Notes under the pieces: generated by a model | What the model was told of the DNA's origin: nothing | Databases searched by the model: none | What the model saw: the letters and a program-made list of their open reading frames with translations, nothing else | Program-made: the position numbers and the translations under genes | In this document: positions 1 to 64,000 of the stretch, piece by piece | Layout of the letters: every line of letters starts with the position of its first letter | How positions within the stretch are numbered: position 1 is the first letter of the stretch | Assembly (NCBI GenBank): GCA_002716125.1 | Contig: PAZH01000084.1 | Location: 1-64,000, forward strand | Origin: Rhodospirillaceae bacterium | Lineage (GTDB): Bacteria; Pseudomonadota; Alphaproteobacteria; UBA8366 | Length of the DNA stretch: 64,000 nt | Direction: 5' to 3'

Positions 1-622
1 CCTCGAGGCTCTCGCCCGGCTCGACGAAACCGGCAAGGACCGAATGCTGACCGGTGCGCCATACGGATTGGCGGCCGAGGATGCAATTGTCGCCGCCGTC
101 ATGGATCAACATGATCACGGCCGGATCGGTACGCGGGAAGCACAGGAATCCGCAATCCGGGTTGGTACAGGCCATCACATGGCCGGCTTCGCGGCTTTCG
201 GTCGGACTGCCGCAGACCCCGCAGAAGCGGTGTCGGTTCTGCCAGGTCGTCATGGCGCGGGCGTAGGCCAGCACCCCCGCTTCTTCTCGCGGCAACAGCG
301 GCCCAACTTCCCGCAGGTCGCGATAGGTTCCGAACTCGGCGAACGGTGGCGACTCGTGATGCGACAGATCGACGGCAAAATAGGCACTGCCGTTCCAAAG
401 GCCCAAAAAGACCGGTTCCGCGCAATGTGCCAGCGCGCTATCCGTTACCGGCACAAAGGCAGGCTGCATCGAATCGCCCGCGGTCATCAGGCTCTTATTC
501 CGCCACATGGGCAGGAGACTGCTGCGCGGTGATTGCAGGTGTTGTGCGATCCAAGCTTGGTCGCGGCGGTTCTCGCTCAGGCGCTCAACTTCGATCGAAA
601 CGTAGAAATTCGGTGCTCTCAT
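1..622 (-). CDS. nudC: NADH pyrophosphatase NudC (NUDIX), 3' end cut by window
   Basis: NUDIX hydrolase expected to hydrolyse NADH or NAD-capped substrates to NMNH and AMP. Reading down from the ATG at 622, an N-terminal domain is followed by a zinc ribbon (CGVC near position 395, then a C-x4-C pair within CTNPDCGF). The catalytic domain then opens with FPRTDPAVIMLI and reaches GFVEPGESLE, the start of the NUDIX box, where the window ends. Ribbon plus NUDIX order is diagnostic of NudC rather than a generic NUDIX protein. It is divergent from the SRP RNA gene. The rest of the NUDIX helix and the C-terminal motif lie outside the window. Identity is confident; completeness cannot be judged. Confidence 0.93.
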   Translation of the reverse strand, partial: MRAPNFYVSIEVERLSENRRDQAWIAQHLQSPRSSLLPMWRNKSLMTAGDSMQPAFVPVTDSALAHCAEPVFLGLWNGSAYFAVDLSHHESPPFAEFGTYRDLREVGPLLPREEAGVLAYARAMTTWQNRHRFCGVCGSPTESREAGHVMACTNPDCGFLCFPRTDPAVIMLIHDGGDNCILGRQSVWRTGQHSVLAGFVEPGESLE

Positions 623-677
623 TGTGTCGGCAATGTCCCACGCATGTGATTAATTTTCAATGGCAGGCACGTCGTAC

Positions 678-708
678 TTGCGGAATCCGGTCTGGGTGTT
701 GATATATT
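678..708 (+). promoter_or_regulatory. Candidate promoter for the SRP RNA
   Basis: A TTGCGG element (678-683) and a TATATT element (703-708) lie 19 bp apart. The second ends about 5-7 bp before the first paired base of the SRP RNA. The spacing is slightly long, so this is an inference from position and -10 quality only. Confidence 0.4.
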
Positions 709-712
709 TAGC

Positions 713-815
713 TTGGAAGGCTGGCGAACGGACGGGCGTCTCGCCAACCCGGTCAGGTCCGGAAGGAAGCAGCCGTAACGAGTTTTTGTCCCGGGTTGTT
801 TGTCCAGTCTTCCAC
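713..815 (+). ncRNA. ffs: Signal recognition particle RNA, small bacterial 4.5S type
   Basis: This is the RNA scaffold of the SRP; it binds Ffh and stimulates its GTPase interaction with FtsY. The invariant apical domain GGTCAGGTCCGGAAGGAAGC lies at 751-770, followed by AGCC. The terminal stem is visible: GGAAGGCTGG (715-724) pairs with CCAGTCTTCC (804-813). The length of about 100 nt fits the short form without an Alu domain. It lies just upstream of dnaX, a common alphaproteobacterial arrangement. Its protein partners are in the same window (ffh at 49.9 kb, ftsY at 46.1 kb). Exact ends are estimated from the stem. Confidence 0.96.
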
Positions 816-854
816 TTTCTTCACGGCAAGGTCGCCGGCGATCGGTGAGCGTGT

Positions 855-2669
855 ATGGCAGAGACCACCGAAACCACCGAATATCGCGTTCTCGCCCGGA
901 AGTACCGGCCCGAGAATTTCGATCAGCTGATTGGACAAGACGCGCTTGTCCGCACCCTTTCGAATGCGATCGAAACCGGGCGCGTTGCGCACGCGTTCAT
1001 GCTGACAGGGGTTCGCGGTGTCGGAAAGACGACGACGGCGCGTATTATCGCGCGTGCGCTGAATTGTATTGGACCTGACGGCGACGGCGGGCCGACAATC
1101 AATCCCTGCGGTGTCTGCGACAGCTGCGTCTCCATTCGCGAGGACCGTCATGTCGACGTCATTGAGATGGATGCCGCCAGCCGGACCGGCGTCGACGATG
1201 TGCGAGAGCTGATCGAGGGTGTCCGATATCGCCCGGTCTCCGCCCGCTACAAGGTCTATATCATCGACGAAGTGCATATGCTCTCGCGCAACGCCTTCAA
1301 TGCGTTGCTAAAGACGCTGGAGGAGCCGCCGGAACACGTGAAGTTCATCTTCGCGACGACGGAGATCCGCAAGGTGCCGGTGACGGTCCTGTCCCGGTGT
1401 CAGCGTTTCGATCTGCGCCGCGTCGAGCTGGAGAAGCTCGCGGACCATTTTAAACACGTTGCGTCCGAAGAAGGGGTCGCGGTCGACGACGATGCCCTGC
1501 ACTTGATCGCGCGGGCGGCGGATGGGTCGGTGCGCGACGGTCTTTCGTTGTTGGACCAGGCTCTCGTGCCCGGCGCGGATAAACTTGATGCGGCGACCGT
1601 GCGCGACATGCTCGGCCTGGCCGATCGTGCGGCGGTCTATGACCTGTTCGACGAAGTGATGGCGGGTAAGATTGCGGAAGCGCTCGACCGTTTCGATGCG
1701 ATGTACCGCGACGGCGCCGACCCGCTGATCGTGCTTCAGGACATTCTGGATGTCGTCTATTGGCTGACGCGCATAAAGACCGCGCCGACGGTTGCCGAGG
1801 CGGCTTACACGCCGGAGATGGAACGCACGCGCGGCAAGGAGATGGCGGATAAGCTCTCGATGCCGTCGCTGACACGCGCTTGGCAGCTAACCTTGAAAGG
1901 TGTCGGCGAAGTCCAGTCGGCGCCGAATGCGGTGCAGGCCGCGCAGATGGCTTTGGTGCGGCTTGCCCATGCTGCGGACTTGCCGGCGGCGTCCGCCTTG
2001 GTCCGCCAGCTGACGGGCGATGGTGCGCCGGCCGCGGCCTCTCCTGTCGCCCCGGCACCGTCTGCACCCGCGCCGTCCGCACCGGTCCCGCCGGCCTCCG
2101 CGCCTTCCGGCGGCCCGTCCGAGAATCCGGCCCCAGCACCCACCGGAAACGCGCCGACCGCAATGGCCGCTGCACCCGCACTGGCGCCGGACGCATCGCC
2201 GGAACCCACGCCCGTACCCGAACAACCGCCCGAAGCGCAATTGCCGCAGCCTCAATCCTTTAAAGAGGTGGTGGACCTATTCCGCGATCGGCGCGAGATG
2301 ATCCTGTATTCCCAATTGCAGAACAATGTGCACCTGGTCGCGTTTGAGAATCAGCGGATGGAACTTCGTCTGGAACAGGAAGCGCCGCGTGACTTGGTGA
2401 ACAACGTCTCGTCTTTCCTGAACGAGTGGACCGGACAGCGCTGGGTGATCACGGTTTCCAGTGAAGAAGGGGAGGCGACCCTCGGCGATCAAGCCCGGGC
2501 CGAAGATCAGCGGCTGCGCGACGAAGCCGAAACCGATGAGGTCGTGCAAGCGGTGAAATCAGCTTTTCCGGGCGCCAAGGTCTCAAAAGTCATTCCACGC
2601 GAGCCGGCGGAGATGCCGGATGCGGGCCCGGAAGAATTCGACGACGAACTTGAAGACGATGAGGATTAA
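855..2669 (+). CDS. dnaX: DNA polymerase III subunit tau (DnaX)
   Basis: Clamp-loader ATPase subunit, 604 aa. The N-terminus (RVLARKYRPENFDQLIGQ) is classic. Walker A GVRGVGKTTT is near residues 52-61, a four-cysteine zinc site spans roughly residues 70-92 (ending NPCGVCDSC), and the DEVHMLS box and sensor region (FATTEIRKVPVTVLSRCQRF) follow. A Pro/Ala-rich linker occupies about residues 395-465, and an acidic C-terminus completes a tau-like tail. I see no A-rich slippery site, so a shorter gamma form by frameshifting is not supported. ybaB starts 3 nt after the stop, giving the conserved dnaX-ybaB-recR unit. Confidence 0.97.
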   Translation: MAETTETTEYRVLARKYRPENFDQLIGQDALVRTLSNAIETGRVAHAFMLTGVRGVGKTTTARIIARALNCIGPDGDGGPTINPCGVCDSCVSIREDRHVDVIEMDAASRTGVDDVRELIEGVRYRPVSARYKVYIIDEVHMLSRNAFNALLKTLEEPPEHVKFIFATTEIRKVPVTVLSRCQRFDLRRVELEKLADHFKHVASEEGVAVDDDALHLIARAADGSVRDGLSLLDQALVPGADKLDAATVRDMLGLADRAAVYDLFDEVMAGKIAEALDRFDAMYRDGADPLIVLQDILDVVYWLTRIKTAPTVAEAAYTPEMERTRGKEMADKLSMPSLTRAWQLTLKGVGEVQSAPNAVQAAQMALVRLAHAADLPAASALVRQLTGDGAPAAASPVAPAPSAPAPSAPVPPASAPSGGPSENPAPAPTGNAPTAMAAAPALAPDASPEPTPVPEQPPEAQLPQPQSFKEVVDLFRDRREMILYSQLQNNVHLVAFENQRMELRLEQEAPRDLVNNVSSFLNEWTGQRWVITVSSEEGEATLGDQARAEDQRLRDEAETDEVVQAVKSAFPGAKVSKVIPREPAEMPDAGPEEFDDELEDDED

Positions 2670-2672
2670 TCG

Positions 2673-2996
2673 ATGAAAAACCTCGGCCAGCTGATGAAGC
2701 AGGCGCAGGAAATGCAGGACAAGATGGCCGAGATGCAGGAATCGCTCGGTCAGATGGAAATCGACGGTGTCGCCGGCGCCGGTTTGGTGAAGGTCACATT
2801 GAACGGTAAGGGCGAGATGCGCCGATTGCGGATTGATCCGACGCTCGCCAATCCGGATGAAGCCGAAATTTTGGAAGACCTGATCGTCGCGGCGCACAAT
2901 GATGCGAAGGGAAAGATCGAAGCGCGTGTCCAAGAGGAAACGCAGAAGCTGATGGGTGGCCTGCCCTTGCCGCCCGGCATGAAACTGCCCTTCTGA
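2673..2996 (+). CDS. ybaB: YbaB/EbfC family nucleoid-associated protein
   Basis: A 107-aa DNA-binding protein of the YbaB/EbfC family, a dimeric nucleoid-associated fold. The N-terminal Met/Gln-rich helix ([20 protein letters not shown]) and the [22 protein letters not shown] core are typical, as is the ending [10 protein letters not shown]. It is packed between dnaX (3-nt gap) and recR (10-nt gap), so the three are almost certainly co-transcribed. The length is normal for the family. Its role in recombination or nucleoid structure is inferred only from the conserved neighbourhood. Confidence 0.95.
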
Positions 2997-3006
2997 TCCG
3001 ACCAGC

Positions 3007-3597
3007 ATGACAGAAATCGAGCGCCTTATTCAACTTCTTGCACGATTGCCGGGACTGGGTCCCCGCTCGGCGCGGCGCGCAGTCTTGCATTTGATCAAAC
3101 GGCGCGAAAGTCTGATGCAGCCCTTGGCACAGGCGCTCAGCGACGCGGCCGACGCAATTCTCGTCTGTGGCACATGCGGCAATCTCGACACGGTCGAGCC
3201 TTGCTCGATCTGCATGGATGAAAAACGCGATCGAGGCATCGTTTGTGTTGTCGAGGATGTCGCCGACCTTTGGGCATTGGAGCGAACCCGCTCGTTCAAA
3301 GGCCGCTATCACGTGTTGGGTGGGCGGCTCTCCGCACTCGATGGTGTCGGACCGGAAGATCTGAATATTGCCAGTTTGATCGGACGGGCCGAGGCCGGCG
3401 ATATCCGCGAGGTGATCTTGGCGATGAACTTAACCGTCGATGGACAAACAACGGCACACTACATTGCCGACCGACTGGCGCATGCCGGGGTGGAAGTCAC
3501 GCGCTTGGCGCATGGCGTGCCGGTGGGTGGCGAGCTCGACTATCTCGATGACGGAACCCTCGAAACAGCGCTTCGCTCGCGCAGGACGGTCGGATGA
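3007..3597 (+). CDS. recR: Recombination protein RecR
   Basis: RecR, 196 aa, acts with RecF/RecO in loading RecA at gaps. It has an N-terminal helix-hairpin-helix ([20 protein letters not shown]), a C4 zinc finger (CGTCGN then CSIC, about residues 57-75) and a Toprim domain ([16 protein letters not shown]), ending in [15 protein letters not shown]. The gene is complete and of normal length. Its TGA overlaps the ATG of the next gene (ATGA), which suggests translational coupling to the secreted DUF4139 protein, although that protein has no known functional link to repair. Confidence 0.97.
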
Positions 3598-4982
3598 AGG
3601 CGCGATGGCTTTTCGCATCGATGGCGGCGGCGCTGTCGCTGCCGGGTTGGGCGGCGCAAAGCGAGGCGGCCGATATTTCTATGGCAATCTACGAGGGCGG
3701 GTTCTCCGTCGTCGAAGAGGCGCGGCGCGTTACCGTCGCAAAAGGCGATAGCACGCTGGCGCTCGATGGTCTGCCCGACGGCGTACAACCGGATACGCTG
3801 GTCGCTAATTTTGCGGCTGGGTCTGGCGTGCGGCTGCGCGGCCAACGGTTCCTCAATTCGAAACATGCGTTGCTCGACGATTTTGTTGGGAAAACAATTC
3901 TGGTTGTCACAACGGTTGCGGAGACGGGACAAGAAATCGTGCGAGAGGCCAAGCTGTTACGTGCGCGGCCCGGTCTGCTGATCGAATTGGACGGCCGGAT
4001 CGAGCTGTCGCCGCCAGGCCGGATCGCGTTCCCCGGCCTCGACGACGGTGTTGTCTTGCGCTCGACCTACGCGCTCGACATTGATGCGGATCGCGCCGGG
4101 CCGGTGGACTATCGGCTGTCTTATATGGCGCAAGGGCTGGGCTGGACGGCGGACTACGCCGTCGAACTCGACAAGGCGGAACAGACGGCATCGATCCAAG
4201 GGCGGGCGACGGTTCGCGCGCCGGCAGGCCGGTCATACCGCAATGCGCGTGTTCGGTTGGTCGCAGGCAGTGTGAACCGACACGTTCACCGTGGGCCTCG
4301 GCCGCAGGCAAAAATGGCGATGCGGGCTTCCGCCATGGCGGCGGACGCCGAGAGTATTGGCAGTCCCGTCAGTGTTTCCGAACTGCAGGTCTATGAGCTG
4401 CCGCGCCGGCAGGATACACGTGCCGGCGCTGAAGAGAAAGTGGTCCTGTTTAACGCCGCCCGTGTGCCGGTTCAGAAAACCTATCGATTGATTTCGGATT
4501 CGAACGCCCATATCCGCCATTGGCGCGGCCCGGCAGCAAAGCGTAATCCCGATGTGCGTCTCAAATTCAAAAACGAGGCGGCAAATGGCCTCGGCATGCC
4601 ACTGCCGAAAGGGGTAATGCGGGCCTACGGGCAAGGGCTATTTCTGGGTGAGGGCCGCATTCGTCACACGCCGAAGGGTGAGGATGTATCCATCGCGATC
4701 GGTCGCGCCGTCGACGTGACGGCCGAGCGTCGGCGCACGGATTACCGCATCCAAGGCCTGCCGAAAGGCACGGCGGAGGTGGCTTATCAAATCACGCTGC
4801 GAAATGCGAAATCGCAGGACGTGACTGTCGACATCGTCGAGCGGATGATCGGGGAGTGGCAAATTCTATCGCAGTCGTTGCCGCACAAGAAGGACACCGA
4901 CCGGCAAGCGGTCTGGCAGGTCCCAGTCCCGGCCGGCGGCGAGGTGTCTCTAAGGTACAAAGCGCGGGTGCGGTTTTGTTAA
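3594..4982 (+). CDS. DUF4139 domain-containing secreted protein
   Basis: 462 aa with a likely signal peptide (basic start, then [19 protein letters not shown]). The body matches my recollection of DUF4139 ('mucoidy inhibitor A-like') proteins. The features are an early [19 protein letters not shown] strand region, the segment [12 protein letters not shown] near the middle, and a late region [20 protein letters not shown] preceding a predicted beta-rich C-terminus. The function of the family is not established. The start overlaps the recR stop, and the end overlaps the rmuC stop on the other strand by 4 bp. The periplasmic location is inferred from the signal sequence. Confidence 0.82.
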
Positions 4983-6424
4983 TCGCCGCGGTCGGTCAGC
5001 GACAGCTGCTCCGGCACCGATACCTCTTCCGCTTCGCCTTCGATCAGGGCGTCCGCTTCATTGTCGATCACTTGGAAGCCCGGCAGTTGGTTCGGTAGGG
5101 TTTTGGAGCCGGTCCGCACGCCGAGTTTTTCGAGATTACGGGTCGCGGGCAGCAGGCTCCGATTGATCGAGCTCAGCCATTTTCCGTAGTTCGATGAAGC
5201 CGTCTTTAAACCGCGCCCGACCCGGCCGGCGTGCTCCAACATCGTTGCCGTTCGTTCCAAGAGGACGCGGGTGGCCTCGACAATCTTCTCCTGGTTTTCG
5301 GCTTGTTGTCCGAGGTCGATATCGATTCGGGCAAAGGCGATAATGGCGAGCAGACCGGTGGGGCCAACGACCGTTATGCGCTGTTTTGCCGCCTCGGTGG
5401 CAAAATCGGGATCGATTTCGGAAATCTTCTCGATCGCGCCTTCGTTCGGCAAATACATGACGTTGAGGGTGCGCCGAATTTCGTTCGATTTGCCGGCGCG
5501 TCGATAATCCGCCTGGATCGCACTTTCGTAGTCGCGTCCGCTGAGGGCGCGAAGATGCGTGCGCATGGTTCGACGTAGATTCTCGGAGGCGGTCTGAATT
5601 TCCCCCTCTTCGGTGGCGGCGGCGAGGTCGAACAGAAACTTCGACGCCTTGCAGTCGATCACCAAAACCGAATCGGACGGTAGGAACACGACCGCGTCCG
5701 GCCGTACTTTACTGCCGTCATCTGCTTCCAGGGTTTGCTGAATGACGAAGTCCCGGCCCGACTGAAGTCCAAAGGACTTCAGGCTGTTCTCTAGGCCAAT
5801 CTCCGCGAACTGTCCGGCGCCGCCCGGGCTCGACAGGGCCTTTTGGACGGTCTCCACGATCTCGTCGTTTCGGCCGACCCGGTCGTTAAGGCTCGCCACC
5901 GAGTTGGAGATGGTCTCGAACTGCTTGAAAAGCTCCTCGGTCGCTTTCTTAACCCGTTTCTCCGAGTCCTCTTTTGCCGCCGTGGCTTCGCGTTTGTGAT
6001 CCTCAAGCAGCTTGCTGGAGAGTTTGGTCGCGCTTTCGGCGAGCGCGGCATTGGCGCCGTCCATGAATTTCTTCTGCGCTTCTTCCCAGTCCTTCAGTTT
6101 GGCGTTCTGCAGCTCGATTTCCTTCTTTTGAACTTCCACCTGCGTGACGAGGTCCTTCTCTGCCTCGCGCAGCCGATCGCGTTCGGCCGCTGCTTGCTCG
6201 AACTGACGGCGGATTTCCTGTAACCGGGTATCCGCTTCCGCGGTGCGACGCGCTTCCTCTCCGGCCGCGGCCTGTAAGGCGGCGACGTTCTCTCGCGCCG
6301 CCGCAAGTTCGGTCTCGTGGTTTTCCGAATGCTCGGCGGTGGATTTTGCCTTGAGGGCGAAGAAAACGGCGACGCAGGCAGCAACGGCGGCGGCAATAAC
6401 AGCGATTAGGGTGAGCGCAACCAT
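4979..6424 (-). CDS. rmuC: DNA recombination protein RmuC homologue
   Basis: 481 aa. An N-terminal membrane segment (VALTLIAVIAAAVAACVAVF) is followed by a long coiled coil (about residues 30-200, Glu/Lys/Ala-rich). The conserved nuclease-like RmuC domain comes next, seen in RPDAVVFLPSDSVLVIDCKASKF, MRTHLRALSGRDY and NVMYLPNEGAI. The family limits rearrangements at inverted repeats and has a restriction-endonuclease-like fold; the DxK-like pattern (VIDCKAS) fits that. It is a single gene on the minus strand, convergent with DUF4139 and divergent from def. The length is normal. Confidence 0.93.
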   Translation of the reverse strand: MVALTLIAVIAAAVAACVAVFFALKAKSTAEHSENHETELAAARENVAALQAAAGEEARRTAEADTRLQEIRRQFEQAAAERDRLREAEKDLVTQVEVQKKEIELQNAKLKDWEEAQKKFMDGANAALAESATKLSSKLLEDHKREATAAKEDSEKRVKKATEELFKQFETISNSVASLNDRVGRNDEIVETVQKALSSPGGAGQFAEIGLENSLKSFGLQSGRDFVIQQTLEADDGSKVRPDAVVFLPSDSVLVIDCKASKFLFDLAAATEEGEIQTASENLRRTMRTHLRALSGRDYESAIQADYRRAGKSNEIRRTLNVMYLPNEGAIEKISEIDPDFATEAAKQRITVVGPTGLLAIIAFARIDIDLGQQAENQEKIVEATRVLLERTATMLEHAGRVGRGLKTASSNYGKWLSSINRSLLPATRNLEKLGVRTGSKTLPNQLPGFQVIDNEADALIEGEAEEVSVPEQLSLTDRGD

Positions 6425-6514
6425 GGGGTGGGCTTTGGACTCCTCGGGGCTTGACGGCGCTGGGGATGAAACTTACCTACGGGTGGTCTCTAACAGATTC
6501 GCGGCCTTTTGCCT

Positions 6515-7036
6515 ATGGCGGTCCTGCCCATCATCACTGCGCCCGATAAGCGCCTAAAGGTTCGATCCGAGCCCGTTACGGCTGTCGATGCCGAGCTCGC
6601 CACGCTCATGGACGACATGCTGGAGACCATGTATCTGGCGCCGGGCGTCGGACTGGCAGCGCCGCAGATCGGTGTCACAAAGCGGGTCATCGTCGTCGAT
6701 GTCGGCAAGACCGAAGAAGACCGCGATCCGTATCGCATGGCGAATCCTGAGCTGGTCTGGACGTCGGATGAACGTTCCGTCTACGAGGAAGGCTGTCTCT
6801 CTTTGCCGGAACATTATGCGGATGTTGAGCGGCCCGAGCGAATTCGTGTGAAGTATATAGACGAGAACAATACCGAGCAGGAGCTCGAAGCGGACGGTCT
6901 GCTCGCAACCTGTATCCAGCACGAGATGGACCATCTTGAGGGTGTCTTGTTCGTCGATCATTTGACGTCCCTGAAGCGGAATATGATCATCCGCAAGCTT
7001 CAGAAAACCAAAAAAATGAAGGCTGCGGCCGAATAG
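6515..7036 (+). CDS. def: Peptide deformylase
   Basis: Removes the N-terminal formyl group from nascent proteins; it is the functional counterpart of fmt, two genes downstream. The three family motifs are present: GVGLAAPQIG, EGCLSLP and QHEMDHLEG (HExxH metal ligands plus the EGCLS cysteine). I chose the ATG at 6515 (MAVLPIITAPDKRLK), which matches usual family starts. A TTG six bases earlier is possible, and no strong Shine-Dalgarno separates them. It is first in a def–GNAT–fmt–truA run. Length is 173 aa. Confidence 0.97.
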   Translation: MAVLPIITAPDKRLKVRSEPVTAVDAELATLMDDMLETMYLAPGVGLAAPQIGVTKRVIVVDVGKTEEDRDPYRMANPELVWTSDERSVYEEGCLSLPEHYADVERPERIRVKYIDENNTEQELEADGLLATCIQHEMDHLEGVLFVDHLTSLKRNMIIRKLQKTKKMKAAAE

Positions 7037-7040
7037 CGCC

Positions 7041-7529
7041 GTGGCTACTCCCGACTCGATCGCCATTAAACGTGCCGCGGCCGATACGGCCGACTGGCAG
7101 GCGGTCCTCGATTTGGTGCTCGAAGCTTTTGCCTATATGGAGGGGCGGATCGACCCGCCGTCTTCAGCGCACCGCCTAACCGTGGAGGCAATGGCCGCGC
7201 AAACGGAGGAAGGCGCTGTCTTCATGGCCGAAGGTCGGGATGGCACGTTGCTCGGGTGTGTGTTTCTGAAACCGAAAGGCGACGCGTTCTATCTCGGGAA
7301 ACTCGCGATCCGGCCAGCACTGCAGGGTGAGGGGATCGGCCGTCGATTGTTCGAGGCGAGCATCGAAGAAGCGCGCGCCCGTAACCTGCCGGAGATCGAG
7401 CTACAGGCGCGGGTCGAGCTGACGGAGAATCACGCCGCGTTCGCCGCCATGGGGTTTCGCGAAGTGGGCCGCACCGCACATGACGGTTACGACCGGCCGA
7501 CCTCGGTCACGATGAGGTATACGATATGA
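7041..7529 (+). CDS. GNAT family N-acetyltransferase
   Basis: 162 aa from a GTG start four bases after the def stop. The GNAT acetyl-CoA site is clear: [19 protein letters not shown] carries the Q/R-x2-G-x-G/A pyrophosphate loop, and [22 protein letters not shown] is the usual C-terminal motif B. The substrate is unknown. It is inserted between def and fmt, and its stop overlaps the fmt start (ATGA), so it is translated as part of this operon. A link to N-terminal protein processing is tempting but only positional. Confidence 0.9.
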
Positions 7530-8449
7530 GCGGACTCAGATTGGCCTTCATGGGCACGCCGGATTTCGCGGTGCCGAGTTTGGCGGCTTTGGCCGAGGCC
7601 GGCCACGAGATCGCCGCCGTATATACGCAACCGCCGCGGCCCGCCGGCCGCGGGCAGAAAGAGCGGCTGTCGCCGGTTCATACCTGGGCGACGGCGAATG
7701 GACTGCCGGTGCGAACGCCGAAGTCCCTCCGCGACGCCGCCGAACAGGCCGCCTTCGCGGCACTCGCGTTGGACGCCGCGGTTGTTGCGGCTTACGGGCT
7801 CATCCTGCCGAAACCGATCCTCGACGCCCCGCGCCTCGGATGCATCAATGTGCACGCGTCCCTCTTGCCGCGCTGGCGAGGGGCGGCGCCGATCCAGCGG
7901 GCTATTCTTGCGGGCGATCGTGAAACCGGTATCTCGATCATGCTGATGGAAGAGGGCCTCGATACCGGACCTGTCCTCGCGATGGAAACGATTCCGATTG
8001 ACGCGGCGACGAGCGCCGGCGCGTTGCACGACGCTTTGGCGGCGCTCGGCGGTAAGATGATCTGTTCGGCGCTGGACGGCTTCGCGGCGGATAAGATCGA
8101 TCCCGTGGACCAGGACGACGCGGCAGCCACTTATGCCAAGAAGATCGATAAGGCGGAAGCCCGCATCGATTGGTCGGCGCCGGCGGCAACGGTCGCGCGC
8201 CAAGTGAACGCCTTCGCACCGTGGCCTGGCGCTTGGAGCAAGCTCGGCGAGGAGCGTGTAAAGATTCTGGCGGCGCGCGTCGAGACGGGCGACGGCACGC
8301 CCGGATCCGCGCTCGATGAGAAATTGCTGATTGCGTGCGGCGACGGCGCTCTGCGTCTCACGCGTTTGCAGCGCGAAGGAAAGCGACCGGCGGATGCGGT
8401 TGATTTTCTGTGCGGTCGCGCGGTCGATAAAGGGACCGTTTTCGAATGA
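7526..8449 (+). CDS. fmt: Methionyl-tRNA formyltransferase
   Basis: 307 aa. It formylates initiator Met-tRNA using 10-formyl-THF. [16 protein letters not shown]-type start, the loop KERLSPVH, the catalytic region [21 protein letters not shown] and [18 protein letters not shown] are all recognisable, followed by the OB-fold C-terminal domain (FAPWPGAW). The start overlaps the preceding GNAT stop and the end overlaps the truA ATG, so translation is likely coupled on both sides. Confidence 0.97.
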
Positions 8450-9186
8450 CCCGCTGGAAGCTCGTGATCGAATACGACGGCGGGCCGTTCGTCGGTTGGC
8501 AGCGGCAATCAAATGGCGAGTCCGTGCAGGCGGCGCTCGAGGACGCGGTGTATCGATTCACACAGGAAGAATGTTTAGTCCAAGGCGCGGGCCGCACCGA
8601 CTCCGGGGTGCATGCATTCGGGCAAGTCGCCCATGTCGATATCGAGAAACCGGCGGATGCGGACACCGTTCGAGACGCCATTAATTTCCATCTCAAGCCG
8701 GCGCCTATCGTTGTTCAATCGGCGGAAGCGGTCGGTGAAGAGTTTCATGCGCGCTTCTCCGCGACGCAGCGCACTTATCTCTATCGAATTCTGGATCGAC
8801 GCCCGGCGCCCGCCTTGGAGGCGGGACGGGTTTGGCATGTGCCGATGCCGCTTGACGCCGATGCGATGCACGCGGCCGCGCAGCCGTTGCTTGGCCATCA
8901 CGACTTTACGAGTTTCCGGGCAAAGGACTGCCAGGCCGACTCCCCGATGCGGACCCTTGATCGGCTCGATGTTCGGCGCGTCGGCGGCGAAATTCATCTC
9001 GATGTCGAAGCGCGGTCCTTCCTGCACCATCAGGTCCGCAACTTCGCCGGCACCCTGAAACTCGTCGGCGAAGGCAAATGGCAACGCCGGGATGTGGAAG
9101 CGGCGCTGGCCGCCTGCGACCGGGCCGCGGCAGGGCCGACAGCGCCCGCGGAGGGCCTATATCTCGTCTCTGTTGGCTATACGTAA
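8446..9186 (+). CDS. truA: tRNA pseudouridine(38-40) synthase TruA
   Basis: 246 aa. TruA modifies uridines 38-40 of the anticodon stem. The catalytic aspartate lies in [18 protein letters not shown], preceded by the start region [16 protein letters not shown]. Later motifs [20 protein letters not shown] and [13 protein letters not shown] also fit. It is the last gene of the def–truA run and stops 5 bp before a convergent membrane-protein gene. Confidence 0.97.
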
Positions 9187-9191
9187 GTCGG

Positions 9192-9764
9192 CTACGGAGA
9201 AGGCGGCTGCAGCAACGCCGCTTGATGGGTCCCCAGCAGAATTTGGTAAAGGATGAGTTTGAAGCCGGCCAAGGCGGCTGCCGGCATGACGCCGAGTTCG
9301 AGCCCTTCGCGCAGTATATGAATGTGATAGAGCACGACGATGCAGATCGTGAGGACCGTCGTCATCCGCGCTGCCGAGCCGGTCAGGCCGAAGCCAAGGA
9401 TGATCGCCGAAGAGGCGAGCCAGATCGCGGCTTGGATCACCATCGACCAATTATAGGCGGCGAGATAGCGGAAGAAGCGATCGCGTTTGTTGACCAGCCG
9501 CGAGAGGTGCCACATGACGAGCGGCCACATCGTCCAGATCAGAAAATAAAAAACGGCGTGGATCAGAGTCGTCTGAAGGAGGCCGCGTGTACTCGCCACC
9601 GCTTCGGGTCCGATGCCGACCATCAGCCAATAAAACGGGAACGCATAGAACGCCGCGCGGAACGAAAATTTTGCGGTATCGACCGTATTGTCGAGCCCGG
9701 AAATTGCGCCCGGTTTTCGCAGGAAGAGCTGCCAGGCGGTGAAGAGGCCCGATAGACCGTTCAT
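9192..9764 (-). CDS. Predicted inner-membrane protein (tandem copy B)
   Basis: 190 aa with about five hydrophobic segments. I do not recognise the family with certainty; the shape recalls Yip1-like membrane proteins. It is a paralogue of the gene directly upstream: both share GLF-x-AW-x-L-x-LR near the start, an STR-x-L segment, WPL-x-M in the middle and an AYNW motif. The ATG at 9764 lies inside the upstream stop (TGATG), so it is translationally coupled to copy A. It is the promoter-distal end of the dapD–GFA–dapE–A–B run. No function can be assigned. Confidence 0.78.
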   Translation of the reverse strand: MNGLSGLFTAWQLFLRKPGAISGLDNTVDTAKFSFRAAFYAFPFYWLMVGIGPEAVASTRGLLQTTLIHAVFYFLIWTMWPLVMWHLSRLVNKRDRFFRYLAAYNWSMVIQAAIWLASSAIILGFGLTGSAARMTTVLTICIVVLYHIHILREGLELGVMPAAALAGFKLILYQILLGTHQAALLQPPSP

Positions 9765-10330
9765 CACATGACGCCGTATTGCAGGCCGACGATCACTTTG
9801 TGAAGCATGAATTCGCACACGACCAAACCGATTGCCGGTCCGAGATGGATATCCAGTGTCACGCGCGTTACGAAGATCTGGTAGATCATCAGGGCGATGA
9901 AGATAACGAGCCCGATGGCGTCCCGCGCGACGGCGGAGAGCGGCGAGGCGAGCAAGATGATGATCGCGACGAAATAAATCACGTTCATCACGACGTTCGC
10001 CCAATTATACGCCACAACGTAGAGGCAGTATTTCTCGTCGCGGTCGAGCGCTTGGACGATGTAGTGCATCGCCAACGGCCAGATAACGGCGCGGATAATG
10101 AAGAATTCGATATGCAACAGAATGACGGCGAAAAGGCTGCGGGTCGATTCGAACTCGGCAATGCCGAGCAGCAGCAGCGCTGCGTAGATTGGGAAAATCA
10201 GCGCGGCGCCGACAAAAGACTTCCAAAACCCGGACACCGAATCGTCGAACAGCGCCACCGCGCCCCGGTCCCGCAGCAACAGACGCCAGGCGCCGAATAG
10301 ACCTTCATATATTTCCTGCTTTGTGATCAT
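9764..10330 (-). CDS. Predicted inner-membrane protein (tandem copy A)
   Basis: 188 aa with about five membrane segments; starts MITKQEIYEGLFGAWRLLL. It is the paralogue of the downstream gene (shared WPLAM, AYNW and STRSL blocks), which points to an old tandem duplication. The ATG at 10330 overlaps the dapE stop, and its stop overlaps the start of copy B. The longer reading frame upstream lies inside dapE and is rejected. The substrate or partner is unknown. Coupling to dapE suggests dosage linked to lysine/peptidoglycan precursor synthesis, but this is only context. Confidence 0.78.
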   Translation of the reverse strand: MITKQEIYEGLFGAWRLLLRDRGAVALFDDSVSGFWKSFVGAALIFPIYAALLLLGIAEFESTRSLFAVILLHIEFFIIRAVIWPLAMHYIVQALDRDEKYCLYVVAYNWANVVMNVIYFVAIIILLASPLSAVARDAIGLVIFIALMIYQIFVTRVTLDIHLGPAIGLVVCEFMLHKVIVGLQYGVM

Positions 10331-11478
10331 GACCGGCGGAAATACGCCTCCAGCATCGCCCGATAAATCTCGCTTAGATTCCGAATGTCCTCGATCCGAG
10401 TGCGCTCGTCCACCTTGTGCATCGTTTGACTGATCAGGCCGAACTCGGCCACCGTGCAATGGTTCTTGATGAATCGTGCGTCCGAGGTACCGCCGGTTGT
10501 GCTCAACTCGGGCCGACGGCCGACGACTTTCTCGCAGGCGTCCGAGATCAAGTCGGACAACTCGCCCGGCTGAAAGACGAAAGATTCGCCGCTGACCCGA
10601 ATTTTGAGATCGTAGGCCGTTCCATCCGCCGCCCCGTCCAGCTTGTCGCGAATCCAGACCGCGAGACTGTCGGACGTGTGCATATCGTTAAAACGGATGT
10701 TGAAACGGGCCTCCGCCTCGCCCGGGATCACGTTTTCCGTCGGGTTGCCGATGTCGATGCTGGTGATCTGCAGGCTGGATGCTTGGAAATGCTCGTTGCC
10801 GTCGTCGAGCGGCTCCGCGGTCAGCGCGTCGAGCATGGCGACCAAGCGATGAGCCGCGTTGTCGGCGAGGTGCGGATAGGCGACATGACCCTGCGTGCCT
10901 TTGACGGTGAGGATCATATTCATACTGCCCCGGCGTCCGATCTTCACCATCTCGCCGAGTTCCATCGGATTGGACGGTTCGCCGACGAGACAAATGTCGA
11001 GCTTCTCGTCGTTCTCCTCGAGCCAGTCGAGCATCTTCCGGGTGCCGTTGATCGCGGGGCCTTCCTCGTCGCCGGTGATCAAGAAGCTAATCGAGCCGTC
11101 GAAGGCACCGCTATCGATAAAACGCTGCGCTGCGCTGGCGAAGGCGGCGATCGCGCCTTTCATGTCGGCGGCGCCCCGGCCGATGATCATGTCGTCCTTA
11201 ATTTCGGCGTGGAAGGGATCGACGGACCAATCGCCGACAGGGCCGGTCGGCACAACGTCGGTATGCCCGGCGAAGCAGAAATTGGGCGCCGCCGCGCCGT
11301 ATCGCGCATAAAGGTTATCCACGTCCGGCGTGTCGACATCGGAGAACGGCAGCCGGTGACACGTGAAACCCATCCCCTCGAGCGTGCGCTGCAGGAGGTC
11401 CAATGCACCGCCTTCGCTCGGCGTGACGCTTGGGCAACGGATGAGGTCGGCGGTAAATTCGACGGGATCGAGAGTCAT
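10327..11478 (-). CDS. dapE: Succinyl-diaminopimelate desuccinylase
   Basis: 383-aa M20-family dinuclear zinc hydrolase that converts N-succinyl-LL-DAP to LL-DAP and succinate. Visible ligand motifs: FAGHTDVVPTGP, GRGAADMKGAIAAF, ITGDEEGPAINGT, CLVGEPS and the late GTSDARF with an EFG segment. DapD, two genes upstream, makes the substrate precursor, and dapF and asd are elsewhere in the window. It is coupled by overlap to membrane gene A downstream. Normal length. Confidence 0.97.
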   Translation of the reverse strand: MTLDPVEFTADLIRCPSVTPSEGGALDLLQRTLEGMGFTCHRLPFSDVDTPDVDNLYARYGAAAPNFCFAGHTDVVPTGPVGDWSVDPFHAEIKDDMIIGRGAADMKGAIAAFASAAQRFIDSGAFDGSISFLITGDEEGPAINGTRKMLDWLEENDEKLDICLVGEPSNPMELGEMVKIGRRGSMNMILTVKGTQGHVAYPHLADNAAHRLVAMLDALTAEPLDDGNEHFQASSLQITSIDIGNPTENVIPGEAEARFNIRFNDMHTSDSLAVWIRDKLDGAADGTAYDLKIRVSGESFVFQPGELSDLISDACEKVVGRRPELSTTGGTSDARFIKNHCTVAEFGLISQTMHKVDERTRIEDIRNLSEIYRAMLEAYFRRS

Positions 11479-11491
11479 GATTTCGTCTGTC

Positions 11492-11908
11492 CTAACTATT
11501 GCTTACGGGCGAGCCGCCAATCGTTTCGAATTTCTTCAGGCCGTCGTCCATCTCAAGCCAGGAGAGATGTTCCGACCAGAAGACATGCGCCGTCGGGGTC
11601 AGCGACTCCGGGTCGTCCAAGGTCGCGACCAGGATGTGGAGCTCGTCCGGCCAACGGGTGCTTTCATAGCTGAGCGGCGTGCCGCAGGCGCCACAGAACC
11701 GGCGCGTCACATCTTTCGAAGAATTAAACGTGTCGGGCGCGCCGCTCGACCAGGCGACGTTTGCCGGCCGGTAGCCGGCCCAGGTGACGACAGGCGCGCC
11801 GGACTGCCGACGGCACGAGTGGCAATGGCAATGTGCGACCCAGAGCGGCTTCCCCTCGGCCGCATAGCGCACGGCACCGCAGAGACATCCGCCGGCGCGC
11901 GACGTCAC
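11492..11908 (-). CDS. GFA/CENP-V domain zinc protein
   Basis: 138 aa of the glutathione-dependent formaldehyde-activating (Gfa) superfamily. It has three zinc-ligand clusters: GGCLCGAVRY, HCHCHSCRRQSGAP and CGACGTPLSY. Family members are often only distantly related to true Gfa, so the activity is not assignable. It starts 5 bp after the dapD stop and ends 13 bp before dapE, so it appears co-transcribed within the lysine genes. Confidence 0.88.
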   Translation of the reverse strand: MTSRAGGCLCGAVRYAAEGKPLWVAHCHCHSCRRQSGAPVVTWAGYRPANVAWSSGAPDTFNSSKDVTRRFCGACGTPLSYESTRWPDELHILVATLDDPESLTPTAHVFWSEHLSWLEMDDGLKKFETIGGSPVSNS

Positions 11909-11912
11909 CCGA

Positions 11913-12737
11913 TTAATCCCGCAGTAGATCGTTGATCGAGGTCTTGGCGCGGGTTTGCTCGTCGACCGTTTTCACGATCACGCAGCAATAGAGATTCGGG
12001 CCGCCCTTCTCGCTCGGCATGGAGCCGGGCACGACGACGGAATAGGCCGGGACCCGGCCCATGTGAATTTCGCCCGACTCCCGGTCGACGATCTTCGTCG
12101 ACTGACCGATATAACAGCCCATGGCGAGCACTGCGCCGGTCTCGATGATGACGCCTTCGGCGACTTCGGAGCGGGCACCGATGAAACAGTTGTCCTCGAT
12201 GATCACCGGGTCCGCTTGCAGCGGTTCGAGAACGCCGCCGATGCCGACACCGCCCGAGAGGTGACAGTCCTTGCCGATTTGGGCGCAAGAGCCGACCGTC
12301 GCCCAGGTGTCCACCATGGTGCCGCTGTCGACATAAGCGCCGAGATTGACGAAGCTCGGCATCAGGATGACGCCGGGGGCGATGAAGGCGGAATGCCGGA
12401 CGACCGAACCCGGTACCGAGCGGAAGCCCGCCTGGCGGAAACGATCGGCATCCCAGTTCATGGATTTGAGCGGCACCTTGTCCCAATAGGGCGAGCCGGC
12501 CTGTCCCGCCATCGGTTCCATATCGTTCAGCCGGAACGACAACAGCACGGCCTTTTTAAGCCACTGATTGACGTGCCAACCGCTATCGCCTTTCTCGGCG
12601 ACGCGGGCGTTGCCGCCGTCCATCAGGTCGAGCGCCGCCTCGACGGCGTCGCGCACTTCACCCTTCGTGTTGGGTGTGATCGACGCCGCGTCGTCCCACG
12701 CGTTGTCGATGGCATTCTCTATATCGCTGTGACTCAT
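11913..12737 (-). CDS. dapD: Tetrahydrodipicolinate N-succinyltransferase
   Basis: 274 aa. It succinylates tetrahydrodipicolinate in the lysine/DAP pathway. The left-handed beta-helix hexapeptide repeats are evident ([20 protein letters not shown], then [17 protein letters not shown] and [20 protein letters not shown]). The N-terminal helical domain is complete. The upstream gap holds a TTGACT-like element (12799-12804, minus strand), but I see no convincing -10. It heads the minus-strand dapD–GFA–dapE–membrane pair run. The classical upstream neighbour HAD/argB is displaced by about 5.6 kb. Confidence 0.97.
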
Positions 12738-12841
12738 TGGGGTGCCCCATCATTCGGTATCGAAAATCGGCGGCGACTCTGAGCGGGGCGGGCGGTCAAG
12801 TCAAGCAAGCTCAAGATCGACGGCGGGCTTAGGAGGGCATA

Positions 12842-13195
12842 TCAGACGCGCCGCCGCTTTGCAGCGGTCGCCGCATCGCCCGTGTTCGGCGTGCCGGTTG
12901 GCTCGATAATCATGATCTGCGCCTCTTCCTTGGCAACCGGGCGGTGTTCGACGCCTTGCGGGACGACGAAAACCTCGCCGGGGCCGAGTGTGATCGTGCG
13001 GTCCGGCATTTCGATGTCGATTTCGCCCGCCAGCACCAGAAAAAAGTCGTCCGTGTCGTCGTGTTTATGCCAGACGAACGGCCCCTGCACTTTTACGACC
13101 ATGACATCGTGGCCGTTGAACTCCGTCACGGTGCGCGGCGCCCAGTGCTCCGTGAAGGTCGCGAGTTTCTCGGCCAAGTTCACTTTCTCGGACAT
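12842..13195 (-). CDS. Small cupin-domain protein
   Basis: 117-aa single-domain cupin. Motif 1 (VWHKHDDTDDFFLVLAGE) and motif 2 (GPGEVFVVPQGVEHRP) supply the His/Glu metal ligands. I chose the ATG at 13195 because GGAG sits 6-8 nt upstream; the longer frame to 13351 runs into the operator region and has no better start. It is divergent from the M81 peptidase across a 328-bp regulatory gap. The ligand or substrate is unknown. Confidence 0.87.
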   Translation of the reverse strand: MSEKVNLAEKLATFTEHWAPRTVTEFNGHDVMVVKVQGPFVWHKHDDTDDFFLVLAGEIDIEMPDRTITLGPGEVFVVPQGVEHRPVAKEEAQIMIIEPTGTPNTGDAATAAKRRRV

Positions 13196-13523
13196 TTGAC
13201 GTCTCCTTTCGACGCATTCTAAGCGGCACGGCGGTGGGATGGTACTGAGAATACGCCCATTCATGTCATTCGATGCTGCTGCCTCACTGTCCAAGACAGT
13301 ACTATCAACCATATAACTATTCACGATAGTTGGCGACTTTAAATTAAACAAAAACAGAATGTTATATGGATTGTCGAAGTTACGATGACTGTCTTTGATA
13401 GTCGTGAAACCTGTCTATTGACCGTCGCGATGGCATTGGATGCCTCGTTTAATCCGCTTTCCCGGCATGCCAGCGCGTGTCACAGTGAGGGAAATCAGTG
13501 GACTTTAGCGGGGGAGCGGGACG
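13196..13523. promoter_or_regulatory. Divergent regulatory region with three ACTATC-type palindromes
   Basis: This AT-richer gap separates the divergent cupin and M81-peptidase genes. It carries three related inverted repeats. GACAGT/ACTATC is at 13295-13306. AACTAT-N5-ATAGTT is at 13315-13331. GACTGTC-N3-GATAGTC is at 13387-13403. All are built from an ACTRTC half-site. Such spaced ATAGT palindromes resemble sites of small winged-helix repressors such as the HxlR family, but no candidate regulator gene is adjacent. Both promoters probably lie in this segment. Confidence 0.6.
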
Positions 13524-15029
13524 ATGGCGCTTATTGCGGTCGGTGGCATTCAACACGAAACGAATACGTTCGCGCCGACAAAGGCGGGGCTTGAAGCGTT
13601 CCAGGTGGGCGGCAGCCGCCCGCCGTTGACGACCGGGCCGGACCTTTTCCCGCGCATCAAGGGCAAGAACCTGCCGATAGCCGGGTTTGTGGAGCGGATC
13701 GAAGCGCTGGACCACTTCACGCACGCGCTGACCTGGGGCACCGCGGCGCCGTCCGATGTCGTGACCGAACATGCGTTCGAACATATCGCCGGCAAGATTC
13801 TCGACGGGCTGAGGGCCGCGCCGCCCTATGATGCCGTCTACCTCTGTCTGCATGGCGCCATGGTGACCGAGCATCTTGAGGATGGAGAGGGCGAGTTGCT
13901 GCGCCGGGTGCGCGATCTCATTGGGCCCGACAAGCCGTTGGTCGCCAGTCTCGACCTGCATTCGAACACCACGCCGCTGATGGTCGAAATGGCGGACCTG
14001 CTGGTGGCGTACCGCACATACCCGCATGTCGATATGGCGGATACGGGCGCGCGGACGGCACGCCTTCTCGACGAAATGCTCCGCCTCGGCCGGCGGCCGG
14101 CGAAGGCGTTCCGGCAAATACCCTTCCTCATTCCGTTGAATTGGCAATGCACGATGATGCAACCGGCGGAAGGCATTTACGAACGCCTCGGGGCGCGGGA
14201 GGGCGGCGAGCTTTTCCATGCGTCCTTCACGCCCGGCTTTCCGGCGGCGGACATCCACCATTGCGGGCCGTCAATCTTCACATACGGCTGGAATGAAGCG
14301 ACGGCCGAAGGGGCGGCGGATGCGATTGCCAATGAGATTGCGGGTCTCGAAGAAGCGTTCGCGGGCCGTATCTACGATCCGGATTCGGGCGTGCAAGAAG
14401 CGATGCGCTTGGCCGAAACCGCGACGCGTCCGATCGTGATTGCCGATACCCAGGACAATCCGGGTGCGGGCGGTGATTCCAACACCGCAGGCATGTTGCG
14501 CGCGCTTGTGGAAAATCGGGCCGAAGGCGCCGCCCTTGGTCTGATGGTCGATCCAGCGGCGGCCGAGATCGCCCACCGCGCCGGTGTCGGCGCCGAAGTG
14601 AACCTGTCCTTCGGCGGGCATTCCGGTTTCGATGGGGACGATCCCTTTGAGGCGCTCTATAAGGTCGAGCAACTCCACGACGGGCGCTTCGATGCGACGG
14701 GGCCATTCTACAAGGGCGCCGAGTTCAATCTCGGTCCGTCCGCCCGCGTGCGCGTTGGCGGCACCGAAGTGGTGCTTGGCTGTAACAAGGTTCAGATGGC
14801 GGACCAGGCGATGTACCGCTTTGTCGGTATCGAGCCGACCGAGCGCAATATCTTGGTCAACAAGAGTTCCGTTCATTTCCGGGCGGATTTTGCACCGATC
14901 GCCGAAGAAATTCTCGTCTGCGCCGCGCCCGGGCCGATGATCGCCGACCCGGCGGATCTGCCGTGGCGGCGACTGCGCCCCGGCATTCGGATCAATCCGC
15001 TCGGTCCGGTCTGGCAAGGCCCAGCGTAG
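13524..15029 (+). CDS. M81 family metallopeptidase (MlrC-like)
   Basis: 501 aa. The N-terminal half shows the MlrC/M81 pattern: GGIQHETNTFAP (metal-binding HETN), LCLHGAMV and SLDLHSNTT, with YRTYPHVDMADTG after. The C-terminal half has DTQDNPGAGGDSNT and LSFGGHSG. The family includes the microcystin-linear-peptide enzyme MlrC, but most relatives have unknown amide substrates, so degradation of microcystin should not be assumed. It starts with ATG shortly after the palindromic gap. It is part of the 12.8–18.3 kb accessory block. Confidence 0.9.
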   Translation: MALIAVGGIQHETNTFAPTKAGLEAFQVGGSRPPLTTGPDLFPRIKGKNLPIAGFVERIEALDHFTHALTWGTAAPSDVVTEHAFEHIAGKILDGLRAAPPYDAVYLCLHGAMVTEHLEDGEGELLRRVRDLIGPDKPLVASLDLHSNTTPLMVEMADLLVAYRTYPHVDMADTGARTARLLDEMLRLGRRPAKAFRQIPFLIPLNWQCTMMQPAEGIYERLGAREGGELFHASFTPGFPAADIHHCGPSIFTYGWNEATAEGAADAIANEIAGLEEAFAGRIYDPDSGVQEAMRLAETATRPIVIADTQDNPGAGGDSNTAGMLRALVENRAEGAALGLMVDPAAAEIAHRAGVGAEVNLSFGGHSGFDGDDPFEALYKVEQLHDGRFDATGPFYKGAEFNLGPSARVRVGGTEVVLGCNKVQMADQAMYRFVGIEPTERNILVNKSSVHFRADFAPIAEEILVCAAPGPMIADPADLPWRRLRPGIRINPLGPVWQGPA

Positions 15030-15034
15030 CGCCG

Positions 15035-15583
15035 TCAGCCGTAGCGTTGCGTGATCGGTGCGTAGACGGCCAATCCCTCTATCGCGGTGAAGTCGTAGCG
15101 TTCGACAGCGGCCGCATCGACTACGGCAATGGCACGGCGTTCGGGGGTTCCGTCAATTTTGGTGGCGCCGGCCTGCTGATTGCCGGCCCCGGCGGTAAGC
15201 GCGACAGGCAGGCAGTCCGGCAAACCAAAATCATCAGGCACGCCCTCCCAGAACAAGACCCGGGCTTCGTCACTGACCGCTGCCATACGCTCGACACCGT
15301 TATAGACGTTGCGCCGTCGCGAGATAGCGTGATGAAAGGCTTTACTCGCATTGCCACCCCCGCCGATCTTACGGTACGCCTCGCTCTCATAGACATCGAG
15401 ATTGGGGACGGTATACAGCGCGAGGTATTCCCAGGTCGGCTCAGAGCCGGCCACCGCCCGGAACCGCTGCGCCGTTTCCAGCCCATCCAGCGAGACAAGC
15501 TGCTTCAAATAGGTTTCGTACCAGGCGTTCCATTCGTCGGTCTTCGACGCATCGCTAAAATTCAGCTCGACCGTATAGATCAA
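15035..15583 (-). CDS. Conserved-looking protein of unknown function
   Basis: About 182 aa. The first half (IYTVELNFSDASKTDEWNAW, then LDGLETAQRFRAV and YLALYTVPNLDVYES) looks like a ferredoxin-like alpha/beta-barrel module of the EthD/Dabb type, apparently repeated in the second half. That is a fold guess only. I chose a TTG start at 15583 because GGAAGGGATG sits just upstream; the frame is open to 15631 but reaches into the REP-like repeat. It stops 5 bp from the M81 stop, tail to tail. No functional motif is seen. Confidence 0.6.
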   Translation of the reverse strand: MIYTVELNFSDASKTDEWNAWYETYLKQLVSLDGLETAQRFRAVAGSEPTWEYLALYTVPNLDVYESEAYRKIGGGGNASKAFHHAISRRRNVYNGVERMAAVSDEARVLFWEGVPDDFGLPDCLPVALTAGAGNQQAGATKIDGTPERRAIAVVDAAAVERYDFTAIEGLAVYAPITQRYG

Positions 15584-15606
15584 CGTTTCATCCCTTCCGT
15601 TCCGTG

Positions 15607-15680
15607 CCTCATGCTGAGCGTATCGAAGCACGATCGATTATCAGAACCGGTCCGCATCCTTCGACAAGCGCAGGATGAGG
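15607..15680. repeat. Pair of REP-like palindromic elements
   Basis: Two degenerate copies of a CCTCATCCT…AGGATGAGG type repeat. One runs 15607-15632 (CCTCATGCTGAGCG then TATCGAAGC), and an inverted one runs 15655-15680 (CATCCT then TCGACAAGCG and AGGATGAGG). Better-preserved relatives are at 18237-18322. Intergenic pairs of this kind are typical of REP/REPIN families in alphaproteobacteria. Confidence 0.7.
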
Positions 15681-15764
15681 CATCGGTAAAAAATGTCTAC
15701 CGATCCATCGCCAACGAATTAGGTTGATCGAGACGAGAGTTTGGAAAGACGAAAGGAAGAATAG

Positions 15765-16871
15765 GTGAAGGCGCTTCTTATCGGCGGCACGGGTCCGACG
15801 GGGCCGCATATCATTCGGGGTCTGCTGGACCGTGGCTACGCGGTGACCATGTTGAACCGGGGCAGCCGCGATTCCGATGCGATTCCGCCGGAGGTCGAGC
15901 GCTTGATCGGCGATCCGCATTTCCCGGACACGTTTGAGACAGCGCTCGGCGACCGGTCCTTCGACATCGCGATCGCGACCTATGGCCGGATTCGCTATGT
16001 CGCCGAAGTGCTGAGTACCCGCACCGATCGTCTCATCACCATCGGCGGCACACCGAGTTACCGGGGTTTCGCGGACGCCGCCGCCAACTTTCCGGCCGGC
16101 ATGCCGGTGCCGACGACGGAAACCGACGCGACTGTCGAAACCGCGGATGAGGGAAAATTCAGCTACCTCGTTAAGCAGACCGAAGACGCGGTGATGCGCC
16201 AGCACACGGAAGGCCATATGAACGTGACGCACTTCCGCTATCCGGTGGTCTATGGCCCCTGGCAGTTGCGCACGGTCATTTTCGAATGGACCATGCAACG
16301 CTGCCGCGACCGGCGGCCGCATGCCATTCTGCCGGATGGCGGTCTTACGCTGCTGACACGGGGATATTCCGAGAACATGGCGCATGCGGTTCTCTTGGCG
16401 GTCGATCAGCCGGGCGCGTCGGCGGGCAAGATCTATAACTGCGGCGACGATCGGCAGTTTACACTCGCGCAATGGGTGGAGGTTATTTCCAAAGAAATGG
16501 ATTGGCCGTTACAGATCGTACCCGTCCCGGACGCCTTCGCGTCGCCGGCGCGCGAGATGATTACCTTTTACGGCTCGAGCCATCACCAACTGCTCGAAAT
16601 CGATGCCATTCGCCGGGACCTCGGCTATCGCGATATTGTCGATCCTGTCGAGGGTATTCGCAGGACCGTCGCGGATATCAAAGCCCATCCTTCCGATCCG
16701 GAGAAGATCGCCGAGATTACAAAGTTCTACGACATCGAAGACCGGTTGGCGGAGATCTACGGGACGGCGGCGTCCGCCGCGGCGGCGTTGGACCATGACG
16801 AAGCCGATTACCATCACGCCTATGCGCATCCGCGCGAGCGCGGCCTGGAGCGCGATCACCGCAACCGTTGA
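15765..16871 (+). CDS. NAD-dependent epimerase/dehydratase family protein
   Basis: 368 aa with an extended-SDR Rossmann fold. The nucleotide loop is GGTGPTGPHIIRGLL at the N-terminus, followed by a strand ending MLNRGSRD. FRYPVVYGPWQ and the later segment GKIYNCGDDRQFTLAQW are typical of the atypical/extended SDR group. A canonical YxxxK is not obvious, so the catalysis is uncertain. GTG start at 15765 (GTGAAGGCGC). It is followed by an amidohydrolase on the same strand, 133 bp away, within the accessory block. Confidence 0.82.
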   Translation: MKALLIGGTGPTGPHIIRGLLDRGYAVTMLNRGSRDSDAIPPEVERLIGDPHFPDTFETALGDRSFDIAIATYGRIRYVAEVLSTRTDRLITIGGTPSYRGFADAAANFPAGMPVPTTETDATVETADEGKFSYLVKQTEDAVMRQHTEGHMNVTHFRYPVVYGPWQLRTVIFEWTMQRCRDRRPHAILPDGGLTLLTRGYSENMAHAVLLAVDQPGASAGKIYNCGDDRQFTLAQWVEVISKEMDWPLQIVPVPDAFASPAREMITFYGSSHHQLLEIDAIRRDLGYRDIVDPVEGIRRTVADIKAHPSDPEKIAEITKFYDIEDRLAEIYGTAASAAAALDHDEADYHHAYAHPRERGLERDHRNR

Positions 16872-17004
16872 TCGTCTCGCTTGCCGCCGCGCACGGTCGG
16901 CCCACCCTTACTTCCAATAAGAACAAAAGCGCCCGCGCCGGGCTCTCTGTTCGTCCGGACGGGTATTTCGCTGCGTTGAAAACGCCAACCCGGAGGATTC
17001 TGCC

Positions 17005-18219
17005 ATGAAGGACGGACTGCGTTTTGTCGACTGCGACATGCACATCATGGAGCCAGTCGACCTTTTCGATAAATATCTGGATAAGAAATTCCGCGACCGT
17101 GTCGTACTGCCTGTGGATTCAAAAGGGCAATTCAAGCGCGGCATGATCGTCATCGATGGTCAGGCCACCTCGCTCGACCACGAGATGCAGCAGCACCGGA
17201 AGCGCTCATTGCCGAAAGCCAAGACGGAGACCTCGCAGCCGTTGTCGGGCTCCCGCATGGCGGCGGGCGGATATCTCAACTTCGCCATCGAGCGGAACTA
17301 CGACGCGGAAGCTCAGGTCATGGGCATGGAGCTTGAGGGGATCGACATCGCCGTCATGTTCCCGACCATGGGATTGAGCCTCATCGCGCGGGACAATATG
17401 GACCCACATCTCGCACTGGCGCTTTGTCAGGCTTACAACAACTGGATCCACGAGTTCGCGCAGCACAGCCCGGACCAACTGAAATGGGCGGCGATGCTGC
17501 CGATGCAGGACGTGAATATGGCGTGCGCCGAACTGGTGCGCTGCGTCAACGAGCTGGGGGCCGTCGGCTCTTTCGTGCGGCCGAATGCGATCGACGGACA
17601 TTTCTGGCATTCCAATTATTGGAATCCGCTGTTCGAGATGCATTGCGAGCTCGACGTTGCGATGGGTTTCCACGAAGGCACCGGCGCCCATAACAGCCAC
17701 ATGAACGTGCTGTATGGCGAGAACCGTTTCTATCGGCACGTGGCCAGTCATTGGATCGAGATGCAGCAGGCACTGATCGCGATGTTGATTGCGGGTGTGT
17801 TCGAATTCTACCCGACCTTGCGGGTCGGCTACCTTGAAGCCCAGAATTCTTGGGTGCCTGGAATCCTGACGCGTATCGAATGGGACTATCCGCAGTACCG
17901 GGACAGCCACGCACCGTATCTGTCGTTGACGCCAAAAGAGTACTTCCAACGGAACTGCTGGGCCGCCGTTGAGGGCAGTGAGCCTGAGATCGAGGCCACG
18001 GCAGGCCTTATCGGGGCTGACCGGATGTGTATCTCAACCGATTATCCGCATTTCGATTCGAACTTCCCGAACGTCGCCAACAATCTCTTGAACAACGTCA
18101 CGCGCGAGACTGCGGCGGCGATCTTCATGGGCGGTGCAGGGCTCTGGAACTTCGACGAGGAAGCTTTCCAGAAAGCGATTAAAGCCATGGAAGCCCGGAA
18201 CCCGGCCGCGGCGGAGTAG
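17005..18219 (+). CDS. Amidohydrolase-2 family protein
   Basis: 404 aa TIM-barrel metal hydrolase or decarboxylase of the amidohydrolase-2 (ACMSD-like) family. Ligand motifs: VDCDMHIMEP at the start (DxH), GFHEGTGAHNS in the middle and STDYPHFDSNFPN near the end (the DYPH aspartate). The start ATG has GGAGG 8-12 nt upstream. The substrate is unknown; relatives act on aromatic or amidated ring compounds. REP-like palindromes follow immediately. Confidence 0.86.
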   Translation: MKDGLRFVDCDMHIMEPVDLFDKYLDKKFRDRVVLPVDSKGQFKRGMIVIDGQATSLDHEMQQHRKRSLPKAKTETSQPLSGSRMAAGGYLNFAIERNYDAEAQVMGMELEGIDIAVMFPTMGLSLIARDNMDPHLALALCQAYNNWIHEFAQHSPDQLKWAAMLPMQDVNMACAELVRCVNELGAVGSFVRPNAIDGHFWHSNYWNPLFEMHCELDVAMGFHEGTGAHNSHMNVLYGENRFYRHVASHWIEMQQALIAMLIAGVFEFYPTLRVGYLEAQNSWVPGILTRIEWDYPQYRDSHAPYLSLTPKEYFQRNCWAAVEGSEPEIEATAGLIGADRMCISTDYPHFDSNFPNVANNLLNNVTRETAAAIFMGGAGLWNFDEEAFQKAIKAMEARNPAAAE

Positions 18220-18236
18220 AACGCCAGACTTCACAA

Positions 18237-18322
18237 GCCTCACCCTTCGACACCCTCAGGGTGAGGCAATCTTTTCTGTCGATTGAGATCGAACCTCATC
18301 CTGAGCTTGTCGAAGGATGAGG
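18237..18322. repeat. REP-like palindrome pair
   Basis: Two hairpin-forming elements. GCCTCACCCT pairs perfectly with AGGGTGAGGC (18237-18267), and CCTCATCCT pairs with AGGATGAGG (18294-18322) around GAGCTTGTCGA. Both share the CTTCGA/TCGAAG inner core with the 15.6-kb copies. They lie between convergent genes and might also act as transcription barriers. Confidence 0.78.
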
Positions 18323-18330
18323 ACGCATGG

Positions 18331-18993
18331 TCACGCCACCTGGTCTTCGAGCCAGGGCACCAGGTCGTCGATGACGTGATGGATGTGGTCGCCGTCGGCG
18401 CCCATGGCGGAGTGGTCGTGCTCGGAGCGGATCCAGACCGTCGTCATGCCGAGTGCGTGGGCGGGTTCCAGATTGCGGGCGATGTCTTCCAGCATGACGG
18501 CGCGTGTCGGGTCGACGTCGTAGTCGCTCAGGAATTTATCGTACGCCGAGCGGGCCGGTTTCGGCAGATAGTCGGCCGCGTGGATGTCGAAGATACCCTC
18601 GAAGTGATGGGTGATCCCGAGCCGTGTCATGACGTTCGTCGCGTGCGCGACGGAGCCGTTGGTGAAGACGATCTTGCGGCCTTCGAGCTGGTGAAGCACG
18701 TCGTCCAACGCGGGATTCGGCGGAACCGGCGTCACATCGATATCGTGGACGAAGTCGAGGAATTCCTGAGGCGCCAGGCCGTGGTTGTCCATCAGCCCGC
18801 GCAAGGTCGACCCATGTTCGCGGAAATACTGTTTCTGCACTTTATAGGCGTCGGCCGGATCGATGCCGAGCAAGTCGGAGACGAAAGCCTTCATCTTCAC
18901 GTCGATCTGCGCGAAGAGATCGCAATTGCGCGGATAAAGGGTGTTGTCGAGATCGAAGACCCAAACGTCGGCTGTCACGCGTTCGTTGCTCAT
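18331..18993 (-). CDS. HAD-family pyrimidine 5'-nucleotidase-like phosphatase
   Basis: 220 aa. HAD motif I is VWVFDLDNTLYP (two catalytic aspartates), motif II is IVFTNGS and motif IV is AVMLEDIARNLEPAHALGM. The YPRNCDLFAQID segment after motif I matches the SDT1/pyrimidine 5'-nucleotidase subgroup. The ATG at 18993 follows the argB stop by 5 bp, giving the typical alphaproteobacterial argB–HAD pair. A true nucleotide substrate is likely but unproved. Confidence 0.88.
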   Translation of the reverse strand: MSNERVTADVWVFDLDNTLYPRNCDLFAQIDVKMKAFVSDLLGIDPADAYKVQKQYFREHGSTLRGLMDNHGLAPQEFLDFVHDIDVTPVPPNPALDDVLHQLEGRKIVFTNGSVAHATNVMTRLGITHHFEGIFDIHAADYLPKPARSAYDKFLSDYDVDPTRAVMLEDIARNLEPAHALGMTTVWIRSEHDHSAMGADGDHIHHVIDDLVPWLEDQVA

Positions 18994-18998
18994 TCCAT

Positions 18999-19904
18999 CT
19001 ACCGCCTTATCAAGGTGCCGGAGCCATGTTCGGTAAAGAGCTCCAACAGCACGCCGTGCGGCACGCGGCCGTCGATAATGACCGCCCCTTCCACACCTTG
19101 GTTCACCGCATCGATACAGGTCTCCACTTTCGGGATCATGCCGCCGGAGATCGTACCGTCTTCCTGCAAATCGCGGCACTGTGCGACGGTCAGGTCCGGC
19201 ATCAGCGTGCCCGACTTATCAAGCACGCCCGAGACGTCGGTCAGCATCAGCAGCCGCGAGGCATTGAGCGCACCGGCCAACGCACCGGCCACGTTGTCCG
19301 CGTTAATGTTGTAGGTGTTGCCTTCGGCGTCCCAGCCGATGGGCGCGACCACCGGGATGATACCTTTGTCGCTCATGGCTTCGAGGATATAAGGATCGAT
19401 CTGCTCGGGCTCGCCGACAAAGCCAAGGTCGACGACTTTTTCGATATTCGAATCCGGATCGCGCTTGGTGCGCGCCAGCTTTTTGACGCGTACAAGCCCG
19501 CCGTCCTTCCCGGAAAGACCGACGGCACGACCGCCTTCCGAGGTGATTTGCGCGACGATCGACTTGTTGACCTGTCCCGACAAAACCATCTCGACGACCT
19601 CGACCGCTTCCGCCGTCGTGACTCGCAAGCCATCGACAAACTCGCTCTCGACACCGACGCGGTCGAGCATCGCGCCGACCTGCGGTCCGCCGCCATGGGC
19701 CACGATGACGTTGATGCCGACCTGGCGCATCAACACGATGTCGCGGGCAAAGGCCGCGGCCAGGGCGTTGTCGCCCATCGCATGGCCGCCGTATTTCACC
19801 ACGACCGTCTTGCCGGCGTGGCGGCGCATATAGGGCAGCGCTTCCGTTAGAATATCGGCGCGGGCAAGCCAGTCTTCCTGGCGTTTCTTGGTTTCGTCGT
19901 CCAT
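18999..19904 (-). CDS. argB: Acetylglutamate kinase
   Basis: 301 aa. It phosphorylates N-acetylglutamate in arginine synthesis. [13 protein letters not shown] at the phosphate site, [15 protein letters not shown] and GLSGKDGGL are clear, with the late [15 protein letters not shown] and a GGMIPKVE tail. The ATG at 19904 is the family-like start ([19 protein letters not shown]); the upstream frame overlaps engB and is rejected. It is part of the engB–argB–HAD end of the rpmH operon. Confidence 0.96.
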
Positions 19905-19948
19905 CGGACTTCTCTGTTTCTTCGCTTCGCGGGAATTCGGGCGTTGTC

Positions 19949-20632
19949 TTACCCTAAAGCTTCGTCGAGGGCCAGTTTCGCCAACTCGGCCCGCAAATCC
20001 GCGATGCCGAGGTTTTGCCGCGAACTCGTCGCGATAACTTGCGGCGCGCCGGCCCGGTATTCGCCGACGGTCTTCTCGGTTGCGGCGATCAGTTGGGGCA
20101 ATTTCTTCGCTTTGTCGCACTTCGTTAGCACGATCTGAAAGACGACCGCGGACTCTTCCATCAGATCCATGATCTCGCGATCGACGGGTTTGAGGCCGTG
20201 GCGCGCATCGATCAGCAAACATAGCCGGCGCAGACCGACGCGACCGCGCAGATAGTCTCGGATCAATCGGGTCCAGGCCGCCACCTCGGCTTTCGGAGCT
20301 TTGGCGAAACCGTAGCCCGGCATATCGACGAGGGTGAGGCGGTGGCCGAGATCAAAGAAATTAAGCTGTTGAGTGCGGCCCGGCGTGTTGCTGGTGCGCG
20401 CCAGGGACTTGCGGCCCGTTAAGGCATTCAACAAGGACGACTTCCCGACGTTGGAGCGCCCCGCGAAAGCGATCTCGGGCAATGAATCATCGGGCAACTG
20501 TTGAAGTCGAGCGACACCCAGCAGGAACGTACTCTCCTGGGCGAACAGCAGGCGGCCCGCTTCCAGTTCCGCATCCGTGAAGTGGGAAGAGGTCAGCTCT
20601 CTGCCTTGTTCATTTTTCGCATGATGACCCAT
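19949..20632 (-). CDS. engB: Ribosome-biogenesis GTPase EngB (YsxC/YihA)
   Basis: 227 aa. G1 loop is [19 protein letters not shown], switch region is [16 protein letters not shown]3 is [11 protein letters not shown]4 is LTKCDK and the G5-like motif is ATSSRQNLG. Required for 50S assembly in characterised bacteria. The best ATG (20632) lies 40 bp inside the yidC 3' end, in another frame; I see no later start before the GTPase core. The overlap suggests coupling to YidC translation. Confidence 0.94.
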
Positions 20633-22413
20633 TGTTGGGCGATCGACAAAATGTTGTTCCAGGCCCAGTAGATTACGAGACCAGCGGGGAACGGCGCCAG
20701 GATGAACGTAAAGATCAACGGCATGAACAAGAAGATTTTTGCCTGCACCGGATCGGCCGGAGTCGGGTTCAGCCGTTGCTGCAGGAACATCGTGAGTCCC
20801 ATGATAATCGGCCACAAACCGATGTTGACGATCGACAGGGCCTCCGGCACATCCCAGGGGATCAGGCCGAAGCCGTTGAGAATGGTCAGCGGATCGGGTG
20901 CGGAGAGATCGTCAATCCAGCCGTAGAACGGCGTCTGACGCATCTCGATGGTCACGAACAAGACCTTGTATAGGGCAAAGAATACCGGAATCTGCACCAA
21001 CATCGGCAAGCAGCCGGAGGCGGGATTGACCTTTTCCTTCTTGTAGAGGTCCATCATCGCCTGGTTCATGCGCTGCTTGTCGTCGCCGTAGCGTTCCTTC
21101 AGCTCCATCATCTTCGGCTGCAGAACCTTCATCCGGTTCATGGAGCGATAAGACTTATTCGCCAAAGGGAAGAACGCGAGCTTAATGACGACGGTCAGCG
21201 CAAGAATGGCCAGACCGAAATTGCCGAACTGCTCGAAGAACCAGTGCAGCATGTGGAAAATCGGCTTGGTCAGGAAATAGAACCAGCCCCAGTCAACGGC
21301 CTTGTCGAAGCCTTCGATCTTCATCGTCTCGGCGTAATGGTCGAGCAGCTGCACCTGCTTGGCACCGGCGAATAGCCGATCGGTGCGCTCGAGTGTACCG
21401 CCGGCCGGCACCCGGGCGTCGTCGCCGAGATAGTCCGTTTGGAAGACGGACTCGAGCCCGCGCTTGCCCGCGTTGAAACTGGTGTTGAGGCGTTTCTCCG
21501 CATCGGGAATAAGCGCGACGAGCCAATATTTGTCGGTAAAGCCGATCCAGCCGCCGGTCGTCTCCTGGCGAACGGGCGGTTGCACAACGTCGTCATCAAC
21601 CAGATCGTCGTAATCGACTTCCTTCAAGGTCTTGTCGAAAACGCCGAGCGGGCCTTCATGCAAAATGTAGAAGCCGAGAATGTCCGGAACGCTTGTCCGG
21701 GAAACCAAGCCATAGGGAGCGACGCTGACATCCTTCGATGTCTTGTTGCGGACGCGCTGCGTGACGGTGATCAGAAAGTTCTCGTCGATCCGGTATATCT
21801 GCTCGAAGACCAGACCTTCGCCGTTGTCCCATGAGAGCGTGATCGGATTTTCTGGCGATAGGGTCGAGCCGTTCGCCTTCCAGATGGTCTCTCGGTTGGG
21901 CATTTTGAGATCTTGGTTCAGCCAGCCGAATTCGACGTAGTAGGGTTTTTCGCCATGAATCGGCTGCAGAAGATCGATTTGCGGGCTGTCCTCGTCGAGC
22001 GAGACCCGGTAGTCCTTCAATGTCAGGTCGTCCAACCGGGCGCCGGCCAACGAAATCGATCCGCGGACGCGCGGCGTGTCGATTTGGACGCGCGGCGCTT
22101 TCTTTATCGCGTCGGCACGCGACAGGCCGACCGCCGCCAAACCGCTGGCGCCGGGTGCGGCCCCGAGTTGCGGGCTGCTTTGTACCGGACTTTGCGCCGC
22201 CGGCCCAGTTACGGGCGCGCCGGGTGCGGCCGCTTGACCGGTGGTTGCAGGTGTCGTCGCGCCACCTGCTTTCGCGGCACGTTCGGCCGCCTGCTGCTGT
22301 TCGAAGGCCGCTTTCTCACGCTCGATCTTCGGCTGTTCGACCATGACGTTCCAGGTGATCAAGATCACCAGGGACAGCGCGATGGCAAGAAAGAGATTCT
22401 TTTGGTCGGCCAT
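20593..22413 (-). CDS. yidC: Membrane protein insertase YidC
   Basis: 606 aa. The N-terminal signal-anchor (NLFLAIALSLVILITWNVMV) is followed by a low-complexity Ala/Gln linker, the large periplasmic P1 domain, and the conserved 60K insertase core: LAILALTVVIKLAFFPLANKSYRSM, then YKKEKVNPASGCLPMLVQIP. The catalytic groove Arg in the core is present within KSYRSMNRM. It acts with SRP/FtsY, which are also encoded here. The start overlaps the yidD stop (TGATG). Confidence 0.97.
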   Translation of the reverse strand: MADQKNLFLAIALSLVILITWNVMVEQPKIEREKAAFEQQQAAERAAKAGGATTPATTGQAAAPGAPVTGPAAQSPVQSSPQLGAAPGASGLAAVGLSRADAIKKAPRVQIDTPRVRGSISLAGARLDDLTLKDYRVSLDEDSPQIDLLQPIHGEKPYYVEFGWLNQDLKMPNRETIWKANGSTLSPENPITLSWDNGEGLVFEQIYRIDENFLITVTQRVRNKTSKDVSVAPYGLVSRTSVPDILGFYILHEGPLGVFDKTLKEVDYDDLVDDDVVQPPVRQETTGGWIGFTDKYWLVALIPDAEKRLNTSFNAGKRGLESVFQTDYLGDDARVPAGGTLERTDRLFAGAKQVQLLDHYAETMKIEGFDKAVDWGWFYFLTKPIFHMLHWFFEQFGNFGLAILALTVVIKLAFFPLANKSYRSMNRMKVLQPKMMELKERYGDDKQRMNQAMMDLYKKEKVNPASGCLPMLVQIPVFFALYKVLFVTIEMRQTPFYGWIDDLSAPDPLTILNGFGLIPWDVPEALSIVNIGLWPIIMGLTMFLQQRLNPTPADPVQAKIFLFMPLIFTFILAPFPAGLVIYWAWNNILSIAQQWVIMRKMNKAES

Positions 22414-22673
22414 CAGGCGCCTCCCGTTTCACGCAAATTTACCGGGCGAATCGACTCCGGCACCGGATCGTAGCCGGCGGTGCCCCAGGGGTTGCATCGC
22501 AAAAGGCGGCAGAGCGCCAACCATCCGCCGCGCCGCGCGCCATGGCACTCCAATGCCTCGATCGCATACGCGGAGCAACTCGGCGTGTGCCGACAACTCC
22601 CGGCCGCCAGCCAGGAGAAGGCCAACTGATAAAATCGAACGGCTGCTTTGAGCGACTTGGCCGCAATACCCAT
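22413..22673 (-). CDS. yidD: Membrane protein insertion efficiency factor YidD
   Basis: 86 aa. The cysteine-rich YidD signature is clear: [20 protein letters not shown], then [13 protein letters not shown] and [20 protein letters not shown]. The ATG at 22673 gives the usual MGI-type amphipathic start; upstream sequence belongs to rnpA. It is between rnpA and yidC, its conserved position, and is coupled to yidC by overlap. Confidence 0.94.
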
Positions 22674-22686
22674 CTTCAGTTCCGCT

Positions 22687-23040
22687 TCATTCGTCGCGCC
22701 AGACTTCGAGACGCTTAAGCGCGTATTCCAGATCATCGCGTAAGGCATTGAACGGTCTTGCGACCGTCGCCGCCCGAGCGATCACCACATAGTCGTATCC
22801 CCGCGCTGCGTGCAGAGGCATAACCTCCCCGACCGCAGCACGCAAGCGCCTCCGTGCGCGGTTTCGCGCCACCGCGTTCCCGACTTTCCGACTGGCGGTA
22901 TAGCCGACCCTAATGTCTTGAGAACAATCGGTATTTGGGGATGCTTGCAAAACAAGTCCGCGCACCGCCCGGCTGTTCTTTGCGGCAGCGACGCGGAGAA
23001 AATCGCGCCGCCGCTTCAACGTTTCGACGGCGGCGCTCAT
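22687..23040 (-). CDS. rnpA: Ribonuclease P protein component
   Basis: 117 aa basic protein of RNase P, which matures tRNA 5' ends. The start [19 protein letters not shown] and the RNR-like motif [21 protein letters not shown] are diagnostic. ATG at 23040 begins 4 bp after the rpmH stop. The longer frame (to 23076) lies within rpmH and is rejected. Confidence 0.95.
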
Positions 23041-23044
23041 ATCG

Positions 23045-23179
23045 CTAGGCTGAAAGGCGCTTGCGGCCTCTCGCACGGCGGCGTGCCAGCACGCGACGTC
23101 CGGCTTTGGTGGCCATACGGCTACGGAAACCGTGACGGCGTTTACGCACGAGGCGGCTCGGCTGAAATGTCCGTTTCAC
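23045..23179 (-). CDS. rpmH: 50S ribosomal protein L34
   Basis: 44 aa, too short for most ORF screens. The reverse strand reads a GTG start at 23179, then [20 protein letters not shown], with the invariant [18 protein letters not shown] end and a TAG at 23045-23047. The full L34 pattern is intact. It is the first gene of the rpmH–rnpA–yidD–yidC–engB–argB–HAD operon and sits 36 bp downstream of a near-consensus promoter. Confidence 0.96.
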
Positions 23180-23214
23180 GGCAATCACTCCATTAGGCTT
23201 GAGAAACGGGGCGC

Positions 23215-23243
23215 TGTATAGAAGGTCGCTGGGCGTAAGTCAA
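23215..23243 (-). promoter_or_regulatory. Strong sigma-70-type promoter for rpmH
   Basis: On the minus strand, TTGACT (23238-23243) and TATACA (23215-23220) are separated by exactly 17 bp, 36 bp before the rpmH GTG. Both hexamers match five of six consensus positions (TTGACA, TATAAT: four to five). This is the best promoter in the window and fits a ribosomal-protein operon. Confidence 0.82.
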
Positions 23244-23355
23244 TGCGCCTTGTCGACGTTAAATGTCGTCGTGCATTTGTGTGTATTGTATCATAAAGAG
23301 AATTTACCATCTTAGGGTATCAGCGATTTCAAGATGATTGTCGGAGTCGGGTCGC

Positions 23356-24644
23356 ATGTCGCGAAGGGCGAAGTCACCGCCAAATAGCCGGTCAGGCGGA
23401 CTAAAGAGCCTGTCCGCGCGGCTGCTTATTCTGACGATCTTCTTCGTCATGTTGTCCGAAGTCTTGATCTTCGGGCCTTCGGTTGCCCGTTATCGTGTTT
23501 CTTGGCTAACGGAAAAACTCGGATCGGCGCATCTCGGTTGGTCTTAAGCCGAGACATGCCGCCGACCGTGGCGGAGACCATCGATTTCATGGAAATGGGC
23601 TGGACGAAACTTCTCGGCGATGCGTTTGCGACGCTGCTACGACAAGAAGATCGGGCGCTACGGGTGATCGGGCGGTCGCCGAAGGACGCAAACGTTATTA
23701 TCGAAGTCATCGTGAAGGAACGGCCGCTTCACGATGCCATGGTCGACTTTGCCTGGCGGATTTTCCTACTCTCTTTGCTGATCTCGTTGATTACAGCGGC
23801 ATTGGTCTATTTTTCGCTGCAATGGTTCATGGTCCGGCCGATGCGACGGCTGACCGACAATATTGTCGGCTTTCGCGAGGATCCGGAAGACGCGAGCCGC
23901 GCATTGCATCCGTCGAAACGACCGGATGAAATCGGTGTCGCGGAACGCGAGTTGGCGGCGATGCAGAGCGACGTCCAGACGGCACTGCGCCAAAAGACGC
24001 ATTTGGCGGCGCTCGGTACGGCTGTCGCGAAAGTGAACCACGACTTGCGCGGTATCCTGTCCTCTGCGCTGCTCGTCTCGGACCGGCTCGAAGACAGCAA
24101 GGACCCCGCCGTGAAAAGCATTACGCCGCGGATCATATCGTCGATCGAGCGTGCCGTGTCGCTGTGTACGGAGACTCTGAGTTACGTCGGCAAAGAATAG
24201 CCGAACCTTAAGCCGCAGCCATTCGCCTTGGCAGAGCTGGTTGCCGACGTTCGCGACGATCTGTTGCCTGGCGGCGAGAGCGATTTCGAGCTCACGAATG
24301 ACGTCGCGGTCGACCTCGTGATCGACGCCGATCGCGATCAGCTCTATCGCGTTATCGGAAATATTGCCCGCAATGCGGCGGAGGCCGGAGCCCGGAGTTT
24401 GCATGTCAGCGTGCAACAGAATGGTAAGGGCGTCCATATCGACATGCGGGACGACGGGCCCGGGCTAGCGCCGCGTGCACTGGAAAACCTATTCCAGCCG
24501 TTCGATGGTTCGGCGAAAGCCGGCGGCACGGGGCTGGGTTTAGCCATCGCCGGCGAATTGATGCGCAACCATGGCGGTGGATTGGAGCTGATGGAAACCG
24601 GTGCGTCCGGCACCTGTTTTCGGGCGACGCTGCCGCCCGCTTAG
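23356..24644 (+). pseudogene. Broken membrane sensor histidine kinase
   Basis: Three pieces of one kinase are visible. Piece one is a membrane start (LSARLLILTIFFVMLSEVLI) up to SAHLGWS and stop near 23547. Piece two, in another frame, carries a second membrane segment, a HAMP-like linker and the H-box AKVNHDLRGILSS, and ends at an in-frame TAG (24198-24200). Piece three continues in the same frame with the N-box (GNIARNAAEAG), G1 DDGPGLA and G2 GGTGLGLAI. From memory of intact relatives, sensor-domain sequence is missing at about 23530-23545, together with the frame change. Sequencing error is possible for one lesion but not easily for both. Confidence 0.85.
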
Positions 24645-24662
24645 ATCACGGGCTCTTGCGGA

Positions 24663-24703
24663 AAGCGCTTTCTATCGACCAAAATGTCGCATAGAAAGCG
24701 CTT
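24663..24703. other. Perfect 13-bp inverted repeat hairpin
   Basis: AAGCGCTTTCTAT (24663-24675) is the exact reverse complement of ATAGAAAGCGCTT (24691-24703), with further CGAC/GTCG pairing inside. It lies 18 bp after the broken kinase and 57 bp before the FNR-type gene. No T-tract follows in either direction, so it is not an obvious intrinsic terminator. It may be a processing site, an operator or a remnant mobile end. Confidence 0.65.
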
Positions 24704-24759
24704 GGATATGTAAAATGAGAAGCCACATATAACGAAAGAGCGTTTCGGGGGGTGGCAAT

Positions 24760-25497
24760 ATGGCGGCGAGCGAATTACAGATCGCGCAAAAGCGCCAGGG
24801 TGTGGACGTCGGGAGTCCGTGTGCGGCTTGCAGCATTCGGGAGATGTCCATTTGCGCTGCGCTCGATAACTCGGAATTGTCCCGCATGGCGGCGATTGCG
24901 CGCACGCAGTCGTTTGCCGGCCGTCAAACCATTGTCGATGAAGGCGAGCCGGCCGATTCCTTGTTCAATATCACCTCAGGTGCCGTAAAGCTCTACAAGT
25001 TGCTGCCCGATGGCCGGCGGCAGATCACCGGCTTTTTGTTCGAAGGCGATTTCTTGGGAATCGCGTTGAACGACGACTATGCATACACGGCTGAGGCGGT
25101 GAACGACGTGACACTTTGCCGGTTCCCGACAGCACGCTTCGAGGCGCTCTTGGAAGAGTTCCCGAAACTCGAAAAACAGTTGCTTGAAGTCGCTTCGAAC
25201 GAACTTGCTCAAGCACAAGACCAAATGCTTTTGCTCGGTCGAAAGACGGCGCAGGAAAAAGTGGTTTCTTTTCTGCTATCGCTTTCGAAGCGGTCGCACG
25301 CGCGTGGAGCGCCCGCGTCGCCGATCTCCCTGCCGATGAGCCGCGCGGACATTGCCGATTATCTCGGTCTGACGACCGAAACCGTCAGCCGCACCTTCAC
25401 GAGTTTGAAGGGCAGCGATGCTATACGCCTCCTCGCCGGCAATTCGGTCGCGTTGGAAAACTTCGAAAGTTTGTCCGAACTCGCTGACGGCATCTAA
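24760..25497 (+). CDS. FNR/FnrL-type oxygen-sensing regulator
   Basis: 245 aa Crp/Fnr-family regulator. Cys21, Cys24, Cys32 (C-x2-C-x7-C) and Cys120 (NDVTLC) match the [4Fe-4S] ligands of FnrL/FnrN proteins, so oxygen sensing is likely. A cNMP-like beta-roll, a dimer helix and a C-terminal HTH follow. The recognition segment TTETVSRTF retains the E-x2-SR residues that read TTGAT-type half-sites in FNR. The start has GGGG-rich sequence 6-12 nt upstream. I did not find a consensus FNR box next to it. Confidence 0.9.
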   Translation: MAASELQIAQKRQGVDVGSPCAACSIREMSICAALDNSELSRMAAIARTQSFAGRQTIVDEGEPADSLFNITSGAVKLYKLLPDGRRQITGFLFEGDFLGIALNDDYAYTAEAVNDVTLCRFPTARFEALLEEFPKLEKQLLEVASNELAQAQDQMLLLGRKTAQEKVVSFLLSLSKRSHARGAPASPISLPMSRADIADYLGLTTETVSRTFTSLKGSDAIRLLAGNSVALENFESLSELADGI

Positions 25498-25596
25498 GGT
25501 CACGGCCGAGCCTTCCTTATTGCTGCACTGCAGTAAATGTTCTAAGTAACCGTCCGTATTCTTGCATGTCGCGGTTTTGGGGAGCTTTGGCAGGAC

Positions 25597-26448
25597 ATGA
25601 CTGAATCGAAACCGCTTGTCGTGCGGTCTGTTGCCGCAATGCGTCGAGAGGTAGCGCGCTGGAAGGCAGCTGGCGAAACCGTCGGTGTGGTGCCGACCAT
25701 GGGGGCGTTGCACGCAGGTCATCTATCGCTCGTTCGCTCGGCGATCGCCGGTTGCGATCGCGTGATCGTCACGATTTTCGTCAATCCGACACAGTTCGCG
25801 GCGAATGAAGACCTCGACTCGTATCCACGCGGCGAAGCGGCGGATTTGGCCAAGCTTGCGGAGCTTGGGGCCGATCTCGCCTTTTGTCCGAATCCCGATG
25901 AAATGTATCCGGATGGCTTTGCCACCAGCGTGAAGGTCGAGGGCCTCACCGAGGTTATGTGCGGGGCGGGTCGTCCCCATCACTTCGGCGGTGTGGCCAC
26001 GGTGGTCAGCAAGCTCTTTATTCAATCGCAGGCGGACCGCGCTTATTTCGGCGAGAAAGATTTCCAGCAGTGCTTGGTGGTGACGCGGATGGCGCGCGAT
26101 CTCGATATTCCGATCGAAGTCGTGCCGGTGGAAACCGTCCGCGCGGCCGATGGCTTGGCGATGTCGTCCCGGAACGTCTACTTGTCCGACGCCCACCGTA
26201 CGATCGCGCCGGTCATCTACAAGACGATTCGTGACGTGGCGGCCTCCGTCCGCGAGGGCCAAGCCCCGGCCGCCGCCGCGGCGCATGGTGTCGAAGCCTT
26301 GAAAGCGGCTGGTATCGAGCGCGTGGAATACCTCGATGTGCGGGATGCGGAAACGTTAGCGGAAGAATGGCCGGAAGGACGCGCCGCGCGCGTCTTTATC
26401 GCCGTTCATCTCGGCGAGACGCGTTTGATCGACAACGTCGCCGTGTGA
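25597..26448 (+). CDS. panC: Pantothenate synthetase
   Basis: 283 aa. It ligates pantoate and beta-alanine via pantoyl-AMP. VGVVPTMGALHAGHLSLV holds the HIGH-like motif; FVNPTQFAANEDLDSYPR, YFGEKDFQQ and MSSRNVYLS (KMSKS-like) all match. Complete, normal length, and a stand-alone gene: panB is not in the window. The gap after the FNR-type gene is 99 bp and has no clear promoter to my eye. Confidence 0.97.
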   Translation: MTESKPLVVRSVAAMRREVARWKAAGETVGVVPTMGALHAGHLSLVRSAIAGCDRVIVTIFVNPTQFAANEDLDSYPRGEAADLAKLAELGADLAFCPNPDEMYPDGFATSVKVEGLTEVMCGAGRPHHFGGVATVVSKLFIQSQADRAYFGEKDFQQCLVVTRMARDLDIPIEVVPVETVRAADGLAMSSRNVYLSDAHRTIAPVIYKTIRDVAASVREGQAPAAAAAHGVEALKAAGIERVEYLDVRDAETLAEEWPEGRAARVFIAVHLGETRLIDNVAV

Positions 26449-26460
26449 AGCGTCGCCGGT

Positions 26461-26940
26461 CTATTGGCCGCCACCGATGGGTGGCGCATAAGCCAGTGCC
26501 ACATCCCAGGGAAATAAGATCCAGGTGTCTTGGCTGACTTCCGTGATGAACGTGTCGACCAAGGGCCGGCCAGCGGGTTTTGCATAGATCGTTGCGAAAT
26601 GCGCCTTCGGTAAACGTTCCCGCACGACACGGGCCGTCGCACCGGTGTCAACGAGATCGTCGACGATCAGCCAACCCTCTCCGTCGCCGGCATCCGCATC
26701 CTTGAGCACCGAGATTTCGCCTTGCGATTTGTGATCGTAGGAGGCGATCCCTATCGTGTCGATGAGCCGGATATTGAGTTCGCGCGCAACGATCGAGGCG
26801 GGCACGAGACCGCCCCGGGTAACGGCGACGATCCCGTGGAAGGGGCCGAGTTCAAGAAGCCGCCAAGCCAGTGCGCGGGCGTGGCGGTGCAACTCGTCCC
26901 ACGAGACGGGGAATTCTCTCACGCTTTCTTCCGCCGGCAT
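26461..26940 (-). CDS. gpt: Xanthine(-guanine) phosphoribosyltransferase
   Basis: 159 aa purine-salvage enzyme. The PRPP-binding motif is [58 protein letters not shown] and [10 protein letters not shown] align with E. coli Gpt as I remember it. ATG at 26940 gives [20 protein letters not shown], matching the usual start; the frame extends 14 codons further without need. It is convergent with panC, 12 bp apart. Confidence 0.92.
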
Positions 26941-27042
26941 GCGATACCCTTTCCAAGATTCGGTTTGCGGCTTACGCCCCAAAAAGAAACGGCGCCGCGG
27001 AGGGACCGCAACGCCGGTTCGATAATTCTGATACGCGACCGC

Positions 27043-28242
27043 CTAACGCACGAAGATCCGGACTTCGTTGTTCTCGGCCTCAGTGCTGGTCGTGGACGAC
27101 AAGCTGATCTTATGGCCGGGCAGACCCATATCCGCTAAGGCACGTAGCACACCTTCTGCGTTGCGCTTCGCGGCCGTCTTGTTCAAAGCCGTTCGTGCCG
27201 GGGTGCCGGATTGCGGGCTGACGGCAACCAATTGGAACGTCGCGTCAGGCTTCCGGTCGAGGGCTCGGCTGACCGCGGTATAGAGCGCCCGCTGATACGG
27301 TACGTTCGGCCGGTCGAAGCGAATGACCACAAGCGGCCGGTCCGTCGTTTGCGGCGACGGGCTCGCCTGAACCCGGGCCGCGGTCCGTGCTTGTGCTTGC
27401 GCAAATGCGCGGTTCACCAGGCTTGCGCCGTAGAGTTCGCCGTTCTTGATCGCCAACGACAGCAGCTGGAGATTGTGGCGCTCGTTGTTCACGTAAGTGG
27501 TCTGACGATTGACGTCAGCGCTCAGCTCGTTCAGCAGGCGGTCGATCAGAACCACTGCTTGATTGACTTCGTCTTCAAGCGCGCGCAGGCGTTCATGGTC
27601 AAGGTCGACCGCACCGCTCAGCGCATAAGTGGCCCGCACACTGTCCAGCAGCCAGCTTGCCGTGCCGGCTTCGGCGTCCACGTCGCTGGAGAGGTCATTC
27701 AGCTTTGAGATGTTTTCCGCCACGACCTCGATCTGCTGCTGACCTTCTTTGAGTTGATTGGTCAAGGTCGGGTTGCCGGGCGTGGTGCCGCTCTGCAGCT
27801 TCGCGTTCATTTGCGCGGTCAGCGCGTGATACTTTTGAGACGAGGCGGCCGTTTCGTCGCGCAATCCCCGCATCCGGGTGTTCAAATCAGCGATCCGGCC
27901 GTTCAATTTACCAAGGTCGCCCCGCATCGCCGTAACTTTATTGCCGACGAAGGTGCCCGTTGAACCGCCGCTCGCCGCCGCCGCGCGTTGTGCCGCGCTG
28001 GCTTGCGTCGTCGCGGCCGGCTTGATGGACGCGCTGGCCGAGGAGCGCTGTAACGGCGAAGGGGGCTGGGTCGATTTACCGTAAGTCGGGCCGCCAACTT
28101 TTTCAGCTTGCGACGGTTGGATGACGACACGTTGTGGCGCCGCCGCAGGGTCGCTCGCGTCGAGTGATGGCCACAAATCGGAACAGCCCGCCAGTAGGAA
28201 GCCGCACGCCAAGGGCAAGACGAATTTATTCATTTCTCTCAT
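27043..28242 (-). CDS. Coiled-coil lipoprotein with OmpA-like C-terminus (uncertain)
   Basis: 399 aa. A signal sequence ends in lipobox LLAGC (Cys about residue 20), so it is probably an outer-membrane or periplasmic lipoprotein. Next come a Ser/Ala/Gln-rich linker and a long heptad-like region (about residues 105-265). The C-terminal 100 residues (RPLVVIRFDRPNVPYQRALY then LVAVSPQSGT and VRIFVR) resemble an OmpA/MotB-like fold, but without its clear peptidoglycan-binding residues. Alternative ATG at 28233. No family name is offered. Confidence 0.78.
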   Translation of the reverse strand: MREMNKFVLPLACGFLLAGCSDLWPSLDASDPAAAPQRVVIQPSQAEKVGGPTYGKSTQPPSPLQRSSASASIKPAATTQASAAQRAAAASGGSTGTFVGNKVTAMRGDLGKLNGRIADLNTRMRGLRDETAASSQKYHALTAQMNAKLQSGTTPGNPTLTNQLKEGQQQIEVVAENISKLNDLSSDVDAEAGTASWLLDSVRATYALSGAVDLDHERLRALEDEVNQAVVLIDRLLNELSADVNRQTTYVNNERHNLQLLSLAIKNGELYGASLVNRAFAQAQARTAARVQASPSPQTTDRPLVVIRFDRPNVPYQRALYTAVSRALDRKPDATFQLVAVSPQSGTPARTALNKTAAKRNAEGVLRALADMGLPGHKISLSSTTSTEAENNEVRIFVR

Positions 28243-28269
28243 ATTCCGCCGACACCCTGCTAATTCATT

Positions 28270-28298
28270 ATTGTAAATGCCGTCTATACTATTGTGAA
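28270..28298 (-). promoter_or_regulatory. Candidate promoter for the coiled-coil lipoprotein
   Basis: On the minus strand TTCACA (28293-28298) and TACAAT (28270-28275) are 17 bp apart and lie 28 bp before the ATG at 28242. Good spacing and a good -10 element; no other candidate is as strong in the 280-bp gap. Confidence 0.55.
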
Positions 28299-28480
28299 TA
28301 CACGCCGTTTTTTAATCTTGTCAACGAAAACCGCGCCGTTCATAGAGAATTCGGCCAGCTTCGACGTATCCCACCCTAATAAGAACATCCCAATTTCGGG
28401 CCGCATACTAGTATTTGGCGTTAGGGACGGCAAGTCGCTGGCGCGTGTGCGAAAAACCTTTGGGCACGGCGTCATTGCGC

Positions 28481-28509
28481 TTGTCAATTCCAGCGGCCTT
28501 GAGTAGTGT
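28481..28509 (+). promoter_or_regulatory. Candidate promoter for tRNA-Arg
   Basis: TTGTCA (28481-28486) and TAGTGT (28504-28509) are 17 bp apart and end 13 bp before the tRNA. The rest of the 28243-28522 gap holds only a short ATACTAGTAT palindrome (28405-28414) and no convincing gene. Confidence 0.5.
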
Positions 28510-28522
28510 CCCGCCTCGCTAA

Positions 28523-28599
28523 GCGCCCGTAGCTCAACTGGATAGAGCGTCTGACTACGGATCAGGAGGTTGGGGGTTCGAATCCTCCCGGGCGCGCCA
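28523..28599 (+). tRNA. tRNA-Arg (anticodon ACG)
   Basis: A 77-nt cloverleaf. The acceptor stem GCGCCCG pairs with CGGGCGC, with discriminator G and an encoded CCA at 28597-28599. The D arm is AGCTCAACTGGATAGAGC, and the anticodon loop is CTACGGA between TCTGA and TCAGG. The T arm contains GGTTCGAATCC. The ACG anticodon reads CGN arginine codons after A34 deamination to inosine. Confidence 0.96.
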
Positions 28600-28689
28600 C
28601 TCGCTTCCGACCCCGCCTCTCGATCGTCCGCCGCGTTTGCGTGCGCGGGTTTATCGGCTGTCACTGTCCGGAAGCGAGGGATACCCATT

Positions 28690-29202
28690 ATGATCACGCC
28701 CGCGTACGTCTCTGAAATGGCCGACTATTCACGTTGGCAGAACGACACGACCTATCGGCTCTGCGACGAGATCGGGCAGGTGGAACGAGAGCGCGATCGG
28801 GGTTTATTCTTCGGGTCGATCCACCACACGCTCAACCATATCTGTCTGGTCAATCGCTCGATTCTAATCTACCTCGACGGCATCATGCCGGAGCGGATAC
28901 CGCTTGATCAGATGGTGTGGCCGGACTGGGAAGAACTGAAAACCATCCGAGAGATGCAGGACGACACGCTGTCTGCAGGAGGGCGCGAGTGGACAGAGGC
29001 ATGGCTGGCTGAAGAGATCGTCATGCGAAGTCCGCGTCTTGACGACCCGCCGACTTTCCCGCGCTGGGTGATGGTGGTGCAACTCTTCAACCACCAGACC
29101 CATCACCGCAGCCAGGTCACCGGTGCATTTCACGCCATGGGCATCGACTATGGCGCGACGGATATCCCGTGGCGTCCCGGCGCCGGCTATTTCGCGGGAT
29201 AA
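28690..29202 (+). CDS. DinB family protein
   Basis: 170 aa. This is a four-helix DinB/YfiT-like putative metal-dependent hydrolase. The expected histidines are present: FGSIHHTLNHICLVNR near residue 40-50 and LFNHQTHHRSQVTGAFHAMG near residue 135. The start at 28690 (MITPAYVSEMADYSRWQN) is typical and has GAGGGATA upstream. Many relatives act on thiols (bacillithiol or glutathione) but this one's substrate is unknown. Confidence 0.9.
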   Translation: MITPAYVSEMADYSRWQNDTTYRLCDEIGQVERERDRGLFFGSIHHTLNHICLVNRSILIYLDGIMPERIPLDQMVWPDWEELKTIREMQDDTLSAGGREWTEAWLAEEIVMRSPRLDDPPTFPRWVMVVQLFNHQTHHRSQVTGAFHAMGIDYGATDIPWRPGAGYFAG

Positions 29203-29257
29203 GATGTTTCAACAGATCTCGCGGCGGACGATAAATGTCCGTCATGGGCGGCCAGCT

Positions 29258-29473
29258 TTATAGACCGGGCATCATGGTCCCAGCCAGAATTCCGGCGATC
29301 GCGCGGCGGTGCGCGACCGGCAGAGCTTCAATCGCATTCCATGCTTCTCTTGCAAGGTCCGGATCGGTGGCGGCGGCTTGCACGGTTCGGGCGATCGGAT
29401 GTCCAGCACCGAGGACCTGCTCGATGGCATTTACGATCGCCGGAATGTTGTTGGGGTCGAAAGCGCGCATCAT
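29258..29473 (-). CDS. Small helical hypothetical protein
   Basis: 71 aa, alanine-rich and predicted helical (IPAIVNAIEQVLGAGHPIAR then LAREAWNAIEALPVAHRRAI). It follows the LysR gene on the same strand by 22 bp, with an AGGATG sequence at its start, so it could be a co-transcribed small gene. It has no recognisable domain. The 290-bp gap between DinB and LysR would otherwise be empty. Confidence 0.45.
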   Translation of the reverse strand: MMRAFDPNNIPAIVNAIEQVLGAGHPIARTVQAAATDPDLAREAWNAIEALPVAHRRAIAGILAGTMMPGL

Positions 29474-29495
29474 CCTAGATTTAATCGATCATGCG

Positions 29496-30479
29496 CTACG
29501 AACAACCTTCCCATCCGTTCTTCTCTGCGGTCGCTCCGCGTTCGTTCTCGACCATCGGTTCGTGCAGTTCGCTTGCGATGAAATCGATGAAGGCGCGGAC
29601 TTTGGGCGAAAGAAAACGGTTCGACGCGTAAACTGCGTAAACCCACGTTTCATTCTCAGAGGGGTCCACTTCGTAGTCAGCCAGAACAATTTCGAGCTCA
29701 CCGCGGTTCAAGTACTCTTCGACGACCCATCGGGGCGCCAAGAACAGCCCGAACCCCCTCATGGCGGCGCCGATCAATGCCGTTAGGCTGTTGGAATCGA
29801 TCCGGCCATCGACGGACACGGCCTCAACTTTGTTGTCCCGACGCAGGGTCCACACCTTGCCGCCAGGATCACTGATGTCGAAGCGGCCGCCCGCATGGAA
29901 CGTCAAACACTCATGCTGCGCGAGTTCCTGCGGCGTTTGCGGGTTCGAGAATTGCCGCAGATATGCGGGACTTGCGCAGATAATCCGTTGGTAGCGGAAC
30001 AGCTTGCGCGCAATGAGGCTGGAATCGGGGAGGCTTTTAGAAATTCGTAACGCAACATCGACCTTATCGTCGATGAGGTCGACAAACCGGTCACTCAACA
30101 CCAGATCCACGCTCACTTCCGGGTAGGCGCTTAAGAAATCGGGTAAGATGGACGCGAGGCGCGTGGCGCCAAGGCTAAAGGACGCACTCACCCGGAGGCG
30201 CCCTCGCGGCGTTGCCTCTAGGTCCGTCACCTCCTGATTCATTTCGTCGTACTCGCGAACCAGGCTGAGCGCGCGTTCATAATATGTGCGGCCCGCATCC
30301 GTCAGGTCCATGCTGCGGGTCGTTCGGTTGAGGAGCCGCACGCCGAGCCTTTCCTCCAAAGAGGCGATTTGCCGCGTTATAGAGGAGGGTGTCGCGTTCG
30401 CCATCCGGGCCGCGGCGGAAAAGCTGCCTGACTGCACAACGCCGACAAAAGCGCGAATATTTGAAAAGTAATCTGCCAT
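29496..30479 (-). CDS. LysR family transcriptional regulator
   Basis: 327 aa. Winged HTH at residues 5-60 (NIRAFVGVVQSGSFSAAARM then TPSSITRQIASLEERLGVRL and LTDAGRTYY) and a periplasmic-binding-like effector domain (ASFSLGATRLASILPDFL onward). The ATG at 30479 is the usual MADYFSNIRAF-type start. It is divergent from the SDR–GST–CoA transferase operon, which is its most likely target. The 106-bp intergenic segment is AT-rich and would carry the LysR box. Confidence 0.93.
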   Translation of the reverse strand: MADYFSNIRAFVGVVQSGSFSAAARMANATPSSITRQIASLEERLGVRLLNRTTRSMDLTDAGRTYYERALSLVREYDEMNQEVTDLEATPRGRLRVSASFSLGATRLASILPDFLSAYPEVSVDLVLSDRFVDLIDDKVDVALRISKSLPDSSLIARKLFRYQRIICASPAYLRQFSNPQTPQELAQHECLTFHAGGRFDISDPGGKVWTLRRDNKVEAVSVDGRIDSNSLTALIGAAMRGFGLFLAPRWVVEEYLNRGELEIVLADYEVDPSENETWVYAVYASNRFLSPKVRAFIDFIASELHEPMVENERGATAEKNGWEGCS

Positions 30480-30585
30480 CTTATTGTTTCCAGATACGCA
30501 AAAGAATTGTTCGTAATTATCTATTTTGTGAAAAAAACGCACAACCTAAACTGCCGCTAGATTTCGAGATATTCAGGAGCGTTCT

Positions 30586-31314
30586 ATGGGTGCGGCAATC
30601 ATTCTCGGTGCGGGAGACGGCATCGGCGGCGCAATTGCGCGGTGGTTTGGTCAGGGTGGCAAACATGTCGTCGTGGTACGCCGCGATCTGGAAAAGGCGC
30701 AGAATCTGGCGGATGAAATTGCGGCTGCTGGTGGGACCGCGTCGGCCTTCGATACCGACGTTCGAGATCCTGATGCGATGTCCGCACTCTTCCAAACGGT
30801 CGAGGAGACGGTCGCGCCTGTCGATGTGTGCGTCTACAACGCGGGCGCAAACACGAAACGTCCTCTTTTGGAGACGACACCCAAGCTTTTTCGCCAAGTT
30901 TGGGAGTTGGCATGCTTCGGCGGTTTTCTGGCGGCGCAAGAATGCGCGCGACACATGGCGCCGCGGGGGAAAGCGACGCTTCTCTATACCAGTGCGACGG
31001 CGGGTCTGATGGCAAGAGCGGGATACGCCGCTTTCGGGAGTGCGAAATTTGGTCTCCGGGCCATCGCATAGGCCAGTGCCCGCGAGCTTGGCCCGCTGGG
31101 TGTACATGTCGCGCATATCGTCATCGATTGTGGTGTCTATACCGAAGCGATCCGGGAGAGGTATGCCAAACGGTCGGTCGATATCGACGATTTGGCGCCC
31201 GATTCCCTGGCGCGGCCGGAAAGTATCGCCGCACAGTTTTGGATGCTGTCCCAGCAGCCGCGCGACGCCTGGACGCACGAACTCGACCTGCGCCCTTATG
31301 CGGAGACCTGGTGA
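30586..31314 (+). pseudogene. SDR oxidoreductase interrupted by an in-frame amber codon
   Basis: An SDR with the nucleotide loop ILGAGDGIGGAIARWF and the NAG motif (CVYNAGANTK), plus YAAFGSAKFGLRAIA carrying Y-x3-(S/A)K-like catalytic residues. It stops at TAG 31069-31071, exactly where relatives as I recall them read Gln in IAQSMARELG. The same frame then continues cleanly as ASARELGPLGVHVAHIVID and on to a TGA at 31312-31314. Thus one C-to-T change (CAG to TAG) would restore it. The real stop overlaps the GST start (TGATG). Confidence 0.87.
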
Positions 31315-31930
31315 TGAGCGACCTTCACTTTTGGGGCGTCAGTACGTCACGAACCTTGCGGCCGATATGGACGGCAGAAGAACTGGGCCTGACATACGGA
31401 TTGACGCCGATCGGGCCGCGAAATGGCGCCACGCAAGAACGCGATTACTTGTCGCGCAATCCCAAAGGGAAGATTCCCTATATGGTGGATCGCGATGTCG
31501 CCCTGTCGGAAAGCGTTGCGATCTGTCGCTATCTCGTCCAACGATATAGCAACGATGACGCCATCGCGAACCCGCAGTCGATTGTCGGGCGGGCCAAGTG
31601 CGACGAATGGTGTTTCTTCATCTTAGGCGAGCTGGATGAAACAAGCCTCTATATCATTCGCCGCCATGAAGTGCTGAAGCGCCCGAGGCGGTGGCTGTTG
31701 CGCGTGAATGTTGCGCTCGCCAATTTCGCGCCGCGACCGATCTCATGATTGGCCCTTATGTGATGGGCGAAGCGTTCGGTCTCCCGGACATCTTAATGAT
31801 GTCGTGCATCACCTGGGCCGAAAGGGTCGGCGTCGATTTGCCGGACTCCATGGGTGCGTTGCGTGACAGAATTGCCGAACGACCCGCTTGTCAGCGGGCC
31901 GTGAAAATCAACCAGCAAGCAGCGAGGTAG
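31314..31930 (+). pseudogene. Frameshifted glutathione S-transferase family gene
   Basis: The N-terminal thioredoxin-like part (SDLHFWGVSTSRTLRPIWTA, then NPKGKIPYMVDRDVALSES) is intact to IIRRHEVL near 31676. The C-terminal helical part (VARECCARQFRAATDLMIGP then YVMGEAFGLPDILMMSCITW) continues in another frame and stops at 31928-31930. The break lies at about 31671-31690. From memory of intact relatives, several codons of the linker (around GLPEIYG) are missing, consistent with a small out-of-frame deletion. It sits between the broken SDR and the intact CoA transferase. Confidence 0.85.
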
Positions 31931-31935
31931 GCGAA

Positions 31936-33120
31936 ATGGGACCTCTTTCCGGCGTTCGTGTTGTGGATTTATCGACGGTTATCTCGGGACCGTTGGCGGC
32001 CGCCATATTGGCGGACCAAGGTGCCGACGTCATAAAGGTCGAACCGCTCGGTGGCGAACAACTCCGCCTTATGAGCAGCTCAAAGAAGCCGGTCTCCGGG
32101 ACGTTCTTCTCCTGCAATAGGGGCAAGAAATCATTGCCGCTGAACCTGAATTCCGAAGGCGGGAAGTCGGTTCTTTGGAACCTGATTGAATCGGCCGACG
32201 TGTTGATCCAGAACTTTCGTCCCGGTGCCATGGCGCGTATGGGTTTCAATGCCGAGGAAATGCGCGCCCGAAATCCAGGACTGATCTACGTCTCGATCAG
32301 CGGCTTTGGCGAAGAGGGGCCGTATGCGCACAAACGGGTCTACGATCCGGTCATTCAGGCATTATCCGGTGCAACGGATATTCAGGCGGAACGGGCGACC
32401 GGATATCCGCAGATGTTCAGGCTGGTCGTGGCAGATAAGGTCGCTTCCTTGACGGCCGCACAGGCAATCTCGTCGGCCTTGTTTGCGCGCACGCGATCGG
32501 GAGAGGGCCAGCAAATCAAGATATCCATGCTGGATGCGTTGGTGTCGTTTCTTTGGCCTTCCGGAATGCCGGGGCTGACCTTTGCCGAGGAAGAGGACGT
32601 TCGCCAAGTCCTTGGTACACGGGACCTGGTCTTCAAAACCAAGGATGGGTTCATCACCGCCGGTGCGGTGTCGGATTCGGAATGGCGCGGCTTGTGTGCC
32701 GCGCTTGACCGCAATGACTGGCTGGATGATCCGCGGTTCAATACGCCTTCTGTCCGCGCGGCCAACGGAGATGTGCGGCGGGACCTGATGGGGGACGCGA
32801 TCAAGCATTTCAATTCGGCGGACATCCTCGAGCGCCTCGACGCCAATGATGTTCCCTGCGCGCCGGTTTGGGGCCGGGATGGTCTGCTCGACAACGAGCA
32901 GCTCCGCGCGAGCGGCACGATAGAGCGCCGGATCTATGAAGGATTCGGCGAGGTCCGACAGGCGCGGCCGCCCGCTCAGTTCGAAAAAACGCCGAGCGCG
33001 ATACAAGGACCCGGACCGCGGCTCGGCGAACACACCCATCAGGTCCTCCGTGATCTCGGCTATGACGCCGATCAGGTTTCGGCCTTATTGGGCGAAGGTG
33101 CGACGGTTTCCACCGACTGA
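31936..33120 (+). CDS. CaiB/BaiF family CoA transferase
   Basis: 394-aa family III CoA transferase. The start MGPLSGVRVVDLSTVISGPL, ILADQGADVIKVEPLGGEQL and KSLPLNLNSEGGK all fit. The catalytic aspartate probably lies in RVYDPVIQALSG. The ATG at 31936 has GAGGTAGG just upstream; a frame to 31888 overlaps the GST end. Third gene of the operon and the only intact one, so its function may survive alone. Its 3' end overlaps the convergent EamA gene by 49 bp. Confidence 0.9.
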   Translation: MGPLSGVRVVDLSTVISGPLAAAILADQGADVIKVEPLGGEQLRLMSSSKKPVSGTFFSCNRGKKSLPLNLNSEGGKSVLWNLIESADVLIQNFRPGAMARMGFNAEEMRARNPGLIYVSISGFGEEGPYAHKRVYDPVIQALSGATDIQAERATGYPQMFRLVVADKVASLTAAQAISSALFARTRSGEGQQIKISMLDALVSFLWPSGMPGLTFAEEEDVRQVLGTRDLVFKTKDGFITAGAVSDSEWRGLCAALDRNDWLDDPRFNTPSVRAANGDVRRDLMGDAIKHFNSADILERLDANDVPCAPVWGRDGLLDNEQLRASGTIERRIYEGFGEVRQARPPAQFEKTPSAIQGPGPRLGEHTHQVLRDLGYDADQVSALLGEGATVSTD

Positions 33121-34010
33121 GCCTTTGATCGCGCCGGCGCGACAACAAGGCCGACACCCGCCACGGCGACGGCCATTCCTGTCAACGCCACCCAGCCGAC
33201 CGGTTCATCTAGAATCAGATAGCCGAGAAACGTGGCCATCGGCGGCACGAGAAAAAACATGCTGGTCATGCGGGACACCGCGCCTCGCCGGATCATGATC
33301 GTCAACAGAACCATCGAGACGACCGATAGGAATACGGCCATGTATGCCAATGCGCCGACGAAGGCCGGGGTCCAATGTATAGCGCCATCCTCCAAAAGCA
33401 GCGCGAACGGGCTCACCAACAACGCCGCGACGAGAAACTGGATCGTCGATCCGGATCGAGGGTCCATATCGGCGCAATATTTTTTCTGATAGATCGTGCC
33501 GAACGTAATGCCGAGAAGGCCGACAAAAGCCCAGACCATGCCTTCGGTGGTGCCGAGGCCAAGCGACAATTTTCGGGCAACCACGAGTGCAACTCCGGCA
33601 AATCCGAGAAACAGACCGAGCCACTGCCGTCCCGACACGCGTTCGCCCAGTATCGGGCCGACGACCGCGGCGGTCAGGATCGGCTGCATACAGACGATAA
33701 GGGCCGCCACGCCGGCGCCCACGCCCAATCCCATGGCGAGCCAGATACCGCCGAAATACAGCGCCTGCAGGAGAGCGCCGGCGACCGCGATGTGACCGGC
33801 TTCGCGCCACGTCTTGGGCCAAGGGGCCCGCATCGCAACAGCTATGATCCCCATTAAGACGGTGACGACACCATAGCGAAGCCCAAGAAATGTCAGGGTA
33901 TCCGCGTGTCCGAGCCCGATCTTGGCAGCGATGAAGCCGCTGCTCCATAACAGGACGAACGCTGCCGGGATCAGTAAATATGTCGGATCGTGCCGGGCCG
34001 TCTCGGACAA
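33072..34010 (-). CDS. EamA/DMT family permease
   Basis: 312 aa with about ten membrane segments in two EamA repeats (LLIPAAFVLLWSSGFIAAKI and the later FLGYLILDEPVGWVALTGMA). No ATG is available near the first segment; I chose TTG at 34010 (SETARHDPTYLL), which begins 5 bp after the stop of the upstream oxidoreductase. The substrate is unknown (drug/metabolite transporter superfamily). The C-terminus overlaps the CoA transferase 3' end. Confidence 0.82.
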   Translation of the reverse strand: MSETARHDPTYLLIPAAFVLLWSSGFIAAKIGLGHADTLTFLGLRYGVVTVLMGIIAVAMRAPWPKTWREAGHIAVAGALLQALYFGGIWLAMGLGVGAGVAALIVCMQPILTAAVVGPILGERVSGRQWLGLFLGFAGVALVVARKLSLGLGTTEGMVWAFVGLLGITFGTIYQKKYCADMDPRSGSTIQFLVAALLVSPFALLLEDGAIHWTPAFVGALAYMAVFLSVVSMVLLTIMIRRGAVSRMTSMFFLVPPMATFLGYLILDEPVGWVALTGMAVAVAGVGLVVAPARSKAQSVETVAPSPNKAET

Positions 34011-34015
34011 GTTAC

Positions 34016-36103
34016 CTAGTCCGCCGCATCCGCGATCTCTTCGGCCGCGGCTTTGAGCCAGATGGCCGTGTCGTGGAAGGCGGCGCCGCCGGCCGGCGGG
34101 ACGGGTGTTGCATCGATCAGGAGATTGATGCCGATTCCGCCTTCGAAGGCGTCGTCCGGCCAAACGCCTTCGGAGATGACGACACCGGGTTTCGCGGTAT
34201 CGGAAATCTCAGCGTGGAGACGGACCTCGCCTTTTCCATTGCCGATCCGGATTTTCCCACCGTCTGCGATGCCGAGTTCAGCAGCATCCTGAGGATGAAC
34301 GAGAGCGGTCGGCCGGCCTTCGCGTTTGCGGGAGCCGGGAGTCTCCGAAAACGACGTGTTGAGATAGGTTCGAGACGGCGGCGTTACGAGGCGTAGCGGG
34401 CGATCCGCGTCGATCGTGTCGGTGGCGGCCCAATGATCCGGCATCGAAGGCATGCCGTCATGATACGGACCAATCGCGGCCCAGTCCGGCTTGAACCGGA
34501 AACGGCCGTCCGGGTGTGGAAAGCCCGTTAGGAAATGCGCGTCGTCGAAATCGGGTCCGCAATCGATCCATCCTTGTTTGGCGGCGTCCGCCAAGGAAAC
34601 GTTCTTGGACGCTTGTAAGGTTGCGTCGACCAAAGTCTCGGAGGACATTGAGAGGCTTGGATGATCGGCACCAAGCCGTTTCGCCAATGCATTGACGACG
34701 TCGAGGTTGCTGCGGCACTCGGCGTGGTCGTCGAGGACGCGAGGCCCGATGGTCAGGGCGGTGTGGCCCCAGCCCATGTAGATATCGTCGAGTTCGAGGA
34801 ACATCGCCGCCGGCAGCAGAATATCCGCATAGCGTGCGGTCGGTGTCATGAAATGTTCGTGCACGCAAACGAAGAGGTCTTCGCGGGACAGGCCGCGGCG
34901 CACAGCCGCCGAATCCGGCGCTACCATCGCCGTATTGGAATTCTGAATCAACATCGCCTTCACGGGCGGGCCGCCGGCCAGCGCGTCTTCATCGCCGCAT
35001 AGGACCGCCCCGATGCGCGATTGATCGAGCGCCCGCGTGACGTTGTCCGCCAAGTCGGCCGCGTGCGCCAGCGTTGTATCCAAGTTCCAGATGTCGAAAC
35101 TGGCGAAGAATGCACCGCCGCCCTTGTGCCGCCATGCGCCGGTGATTGCAGGCAGGCAGCTCACCGCGTGCATGTTGCTGGCGCCGTTCCGGCTGCGGGT
35201 GAAACCCACGCCGAGCCGCAGGAAACTCTTCGCGGTGCGGCCGTACAGCCGGGCGAATGCGCGGATCTCCGCAGCCGGGATTCCGGTGATTTCGGCCGCC
35301 CATTCGGGCGTCTTCTCGGCGAGATGCGTGCGGACATCCGTATCGAAATCGGTGAGCTCGGCGAGAAACGTTTCGTCCGCCATGCCTTCCGCCAGCATGA
35401 CCTGCATCATCGCGCAGGCCAACGCGCCGTCGGTTCCCGGATTGAGCACGATACCGATATCGGCCGCCGCCATCGTCGATGTTCGGTAGACATCGACCAC
35501 GACCAATTTTGCGCCGTTCGTCTTTCGCGCCTTCTGAATATGGTTCATCAAGTTGACGTTCGTGTGAACCGGATTGCCGCCCCAGACGACAATGAGGTCG
35601 GCGGCTTCGATCTCGACCGGGTCCGCGCCTCGTTGCGCGCCGACACCGGCTTGCCAGCCCGACACCCCGGGCGTCACGCAGATCGTGCCCTTCATGCCGG
35701 AATAACCGAGCAGCCGGCTCAAGCGCTCCATCCCGAACCGCTGAACGATGCCGAGGGTGCCGCCGGAGTGGTACGGCCAGACCGATTCCGCGCCGTGCGT
35801 CTTGGCGGCGGTGTCGAACGCGGCGGCGATCGTATCGAGTGCTTCGTCCCAGCTGATGCGTTCGAACTTGCCTTCGCCTTTGGCGCCGATTCGGCGCATC
35901 GGATGCGTTAGGCGATCCGGGTGATGAACCCGTTCCGCATACCGGCCGACTTTCTCGCAAACGACGCCGGCGGTGAAGGGCAGATTGGCCGCGCCGCGAA
36001 TACGGCCGATACGTGTTGGCGATAGCCGTTCGACTTCAAGTGCGCAGGCGCTCGGACAGTCGTGCGGGCACGCGGTGCGAACGATCTCGATCTCGGCGGA
36101 CAT
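34016..36103 (-). CDS. Molybdopterin-containing oxidoreductase (DMSO-reductase family)
   Basis: 695 aa. An N-terminal [4Fe-4S] site TACPHDCPSACALEVE plus VVCEKVGRY precedes the Mo-bis-MGD domain (VWPYHSGGTLGIVQRF then VVWGGNPVHTN and ILLPAAMFLELDD). The C-terminal dinucleotide-binding domain follows (TALVHPQDAAELGIADGG). No twin-arginine signal is visible, so it is probably cytoplasmic. The substrate is unknown; it resembles the single-subunit assimilatory branch. EamA follows downstream and may be co-transcribed. Confidence 0.9.
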   Translation of the reverse strand: MSAEIEIVRTACPHDCPSACALEVERLSPTRIGRIRGAANLPFTAGVVCEKVGRYAERVHHPDRLTHPMRRIGAKGEGKFERISWDEALDTIAAAFDTAAKTHGAESVWPYHSGGTLGIVQRFGMERLSRLLGYSGMKGTICVTPGVSGWQAGVGAQRGADPVEIEAADLIVVWGGNPVHTNVNLMNHIQKARKTNGAKLVVVDVYRTSTMAAADIGIVLNPGTDGALACAMMQVMLAEGMADETFLAELTDFDTDVRTHLAEKTPEWAAEITGIPAAEIRAFARLYGRTAKSFLRLGVGFTRSRNGASNMHAVSCLPAITGAWRHKGGGAFFASFDIWNLDTTLAHAADLADNVTRALDQSRIGAVLCGDEDALAGGPPVKAMLIQNSNTAMVAPDSAAVRRGLSREDLFVCVHEHFMTPTARYADILLPAAMFLELDDIYMGWGHTALTIGPRVLDDHAECRSNLDVVNALAKRLGADHPSLSMSSETLVDATLQASKNVSLADAAKQGWIDCGPDFDDAHFLTGFPHPDGRFRFKPDWAAIGPYHDGMPSMPDHWAATDTIDADRPLRLVTPPSRTYLNTSFSETPGSRKREGRPTALVHPQDAAELGIADGGKIRIGNGKGEVRLHAEISDTAKPGVVISEGVWPDDAFEGGIGINLLIDATPVPPAGGAAFHDTAIWLKAAAEEIADAAD

Positions 36104-36242
36104 GCGTCAGGCTCCCCTTCGGTTCCGTGGACGACTATAGGTGTTCCGGCAGAAAAGTTCACGTCGGAAGCGGGCGGACTGGACAAAGACAAGCGCTTCG
36201 ACCATAGCCTAACAGGTATTCGAGAGCGTCCGGGAAAGGGCG

Positions 36243-37652
36243 ATGAGCGAAAAGATTACGGCAGAATTGCGGTTCGGCGTGCGTCTCGTGGAGCGGTTTG
36301 CGGCCCTTTCCGGCGACGCGAATCCCATTCACGTCGACCGTATCGCAGCCCGGCGGTTGATGTTCGGGGGCCGCGTCGCGCATGGCATGTTGTCGGTTCT
36401 CTGGGCCTTGTCCTGTCTGCGGGCCGCGCGACCGGGGATCACCGGTCTTCGACACATCCGCGCCAAGTTCCGAGCGCCGGTCCGGGTTGGCGCGCGCGCT
36501 CGTCTTGAGATCACCGGCGATGGATCCGCTTGGCGGGCCGCGATCCGCGCCGGCGGTCGGACCTGTGCCACCGTGACGTTCGAGACCACAGACGGGCCGC
36601 TTCGCACGTTTGTTGCCGATCCGGTAAGCGAGGACATGGCCCTTGTCTGCCGGGAACTCGATGATGCGGCGCTTGCGACGGCTGCCGGCCGTTTCGGCGT
36701 ATCGCGGTTCCGTCCGGAGGCGCTTTTCGCAGGACTCGCGGGTTTCGATCCCGACCAATGCGGATTGATCGCCGGGTTGAGCCGGCTCGTGGGAATGGAA
36801 TGTCCCGGGCGCCATTCGACGTTTGTCGGTTTCGATGTCGCGTTTTTGGATACCGACGATACACATTGTGAAATCGAATATCGCGTCGAAGCTTATGAAC
36901 CGCGGTTTCGCCTTATGACAATGGCGATCTCAGGGGGCATGCAAGGCGTTGTCGAAAGTATCGTCCGACCGGCGCCGGTCGCGCAACCGACCTTGGCCGC
37001 GCTGCGTGTTCATTTCCCGCACCCGGCGTTTGTTGGACAGCGTGCGTTGGTACTGGGCGGTTCGCGCGGTCTCGGTGAGGTTGTCGCCAAGTGTTTTGCC
37101 GTGGGGGGCGGGGCGTGCGCATTGAGTTATCACCTGGGAGCGGGCGACGCGGCGCAGGTGGTGAATGACATAAACGGGCAATTCGAAGATGCCGCCACCG
37201 CGATCCATTGGGACATTCAACGGGCGCCGCCGCGACTCGAGGGCGCCTTCAGCCATGCGTTCTATCTCGCCAGTCCGCGCATTGCCGCCAGCCGGCCCGG
37301 CCGTTTTGACGAAGCACTCTACCGCGCTTTTAAGGCGTTTTACGTGGACCCGCTGGAGGCGGTTATCGATCGGTTTGCGACGGTGGCCGCGCACGATGCG
37401 GTGTTTGTTTACGTCTCCAGTGTCTATGTCGAAGATACACCGGCCGGGTTCGAGGAATACGCAACCGCCAAACGCGAGGGAGAAGCCGCCGCTGAAATGT
37501 TCTGCCGATCACATGGGATCAGGTATCGGCGATGGCGACCGCCGCAATTGCTGACCGATCAGACGGCGGGATATCTCGACAGCGATGCGCCCGACACCGG
37601 CCAAATCGCCGCCGACTATCTCCGTCAGTTGATGGAGACTGAGAGCCGTTGA
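36243..37652 (+). CDS. MaoC/hot-dog plus SDR fusion protein
   Basis: 469 aa. Residues 1-115 form a MaoC-type hot-dog with the hydratase pair Asp25/His30 (SGDANPIHVD) and GGRVAHGMLS. Residues 185-245 look like a second, more diverged hot-dog (FVGFDVAFLDTDDTHCEIEY). Residues 267-469 are a short-chain dehydrogenase fold with GGSRGLG (272-278) and an S-x-Y-type active site (VYVSSVYV, then EYATAKREGE giving Y-x3-K). The combination suggests hydration followed by oxidoreduction of an acyl substrate, but none is identified. Divergent from the molybdenum oxidoreductase. Confidence 0.75.
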   Translation: MSEKITAELRFGVRLVERFAALSGDANPIHVDRIAARRLMFGGRVAHGMLSVLWALSCLRAARPGITGLRHIRAKFRAPVRVGARARLEITGDGSAWRAAIRAGGRTCATVTFETTDGPLRTFVADPVSEDMALVCRELDDAALATAAGRFGVSRFRPEALFAGLAGFDPDQCGLIAGLSRLVGMECPGRHSTFVGFDVAFLDTDDTHCEIEYRVEAYEPRFRLMTMAISGGMQGVVESIVRPAPVAQPTLAALRVHFPHPAFVGQRALVLGGSRGLGEVVAKCFAVGGGACALSYHLGAGDAAQVVNDINGQFEDAATAIHWDIQRAPPRLEGAFSHAFYLASPRIAASRPGRFDEALYRAFKAFYVDPLEAVIDRFATVAAHDAVFVYVSSVYVEDTPAGFEEYATAKREGEAAAEMFCRSHGIRYRRWRPPQLLTDQTAGYLDSDAPDTGQIAADYLRQLMETESR

Positions 37653-37676
37653 CGGCTCTATGCCTGCCGCAGTCGT

Positions 37677-38093
37677 TTAGTCGCCGAACGAAATCGAACG
37701 AATGGTCGATAGAATCTGACGCCGAACTTGCGGGTTTTCGACCTTATAGTACGCTTCCACCAATTCGACCGTGTCCGGCTTCATAAGATGGATGACGTTA
37801 TCGTCTTCTTCTTCAATCGGTGTCGGTTGGTTTTCCAAACCTTCGAAGAAATACTGGACGGGCACACTCAGGATACGGGACAGATCGAACAGGCGCGATG
37901 CACCGACGCGATTTGTTCCTCGTTCGTATTTCTGTAACTGTTGGAAGGTAACGCCAAGCGCATTTGCGACTTCGGTCTGACTCATACCGCGTTCGTTTCG
38001 TTTATCGCGAATCCGTTGACCGACATGCGTATCAACGGTCTTGGCCTGCGCTCGACTCCGCTTCGCCGCTGCACTCATCGATGTTCTGGGCAA
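37677..38093 (-). CDS. XRE-family HTH regulator (copy 1)
   Basis: About 138 aa. An XRE HTH (VGQRIRDKRNERGMSQTEVA then LGVTFQQLQKYERGTNRVGA) is followed by LFDLSRILSVPVQYFFEG and an acidic C-terminal helix. I chose TTG at 38093 because AGGAG lies 7 nt upstream; ATG at 38078 or 38114 remain possible. A perfect 20-bp palindrome sits 49 bp upstream, consistent with autoregulation. It is paralogous to the regulator at 49.2 kb. Confidence 0.88.
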   Translation of the reverse strand: MPRTSMSAAAKRSRAQAKTVDTHVGQRIRDKRNERGMSQTEVANALGVTFQQLQKYERGTNRVGASRLFDLSRILSVPVQYFFEGLENQPTPIEEEDDNVIHLMKPDTVELVEAYYKVENPQVRRQILSTIRSISFGD

Positions 38094-38141
38094 AACAAAT
38101 CTCCTTTTGCGCATTCATAGGGTCACTTCTCAATACGAACC

Positions 38142-38161
38142 TATCCTACCTAGGTAGGATA
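38142..38161. promoter_or_regulatory. Perfect 20-bp palindromic operator upstream of XRE copy 1
   Basis: TATCCTACCTAGGTAGGATA is its own reverse complement. It lies 49 bp before the TTG start of the XRE gene and overlaps the region expected for its promoter. The half-site TAGGTAG recurs next to the paralogous XRE gene (49583-49589). Confidence 0.72.
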
Positions 38162-38229
38162 TACAATCGATTCCCCTGTGCTGAAACCGCTCGGAGTCAT
38201 AGCTCGTACGGTCGCTGGCAGCGGACGGA

Positions 38230-38613
38230 TCAGTCTTGCGTTACCCGCGTCGCGGCGTGTGTCATCTCTTGAACCGCGGAGTCGAAAAAAGCATCGAGCC
38301 GATCTTGCAGTGAGGAAGACAGACCCACCAATTTCGAACGTGCGTCGGAGGGGTTGTCGCGCTCTTCGACCAGCCCGCGGCGAATCGCGGTCTCCAGGTA
38401 TTTGCCCGCCGTGTGCGCACTCTTGACCGAGGTCATGTATCCCAAGGCGTCGGTTTTACGGACGTCCGATTGCGCCTGCCACAGTTTGGTAAAAAGATCC
38501 CAATAGACAGCAGACCAAAATTCCGTGTCGTTGCCGAAAACCTTGAGCCAGTGCTCACCGACCTTTTCGGTCATCCTTAAGTATTCTTCGTGCTGCGTAC
38601 GACCGTAATCCAT
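38230..38613 (-). CDS. MarR-like winged-helix protein
   Basis: 127 aa. The C-terminal half reads like a winged helix: TSVKSAHTAGKYLETAIRRG (recognition helix region) and LVEERDNPSDARSKLVGLSS (wing) match the MarR pattern. The N-terminal half (MDYGRTQHEEYLRMTEKVGE) is less typical. It is probably a DNA-binding regulator. It is on the same strand as, and 137 bp before, XRE copy 1. Confidence 0.75.
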   Translation of the reverse strand: MDYGRTQHEEYLRMTEKVGEHWLKVFGNDTEFWSAVYWDLFTKLWQAQSDVRKTDALGYMTSVKSAHTAGKYLETAIRRGLVEERDNPSDARSKLVGLSSSLQDRLDAFFDSAVQEMTHAATRVTQD

Positions 38614-38906
38614 GCGCCGGAAAATCCCCTAGATCGTCCATATCCGAGAATCAACATAACAAACTACATATAAATTTGCATCTGAAATACGGGATAAATG
38701 TGGAAATTTCTGTAGCACACGTATGCTTCGCAGCGATAACGCCACCATAAATGATGTAAAATCAACAAGTTAAATAATATTCAAAAATAACTTTACTAAT
38801 ACATGTAAAAATGCGATAAAATGTGCATATAGAATTGAGGTGAAAGGCTTCTCTCCGCCACGCTCACCGAAGACGATTGAAAGAACTAGATCGAGGAAAT
38901 GAAAAG
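38614..38906. other. AT-rich intergenic region
   Basis: About 290 bp, far more AT-rich than the flanks, between the divergent winged-helix gene and a secreted-protein gene. It contains runs such as TAAATAATATTCAAAAATAA (near 38771-38790) and no ORF of note. Promoters for both neighbours must lie here, but I cannot single out hexamers among many AT-rich candidates. Confidence 0.6.
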
Positions 38907-39302
38907 ATGAGCAGCAAAACCCACCAAGCAATTCGCAATTTAACACTCGCCGCCGGCGCTGTCGTGATCGGTGCCGGGCTCCTGGCCACGCCGGCGGCTG
39001 CCGGCGATTGGTCGACAGGGCACGGTCATCGCCATTACGACCGTGCATGGTCGCAAGACCGCGAAACGACCCGCCTCCTGCGCCGTGTTTTGAACGCGTT
39101 CTTCAATGAGCGGGATCGCCACTACGCTTACGTGCCGGCGAAACCGAACGTACATCGCGTCAAACATCACCGCCGGAACGGCAAAACCCAGGTCTGCCGA
39201 ACGAAGACCAAGATCGTTATCGATGATTACGGGTACCGTAAGAAGATCGTGCGCAAGCATTGCCGCGACACCCGCCCGAACCGCCGCTATTGGCAACGCT
39301 AA
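38907..39302 (+). CDS. Small secreted basic protein
   Basis: 131 aa. The signal peptide ends near ATPAAAGDW. The mature part is rich in Arg/His/Tyr, with two cysteines (TQVCRTK and RKHCRDTR), which may form a disulfide. The ATG at 38907 has GAGGA 9 nt upstream; an upstream TTG (38877) adds ten residues. A repeated Tyr-Arg-Lys theme (DDYGYRKKIVRKHC) is seen but no known domain. A lipoprotein gene follows. Confidence 0.72.
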   Translation: MSSKTHQAIRNLTLAAGAVVIGAGLLATPAAAGDWSTGHGHRHYDRAWSQDRETTRLLRRVLNAFFNERDRHYAYVPAKPNVHRVKHHRRNGKTQVCRTKTKIVIDDYGYRKKIVRKHCRDTRPNRRYWQR

Positions 39303-39340
39303 GATCGCGGCGATCGCCAACCTATTTGGGAGTAATGACG

Positions 39341-39817
39341 ATGAAACGCACACTAAAATTGGCTTTCTCCGTGACTGCCATTGGCCTATTACTCGGTGGT
39401 TGCATGCAGGGTCACGGCCCAAAACAAACCGGCGGGCTATTGGTCGGCGGGGGGCTCGGCGCGCTGGCCGGCTCCCAAATAGGGAATGGCAGCGGAAAAC
39501 TTGCCGCCGTCGCAATTGGAACGCTCGCGGGTGCGGCACTCGGCAACGAAGTGGGCCGCTCTTTGGACCGGGCCGACCGGTTGGAAATGTCGGCCGCGGC
39601 GAAAGCGGCGCAACACGCCCCGATCGGCTCTCCTATTCGCTGGGAAAATCCGTCGAGCGGCAATTATGGAAGCATAACGCCGCGCCGCGAAGGCCGGCAC
39701 CGCCGCTCCGGCGCGGTTTGCCGGGAGTTCAGCAACAGCCTGACCATCGACGGGCAGACTGAGGAGTATGTCGGTGTCGCGTGCCGGGCACGGGACGGCA
39801 GCTGGAACCTCATGTAA
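39341..39817 (+). CDS. 17-kDa surface antigen family lipoprotein (glycine-zipper)
   Basis: 158 aa. The signal ends at lipobox LLLGGC. A glycine-zipper 2TM segment follows (LLVGGGLGALAGSQIGNGSG then AIGTLAGAALGNEVGRSLD). The C-terminal surface-antigen module ends with REFSNSLTIDGQ and VGVACRARDGSWNL, including conserved cysteines. The ATG at 39341 has GGGAG 8 nt upstream, better than the ATG six bases earlier. Outer-membrane location is expected from the family. Confidence 0.88.
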   Translation: MKRTLKLAFSVTAIGLLLGGCMQGHGPKQTGGLLVGGGLGALAGSQIGNGSGKLAAVAIGTLAGAALGNEVGRSLDRADRLEMSAAAKAAQHAPIGSPIRWENPSSGNYGSITPRREGRHRRSGAVCREFSNSLTIDGQTEEYVGVACRARDGSWNLM

Positions 39818-39821
39818 CGCG

Positions 39822-40865
39822 TCAATCCGTGGTCAGCCGTCCGGGTTTTTCGGCGACCAATAATTTCGCGAAGAACTCGCGCTGTGTTCGAAGGATCCGC
39901 AATCCGGATTCTTCGAACATGCTGATTAGATCGCTGGTAATGAAATCGTGGTAATAGGGCTCGTGAAAGGCCACCGGAAATCGTCGCAGCAGGGCGTCAT
40001 AATCCGGTCGGTCGCCGATCTGCATCGAATCGAGAAAAAACAGCCGCCCGCCCGGTTTTAACACCCGGGCCATTTCTGCCGCCGCGCGCAGCCGGGCCTT
40101 CTGCGGCAATTCATGGAACAGGAAGACGCAGCTCAATGTGTCATAGCTCGCGTCTGCGAAGGGCAGCTCTTCGGCATTGGCATGAACGAGCCCCGTGCGG
40201 GACCAGTCTGCGAGGTTGCGCTGGGTTTCCCGCAGATAGGGTTGGCTAAGGTCGGTACCGGTGACGCGCAGCCGCGGCCGCGCGTCTTTCAGCATCGCCA
40301 AAAACCGTCCGGTCCCGCAGGCGATATCGAGGTGATTCGCTTTCCGAACGGCGGTCGTCTGCAGGAACGCCGTCAGCGCCCCAAGGCATTGTCGCCGCAT
40401 CGCATCCGCGCCGCCGACGAAAAGCACCTCTACCTGGTGGTCATAAAGCGCGGCCGATTCATCGGTGAGATAACCGCCGCTCTGATAATGAAAGTTCTGC
40501 AGAAAGTATCTCGGATAACGCCCGCGGAGATCCGGATTGAAGACTTCTTGGCCGTCGCCGGCCTGGCGGCGGCGATTGACGGCGGAAAGGTCCCGAAAAA
40601 ATGCGAAGGACTTGCGTGCAGAGGTAATCGGGCCCGTGTCGGCCGGGAGGGGAGCGGGATAAAGGCCCTCTCGCACGTTTTGCCAGTCCCGTTCCAGGAG
40701 GTCGTTCAAATCGTCATAGACCGTGCGCCAGCTTGGCAAGGGACCTTCGGGCGGGCCTTCGATGCTCGGCGCTGATCGCATTGCCGCCGCATAGTGAGCG
40801 GAATACCACGCGGACCGCATTTTCTGCGTGGTTTGATAAATTAACTTATCGAGCGCCGTCGGCAT
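39822..40865 (-). CDS. SAM-dependent methyltransferase
   Basis: 347 aa. Class I methyltransferase motif I is HLDIACGTGRFLAMLKDAR; motif II is HANAEELPFADASYDTLSCV, then HELPQKARLRAAAEMARVLK. An N-terminal helical extension (about 180 residues) precedes the Rossmann domain, as in some membrane-linked methyltransferases. The ATG at 40865 has AAGGGA 6 nt upstream. The substrate is unknown. Convergent with the 17-kDa antigen gene. Confidence 0.84.
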   Translation of the reverse strand: MPTALDKLIYQTTQKMRSAWYSAHYAAAMRSAPSIEGPPEGPLPSWRTVYDDLNDLLERDWQNVREGLYPAPLPADTGPITSARKSFAFFRDLSAVNRRRQAGDGQEVFNPDLRGRYPRYFLQNFHYQSGGYLTDESAALYDHQVEVLFVGGADAMRRQCLGALTAFLQTTAVRKANHLDIACGTGRFLAMLKDARPRLRVTGTDLSQPYLRETQRNLADWSRTGLVHANAEELPFADASYDTLSCVFLFHELPQKARLRAAAEMARVLKPGGRLFFLDSMQIGDRPDYDALLRRFPVAFHEPYYHDFITSDLISMFEESGLRILRTQREFFAKLLVAEKPGRLTTD

Positions 40866-40979
40866 CGCGAATCCCTTACCTGAGACGATCATGTCGTAAA
40901 GAAAGTGCGACAATCAAGGCGGTGGATTGCAGCTGGCGGTCGAATCAGGTAGTCGAAGACGGCTAATTCGGGAGGTCAG

Positions 40980-42170
40980 ATGTTTAAGACGTTGGATGAA
41001 ATCGAATGCCGGGGACGTTGCGTTCTCGTGCGCGGAGACCTGAACGTGCCGATGCAAGATGGCCTTGTTACGGACAGTACGCGGTTGGACCGCTTCGCGC
41101 CGACCGTGCGAGAGCTGTGCGACAAAGGCGCCCGGGTCGCCGTGATTTCCCATCTTGGCCGCCCGAAGGGAGAGGCTAAACCTGAGTTGAGCTTGCGGCA
41201 AATCGCGGATGCCTTATCGACAGCTTTGGGTGGCCGGGCTGTGGCGTTCGCCGATGACTGTATCGGGGACGCCGCCAAGAACGCGATCGATGCCCTGCCG
41301 GACGGGGGAATCGTCTTGCTCGAGAACTTGCGCTTTCACGCCGGTGAGGAGGCAAACGACCCGACGTTCGTCGCCGCCCTCGCGGAGAACGCGGACTTGT
41401 TCGTGAATGACGGGTTCTCGGTCTCCCACCGTGCGCATGCTTCGACGGCTGGGATTGCAGGTGCCCTGCCGGCCTATGCCGGGCGTGGCATGCAGGCTGA
41501 ACTCGAGGCCTTGGCCGCGGCGCTCGAGGTACCCAAGAAACCGGTGGCGGCCCTCGTCGGTGGCGCGAAGGTCTCGACGAAACTCTCGGTCTTGGGGCAT
41601 CTCCTCGATAAGGTCGACTCTTTGATCATTGGGGGCGGTATGGCCAATACGTTCCTCTTCGCACTCGGCACCGATATAGGTGCGAGCCTTTGTGAAAAGG
41701 ACCTGGCCGATACGGCGCGTGAAATCATGGCGCGAGCCGACGAGACCGGATGCCAAATCGTGCTGCCGAGCGATGTTGTCATCGCTGCCGGATTGGAAGA
41801 AGGCATCGCCACCGAAGTTGTGCCGATTGCCGCCGTACCACCGGATCGGATGATCCTTGACGTCGGTCCGGCATCGAGCGCCGCGCTGAATCAACATTTG
41901 GCGAATTGCGGCACTTTGTTGTGGAACGGCCCGCTCGGCGCATTTGAGGTCACGCCATTCGATGCCGGCACGAACGCTGTCGCGCGGCGGGCGGCGGAAT
42001 TGACCGCGGCAGGCTCACTGGTATCCGTGGCCGGTGGCGGCGATACGGTGGCGGCGCTCCGGCGGGCCGATGCGATTGACGGCTTCAGTTATGTGTCGAC
42101 CGCGGGCGGCGCGTTTCTCGAATGGTTGGAAGGCCGCGAGTTGCCGGGTGTCGCGGCGCTAAATAATTAA
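40980..42170 (+). CDS. pgk: Phosphoglycerate kinase
   Basis: 396 aa glycolytic/gluconeogenic kinase (3-PGA + ATP). RGDLNVPMQDG, VISHLGRPKGE and LENLRFHAGEEAND at the N-terminus, and NGPLGAFE with GGGDTVAAL at the nucleotide-binding C-terminus, are unmistakable. GGAGG lies 7 nt before the ATG. A monocistronic-looking gene divergent from the methyltransferase. Confidence 0.98.
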   Translation: MFKTLDEIECRGRCVLVRGDLNVPMQDGLVTDSTRLDRFAPTVRELCDKGARVAVISHLGRPKGEAKPELSLRQIADALSTALGGRAVAFADDCIGDAAKNAIDALPDGGIVLLENLRFHAGEEANDPTFVAALAENADLFVNDGFSVSHRAHASTAGIAGALPAYAGRGMQAELEALAAALEVPKKPVAALVGGAKVSTKLSVLGHLLDKVDSLIIGGGMANTFLFALGTDIGASLCEKDLADTAREIMARADETGCQIVLPSDVVIAAGLEEGIATEVVPIAAVPPDRMILDVGPASSAALNQHLANCGTLLWNGPLGAFEVTPFDAGTNAVARRAAELTAAGSLVSVAGGGDTVAALRRADAIDGFSYVSTAGGAFLEWLEGRELPGVAALNN

Positions 42171-42228
42171 CCAATTGGTCAGGGTTTCGCGTTAGTATCG
42201 CCGCGACGCAACCGCGAGTCAGGATAAT

Positions 42229-42441
42229 ATGGTCGACTCCCCATCAGGTATCGGTCCCCGCATCGGCCCAACGCCGACACTGGCAGCGCGTCCGGTGGCG
42301 CCCACCGAGCGACGCAATGCGAGCACCGAAACGCCGGCCGAGAACAGGCCGCCGGCACCGGTCGAGGCGAAAGACCCGCAGGTGGTGCTCGCTTCAGGTG
42401 AGACGCCGTTGCGTGGATCTTTGGTCGATATTCTCGTCTGA
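42229..42441 (+). CDS. Small Pro-rich protein ending in DILV
   Basis: 70 aa: proline- and alanine-rich, low complexity, then LRGSLVDILV at the C-terminus. AGGA lies 5 nt before the ATG. I do not recognise it. The C-terminal pattern (G-x-x-[VL]-[DN]-ILV) recurs in the unlinked small gene at 44.6 kb (GYYLNILV). It lies between pgk and a NUDIX gene. Confidence 0.6.
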   Translation: MVDSPSGIGPRIGPTPTLAARPVAPTERRNASTETPAENRPPAPVEAKDPQVVLASGETPLRGSLVDILV

Positions 42442-42494
42442 CGGTCGCCTCGATTTTCCTTGTCGGGCGGAGAGCGGCCCTTCATCTTGGTACC

Positions 42495-43046
42495 ATGGCA
42501 CCAGCATCCGATACCTCGCCCGAAGGCGGCCCGCGCGTCCTTGAGATTCCGGAGGGCGACAATCGCGAACGGTTGGTTTGTCCCGATTGCGGATTTATCA
42601 ATTACGAGAACCCGAAGATCGTCGTCGGCGCCGTCGTCGGCTACGGCGGGAAAATCATGCTATGCCGGCGCGATATCAATCCGCGCCGTGGCTTCTGGAC
42701 GATACCGGCGGGTTTTCTCGAGCTGAATGAAACCGTTGTGGATGGGGCGCGACGCGAAGCCCGCGAGGAGGCCTGTGCGGAAATCGAAATCGACCGCGTT
42801 CTCGGGATTTATAACATGCCGCGGATCAGCCAGGTGCAGATCATCTATCGCGCGAGCCTGCCGGCACCGGATTTCTGCGTCGGTGAGGAAACCCAGGAAG
42901 TGGCGCTGTTTTCTTGGGACGACGTCCCGTGGGACGAGATCGCCTTTCCGTCCGTGCACTGGGCGCTCAATGACTATCGGGCTGTCGAAGGCGTCGAGGT
43001 TTTTGCACCGCACAGCAATCCCGAGGGCGATCTCGGGAATTTCTAA
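42495..43046 (+). CDS. NUDIX hydrolase with N-terminal zinc ribbon half
   Basis: 183 aa. LVCPDCGFINYENPK is a ribbon motif, followed by the NUDIX box GFLELNETVVDGARREAREE (A instead of the second conserved Gly). Resembles the COG1051/NudC-like ADP-ribose or NADH class, but the C-terminal NudC motif is absent. Substrate unknown. It ends with a stop nested against the yciB stop (CTAA, 43043-43046). Confidence 0.88.
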   Translation: MAPASDTSPEGGPRVLEIPEGDNRERLVCPDCGFINYENPKIVVGAVVGYGGKIMLCRRDINPRRGFWTIPAGFLELNETVVDGARREAREEACAEIEIDRVLGIYNMPRISQVQIIYRASLPAPDFCVGEETQEVALFSWDDVPWDEIAFPSVHWALNDYRAVEGVEVFAPHSNPEGDLGNF

Positions 43047-43624
43047 TTCTTGGTTTGGCCGTCCTCGTCGTCATCGGGCACGATCTGATACTTCTGAATC
43101 ATCGGGACCTGGGTCATCATGAACATGAAGGTGAGGCCCATGAGGCCGAACACCTTGAAGTTCACCCAAACGTCCGTGCTCTGCGTTCGCCAAACGATTT
43201 CGTTCAAGATGCCAGACACGACGAAGAAGACGCCGAAGCGAAACGTGAGTTTCCGCCAGCCTTCGTCTTCGAGTTGCCAGGCCTGACCGAAAAGAGGCTT
43301 CAGGACGGGACGGTTGAAGATAAGACCCCCGAACATCACGACGGCAAAGAGGCCTTGCACGATCGTCGGCTTCATTTTGATGAACCGCTCGTCGTCCAAC
43401 AATAAGGTCAGTCCGCCGAACACCAAGACGAGCCCTGCCGTCACCAGGGGCATGATTGGCACCGTGCGTTCCAATCCGTATGACAGCGCGAGACCCAGCG
43501 TGACCGCTACCATAAGGCCGCCGGTCGCGACGAATAGATCGTATTGCCAATAGAGTAAAAGAAAGACCGCGAGCGGACCGAAGTCGACCAGAGGTTTCAG
43601 CCAAGGGCGAGATGAGTTGTTCAT
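43043..43624 (-). CDS. yciB: Inner-membrane protein YciB / septation protein A
   Basis: 193 aa with about five membrane segments. The start KPLVDFGPLAVFLLLYWQYD, the KMKPTIVQGLFAVVMFGGLI stretch and RKLTFRFGVFFVVSGILNEI all match YciB/IspZ. It is linked to cell-envelope and division functions in other bacteria. An EamA permease is just upstream on the same strand (45-bp gap). Confidence 0.93.
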   Translation of the reverse strand: MNNSSRPWLKPLVDFGPLAVFLLLYWQYDLFVATGGLMVAVTLGLALSYGLERTVPIMPLVTAGLVLVFGGLTLLLDDERFIKMKPTIVQGLFAVVMFGGLIFNRPVLKPLFGQAWQLEDEGWRKLTFRFGVFFVVSGILNEIVWRTQSTDVWVNFKVFGLMGLTFMFMMTQVPMIQKYQIVPDDDEDGQTKN

Positions 43625-43669
43625 GGCGGTGTTTATATCGTGTCCGGCGGGCGGGTTTAAAGAGCGCGA

Positions 43670-44509
43670 TTATTCGACGACGTTCAAGCAGACGGCGCCC
43701 GTGGCGATGAGAAGCGAAGCGATTAAGCGCCAGCGCCCATAAGCTTCGCGGAAGACGACTGCGCCCAGAACGGCACCGAAGACAACCGCGGTTTCTCGCA
43801 AGGCCATAACGATGGCGATGCGTTCTTGGCTGAAGGCCCACATGGCAAGACCGTAGGAGGCCCCGATCAAAAAGCCGCCGAGCAGAAATGTACGGGTTTG
43901 TCCGTGGTAGAGCACCGTTAAATCGTCCCGGCGACGCCAGATGACAAAGGTGAGAAACGAGAATGCCTGCACGAAGATAAGCCACGGGATGTAGGACCAT
44001 GGGTTTTGTGCGACGCGGACGCCGATTCCGTCGGTCAAGCTGTAACCGGCGATCGTCGCCGAGACGAGGATCGCAAAGGCGAACGCCCGTATACCGCCGC
44101 CGGCCCGGCCGCTCAGGGCGAGTGTGAACAAGCCAAAGCAAATGATCGAAACGCTCGCGAGTTGGGGCACCGACAGAATTTCGCCGATCAGAAATGCGGA
44201 AAGCAGGGCAACGAGAATCGGTCCGGTTCCGCGCGCAATAGGATAGACGAAACTGAGGTCGCCCACCCGGTAGCCCACCGCCAGCGCCGCGAAATAGGCA
44301 CAATGGATTGCGGCGCTCAACGCCAAGTAAAACCAGGCTTCCGGATTCGGAAAGGGAACGAAAAAGAGAAAGGGAACGGCAAAGAACGCACCGCCGATAA
44401 CGACTGCGGCCTGCGTCACAAGCGCGTCTTCCCCGCCTTTGACCACTGCGTTCCAGGCGGCGTGCATAAGCGCCGAGACCAGCACGACAACAGTGACGGT
44501 CGGTTCCAT
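43670..44509 (-). CDS. EamA/DMT family permease
   Basis: 279 aa, ten likely membrane segments. EamA repeats begin LVSALMHAAWNAVVKGG and, in the second half, GYSLTDGIGVRVAQ. FVYPIARGTGPILVALLSAF is typical. No substrate is inferable. The gene is directly upstream of yciB and probably co-transcribed. Confidence 0.85.
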   Translation of the reverse strand: MEPTVTVVVLVSALMHAAWNAVVKGGEDALVTQAAVVIGGAFFAVPFLFFVPFPNPEAWFYLALSAAIHCAYFAALAVGYRVGDLSFVYPIARGTGPILVALLSAFLIGEILSVPQLASVSIICFGLFTLALSGRAGGGIRAFAFAILVSATIAGYSLTDGIGVRVAQNPWSYIPWLIFVQAFSFLTFVIWRRRDDLTVLYHGQTRTFLLGGFLIGASYGLAMWAFSQERIAIVMALRETAVVFGAVLGAVVFREAYGRWRLIASLLIATGAVCLNVVE

Positions 44510-44574
44510 CCCGACTCCATTCGTATTTTCGGTGGAAATGTTACGCGCCCGGGTAGGGCGAGGGAAGCGCCCTT

Positions 44575-44862
44575 ATGTCGGTTGCCGCACGTATCACTTT
44601 CGGACTATTCTCGCATATGCCTTCAGAAGGACCCAGCATTCCACCAGCCGGAACCGCCATCGGCGGAATCGGGCAGGCGAGACCGCGCGAACAAAGTGTC
44701 CGCCCGATCATCGTACCGCCGCGTGCCGGCGGGCATCGATATTTCGTCGATCCCAATGATATCGAAGCGGCCATCGATCGATTGACGCAATTGCTCGCGG
44801 CGGACATCGACGGGCCGCGTACGGACGTACCGCCGGGGTACTATCTCAATATCCTCGTTTGA
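44575..44862 (+). CDS. Small protein ending in NILV
   Basis: 95 aa. An N-terminal Gly/Pro-rich stretch is followed by a helical segment (DPNDIEAAIDRLTQLLAADI), then VPPGYYLNILV. ATG at 44575 has AGGGA 9 nt upstream; the ATG at 44617 lacks one. Similar C-terminus to the small gene at 42.2 kb. It precedes the REC–HPt-like gene by 100 bp on the same strand and might be its partner. Confidence 0.6.
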   Translation: MSVAARITFGLFSHMPSEGPSIPPAGTAIGGIGQARPREQSVRPIIVPPRAGGHRYFVDPNDIEAAIDRLTQLLAADIDGPRTDVPPGYYLNILV

Positions 44863-44962
44863 CTCGAATTTTCCGCGTATGTCAGGTTGGTGAAATCCAA
44901 GCGGACTATGTCATATGTCTGAGTCTGCGAGCGCGGATGCGCCAAACGTAGTGTGAGCGACC

Positions 44963-46057
44963 ATGGGTTATGATTTCAGCCGAATGTCCTGCCTGCTGGT
45001 AGAGGACAATAAGTTTATGCGCGGCGTGCTGCGCATTGTGATGGAGTCTTTGGGTGTCCGGAACTATCACTTTGCGGCGGACGGCAAGGAAGCGATCGAG
45101 ATTCTTCAGATACGTTCGGGCACGTTGAAGCAAGCGGGCAGCGGCGGGATCGATTGCGTGATCTCGGATGTCGTGATGCCGGGGATCGACGGCCATCTCT
45201 TGCTCCGATGGATTCGCCGGCACGAGACGTCACCGGACCGCTTTGTGCCCGTCATAATGATCAGTGGTATGGTCGATCATAGATGCCTGACATCCGCCCG
45301 CGACGCCGGGGTTAACGAATTCGTCGCGAAACCGTTCTCGCCGGATATCATTTTCAAGCGCATCCAAAAGATTATCGAAAGCCCGCGGCAGTTCGTTTAC
45401 ACGCCGACGTATTTCGGCCCGGACCGCCGGCGCAGCAAAGGGTTTGTCGAGGAAGACAAACGCAAACTGAAAGAGTCGGATTGCGAAATCGTCTACTCGG
45501 GCAAAGATCCGGGCAAGTTTCGCAAGGACAAGCCGCCGGTCTGGTTGTTCCGGACGCCGAACCGCCTGAAGGAGAAACTCCAGGGCGGCGATTTCGAGTT
45601 CAGTTCCGACGGCGGCCTGGCCGATTCCGATATTCTGGAAGCTGCGAAAACGCAAATCGCCGAGATGGCCGACGATTATTCCGATCGGGTGAAGAAAACG
45701 ATTACCGATCTGGTCGGCGCGCACGAAGAGGCCCAAAACAGTTTCGGTAAAGCCGAGGAGCAGATGAAAGGCGCGATGGAGAAGATCAACATTTTGGCGC
45801 ACGAATTACGCGGCCAGGGTGGCGTCTTCGGATATCCGCTGATCTCGGAATTCGGCAAGTCGCTCTACAACTGCACCAGCAACAGCGCCCGCGTGACCGA
45901 GAATTTGCTCGAGTTCGTCAAGGCGCATATCGACGGTATCACCGCGGTGATCAACGGCAACGTCAAAGGTGACGGCGGACCCGTGGGTAAGGAATTGTTG
46001 TCGAGTTTGGAAGCGGCGAAGAAAAAATACTCGGGCGGACCCGCAAAGGCCGCCTAA
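44963..46057 (+). CDS. Response-regulator REC domain fused to an HPt-like domain
   Basis: 364 aa. Residues 8-125 form a REC domain with LLVEDN, phospho-acceptor Asp69 (CVISDVVMPG) and FVAKPFS. A linker contains YFGPDRRRSKGFV, a motif seen in some alphaproteobacterial regulators, and a coiled-coil. Near residue 280 the segment ILAHELRGQGGVFGYPLIS has the spacing of an HPt phospho-histidine helix (His280). It may relay phosphate to or from a kinase not present here. Its stop nests with that of ftsY (CTAA). Confidence 0.8.
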   Translation: MGYDFSRMSCLLVEDNKFMRGVLRIVMESLGVRNYHFAADGKEAIEILQIRSGTLKQAGSGGIDCVISDVVMPGIDGHLLLRWIRRHETSPDRFVPVIMISGMVDHRCLTSARDAGVNEFVAKPFSPDIIFKRIQKIIESPRQFVYTPTYFGPDRRRSKGFVEEDKRKLKESDCEIVYSGKDPGKFRKDKPPVWLFRTPNRLKEKLQGGDFEFSSDGGLADSDILEAAKTQIAEMADDYSDRVKKTITDLVGAHEEAQNSFGKAEEQMKGAMEKINILAHELRGQGGVFGYPLISEFGKSLYNCTSNSARVTENLLEFVKAHIDGITAVINGNVKGDGGPVGKELLSSLEAAKKKYSGGPAKAA

Positions 46058-46989
46058 GCCGCCGGGCTATCCGCGTCCAATCCCATCAGATTACGCGCGA
46101 AATCGCGTGCGGAGAACGCGCGGAGGTCTTCGATGCCTTCGCCCACGCCGATCGCGCGGACCGGCAAGCCGAATCGATCCGCGAGTGCGACGAGGACGCC
46201 GCCTTTCGCTGTGCCGTCTAGTTTCGTGACCACGAGCCCGGTGATCGACACCATTTCCTTGAACGTTTCGACCTGTGAAATGGCGTTTTGTCCCGTTGTC
46301 GCGTCGAGCACCATCAGCACTTCGTGTGGTGCGGTCGGGTCGAGTTTCGCAATGACTCGCTGAATTTTCTCCAGTTCCGCCATCAAATTGGCCTTGTTGT
46401 GCAATCGTCCGGCCGTATCGATCAAGAGCACGTCGACATTCGATTCGCGGGCTTGCTCAATTGCGTCGTAAATCAGCCCGGAAGGGTCGCTGCCGGTCTC
46501 GCGCGCGACGACGCGGCAACCGGTGCGCTCGCCCCAGACGCCCAATTGTTCGATGGCGGCGGCGCGAAACGTATCGCCGGCGGCCAATAGGACCGAACGA
46601 CCTTCGTCGATCATTTGCTTTGCGAGTTTTCCGATGGTGGTCGTCTTGCCTGTTCCATTCACGCCGACGACCAACACGATATGCGGTGAGCCGCCGTCGA
46701 ATTTCAGCGGCTCCGCGACGGGCTCCAAGATCGCGGCGATATCGTCCGCCAGCAATCCGCGGATCTCGTCCGCCTCGACGTCCCGCTCGATGCGCCGGTC
46801 GGCCAGCTGTCCCGCGAGCCGCGCGGCCGTCGCCGGGCCGAGGTCCGCCGTAATGAGGACATCTTCGAGTTCTTCAATCGCTTCCGCGTCGAGGCGCCGG
46901 CGCGTAAAGACACCGGCGATCCCGTCGACGAGGCGCGACGAGGATTTCGCGAGACCCGACTTAAGCCGAGAAAGCCAGCCACCGCTCAT
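46054..46989 (-). CDS. ftsY: SRP receptor FtsY
   Basis: 311 aa. Amphipathic start SGGWLSRLKSGLAKSSSRLV, N domain, then the G domain with VVGVNGTGKTTTIGKLA (P-loop), LLAAGDTFRAAAIEQL, LIDTAGRLHNKANLM, TKLDGTAKGG and GVGEGIEDLRAF. It docks Ffh–ribosome complexes to the membrane. The start overlaps the mtaB stop (ATGA), giving dapF–mtaB–ftsY as a coupled minus-strand operon. The short A-domain is usual in alphaproteobacteria. Confidence 0.96.
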   Translation of the reverse strand: MSGGWLSRLKSGLAKSSSRLVDGIAGVFTRRRLDAEAIEELEDVLITADLGPATAARLAGQLADRRIERDVEADEIRGLLADDIAAILEPVAEPLKFDGGSPHIVLVVGVNGTGKTTTIGKLAKQMIDEGRSVLLAAGDTFRAAAIEQLGVWGERTGCRVVARETGSDPSGLIYDAIEQARESNVDVLLIDTAGRLHNKANLMAELEKIQRVIAKLDPTAPHEVLMVLDATTGQNAISQVETFKEMVSITGLVVTKLDGTAKGGVLVALADRFGLPVRAIGVGEGIEDLRAFSARDFARNLMGLDADSPAA

Positions 46990-48245
46990 GCGGCATCTCG
47001 CTGTAAGGTGGTCGCTTGAAGTGTGCCGTTCCCGTCGACGCCAGTGACGCGCGCGGCCACGATTGCGCCGGATGCGGCGTCCCCGTCGACGCGGATCGGG
47101 GCAAAATAAGCCGTGCGTCCCAGATTCGGTTTCTCGATCAGGACGTCTTCCGTATGTCCGATGCGGCTTTCGAGATACTGCCGAACCGCGCCGGACCCGG
47201 CGTCGCGCAAGCGTGCGGCCCGCGCCTTCCGGACAGCTTTGTCGACGGGTGGCATCTTCGCCGCCGGTGTGCCGTCGCGCTCGGAATAGGGAAAGACATG
47301 CAGCCAGGTGAGACCGCAATCTTCGATCAGGGCCAAACTATTTTGGAACATCGCCTCGGTTTCCGTCGGAAAGCCGGCGATGAGGTCGGCGCCGAAGACG
47401 ATGTCCGGGCGCAACATCCGCAGTTCTTCGCAGAGATCGACGGCCTCGCGACGGCTGTGCCGCCGTTTCATCCGCTTCAAAATCATGTCGTCGCCCGATT
47501 GCAGGGAGAGATGCAGGTGCGGCATCAGCCGCTCTTCGTCTGCAATAAGCCGTTTCAGATCGTCATCGATCTCGATGCAGTCGATCGAAGAAATCCGCAA
47601 TCGTTGCAATTCGGGTACTTGTGCCAGCAGTCGGCGGATCATTTGTCCAAGACTGGGTTGGCCCGGCAGGTCGCCGCCATAGGATGAGATATCGACACCG
47701 CTCAAGACCGCTTCCGCATATCCGTTTTCGACCAGCTGGCGGACTTGCGCGACGATCTCCCCGATCGGCACCGACCGGCTATTGCCGCGACCGTACGGAA
47801 TGATGCAGAACGTGCAGCGATGATCGCACCCCTGCTGTACTTGCACGAAGGCACGGGCGCGATCTTCAAACCCCTGCAAAAGATGGCCGGCCGTCTCGCG
47901 CACGGACATGATATCGTTGACGAGGACAGGCGCCGCGGAGGCATAGCTTTTCGCTTCCAGCTTTTCGATATTTCCAAGCACGCGGTCGACCTCGGGCATG
48001 GCGGCATAGGCGCCCGGATCGATTTGGGCCGCACAGCCGGTGACGACAATTTCCGCGGCGGGATTGTCTCGCCGGGCGCGCCGGATGGCTTGTCGGGCTT
48101 GTCGTTCCGCCTCTTTCGTCACCGAGCACGTGTTGACCACCACCATGGCTTCGACGCCGCTCTCTGATAGTGCCCCGCGAATCACTTCCGATTCGTAGGC
48201 GTTGAGCCGACAGCCGAAGGTGACGATTTGCGGAGAGCGTTTCAT
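46986..48245 (-). CDS. mtaB: tRNA t6A37 methylthiotransferase MtaB
   Basis: 419 aa radical-SAM methylthiotransferase making ms2t6A37. N-terminal cluster cysteines lie in TFGCRLN, VNTCSVT and VTGCAAQ; the radical SAM motif is GCDHRCTFCIIPYGRG. The C-terminal TRAM-like tail is intact. ATG at 48245 is nested in the dapF stop (TGATG). It is the MtaB, not MiaB or RimO, subfamily by its FGCRLNAYES start. Confidence 0.95.
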   Translation of the reverse strand: MKRSPQIVTFGCRLNAYESEVIRGALSESGVEAMVVVNTCSVTKEAERQARQAIRRARRDNPAAEIVVTGCAAQIDPGAYAAMPEVDRVLGNIEKLEAKSYASAAPVLVNDIMSVRETAGHLLQGFEDRARAFVQVQQGCDHRCTFCIIPYGRGNSRSVPIGEIVAQVRQLVENGYAEAVLSGVDISSYGGDLPGQPSLGQMIRRLLAQVPELQRLRISSIDCIEIDDDLKRLIADEERLMPHLHLSLQSGDDMILKRMKRRHSRREAVDLCEELRMLRPDIVFGADLIAGFPTETEAMFQNSLALIEDCGLTWLHVFPYSERDGTPAAKMPPVDKAVRKARAARLRDAGSGAVRQYLESRIGHTEDVLIEKPNLGRTAYFAPIRVDGDAASGAIVAARVTGVDGNGTLQATTLQRDAA

Positions 48246-49075
48246 CACGCGAGGTTGGATTCGAATGTGCCGAGGAAACTCGTTGCAACAGGACCGGTGA
48301 GGAGAACGTGTCCATCCTCCCGCCAAGTTGCCGAGAGGATCCCGCCGTCAGCGACGATCTCGGCGGATCGTCCGTCGATCAGCCCACGTTGGACGGCCGC
48401 GACAACCACGGCACAAACGCCGCTGCCGCAGGCCAGGGTAACACCGACACCGCGTTCCCAGACGCGCATCCGCATCCGATTGCCGCCGAGCGGCGAGACG
48501 AATTCGACATTCGTGCGTTCCGGAAACAGCGGATGATGTTCGATCGCGGGGCCGTGCGTTTCGATGTCGACCGCTTCCGCGTCGTCGACGAAGAAAACGC
48601 AGTGCGGATTCCCCATACCGACGGCGACCGGTCCGGAAAATCCATCGATCAGGTCGGGCAAATCGTCCGTCTGCATCGCCTTCGAAAGCGGAATGGCTTC
48701 CCAATCCGTGTGGGCCGGCCCCATATCGACGGTGACTTCGCCGTTGGCCGCCCGGTTGGCTTCTAAGACGGTCGCGCGCGTTTCGATCGAAAGCGCGTTG
48801 ACACCGTTCTCCGCCATGACTTTCGATGCGGCACAGCGCGCACCGTTGCCGCAGGCACCCGCTTCGCTGCCGTCCGCGTTATGAAATCGAAAGCGTAGGT
48901 CAGCGCCGTTTTGCGGCGGTTCGATCAAGATGATCTGGTCGCAGCCGATACCGCGGTGGCGGTCGGCGATTGCCGAATACGTGTCTGCGGATAGGTCGAA
49001 CGGATGCGCCCGCAGATCGATAACGACAAAATCGTTCCCTGCGCCATGCATCTTCGTAAAAGGTACCGTCGACAT
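48245..49075 (-). CDS. dapF: Diaminopimelate epimerase
   Basis: 276 aa. It interconverts LL- and meso-DAP. Catalytic cysteines: Cys75 in EAGACGNGARC and a second near residue 219 in LACGSGVCA; the start FTKMHGAGNDFVVID is typical. First gene of the dapF–mtaB–ftsY unit and complements dapD, dapE and asd in the window. Confidence 0.97.
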   Translation of the reverse strand: MSTVPFTKMHGAGNDFVVIDLRAHPFDLSADTYSAIADRHRGIGCDQIILIEPPQNGADLRFRFHNADGSEAGACGNGARCAASKVMAENGVNALSIETRATVLEANRAANGEVTVDMGPAHTDWEAIPLSKAMQTDDLPDLIDGFSGPVAVGMGNPHCVFFVDDAEAVDIETHGPAIEHHPLFPERTNVEFVSPLGGNRMRMRVWERGVGVTLACGSGVCAVVVAAVQRGLIDGRSAEIVADGGILSATWREDGHVLLTGPVATSFLGTFESNLA

Positions 49076-49172
49076 CGCCTTCGCGCTCCGCGCACAATCA
49101 CCGTCATTGTCCGGAACGCCTTATAGGGTGTGGAAGGGCTCGCTGTCTACCGGTTTACAAGAATTCGCAACC

Positions 49173-49565
49173 TTACTCGTCTTCGGAAATCGTCCTCAAG
49201 AGGCTGAGGAATGTCTGACGCAGTTGTGGATCGGGAATTTCATAATAGGCCGCCACCAGATTCTCGCATTCGCGGTCCATGGCGATGGCTGCAATCTCAT
49301 CCGGGGGCTGGTGGGTCGATGCGGAACCCGGTGCGCCGTCGAAAAACCGCTCGACGTCCGTATCCAGGGCAAGGGAAATTTCGTAAAGACGCCCGGCGCC
49401 GATCCGGTTGGTGCCGCTTTCGTATTTTTGGATTTGTTTAAAACTGACGCCGATTTCGTCGCCCAGCACGGTTTGACTCAAACCGAGCTCCCGCCGGCGC
49501 GCGCGTATCATCTGGCCGACATGAGAATCGACTGGATTTGGCTTCCGTTTGTCGTTTCGTGCCAC
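49173..49565 (-). CDS. XRE-family HTH regulator (copy 2)
   Basis: 130 aa. Paralogue of the 37.7-kb regulator: both share VD[ST]HVGQ-x-IR at the N-terminus and an HTH (here LGLSQTVLGDEIGVSFKQIQ then KYESGTNRIGAGRLYEIS) and a C-terminal helix with SLLRTISEDE. I chose GTG at 49565 (MARNDKRKPNPV) because GAGGA is 8 nt upstream; TTG at 49580 is less supported. A GTAGTG-N14-CACTAC repeat lies just upstream. Confidence 0.88.
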   Translation of the reverse strand: MARNDKRKPNPVDSHVGQMIRARRRELGLSQTVLGDEIGVSFKQIQKYESGTNRIGAGRLYEISLALDTDVERFFDGAPGSASTHQPPDEIAAIAMDRECENLVAAYYEIPDPQLRQTFLSLLRTISEDE

Positions 49566-49585
49566 AAGAGGCGTCCTCAATTTAG

Positions 49586-49611
49586 GTAGTGTTCAGAAAC
49601 CTTTGCACTAC
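49586..49611. promoter_or_regulatory. Inverted repeat upstream of XRE copy 2
   Basis: GTAGTG (49586-49591) and CACTAC (49606-49611) form an inverted repeat with 14 bp between, starting 20 bp upstream of the GTG. The extended left half TAGGTAG equals the half-site of the palindrome at 38142-38161, suggesting related operators for related regulators. Confidence 0.5.
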
Positions 49612-49716
49612 TTCTGTTTGTATCATATAAAATTGCGAGCTACCGACAAGTCATGACCGTAAAAATTGCAAACGGCTGCAGGACCTTCCGGGCCCTGTCG
49701 GTGCGCTTTGCGGCGC

Positions 49717-49745
49717 TTGACTTGACTGGCGCGCAGGCGTAAAAG
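49717..49745 (+). promoter_or_regulatory. Candidate promoter for ffh
   Basis: TTGACT (49717-49722) and TAAAAG (49740-49745) are 17 bp apart, about 110 bp before ffh. A second TTGACT overlaps at 49722-49727. Downstream are direct repeats CGCTAATTTC (49749-49758 and 49766-49775) and an 11-bp hairpin. The -10 is weak, so confidence is moderate. Confidence 0.42.
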
Positions 49746-49793
49746 CCCCGCTAATTTCATGGGAACGCTAATTTCCCGGCCCCGAGGGGCTCC

Positions 49794-49821
49794 GCCAGTC
49801 CGCGAGTGTTCGCGCACTGGC
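49794..49821 (+). other. Near-perfect hairpin in the ffh 5' leader
   Basis: GCCAGTCCGCG (49794-49804) pairs with CGCGCACTGGC (49811-49821) with one mismatch and a six-base loop, 37 bp before the ffh ATG. It could be a leader structure controlling ffh, or simply a stable stem. No terminator T-tract follows. Confidence 0.45.
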
Positions 49822-49858
49822 GCCGTTGGCGTTTTCCCGGTTGTGCAGTGTGGAAAAG

Positions 49859-51232
49859 ATGTTCGATACACTGAGTGATCGCCTTGGAGGCATCTTCGAT
49901 AGCCTCACCCGCCGCGGGGTCCTGAAAGAACAGGACGTCGACGAAGCGATGCGCGAAATTCGCGTGGCGTTGCTGGAGGCCGATGTGGCCTTACCGGTCG
50001 TCCGCGATTTCATTGCCAAGGTGAAGCCGGCCGCGCTTGGGCGTGAAGTCTTACGGTCCGTCACACCGGGCCAGATGGTGGTCAAAATCGTCCATGACGA
50101 ATTGGTCGCCATGCTCGGTGATGACGGGGAAGCGGGCATTAGTCTGGCGGCCACGCCGCCGGTTGCCATTCTCCTCGTCGGCCTCCAAGGCTCCGGTAAG
50201 ACGACGTCCGCTGCAAAGTTGGGATTGCGGCTGAAGACGCGGGACAAACAGAAAGTTCTAATGGCGTCGCTCGATGTCTATCGCCCGGCCGCGCAGCAGC
50301 AATTGGCGGTTTTGGGTGAACAGGCCGATGTCGCCACCCTGCCGGTCGTCGACGGCCAGCAACCGGTTGATATTGCGAAACGCGCGATGCAGGCCGGTCG
50401 TCTCGGCGGCTACGATGTGGTCATCCTGGATACCGCCGGCCGCCTGCATGTCGACGAAATGTTGATGGACGAGGTCGCCGCCGTTCGCAGTGTCAGTGAG
50501 CCGCATGAAGTCTTGCTCGTCGCGGACGCGATGACAGGCCAAGACGCGGTGACGGTTGCGGAGAATTTCAACGAGCGTGTGGGCTTGACCGGCATCGTAT
50601 TGACCCGTGTCGACGGCGACGCACGCGGCGGTGCCGCCCTGTCGATGCGGGCCGTTACGGGCTGTCCGATCAAGATGATCGGTGTTGGCGAGAAGCTCGA
50701 CGAATTCGAGCCGTTCCATCCGGACCGGATCGCCAATCGGATTCTTGGCATGGGCGACGTCGTCAGCCTGGTCGAGAAAGTTTCCGAGACGGTCGAGACC
50801 GAAAAGGCGGAAAAACTCGCCAAGAAACTGAAAAAAGGTGAGATGGATCTCGACGACCTCGCCGATCAGTTAGACCAGTTGCAGAAAATGGGCGGTCTCG
50901 GCGGGATCATGGGCATGTTGCCCGGTGTCGCCAAAGCCCAGAAGCAGATGGCCGAAGCGAATATCGACGAGACGATGATCCGCCGCCAGCGCGCGATCAT
51001 CTCCTCGATGACGCGGGACGAACGCAGTCGCCCAAAACTCATTCAGGCGTCCCGCAAACGCCGGATCGCAGCCGGTTCGGGGACGTCGGTACAAGACGTC
51101 AACAAGCTGCTCAAGCAGTTTCAAATGATGAACAAGATGATGAAGAAAGTCGGCAAGATGGGGAACAAGGGCATGATGCGCCACGGTCTTCCCGGTATGC
51201 CGCCCGGCGGTCTCCCGCCGGGTTTCGGTTAG
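49859..51232 (+). CDS. ffh: Signal recognition particle protein Ffh
   Basis: 457 aa. N domain (MFDTLSDRLGGIFDSLTRRG), G domain with LVGLQGSGKTTSAAKLGLRL, LDVYRPAAQQQL, DTAGRLHVDE, TRVDGDARGG and GVGEKLDEFEPF, and a methionine-rich M domain (QMMNKMMKKVGKMGNKGMMR) that binds signal sequences and the 4.5S RNA. ATG at 49859 is the family start. First gene of the ffh–rpsP–rimM–trmD–rplS operon. Confidence 0.97.
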   Translation: MFDTLSDRLGGIFDSLTRRGVLKEQDVDEAMREIRVALLEADVALPVVRDFIAKVKPAALGREVLRSVTPGQMVVKIVHDELVAMLGDDGEAGISLAATPPVAILLVGLQGSGKTTSAAKLGLRLKTRDKQKVLMASLDVYRPAAQQQLAVLGEQADVATLPVVDGQQPVDIAKRAMQAGRLGGYDVVILDTAGRLHVDEMLMDEVAAVRSVSEPHEVLLVADAMTGQDAVTVAENFNERVGLTGIVLTRVDGDARGGAALSMRAVTGCPIKMIGVGEKLDEFEPFHPDRIANRILGMGDVVSLVEKVSETVETEKAEKLAKKLKKGEMDLDDLADQLDQLQKMGGLGGIMGMLPGVAKAQKQMAEANIDETMIRRQRAIISSMTRDERSRPKLIQASRKRRIAAGSGTSVQDVNKLLKQFQMMNKMMKKVGKMGNKGMMRHGLPGMPPGGLPPGFG

Positions 51233-51281
51233 AGAGCCGGCTTTCGTCAAAACGTTTTAACTTAGTTGGAGAAACGACCAG

Positions 51282-51782
51282 ATGTCCTTGAAGATTAGAC
51301 TAGCGCGCGGGGGTGCAAAAAAGCGCCCCTTCTACCGCATCGTTGTCGCTGATTCCCGCATGCCGCGGGACGGCCGGTTCATCGAGCGGGTCGGCACCTA
51401 TAACCCGATGCTTCCCAAGGAGCATCCGGAACGGATCAAATTGAAGACGGAGCGCATTCAGCACTGGCTGTCCGTCGGCGCCCGTCCGTCCGACCGTGTC
51501 GCGCGCTTTCTCGGTACGGCCGACATCATCCCGATGCCGGGTATTCCGGAGCAAACCAAGAAAAACCAGCCGAAGGCGAAGGCGCAGGAGCGCTTGAAGG
51601 AAGCCGAAGAGAAAGCGGCCGCCGCCGCCGAGGAAACCGCCGCTGCGGAAGAAGCACCGGCTGAAGACGAGGCGCCCGCCGAAGAGGCGGCGACCGAAGA
51701 AGCCGCTGCCGAGGAAGCGCCGGCCGAAGAGGCCGCCGCGGAAGACGCCCCGGCTGAAGAAGAAACCAAAGACGAGAGCTAG
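51282..51782 (+). CDS. rpsP: 30S ribosomal protein S16 with long acidic tail
   Basis: 166 aa. The normal S16 core ([20 protein letters not shown] to about residue 85) is followed by a Lys-rich link and then about 60 residues made almost entirely of Ala/Glu/Pro repeats (AEE, APAEE). Typical bacterial S16 has 80-110 residues, so the tail is unusual. The tail is probably disordered and acidic. GGAG lies 8-11 nt before the ATG. Confidence 0.95.
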
Positions 51783-51817
51783 GTCAGAGGCGGATTGTGG
51801 CGAAAGAGGCAATCGAT

Positions 51818-52384
51818 ATGTCGAGCCGTAGATTGTGCGTCGGGGTGATCACCGCCCCGCACGGCGTGCGCGGCCAGGTCCGGGTGAAAAGCTTCACCGC
51901 GGAGCCTGAAGACATTGCGGCTTACGCGCCACTAACGGACGCCGGCGGCGCCACCGAGTATCGGCTGCAGTTTGTCGGTAAGGCAAAAGGCGTCTTGCTG
52001 GCCAAGGTCGAAGGTATTGGCGACCGCGACGCCGCGGATGCGCTGCGGGGCGTCGAGCTTTTCGTCGAGCGCGATCTGCTGCCGCAGATCGAGGACAGCG
52101 ATGAGTTCTACTATGCGGACCTCATTGGCCTCGCCGCAAAATTGCCGGACGGATCCAGCTACGGGACCGTCAAGGCGCTGCATGATTACGGTGCCGGCGA
52201 CATGATCGAGTTTGCGTTGAAAGGCAGCGGCGATATCGTCTTGCCGTTCACCAAGGACGTGGTCCCGGAAATCGACTTAGAAGCGGGTTTCGTGACGGTG
52301 GAACCGCCGGAGATGTTCGGCGATCCGGAACCGGCCGCGCCGCCGGAAGCGGAAACCGAAATCGACAGCGAGGGGCGGTCATGA
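51818..52384 (+). CDS. rimM: Ribosome maturation factor RimM
   Basis: 188 aa. The N-terminal RimM domain ([20 protein letters not shown]) and C-terminal PRC-barrel ([15 protein letters not shown] then [17 protein letters not shown]) are present, followed by an acidic, Pro-rich end. ATG at 51818 has AGAGG 8 nt upstream; a GTG at 51797 with similar spacing would add seven residues. Its stop overlaps the trmD start. Confidence 0.93.
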
Positions 52385-53094
52385 ACTGGTCGGCGACAGT
52401 CCTTACGCTTTTCCCGGAGATGTTTCCGGGACTGCTCGGTCACTCCCTGCCGGGTGCCGCCCTCCGGGACGGCAAATGGTCGTTGGAGGCGCGCGATATC
52501 CGGGATCATGCGGTCGACCGGCACCGCAGTGTCGACGACACGCCCTACGGTGGCGGCGCCGGCATGGTAATGCGGGCCGATATCGTCGATGCGGCGCTCG
52601 AGGCGGCGAACACGGCGGGGCGTCCCGAGATCTATCTTTCGCCCCGAGGCCGGCGTCTCGATCAAGCGATGGCCGAAGAGCTGGCGGCGGGCGACGGTGT
52701 TGTCTTGCTTTGCGGCCGATACGAAGGTTTGGACGAACGTGTAATCGAAGCGCGCGGTATGCAGGAAGTCAGCCTTGGCGACTTCGTGCTCTCGGGCGGC
52801 GAGTACGCGGCAATGTCCTTGATCGATGCATGCGTGCGGTTGCTGCCGGGTGTCCTCGGCGCCGCCGAATCGTTAGCTGAAGAAAGTTTTCAAACGGGTC
52901 TTTTGGAGTACCCGCAATATACGCGTCCCGCTGAGTGGCGGGACAGAACGGTGCCCGATGTATTGCTCAGCGGTCACCACGAACGGATTCAACACTGGCG
53001 CCTGACCGAGGCGCAGAGAGTGACCCGCGAACGGCGGGTCGACCTCTGGTCGCGGTACGTCGCTGGACTCAACGAAGCGAGGGTTTCGTCATGA
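52381..53094 (+). CDS. trmD: tRNA (guanine37-N1)-methyltransferase TrmD
   Basis: 237 aa SPOUT-fold enzyme making m1G37. [49 protein letters not shown] and the trefoil-knot segment [21 protein letters not shown] are all clear. Starts inside the rimM stop and ends inside the rplS start (ATGA), so all three are translationally linked. Confidence 0.97.
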
Positions 53095-53537
53095 ACATTA
53101 TCGAACAATTAGAAGCCGAACAGGTCGAGAAACTGACGGGTGAACGGCCGGTGCCGGAATTTGGCCCGGGTGACACGTTGCGCGTCAACGTGAAGGTCGT
53201 TGAAGGGACGCGCGAGCGTGTGCAGGCCTTCGAAGGCGTTTGCATTGCCCGGCGGAATTCGGGTGTGAACAGTGCCTTCACGGTGCGTAAGATCAGCTAC
53301 GGTGAAGGCGTCGAACGGGTATTCCCGCTGTACAGCCCGCGGATCGAGTCGATCGACGTTGTCCGTCGCGGCGACGTTCGCCGTGCCAAACTTTACTACC
53401 TGCGTGGTCGCCGCGGTAAGAGCGCGCGGATTGCCGAGAAGACAACCCGCCGGGATGTCGATGTGCCGGTCACGGGCGAGGCGGCACCGGAACCTGTTGT
53501 GGAGCCCGCAGTCGAGGCGCCCGCAAGCGAGGATTGA
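53091..53537 (+). CDS. rplS: 50S ribosomal protein L19
   Basis: 148 aa. Core: [20 protein letters not shown] then [20 protein letters not shown] and [18 protein letters not shown]. The last 30 residues (about 119-148) are an extra Pro/Ala/Val/Glu-rich tail beyond the usual L19. The frame upstream to 52935 is a shadow of trmD; ATG 53091 is nested in the trmD stop. Confidence 0.96.
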
Positions 53538-53594
53538 CCCGGACGCTGCACGAGAAAACTTATAGAGTCTGGCTTTAAGATATAGGGACGGAAA

Positions 53595-54998
53595 ATGGCC
53601 GCGCCGCGCACGTTACTCGAAAAGATTTGGGAATCGCATTTGGTCGACCAGCAGGAGGACGGCACGTGCCTTCTGTATATCGACCGCCATATCATTCACG
53701 AAGTCACGAGCCCTCAGCCTTTCGAGGGGCTGAAGATGGCGGGCCGGCAAGTGCGCCGTCCGGAACTGACGCTCGCGGTGATCGACCACAACATTGCAAC
53801 GGACCGCGACGAAGAGATTCCCGAAGACTCGCAATTGCAGATCGATACGCTGCGCCGCAACTGTGCGGATTTCGGTGTTGAGCTGTTCGAAGTCGATGAT
53901 CCGCGGAACGGCATCGTCCATATCATTGGCCCAGAGCAAGGCTTTACGTTGCCCGGTACCACCTTGGTGTGCGGCGACAGTCACACGGCAACGCATGGTG
54001 CGCTTGGCTCCCTCGCGTTCGGTATCGGCACGTCCGAGGTCGAACATGTCATGGCGAGCCAAACCCTTCTGCAAGCGCCCGTCAAAAGCATGCGCGTCAC
54101 GGTCAACGGCGAACTGCCGGCGGCCTGCACGGCGAAGGATTTGATCCTCGCCCTGATCGGTAAGATCGGCACCGGCGGCGGGACGGGTCATGTGATCGAG
54201 TATACAGGCCCGGCGATCAGCGCGCTCTCGATGGAAGGCCGCATGACGGTCTCGAACATGAGTATCGAAGCCGGCGCCCGCGCCGGTCTCATCGCGCCGG
54301 ACGAGAAGACTTTCGAATATTTGAAGGGCCGTCCGTTCGCACCGAAAGGGGCCGATTGGGATGCCGCGGTCGCGTATTGGAAAACGCTGCCCTCCGATCC
54401 GGGTGCGACCTACGACACGGAGGTCACGCTCGATGTTGGCGAAATCGAGCCGCAGGTAACCTGGGGTACGAGCCCGGAGGACGTCATTTCGATTACCGGT
54501 GTCGTGCCCGATCCGAAGGACGCGCCGAACGAAGATAAAGCGGCGGCGATCAAGCGCTCGAACGAGTATATGGGCTTACAGCCGGGCACGAAGATGACCG
54601 ACATCGAAATCGACACGGTTTTCGTCGGCGCGTGCACCAATGGACGGATCGAAGACATTCGCGCCGTCGCCGAAGTCGCCAAGGGGCGCAAGGTCAAAGA
54701 AGGCATTCGCACCTTGATTGTCCCGGGTTCCGGTCTCGTGAAACAACAGGCCGAAGAAGAAGGTTTGGCGCAAATCCTCATGGACGCCGGTTTCGATTGG
54801 CGGGAGCCGGGCTGTTCCATGTGCCTGGCGATGAACGTCGATCGGTTACAGCCAGGCGAGCGCTGCGCTGCGACGTCGAACCGTAATTTCGAAGGCCGGC
54901 AAGGCCGGGGCGGTCGGACGCATTTGGTCAGCCCGGCGATGGCGGCCGCGGCCGCTATCACCGGCAAACTCACCGATGTCCGCGAGATGATCTCATGA
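53595..54998 (+). CDS. leuC: 3-isopropylmalate dehydratase large subunit
   Basis: 467 aa. Aconitase-fold [4Fe-4S] enzyme of leucine synthesis. [49 protein letters not shown] and the cluster cysteines in [11 protein letters not shown] are conserved. LeuD is encoded downstream after a small extra ORF that starts within the leuC stop (ATGA). Confidence 0.97.
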
Positions 54999-55210
54999 CG
55001 AAACGCACGCCACGCGATCAAAACCCGGGAAAACTGACCGGCGTCGACCATCTGTTCGGCCGCGATCTGCGCCGAAACGGTTGGTTTGTTGACGAGAACC
55101 TCTCCTCCGGTGGCCGCCGCCGCCCGTCCTTGCGGAGCGATGATCGGCCGTCGGAAACGAGTCCGGACCCGGCCGTGATCTGGGCTTTGCGGAACCGGCG
55201 GCGCGGCTAA
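54995..55210 (+). CDS. Small basic hypothetical protein between leuC and leuD
   Basis: 71 aa, Arg-rich, with [20 protein letters not shown] then [11 protein letters not shown] and a [14 protein letters not shown] end. Its ATG is nested in the leuC TGA, and its stop lies 15 bp before leuD, so it is co-translated with the isopropylmalate isomerase subunits. I do not recognise a family. The tight coupling argues that it is a real gene rather than a spacer. Confidence 0.68.
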
Positions 55211-55225
55211 GAAGGGATTAGAGCG

Positions 55226-55849
55226 ATGCAAAAATTCACGACATTGAGCGGCGTTGCGGCGCCTATGGACCGGATCAACATCGATACGGACCAAATCATC
55301 CCGAAACTACACCTGCGGACCATTAAGCGGACCGGTCTTGGCAAGTTCGCTTTCGAAGAGGCGCGGTACGATGTCGACGGTAACGAGAATCCCGATTTCA
55401 TTCTGAATCAGGAACCGTATCGAAATGCGCAAATCATCGTTGCCGGCGACAATTTCGGCTGTGGTTCGTCGCGTGAGCATGCGCCCTGGGCACTGACGGA
55501 TTTCGGTATTCGTTGCGTCATTTCCACCAGTTTCGGTGACATCTTCTTCAACAACAGCATGAAGAATGGCCTGGTGCCGATTCGCGTGAGCCGCGAGGAG
55601 CTCGACGCTCTGATGGCCGACGCCAAGGATGCGGAGAATCCGGAACTCACGATCGATCTTGAGAAACAAGAAATCCGGCGGCCGAACGGTCCCGTCATTA
55701 AGTTCGATTTCGACGAGTTTCGCCGGCACTGCCTCCTGAACGGTCTCGACGATATCGGATTGACCCTGCAGAAAGACGATGCCATCAGCGATTTCGAGAG
55801 CAAGCGGAAGCAGGAGCTCGATTGGCTTGAAACGGGCACGGGCGTCTAA
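55226..55849 (+). CDS. leuD: 3-isopropylmalate dehydratase small subunit
   Basis: 207 aa swivelling-domain subunit. [14 protein letters not shown] (start motif), [19 protein letters not shown] and [12 protein letters not shown] are conserved. It pairs with leuC. Complete; GGGA lies about 14 nt before the ATG. Confidence 0.97.
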
Positions 55850-55902
55850 CGGCCAACGCGACGCGTCTTCACAGACAAAAGAATTATGGGAGTACGGCAG
55901 TC

Positions 55903-57015
55903 ATGTCGGCGAATAAGAAACTATTGGTTTTGCCGGGCGACGGCATCGGTCCGGAAGTTATGGAACAGGTTGTGCGGGTCGTTGATTGGTTCGGCGCCAA
56001 CCGCGCTGTCGGCTTCGACGTAAAGCAAGATCTCGTCGGCGGCGCCGCCTACGATGAACATGGCACGCCGCTGACCGACGATACGCTGGCGGCCGCGATG
56101 GACGCCGACGCGGTTCTGTTCGGCTCGATCGGCGGGCCAAAATACGACGACGCGCCGAGAGACAAGCGGCCCGAAGCCGGTCTCTTGAAATTGCGCAAGG
56201 AAATGGAACTCTTCGCGAATCTTCGCCCGGCGCTCACCTTCGAAGGGCTCTTGGATGCGTCTTCTTTGAAGGAAGATGTGGTTAAAGGTCTCGACATGCT
56301 GATCGTCCGCGAGCTGACGGGCGGTATTTATTTCGGCGAGCCGCGCGGTGTCGAAACCATGGCGAACGGGAAGCGCCGCGGATTTGATACGCAGACCTAT
56401 GACGAAGACGAGATTCGCCGCGTCGCTGCGGTCGGGTTCGAACTGGCCCGCGAGCGGCGGCATAAAGTGCATTCGGTTGAAAAAGCCAACGTCATGGAGA
56501 GCGGCGTTTTCTGGCGCGAAATCGTCACCGATCTCCATAGAGAATCTTACGCGGATGTCGAACTCGAACACATGTATGCGGACAACTGCGCCATGCAGCT
56601 GGTGCGCAATCCGAAGCAGTTCGACGTGATCGTTACGGACAATCTTTTCGGCGATATTCTCTCGGATTGCGCCGCCATGTTGACCGGCTCGATCGGTATG
56701 CTGCCGTCGGCATCGCTCGGTGCGCCGGATGAGACCGGACGCCGCAAAGCGCTTTACGAGCCGGTGCATGGCAGTGCGCCCGATATCGCGGGTGAAGGCA
56801 AAGCCAACCCGTGCGCCTGCCTCCTCAGCTATTCCATGATGCTGCGGTATTCCTTTGGCCTCAGCGAAGAGGCTGATTTGGTCGACCAGGCCGTCGCGAA
56901 TGTCCTGCGGAGCGGCGTCCGTACGCCGGATATCATGGGCGACGGCGACACGGCCGTTTCGACAGAGGCGATGGGCGATGCACTGCTGCAGGAATTGGAT
57001 CGTCTGAGCGCATAA
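55903..57015 (+). CDS. leuB: 3-isopropylmalate dehydrogenase
   Basis: 370 aa NAD-dependent decarboxylating dehydrogenase. [58 protein letters not shown] and [15 protein letters not shown] are canonical. Third leu gene in leuC–(small ORF)–leuD–leuB, followed by a small secreted peptide gene. Confidence 0.98.
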
Positions 57016-57086
57016 ACGAATTCGGTTGTTTCCGGCAATCGATTCCGCTTAGAATGCGCGCGCATCCTTTTTTGGAGGATCGCGAC

Positions 57087-57266
57087 ATGATGAAAATCGT
57101 TACACCCTTGATCGCCCTAGCGGCGGCAATCTCGTTCTCGACCTCGGCGGTCGCGATGGGGGATTGCGGGGGCGGCCACACCACGGCCTCGTCGCAACAG
57201 CTGGTCGATGCGACCGGCGGACAAACTCCGAAAACGCCGAAACCGACCACCGGTACAGGCGGCTAA
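57087..57266 (+). CDS. Small secreted peptide
   Basis: 59 aa. Signal peptide: MMKIVTPLIALAAAISFSTS, with cleavage around AVAM. The mature ~30-residue peptide starts GDCGGGHTTASSQQLVD and ends in a Thr/Pro/Gly tail with one cysteine. GGAGG (57074-57078) is 8 nt before ATG 57087 (an ATG at 57090 also fits). Followed by an intrinsic terminator. Function unknown. Confidence 0.72.
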   Translation: MMKIVTPLIALAAAISFSTSAVAMGDCGGGHTTASSQQLVDATGGQTPKTPKPTTGTGG

Positions 57267-57325
57267 ACGCACCTTTCAGTTACGCGTGAGGCCGCTCCCA
57301 GACCGGGGGTGAGCCGCACACTTCG

Positions 57326-57360
57326 ACCGCGGCCCTGAAGAAGCCGCGGTTTTTGTTTGT
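57326..57360 (+). terminator. Rho-independent terminator after the leu cluster
   Basis: ACCGCGGC (57326-57333) pairs perfectly with GCCGCGGT (57343-57350) around a nine-base loop, followed by TTTTGTTTG. It ends transcription from leuB and the small secreted peptide before asd. Confidence 0.88.
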
Positions 57361-57439
57361 GGGGTTGTATCCGTTTCGGCTTGCAATCCGACTTTAGGAA
57401 CCATAAGTCAACGAGTTGAATTAGAACGAGTATTGAGCC

Positions 57440-58468
57440 ATGGGTTACAAAGTTGCCGTCGCAGGCGCCACAGGGAATGTGGGCCGCGAAATCTTGAATA
57501 TCCTGCATGAACGGAATTTTCCGGCGGATGAAGTTATTCCGCTCGCGTCCGAAGCGTCGATCGGTAAGGAAGTGTCGTACGGCGAAGACGACGTTCTCAC
57601 CGTGCAGGCATTGAATCACTTTGATTTCAAAGGCACTGACCTCGGCCTCTTCTCGCCGGGGGGCGCGATATCCGCTGAACACGCCCCGCGGGCGGCCGCC
57701 GCCGGATGTGTTGTGATCGACAATACGTCGCATTTCAGGATGGATCCCGACGTGCCGTTGGTCGTGCCGGAAGTGAACCCGCAGGCGCTCGATGGTTACG
57801 CCGAGCGGAACATCATCGCGAATCCGAATTGCTCGACCATTCAAATGGTCGTCGCCCTCAAGCCGCTGCATGATGCGGCCAAGATCAAGCGCGTTGTCGT
57901 CAGCACCTATCAATCGGTGTCGGGTGCGGGCCGTGCCGGGATGGACGAACTCTTCAATCAGACGCGGCAGGTCTACGTCAACGATCCGATCCAACCCGAT
58001 ATTTTCACCAAGCGTATCTCCTTCAATGTGATTCCCCATATCGACAAGTTCATGGATGACGGATCGACGAAGGAAGAGTGGAAGATGGTCGTCGAGACCA
58101 AGAAGATTCTCGACCCCAATATTTCCGTCATTGCGACCTGCGTGCGCGTGCCGGTCTTTATCGGCCATGCGGAGGCGGTCCATCTCGAGTTCGAAAATCC
58201 GATCGATGAAGACATGGCCCGCGAGGTGTTGTCCGCCGCACCGGGTGTTGTTGTCGTGGATCATCGGGCTGACGAAGGCTATGTGACGCCGGAAGAAAGC
58301 GCGACGGAAGACGATGTGTATGTCAGTCGTATTCGCACCGATCCGACGGTCGAGAACGGCCTCGCAATGTGGGTCGTCTCGGATAACCTCCGCAAGGGTG
58401 CGGCGCTGAATACGGTTCAGATCGCCGAGGCCTTGGTCGAGCGTCATCTGCAAAAGAAAGCGGCGTGA
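57440..58468 (+). CDS. asd: Aspartate-semialdehyde dehydrogenase
   Basis: 342 aa. It makes aspartate semialdehyde for lysine, threonine and methionine. GATGNVGREILNILHER (NADP loop), SEASIGKEV, FSPGGAISAEHAP and catalytic Cys131 in IANPNCSTIQM; TYQSVSGAGRAGMDEL follows. Complete; it supplies the dap genes found elsewhere in the window. Confidence 0.97.
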   Translation: MGYKVAVAGATGNVGREILNILHERNFPADEVIPLASEASIGKEVSYGEDDVLTVQALNHFDFKGTDLGLFSPGGAISAEHAPRAAAAGCVVIDNTSHFRMDPDVPLVVPEVNPQALDGYAERNIIANPNCSTIQMVVALKPLHDAAKIKRVVVSTYQSVSGAGRAGMDELFNQTRQVYVNDPIQPDIFTKRISFNVIPHIDKFMDDGSTKEEWKMVVETKKILDPNISVIATCVRVPVFIGHAEAVHLEFENPIDEDMAREVLSAAPGVVVVDHRADEGYVTPEESATEDDVYVSRIRTDPTVENGLAMWVVSDNLRKGAALNTVQIAEALVERHLQKKAA

Positions 58469-58482
58469 TCCGGTAGGGGTCG

Positions 58483-59892
58483 ATGGCGGGCGAACTCAAG
58501 ATCGCCGCGACGAGTGCGGCGTCGCCGACCACGGTGAGCGAGCTGTTCGCGAAAGCGATTGAACAGCACCAAGCGGGTCGAATGGAGCGGGCGATCGAAC
58601 TCTACCGCCACCTCGTCACGCAGCATCCGGGCTATGCGCCGGCGTGGAACAATCTCGGCGTTGCGTTACGCGCGACGGATAAGTTCGCTGCGGCCGCCAG
58701 TGCTCTGCGCCGGGGCACGGCGATCAGCCCGGAAGACGCGGGTGCTTGGTCCAATCTCGGGAATGCCTTGCGGGCGATTGGCGAATATGACGAAGCCGCC
58801 AGGGCGCACGAGACGTCGCTTGAGATCGATCCCGAAGCGGGGCGGGTCCATTACAATTTGGCGCTCGTCCGACGTGATCTCGGCGACCTAGACGCCGCGC
58901 TGAAAGGATTCGCCGAAGCGGAAGGGCGTGGCTTCAAATCGTCGGAGATGTTCTGGGATCGCGCGCTCACGTATCTCGTCTCGGGTGACCTCGCGCGCGG
59001 TTTTCGCGAGTACGAATGGCGCTGGCAACTGCCCGAAAGCCCGCCGCGCTTTTCCGAGATCGAAACATGGGGGGGACAGCCATTCGAGGATAAAACCCTT
59101 CTCGTGCACATGGAACAGGGCTTTGGCGATGCCATTCAGTTTCTACGCTATTTGCCGATGGCCGCAGCGCGCGGCGGGCGCGTGATCTACGAATGTCCGC
59201 CGCCGCTCATGCGCTTGGTGCGAAACAGTGCGGTGGCGGCGGATATCGAACTCTTCGAACAAGGCACGCCGGCGCCATCGGCAGATTTACAGATCCCGCT
59301 TCTAAGCCTGGCGCGCGTCTTCGAGACAACGCTCGACACGATCCCGAATGATGGCCCTTACCTGCAGTCGCTTGCGGATGGGCCGAAGCTACAAGTTTCC
59401 AGCGACGGGCCGCGAGTTGGATTGGTGTGGACCGGTAAACCGACTCACAAGAACAATCGCAATCGGTCGATCGCGTTGGAGACCATGTTGCCGCTCTTGG
59501 AGATGCCCGAGATCCGGTTCGTCGGTTTGCAAAAAGGCGACGGTTCCGATCAACCGCAGCGGCTTGGCGCCGATGCGCTGGTCGTCAATATCGGCGAACG
59601 CATGCGCGACTTTGCCGATACGGCGTCGATCCTCGAACAGCTCGATCTTCTGGTCTCGGTCGACACATCCGTTGTGCATCTGTCGGGCGCGTTGGGTACG
59701 CCGGCGTGGGCGCTGATTCCCTATTCGCCGGATTGGCGATGGCTCTATGGGCGCGACGATACGCCTTGGTACGACAGCGTTCGGTTGTTCCGCCAGACGA
59801 AGCCGGGCGATTGGCCCGAGGTGCTCGATCGCGTCCGGGACGCGCTGTCCCAATTCGCGGACGCGTTTGAGAAGAACAAGTCAAAGAATTGA
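58483..59892 (+). CDS. TPR protein with C-terminal glycosyltransferase-like domain
   Basis: 469 aa. TPR repeats occupy about residues 19-145 (AGRMERAIELYRHLVTQHPG, YAPAWNNLGVALRATDKFAA, AWSNLGNALRAIGEYDEAAR). The C-terminal half has LLVHMEQGFGDAIQFLRYLP, GLVWTGKPTHKNNRNRSIAL and LLVSVDTSVVHLSGALGTPAWA, a GT-B/GT9-like (ADP-heptose transferase-like) pattern. The acceptor is unknown. It follows asd by 14 bp and overlaps pdxY tail-to-tail by 12 bp. Confidence 0.88.
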   Translation: MAGELKIAATSAASPTTVSELFAKAIEQHQAGRMERAIELYRHLVTQHPGYAPAWNNLGVALRATDKFAAAASALRRGTAISPEDAGAWSNLGNALRAIGEYDEAARAHETSLEIDPEAGRVHYNLALVRRDLGDLDAALKGFAEAEGRGFKSSEMFWDRALTYLVSGDLARGFREYEWRWQLPESPPRFSEIETWGGQPFEDKTLLVHMEQGFGDAIQFLRYLPMAAARGGRVIYECPPPLMRLVRNSAVAADIELFEQGTPAPSADLQIPLLSLARVFETTLDTIPNDGPYLQSLADGPKLQVSSDGPRVGLVWTGKPTHKNNRNRSIALETMLPLLEMPEIRFVGLQKGDGSDQPQRLGADALVVNIGERMRDFADTASILEQLDLLVSVDTSVVHLSGALGTPAWALIPYSPDWRWLYGRDDTPWYDSVRLFRQTKPGDWPEVLDRVRDALSQFADAFEKNKSKN

Positions 59893-60720
59893 TTTTGCTT
59901 TAAAATTTGATGTGAAATCGGCAACGAGGTGGAGCGATTGGACAAGCGCTATATCCGGTTTGCCGAGCGCTTTTGTCGTCGTCAGAAGCTCGAACACAAA
60001 ACCGCAAGCGACCTCCAGAGCGGTATTGAATCCGCTCTCGCGGCCGAACAGGCAGCCGAGAATAAGCGCCGCAAAAACATCGCCCGCGCCAGACGAAGCA
60101 ACGTCGACGCGGGGCGTTTCCACACACCATATCTCAGGCCCGTCCGCGCCGACCGTCATCAGGCCCGATGGGGTTTCGACGCCGGTAACGACAACGCGCG
60201 CCGGACCTTTGTCCTGTAATGCGCGCGCCGCAGCGACCGCATCGTCGACACCGCTGAGGGGGCGTCCCAGTAGGCATTCGGCCTCGAAAAGGTTTGGTAA
60301 AACGAGATCGGCGGCGGGCAACGCTTTGGTGCGAAAGAACGTGACGAGATCCGGTTCGACATAAAGCGTTCCGTTGTCTCCTATCACGGGGTCCAGGCAA
60401 TAGGGTGTCATGGGTGCCGCCCGCTTAACGGCGTCAACCGTATCCAGGACGACCGGGCCGGTGTCCGTGGCGCCGAGATATCCGGAATGAACGACATCGA
60501 CGGTGCGTAGCAGCCCGCGTTCCGCAACGCCGTCAAGCAGATCGGCGACATCGCCCGCCGGCACACGCCGGCCACGATGGCTGCCATGCGCGGGATGGTT
60601 CGAGAGATGCACCGTGTCGATCGCAATACAGTCGAGACCGAATTGCTGCAAACAAGGAACGGCGGCCGAATTTCCGACATAGCCGCTTGCGACGCGGGAC
60701 TGAATCGTTAAAACGCTCAT
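59881..60720 (-). CDS. pdxY: Pyridoxal kinase
   Basis: 279 aa ribokinase-like enzyme of PLP salvage. SRVASGYVGNSAAVPCLQQF, DTVHLSNHPAHG, YCLDPVIGDNGTLYV and the anion-hole/catalytic Asp in SSGAGDVFAALILG are present. Start ATG at 60720. It is divergent from the CitE-like lyase (60-bp gap). Confidence 0.94.
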   Translation of the reverse strand: MSVLTIQSRVASGYVGNSAAVPCLQQFGLDCIAIDTVHLSNHPAHGSHRGRRVPAGDVADLLDGVAERGLLRTVDVVHSGYLGATDTGPVVLDTVDAVKRAAPMTPYCLDPVIGDNGTLYVEPDLVTFFRTKALPAADLVLPNLFEAECLLGRPLSGVDDAVAAARALQDKGPARVVVTGVETPSGLMTVGADGPEIWCVETPRVDVASSGAGDVFAALILGCLFGRESGFNTALEVACGFVFELLTTTKALGKPDIALVQSLHLVADFTSNFKAKSIL

Positions 60721-60780
60721 ACGCCGATTCAGCGGCAGGACCAGCGCCTTGTCCAGTCCGCGAGCGAAGGAGTCGAAACC

Positions 60781-61650
60781 ATGGTTGTACGGCCGAGACG
60801 GAGCGTTCTCTACATGCCGGGCGCAAATGCCCGCGCCATGGAGAAAGCACGGGATTTGCCGGCGGACGCGCTAATTTTCGATCTTGAAGACGCGGTTGCG
60901 CCGGCCGAGAAGGAGACCGCCCGCCGGCAGGTTATCGAAACGTTGCAAAAAGGCGGTTATGGCAACCGCGAACTCGTGGTTCGCGTGAACGGATTGATGA
61001 CCCCTTGGGGAGAGGCGGATGTGGCGGAAATGGCCACCGCCGGCGCCCACGCGTTGCTTATTCCAAAGGTCGAGAACAAGCAGATTATCAATGGCGTCGA
61101 GGGGCGCATGCTAACCGCGCAAGCGGCGGACGCGATGTCGATATGGTGCATGATCGAAACACCGAAGGGCGTCATGCGGGCGGAAGAGATCGCTTCCGCC
61201 TCGCCGCGTCTAGGTGCGCTGGTGATGGGGACGTCCGACCTCGCAAAGGATTTGCACTGTCTGCACACGCCGTCGCGGGGACCGTTCATGACAAGCTTGT
61301 CGTGGTGCATATTGGCAGCGCGGGCAAACGGTTTGTCGATCTTGGACGGGGTGCATCTCGATCTGGCCGATGACGATGGATTTGCGGAGAGTTGTCGGCA
61401 AGGTCGGGAAATGGGCTTCGACGGCAAGACGCTCATTCATCCGAAAACAATTGCGGCGGCGAATGCGGCCTTCGCACCCGACGACGCGGAAGTGCAGTGG
61501 AGCCGCCGGGTCATTGCGGCGCACGAAGAAGCGGCGAACGCTGGCAAAGGTGTCGTCCTGCTGGACGGCCAGCTGATCGAAAACCTTCATGTCGAAGAGG
61601 CGCATCGCATTGTCGGGCTTGCCGACCGGATTGCGGAGATGGCCGGCTAG
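60781..61650 (+). CDS. CitE-like CoA-ester lyase (HpcH/HpaI family)
   Basis: 289 aa. VRPRRSVLYMPGANARAMEK, DALIFDLEDAVAPAEKETAR, LLIPKVENK, WCMIETPKGVMRAEEIA, GTSDLAKDL and GFDGKTLIHPKTIAAAN are diagnostic of the CitE / malyl-CoA lyase group. Acid residues for metal (Glu/Asp) are in place. The exact CoA ester is undetermined. Its stop nests with that of the flavoprotein on the other strand (CTAG). Confidence 0.9.
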   Translation: MVVRPRRSVLYMPGANARAMEKARDLPADALIFDLEDAVAPAEKETARRQVIETLQKGGYGNRELVVRVNGLMTPWGEADVAEMATAGAHALLIPKVENKQIINGVEGRMLTAQAADAMSIWCMIETPKGVMRAEEIASASPRLGALVMGTSDLAKDLHCLHTPSRGPFMTSLSWCILAARANGLSILDGVHLDLADDDGFAESCRQGREMGFDGKTLIHPKTIAAANAAFAPDDAEVQWSRRVIAAHEEAANAGKGVVLLDGQLIENLHVEEAHRIVGLADRIAEMAG

Positions 61651-63050
61651 ACGGCTTCGCCCGCGAGCAAGCCTGTCACCGCGGCTTTAATGAGGCCGCC
61701 CACATAACCCATTGTGCCGCCGCCCTCGAGGCCGCCGGTTGTGCCGCCTGCTGCAAACAGCCCGTCGATGGGCTGGTCGTTCTTATCCAAGACCCGCATT
61801 GCGCCGTCTATGGCGATGCCGCCCATCGTGTTGGTGAGGCCGACCGCCAAAGGGATGGCCATTAAAGCGGATGTGTCGAGCGGCGCCGCCGGGATTGCGT
61901 GATCGCTGCGGGGAATGTCCTGCGCGACGCGACTGCCGTCTTCAAGGCAGGCATTATAGGATTCGATCGTCGCCGTGAGCGTCACCGGATCGACATCGAG
62001 TTGCTGGGCGAGTGCGGCCGGACCGTCTGCGCGATAGACTTTGCCGCCGGCCCGCTCGATCGTCGGATTGGCCGGGTATACCGATTTCACACCCGGCCCA
62101 TTTTCCCAAATATCGCGGTCGAAAATCGTGAAGGTTGAGGCGGGGTTGTCAAAGCGCGAAACCACGTTCGATATATAGATGCCGCCGAGGCCTTCATCGA
62201 CGAAACGCCGTCCGGTATTGTCGACGACAATGGCGGCGGCGGCGATCTGATCGACCTGCGGATAGGGGCTGAAGGCCTCCGGGCGTTGAAGGGCCTCCCG
62301 CGCGACGAAATGTCCGTAGAACCGCTCCATCATGACGAGCTTTGCACCGATGTCTTCCGCCATCCGGATGCCGTCGCCGGTCGCGGTGCCCGCACTGCGC
62401 TGTACGAGAAGGTCCGGGCGTTTGGCGATATAACGTCCGACCATCGACGGATTGCCTTGAAAACCGCCATCCGCCAACAGAACGCTATTGGCGGTGATGT
62501 CGATGGTATGATCGTCGAGCCGAAGGCCGATGCCGCAACACTTGCCGTCGGTCATGACGAGATCGAGCGCTTCGGCTTTTTGAATAAGCTTTCCGCCGGC
62601 GGCTTGCAGGCGCCGTGCGAGGGCCTTCAGCATTTCGTCGGGGCCATGATCCGGCCAATCCAGGCCCGCGAGCATTGGTCGATGCGGCATAACCATGAAT
62701 TTATGCATCGGTGTTGGGCCTGGCGAAAAATCGACGCCGTGATCGCGGAGCCAATAAACCGTGCGGCCGGCATTCGCCGCCATTGCCGCGGCGAGATCAG
62801 GCGACGCTTCGTCGCGCGTGACCCGGTTGATGGCGGCAAGCAGGTCTTCCGGCGCGGATGTCGGATCGGTATACGCGACATGAAAGGCGCCGCCGGCAAA
62901 GCGCGAGTTACACGGGTAGCGGTCTTCTGCACTCCGCTCGAAGATGTTGACCTTGAGGCCACGTTCCGCAGCGGTCACCGCCGCCGTCAAACCGGCGAGA
63001 CCGCCGCCAACGACCGCTAGATCGCAGCTGAGTTCCTTTGCCGTCATCAT
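61647..63050 (-). CDS. FAD-dependent oxidoreductase (fumarate-reductase-like flavoprotein)
   Basis: 467 aa. The FAD loop AVVGGGLAGLTAAVTAAERG opens the protein, and the late SALMAIPLAVGLTNTMGGIA with FAAGGTTGGLEGGGTMG forms the second FAD contact. The domain order is that of the FAD_binding_2 (fumarate reductase / 3-ketosteroid dehydrogenase) class. The capping-domain Arg/His of fumarate reductase is not obvious, so its redox partner is unknown. The MR/MLE-type gene on the same strand lies just upstream. Confidence 0.86.
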   Translation of the reverse strand: MMTAKELSCDLAVVGGGLAGLTAAVTAAERGLKVNIFERSAEDRYPCNSRFAGGAFHVAYTDPTSAPEDLLAAINRVTRDEASPDLAAAMAANAGRTVYWLRDHGVDFSPGPTPMHKFMVMPHRPMLAGLDWPDHGPDEMLKALARRLQAAGGKLIQKAEALDLVMTDGKCCGIGLRLDDHTIDITANSVLLADGGFQGNPSMVGRYIAKRPDLLVQRSAGTATGDGIRMAEDIGAKLVMMERFYGHFVAREALQRPEAFSPYPQVDQIAAAAIVVDNTGRRFVDEGLGGIYISNVVSRFDNPASTFTIFDRDIWENGPGVKSVYPANPTIERAGGKVYRADGPAALAQQLDVDPVTLTATIESYNACLEDGSRVAQDIPRSDHAIPAAPLDTSALMAIPLAVGLTNTMGGIAIDGAMRVLDKNDQPIDGLFAAGGTTGGLEGGGTMGYVGGLIKAAVTGLLAGEAV

Positions 63051-63056
63051 GTGCCG

Positions 63057-64000
63057 CTATGTGTCGATGCGAAGTTTTTGGAGCGCATCTTCGTCCAGCG
63101 TGATACCGAGACCGGGGCCATCGGGGATCGGAATTTCTCCATTCTCGTGGCGGATCGGGTTCTCCACGATGTCTTCCGCCAATGCACCGCTGATTCCAAC
63201 CGCAAAAACGCCGGTCATTAAGGGCCCGGGCCAAGAGCCGCACATCTGTGCGACAGAGGCTGTGGCGACGCTCGTGGCCGGATGGTTGCCTGGATTAATG
63301 CCCATGCCGGCGGCACTCAGCATGTGCCAGAGGCGCCGGATATGATAGATGCCGCCGTTCTTCGCAACCTTCGTCTGGGCGGAGCTCGCCGCGCGTTTTG
63401 CGATGATCTCCATCAAGGCGTGGTCGGTGGCAACACACTCGTCGGCCATCAACGGCATGCGGAGTTTCTGCGCCAAGTCGGCCATGCCGTCGACGTTCCA
63501 GATGTTGAGCGGCTGCTCCGCCGTCTCGATATCGAAAGGCTCCAGCTTGGTCAGCAGGCTGAGGGCATCGTCGTAATCGAGGGCCGCATTAGCGTCGACC
63601 CGAAGCGCAATCTCGTCGCCGAACCGTTTACGGAGCGCTTCCGCGTTGCGCAGGTCTTCCCGCGGGTCGACACCGATCTTCAAGACCAGATGACGGAACC
63701 CTTGTTCGAAGAACTCATCCGCCGATTCCAGCAGTGACTCGACCGTCCCTTTCATTGAGAGCACAGCTGCGACCCGGACCTTGTCCCGAGTCTTGCCGCC
63801 CAGAATTTGATAGACGGGCACGCCGAGCAATTTACCAACGGCGTCGTAGAGTGCGTCGCCCACAGCCGCCTGCGAATAGTGGCTGTGGTACATACTCTCG
63901 TTCAACCCGTGCATGATGGCGTTCACATCGAAGGGCGAGCGGCCGATCATCTGCGGCTCGAAATGGTTCTTGATGACGTTGATTTGGCCTTCGAGTGTCT
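63057..64000 (-). CDS. Enolase-superfamily (mandelate racemase/MLE) enzyme, 5' end cut by window
   Basis: At least 314 aa visible. The frame is open through the window end (…INVIKNHFEPQMIGRSPFDV). Catalytic landmarks are FRHLVLKIGVDPREDL (acid-base Lys), ALRVDANAAL, ETAEQPLNIW and LMADECVATD (metal Asp/Glu/Glu), then TKVAKNGGIYHIRR (second Lys side). It probably catalyses a racemisation, cycloisomerisation or dehydration of a carboxylate; substrate unknown. The start lies outside the window. Confidence 0.9.
   Translation of the reverse strand, partial: TLEGQINVIKNHFEPQMIGRSPFDVNAIMHGLNESMYHSHYSQAAVGDALYDAVGKLLGVPVYQILGGKTRDKVRVAAVLSMKGTVESLLESADEFFEQGFRHLVLKIGVDPREDLRNAEALRKRFGDEIALRVDANAALDYDDALSLLTKLEPFDIETAEQPLNIWNVDGMADLAQKLRMPLMADECVATDHALMEIIAKRAASSAQTKVAKNGGIYHIRRLWHMLSAAGMGINPGNHPATSVATASVAQMCGSWPGPLMTGVFAVGISGALAEDIVENPIRHENGEIPIPDGPGLGITLDEDALQKLRIDT

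Follow-up and report, generated by a model that had tools for sequence, protein, structure and literature searches.

A fused MaoC-SDR protein of a Rhodospirillaceae bacterium as a probable lactyl-ACP synthase for surface acylation

A fused dehydratase-ketoreductase (DH-KR) of 469 aa, encoded at 36243-37652 on the plus strand of the 64,000-nucleotide stretch analyzed here (the window), is probably a lactyl-ACP synthase that was acquired horizontally, took the place of a split MaoC/SDR gene pair, and feeds Dlt-like surface acylation by MBOAT and SGNH proteins. FkbH, the enzyme to which its family is linked, is a HAD-IIIC enzyme making glyceryl-ACP from 1,3-bisphosphoglycerate. With fair confidence we assign ACP-bound glycerate as the substrate of the window protein, which is most likely a dehydratase and alpha-ketoacyl reductase rather than an acyl-CoA hydratase/dehydrogenase. 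This assignment draws on the FkbH/ACP linkage, the domain order of polyketide synthase homologs, and characterized DH-KR proteins.

The gene is one intact ORF with an ATG start and zero internal stops. AlphaFold2, supplied with 43 aligned relatives, modeled the protein with a mean pLDDT of 94.1 and a pTM of 0.90. In the model, a strand, a hot-dog helix, and four strands occur twice (residues 3-116 and 148-241) and are followed by a Rossmann SDR domain (residues 267-467). Hot-dog 1 (36249-36590, plus strand) is of the MaoC or hydratase-2 type and carries the D25/H30 dyad in SGDANPIH, with residues 16-94 matching Pfam MaoC_dehydratas (PF01575; E 9.7e-17, above cut-off). Hot-dog 2 (36684-36965, plus strand) is diverged and lacks a Pfam match, being recognized from the model (block pLDDT 78-97), from invariant residues, and from Foldseek, by which the double-hot-dog MaoC structure 5i7n aligned over ~328 columns (TMt 0.50). 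The SDR/ketoreductase domain (37041-37643, plus strand) contains GGSRGLG at 272-278, S392, and Y406-x3-K410. Residues 267-327 match Pfam adh_short weakly (E 6.6e-5, below cut-off for the window protein alone), and a profile of the 43 relatives matched FabG-type SDR structures over residues ~254-453 and hydratase-2 structures over ~1-108. No solved whole-length structure was found among the Foldseek matches shown (best query-normalized TM 0.38) or by sequence search. The original prediction of a single 469-aa polypeptide, with an N-terminal D-x4-H motif (Asp25/His30) and a C-terminal SDR domain, is borne out by these data, including the structure prediction of residues 1-469 that it had proposed as a check. 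The second hot-dog it described is also present, at 148-241 and not at the predicted 185-245.

Two alignments of relatives, one of 26 rows and one of 43, showed no variation at D25, H30, G272, G276, G278, and S392, nor at G184, P188, and G189 of hot-dog 2. Y406 and K410 were invariant in the 26-row alignment and reached at least 90% conservation in the larger one. Such conservation of catalytic residues among relatives lies far beyond chance. R275 of the glycine-rich loop was at least 90% conserved in both alignments, which, from general knowledge of SDRs, we take to suggest NADPH as the cofactor. Among the most conserved stretches of the family is VGMxxPGxHS in hot-dog 2 (residues 183-192, window 36789-36818). 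No NCBIfam model fits the whole window protein, most of the 43 relatives had no NCBIfam match even at 1e-10, and no curated family spans the full length. Annotation currently labels proteins of this kind just as "SDR family oxidoreductase", which conceals the pathway.

The gene is flanked by a molybdopterin oxidoreductase (34016-36103) on one side and an HTH regulator (37677-38114, minus strand) on the other, and there is no FkbH or ACP gene near it. tblastn and blastn synteny with a congener (G420) placed the gene in a ~3.7-kb variable segment (36117-39843), which also holds two small ORFs and whose content includes the HTH regulator and a 127-aa ORF (38230-38613, minus strand). The segment separates the molybdopterin oxidoreductase, which is conserved, from a methyltransferase/PGK pair. 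At the syntenic locus of G420, 289 bp stand in its place, separating a molybdopterin oxidoreductase and a methyltransferase that are 87% and 76% identical to their counterparts in the window. No flanking repeats of at least 16 bp were found around the segment. The DH-KR gene appears to have been acquired horizontally.

The single FkbH of this genome is encoded on another contig (C70), in a cassette with the order Wzy_C ligase/polymerase, FkbH, ACP, MBOAT, and SGNH-like protein (L030:8352-14415). On this contig, FkbH occupies C70:23151-24947 and the ACP C70:22868-23119. PP-binding and MBOAT were called by Pfam, while the SGNH-like protein, for which Pfam gave no match, was recognized visually by its GDS and DxxH motifs. 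The C terminus of the MBOAT protein, FIYFQF, fits FXYXXF. By gene content, the cassette represents a Gram-negative MBOAT/SGNH system that depends on a carrier protein, and many FkbH loci of the class have FkbH-ACP-MBOAT sets like it (e.g., L041-L045, L047, L049, L056, L060, L061, and L063). Four relatives, one of the same genus (G419) and three of the same family (G414, G415, and G421), have an orthologous cassette in which separate MaoC and SDR genes lie between Wzy_C and FkbH, and by Pfam the same split pair occurs in more distant cassettes (L061, L063, and L044). Split MaoC and SDR genes overlap by ~10-20 bp and adjoin FkbH and ACP at L192, L193, L194, and L195 and at the same three distant cassettes. 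Between C70 and G419, identity is 60% for FkbH, 70% for ACP, and 65% for MBOAT, with the outer flank conserved at 75-84%. It is exactly the split MaoC and SDR genes that the C70 cassette is without, leaving 120 bp between FkbH and Wzy_C.

No orthologs of the split pair were found elsewhere in the assembly, where the best matches had 32-33% identity; since the assembly is 87.6% complete (5.5% contamination), the missing pair could still lie elsewhere. Contamination as a cause of the split location was rejected. The window contig (C84) and C70 both belong to the organism, because the PGK of C84 is 88% identical in G420 and the C70 FkbH cassette is conserved in the family. The simplest reading is a nonorthologous replacement, in which the split pair was lost and its function passed to a fused enzyme acquired from elsewhere. 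The gene, described in the original prediction as standing alone, is solitary locally, but its likely FkbH, ACP, and acyltransferase partners are encoded on another contig of the same genome. We consider it unlikely that the DH-KR is instead an orphan, acquired recently without a working partner or serving a partner other than the C70 cassette. Its position in a variable segment away from any FkbH and its sporadic occurrence in the order (4 of 44 genomes) would fit such a history, but the reading frame and all catalytic residues are intact, and the one FkbH/ACP set of the genome lacks exactly the DH-KR activity.

Under nonorthologous replacement, the window enzyme would act in trans with the C70 partners, namely FkbH, ACP, MBOAT, and the SGNH-like protein, encoded beside Wzy_C. 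FkbH would load glycerate from glycolysis-derived 1,3-bisphosphoglycerate onto the ACP, giving glyceryl-ACP, from which hot-dog 1 (D25/H30) would remove the 3-hydroxyl as water. The resulting 2-hydroxyacryloyl-ACP would tautomerize to pyruvyl-ACP, whose alpha-ketone the SDR domain (S392/Y406/K410, probably with NADPH) would reduce to yield lactyl-ACP. The MBOAT and SGNH proteins would then probably transfer the lactyl group across the membrane to a surface glycan, as Dlt does with D-alanine. The steps up to lactyl-ACP are proposed from homology, intact residues, and linkage, and the surface transfer from gene content. According to passages in PMC4765723 and PMC6162330 (citing He et al. 2014), the bifunctional DH-KR proteins of the FR901464 and lankacidin pathways convert glyceryl-S-ACP to lactyl-S-ACP. 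1,3-Bisphosphoglycerate is the source of the lankacidin starter, and it is the lactoyl form that accumulates (PMC6162330).

The same pathway might end in another product, pyruvyl-ACP or a C3 acyl group such as 3-hydroxypropionyl, with the SDR domain serving another step. Some FkbH loci indeed have only a MaoC gene near the ACP (e.g., L039), and PMC6162330 names pyruvoyl-ACP as an alternative starter for lankacidin. However, the Ser-Tyr-Lys residues of the SDR domain are conserved across the family, the lankacidin pathway accumulates the lactoyl form, and the DH-KR product reported in a passage of PMC4765723 is lactyl-ACP, leaving a different end product rather improbable. The bifunctional enzyme of the original prediction holds with regard to its two hot-dogs and SDR domain, as seen in domains, conservation, and model, but the direction and substrate need revision, away from a hydratase/dehydrogenase on acyl-CoA. 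The substrate was revised to ACP-bound glycerate because of the FkbH/ACP linkage, the domain order of polyketide synthases (PKSs) that embed the same domains, and the lankacidin and FR901464 DH-KR proteins.

Among named genomes of ~10 phyla, FkbH was encoded within 10 kb of the DH-KR in 46 of 56 loci. In the control, only 1 of 24 MaoC-only loci from the same scan had FkbH within 10 kb (Fisher p 2.7e-11). In the first set, some homologs with good flanks (L117, L132, and L143) have no FkbH nearby. FkbH was likewise linked in 13 of 18 loci of a second, partly overlapping set. An FkbH is encoded by 37 of the 385 class genomes and by 15 of the 44 order genomes; every genome with a DH-KR also had FkbH, both in the class sample (3/3, p 8e-4) and in the order sample (4/4, p 0.01). 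An ACP gene usually adjoins FkbH at DH-KR loci. For the 95 other neighbors, the commonest Pfam families were MBOAT, polysaccharide deacetylase, aminoglycoside 3-N-acetyltransferase type, and acyltransferase-3, pointing to a putative role in glycan acylation. At two loci (L040:6735-8048 and L057:6870-8111), a shorter MaoC-SDR fusion of 413-437 aa without hot-dog 2, probably an independent fusion, lies directly upstream of FkbH and ACP. The pair of MaoC and SDR activities was probably assembled more than once, because short fusions and split genes are found at other FkbH loci. Two members from the phylum (L106 and L107, 407-411 aa) match mainly hot-dog 2 and SDR, with the first domain replaced or strongly diverged, and lie ~2 kb from FkbH and ACP.

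A generic fusion of (R)-specific enoyl-CoA hydratase and hydroxyacyl-CoA dehydrogenase, with no tie to FkbH and with short acyl-CoAs of catabolism or PHA metabolism as its substrates, would account for the canonical hydratase-2 motif of hot-dog 1 and its match to PhaJ-type and peroxisomal MFE-2 hydratase structures. We rejected it as distinctly improbable on the FkbH linkage with its MaoC-only control: the FkbH/ACP linkage is near-universal in the family, with almost none in MaoC-only relatives. Two further observations speak against a generic acyl-CoA enzyme: FkbH loci also carry independent MaoC/SDR forms, either split or in a shorter fusion, and no acyl-CoA genes lie directly beside the window gene.

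Full-length homologs were rare in the class, with two besides that of the window among 385 genomes, and sporadic in the order, where the four carriers include the genome of the window; ~16 of 399 genomes of the phylum had one. Dozens of loci were recovered from named genomes of ~10 phyla, including Acidobacteriota, Planctomycetota, Nitrospinota, Thermodesulfobacteriota, Omnitrophota, Bacteroidota, Gemmatimonadota, and Actinomycetota, in a profile scan that used a tight alignment of relatives as the query, the window protein alone having given no matches. The highest identity of any homolog to the window protein was ~38%. Cultivable organisms that carry a complete locus include Desertibaculum subflavum and Paraburkholderia fynbosensis. 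Uniqueness of the hot-dog and SDR architecture was rejected on this census. The domain-architecture search put forward in the original prediction instead revealed a scattered multiphylum family, to the whole length of which no named family corresponds. No homolog was found in phage records. Plasmid homologs comprised a Niveispirillum gene, a lankacidin-region gene of Streptomyces griseofuscus, and the N termini of giant PKSs of Streptomyces anulatus and Ensifer canadensis, both with the domain order MaoC-SDR-FkbH-ACP-KS in a single chain. Proteins of 3200-4500 aa that start with MaoC-SDR and have FkbH inside were observed at L025 (Ensifer canadensis pT173a) and at L152, L154, and L158 (Planctomycetota); all four are probable lactyl-primed PKSs, the domain order being profile-checked for L025 only.

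The S. griseofuscus homolog directly adjoins apparent PKS genes for lankacidin and has ACP and HAD-IIIC genes in its vicinity, and we infer from its position and architecture that it is the counterpart of the characterized lankacidin protein. The window protein aligned across all domains to the lankacidin-cluster and PKS-embedded proteins at 22-27% identity. In a maximum-likelihood tree, it fell in a 50-member non-PKS clade with 100/100 support, and the PKS/actinomycete clade with the lankacidin-region protein formed a separate sister clade. The catalytic assignment thus reaches across an identity of only ~24%, with the residues and FkbH partners common to both clades as the bridge. That lactyl-ACP primes a polyketide or nonribosomal product, as in lankacidin, and not a glycan, is very doubtful, for although PKS-clade homologs have this known role, the only FkbH of the genome sits with MBOAT, SGNH, and Wzy_C rather than a PKS, and MBOAT, polysaccharide deacetylase, and acyltransferases abound at the loci of the non-PKS clade, to which the window protein belongs.

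The enzyme kind is already known, and glyceryl-to-lactyl carrier chemistry has so far been described for the starter units of a few polyketides. A search of open-licence PMC papers that combined FkbH with MBOAT, with exopolysaccharide, or with glycan lactylation yielded no description of such a surface-decoration pathway. That the architecture recurs next to polysaccharide and acyl-transfer genes in ~10 bacterial phyla points to a general route to activated lactate for cell-surface decoration. A Gram-negative counterpart of Dlt, in which FkbH, ACP, a fused or split DH-KR, and MBOAT/SGNH lactylate surface polysaccharide, is quite possibly widespread, with the fused enzyme of this organism standing in for the split pair in trans. 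Non-Dlt MBOAT/SGNH pathways have no carrier protein (PMC12148441), a rule to which the FkbH-ACP-MBOAT-SGNH cassettes look like exceptions.

Among known systems, the window protein shares with the lankacidin and FR901464 DH-KR proteins the combination of a MaoC-type hot-dog, a second hot-dog region, and an SDR in one chain, the same catalytic residues, and, as a family, the linkage to FkbH and ACP. Unlike them, it belongs to the separate 50-member clade, is ~24% identical to the lankacidin-cluster homolog, and has no PKS, its partners lying on another contig with an acyltransferase set. The PhaJ or MaoC (R)-specific enoyl-CoA hydratases (1iq6, 5cpg, and 2b3m) have the hot-dog 1 fold and the SGDxNPxH motif, but PhaJ is a stand-alone CoA enzyme with a single hot-dog of ~135-160 aa, whereas the window protein has three domains in 469 aa and comes from an FkbH/ACP-linked family. 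Peroxisomal MFE-2 (3oml and 1s9c) likewise combines an SDR dehydrogenase with hydratase-2 hot-dogs in one chain and acts on peroxisomal acyl-CoA. Its SDR is N-terminal and its hydratase C-terminal, an order that is reversed in the window protein, whose hot-dog 1 matches residues 491-595 of 3oml. Like Dlt (DltA-DltC-DltB-DltD) and MBOAT-SGNH acyltransferases (PMC12148441), the C70 cassette encodes a carrier protein, an MBOAT protein with a C-terminal FXYXXF, and an SGNH-like protein, although FkbH occupies the loading position of DltA and the acyl group would be a C3 hydroxy acid in place of D-alanine. The FXYXXF acyl-shuttle motif has been described for DltX/PatA-type systems, and in C70 it lies within the MBOAT protein rather than in a DltX microprotein.
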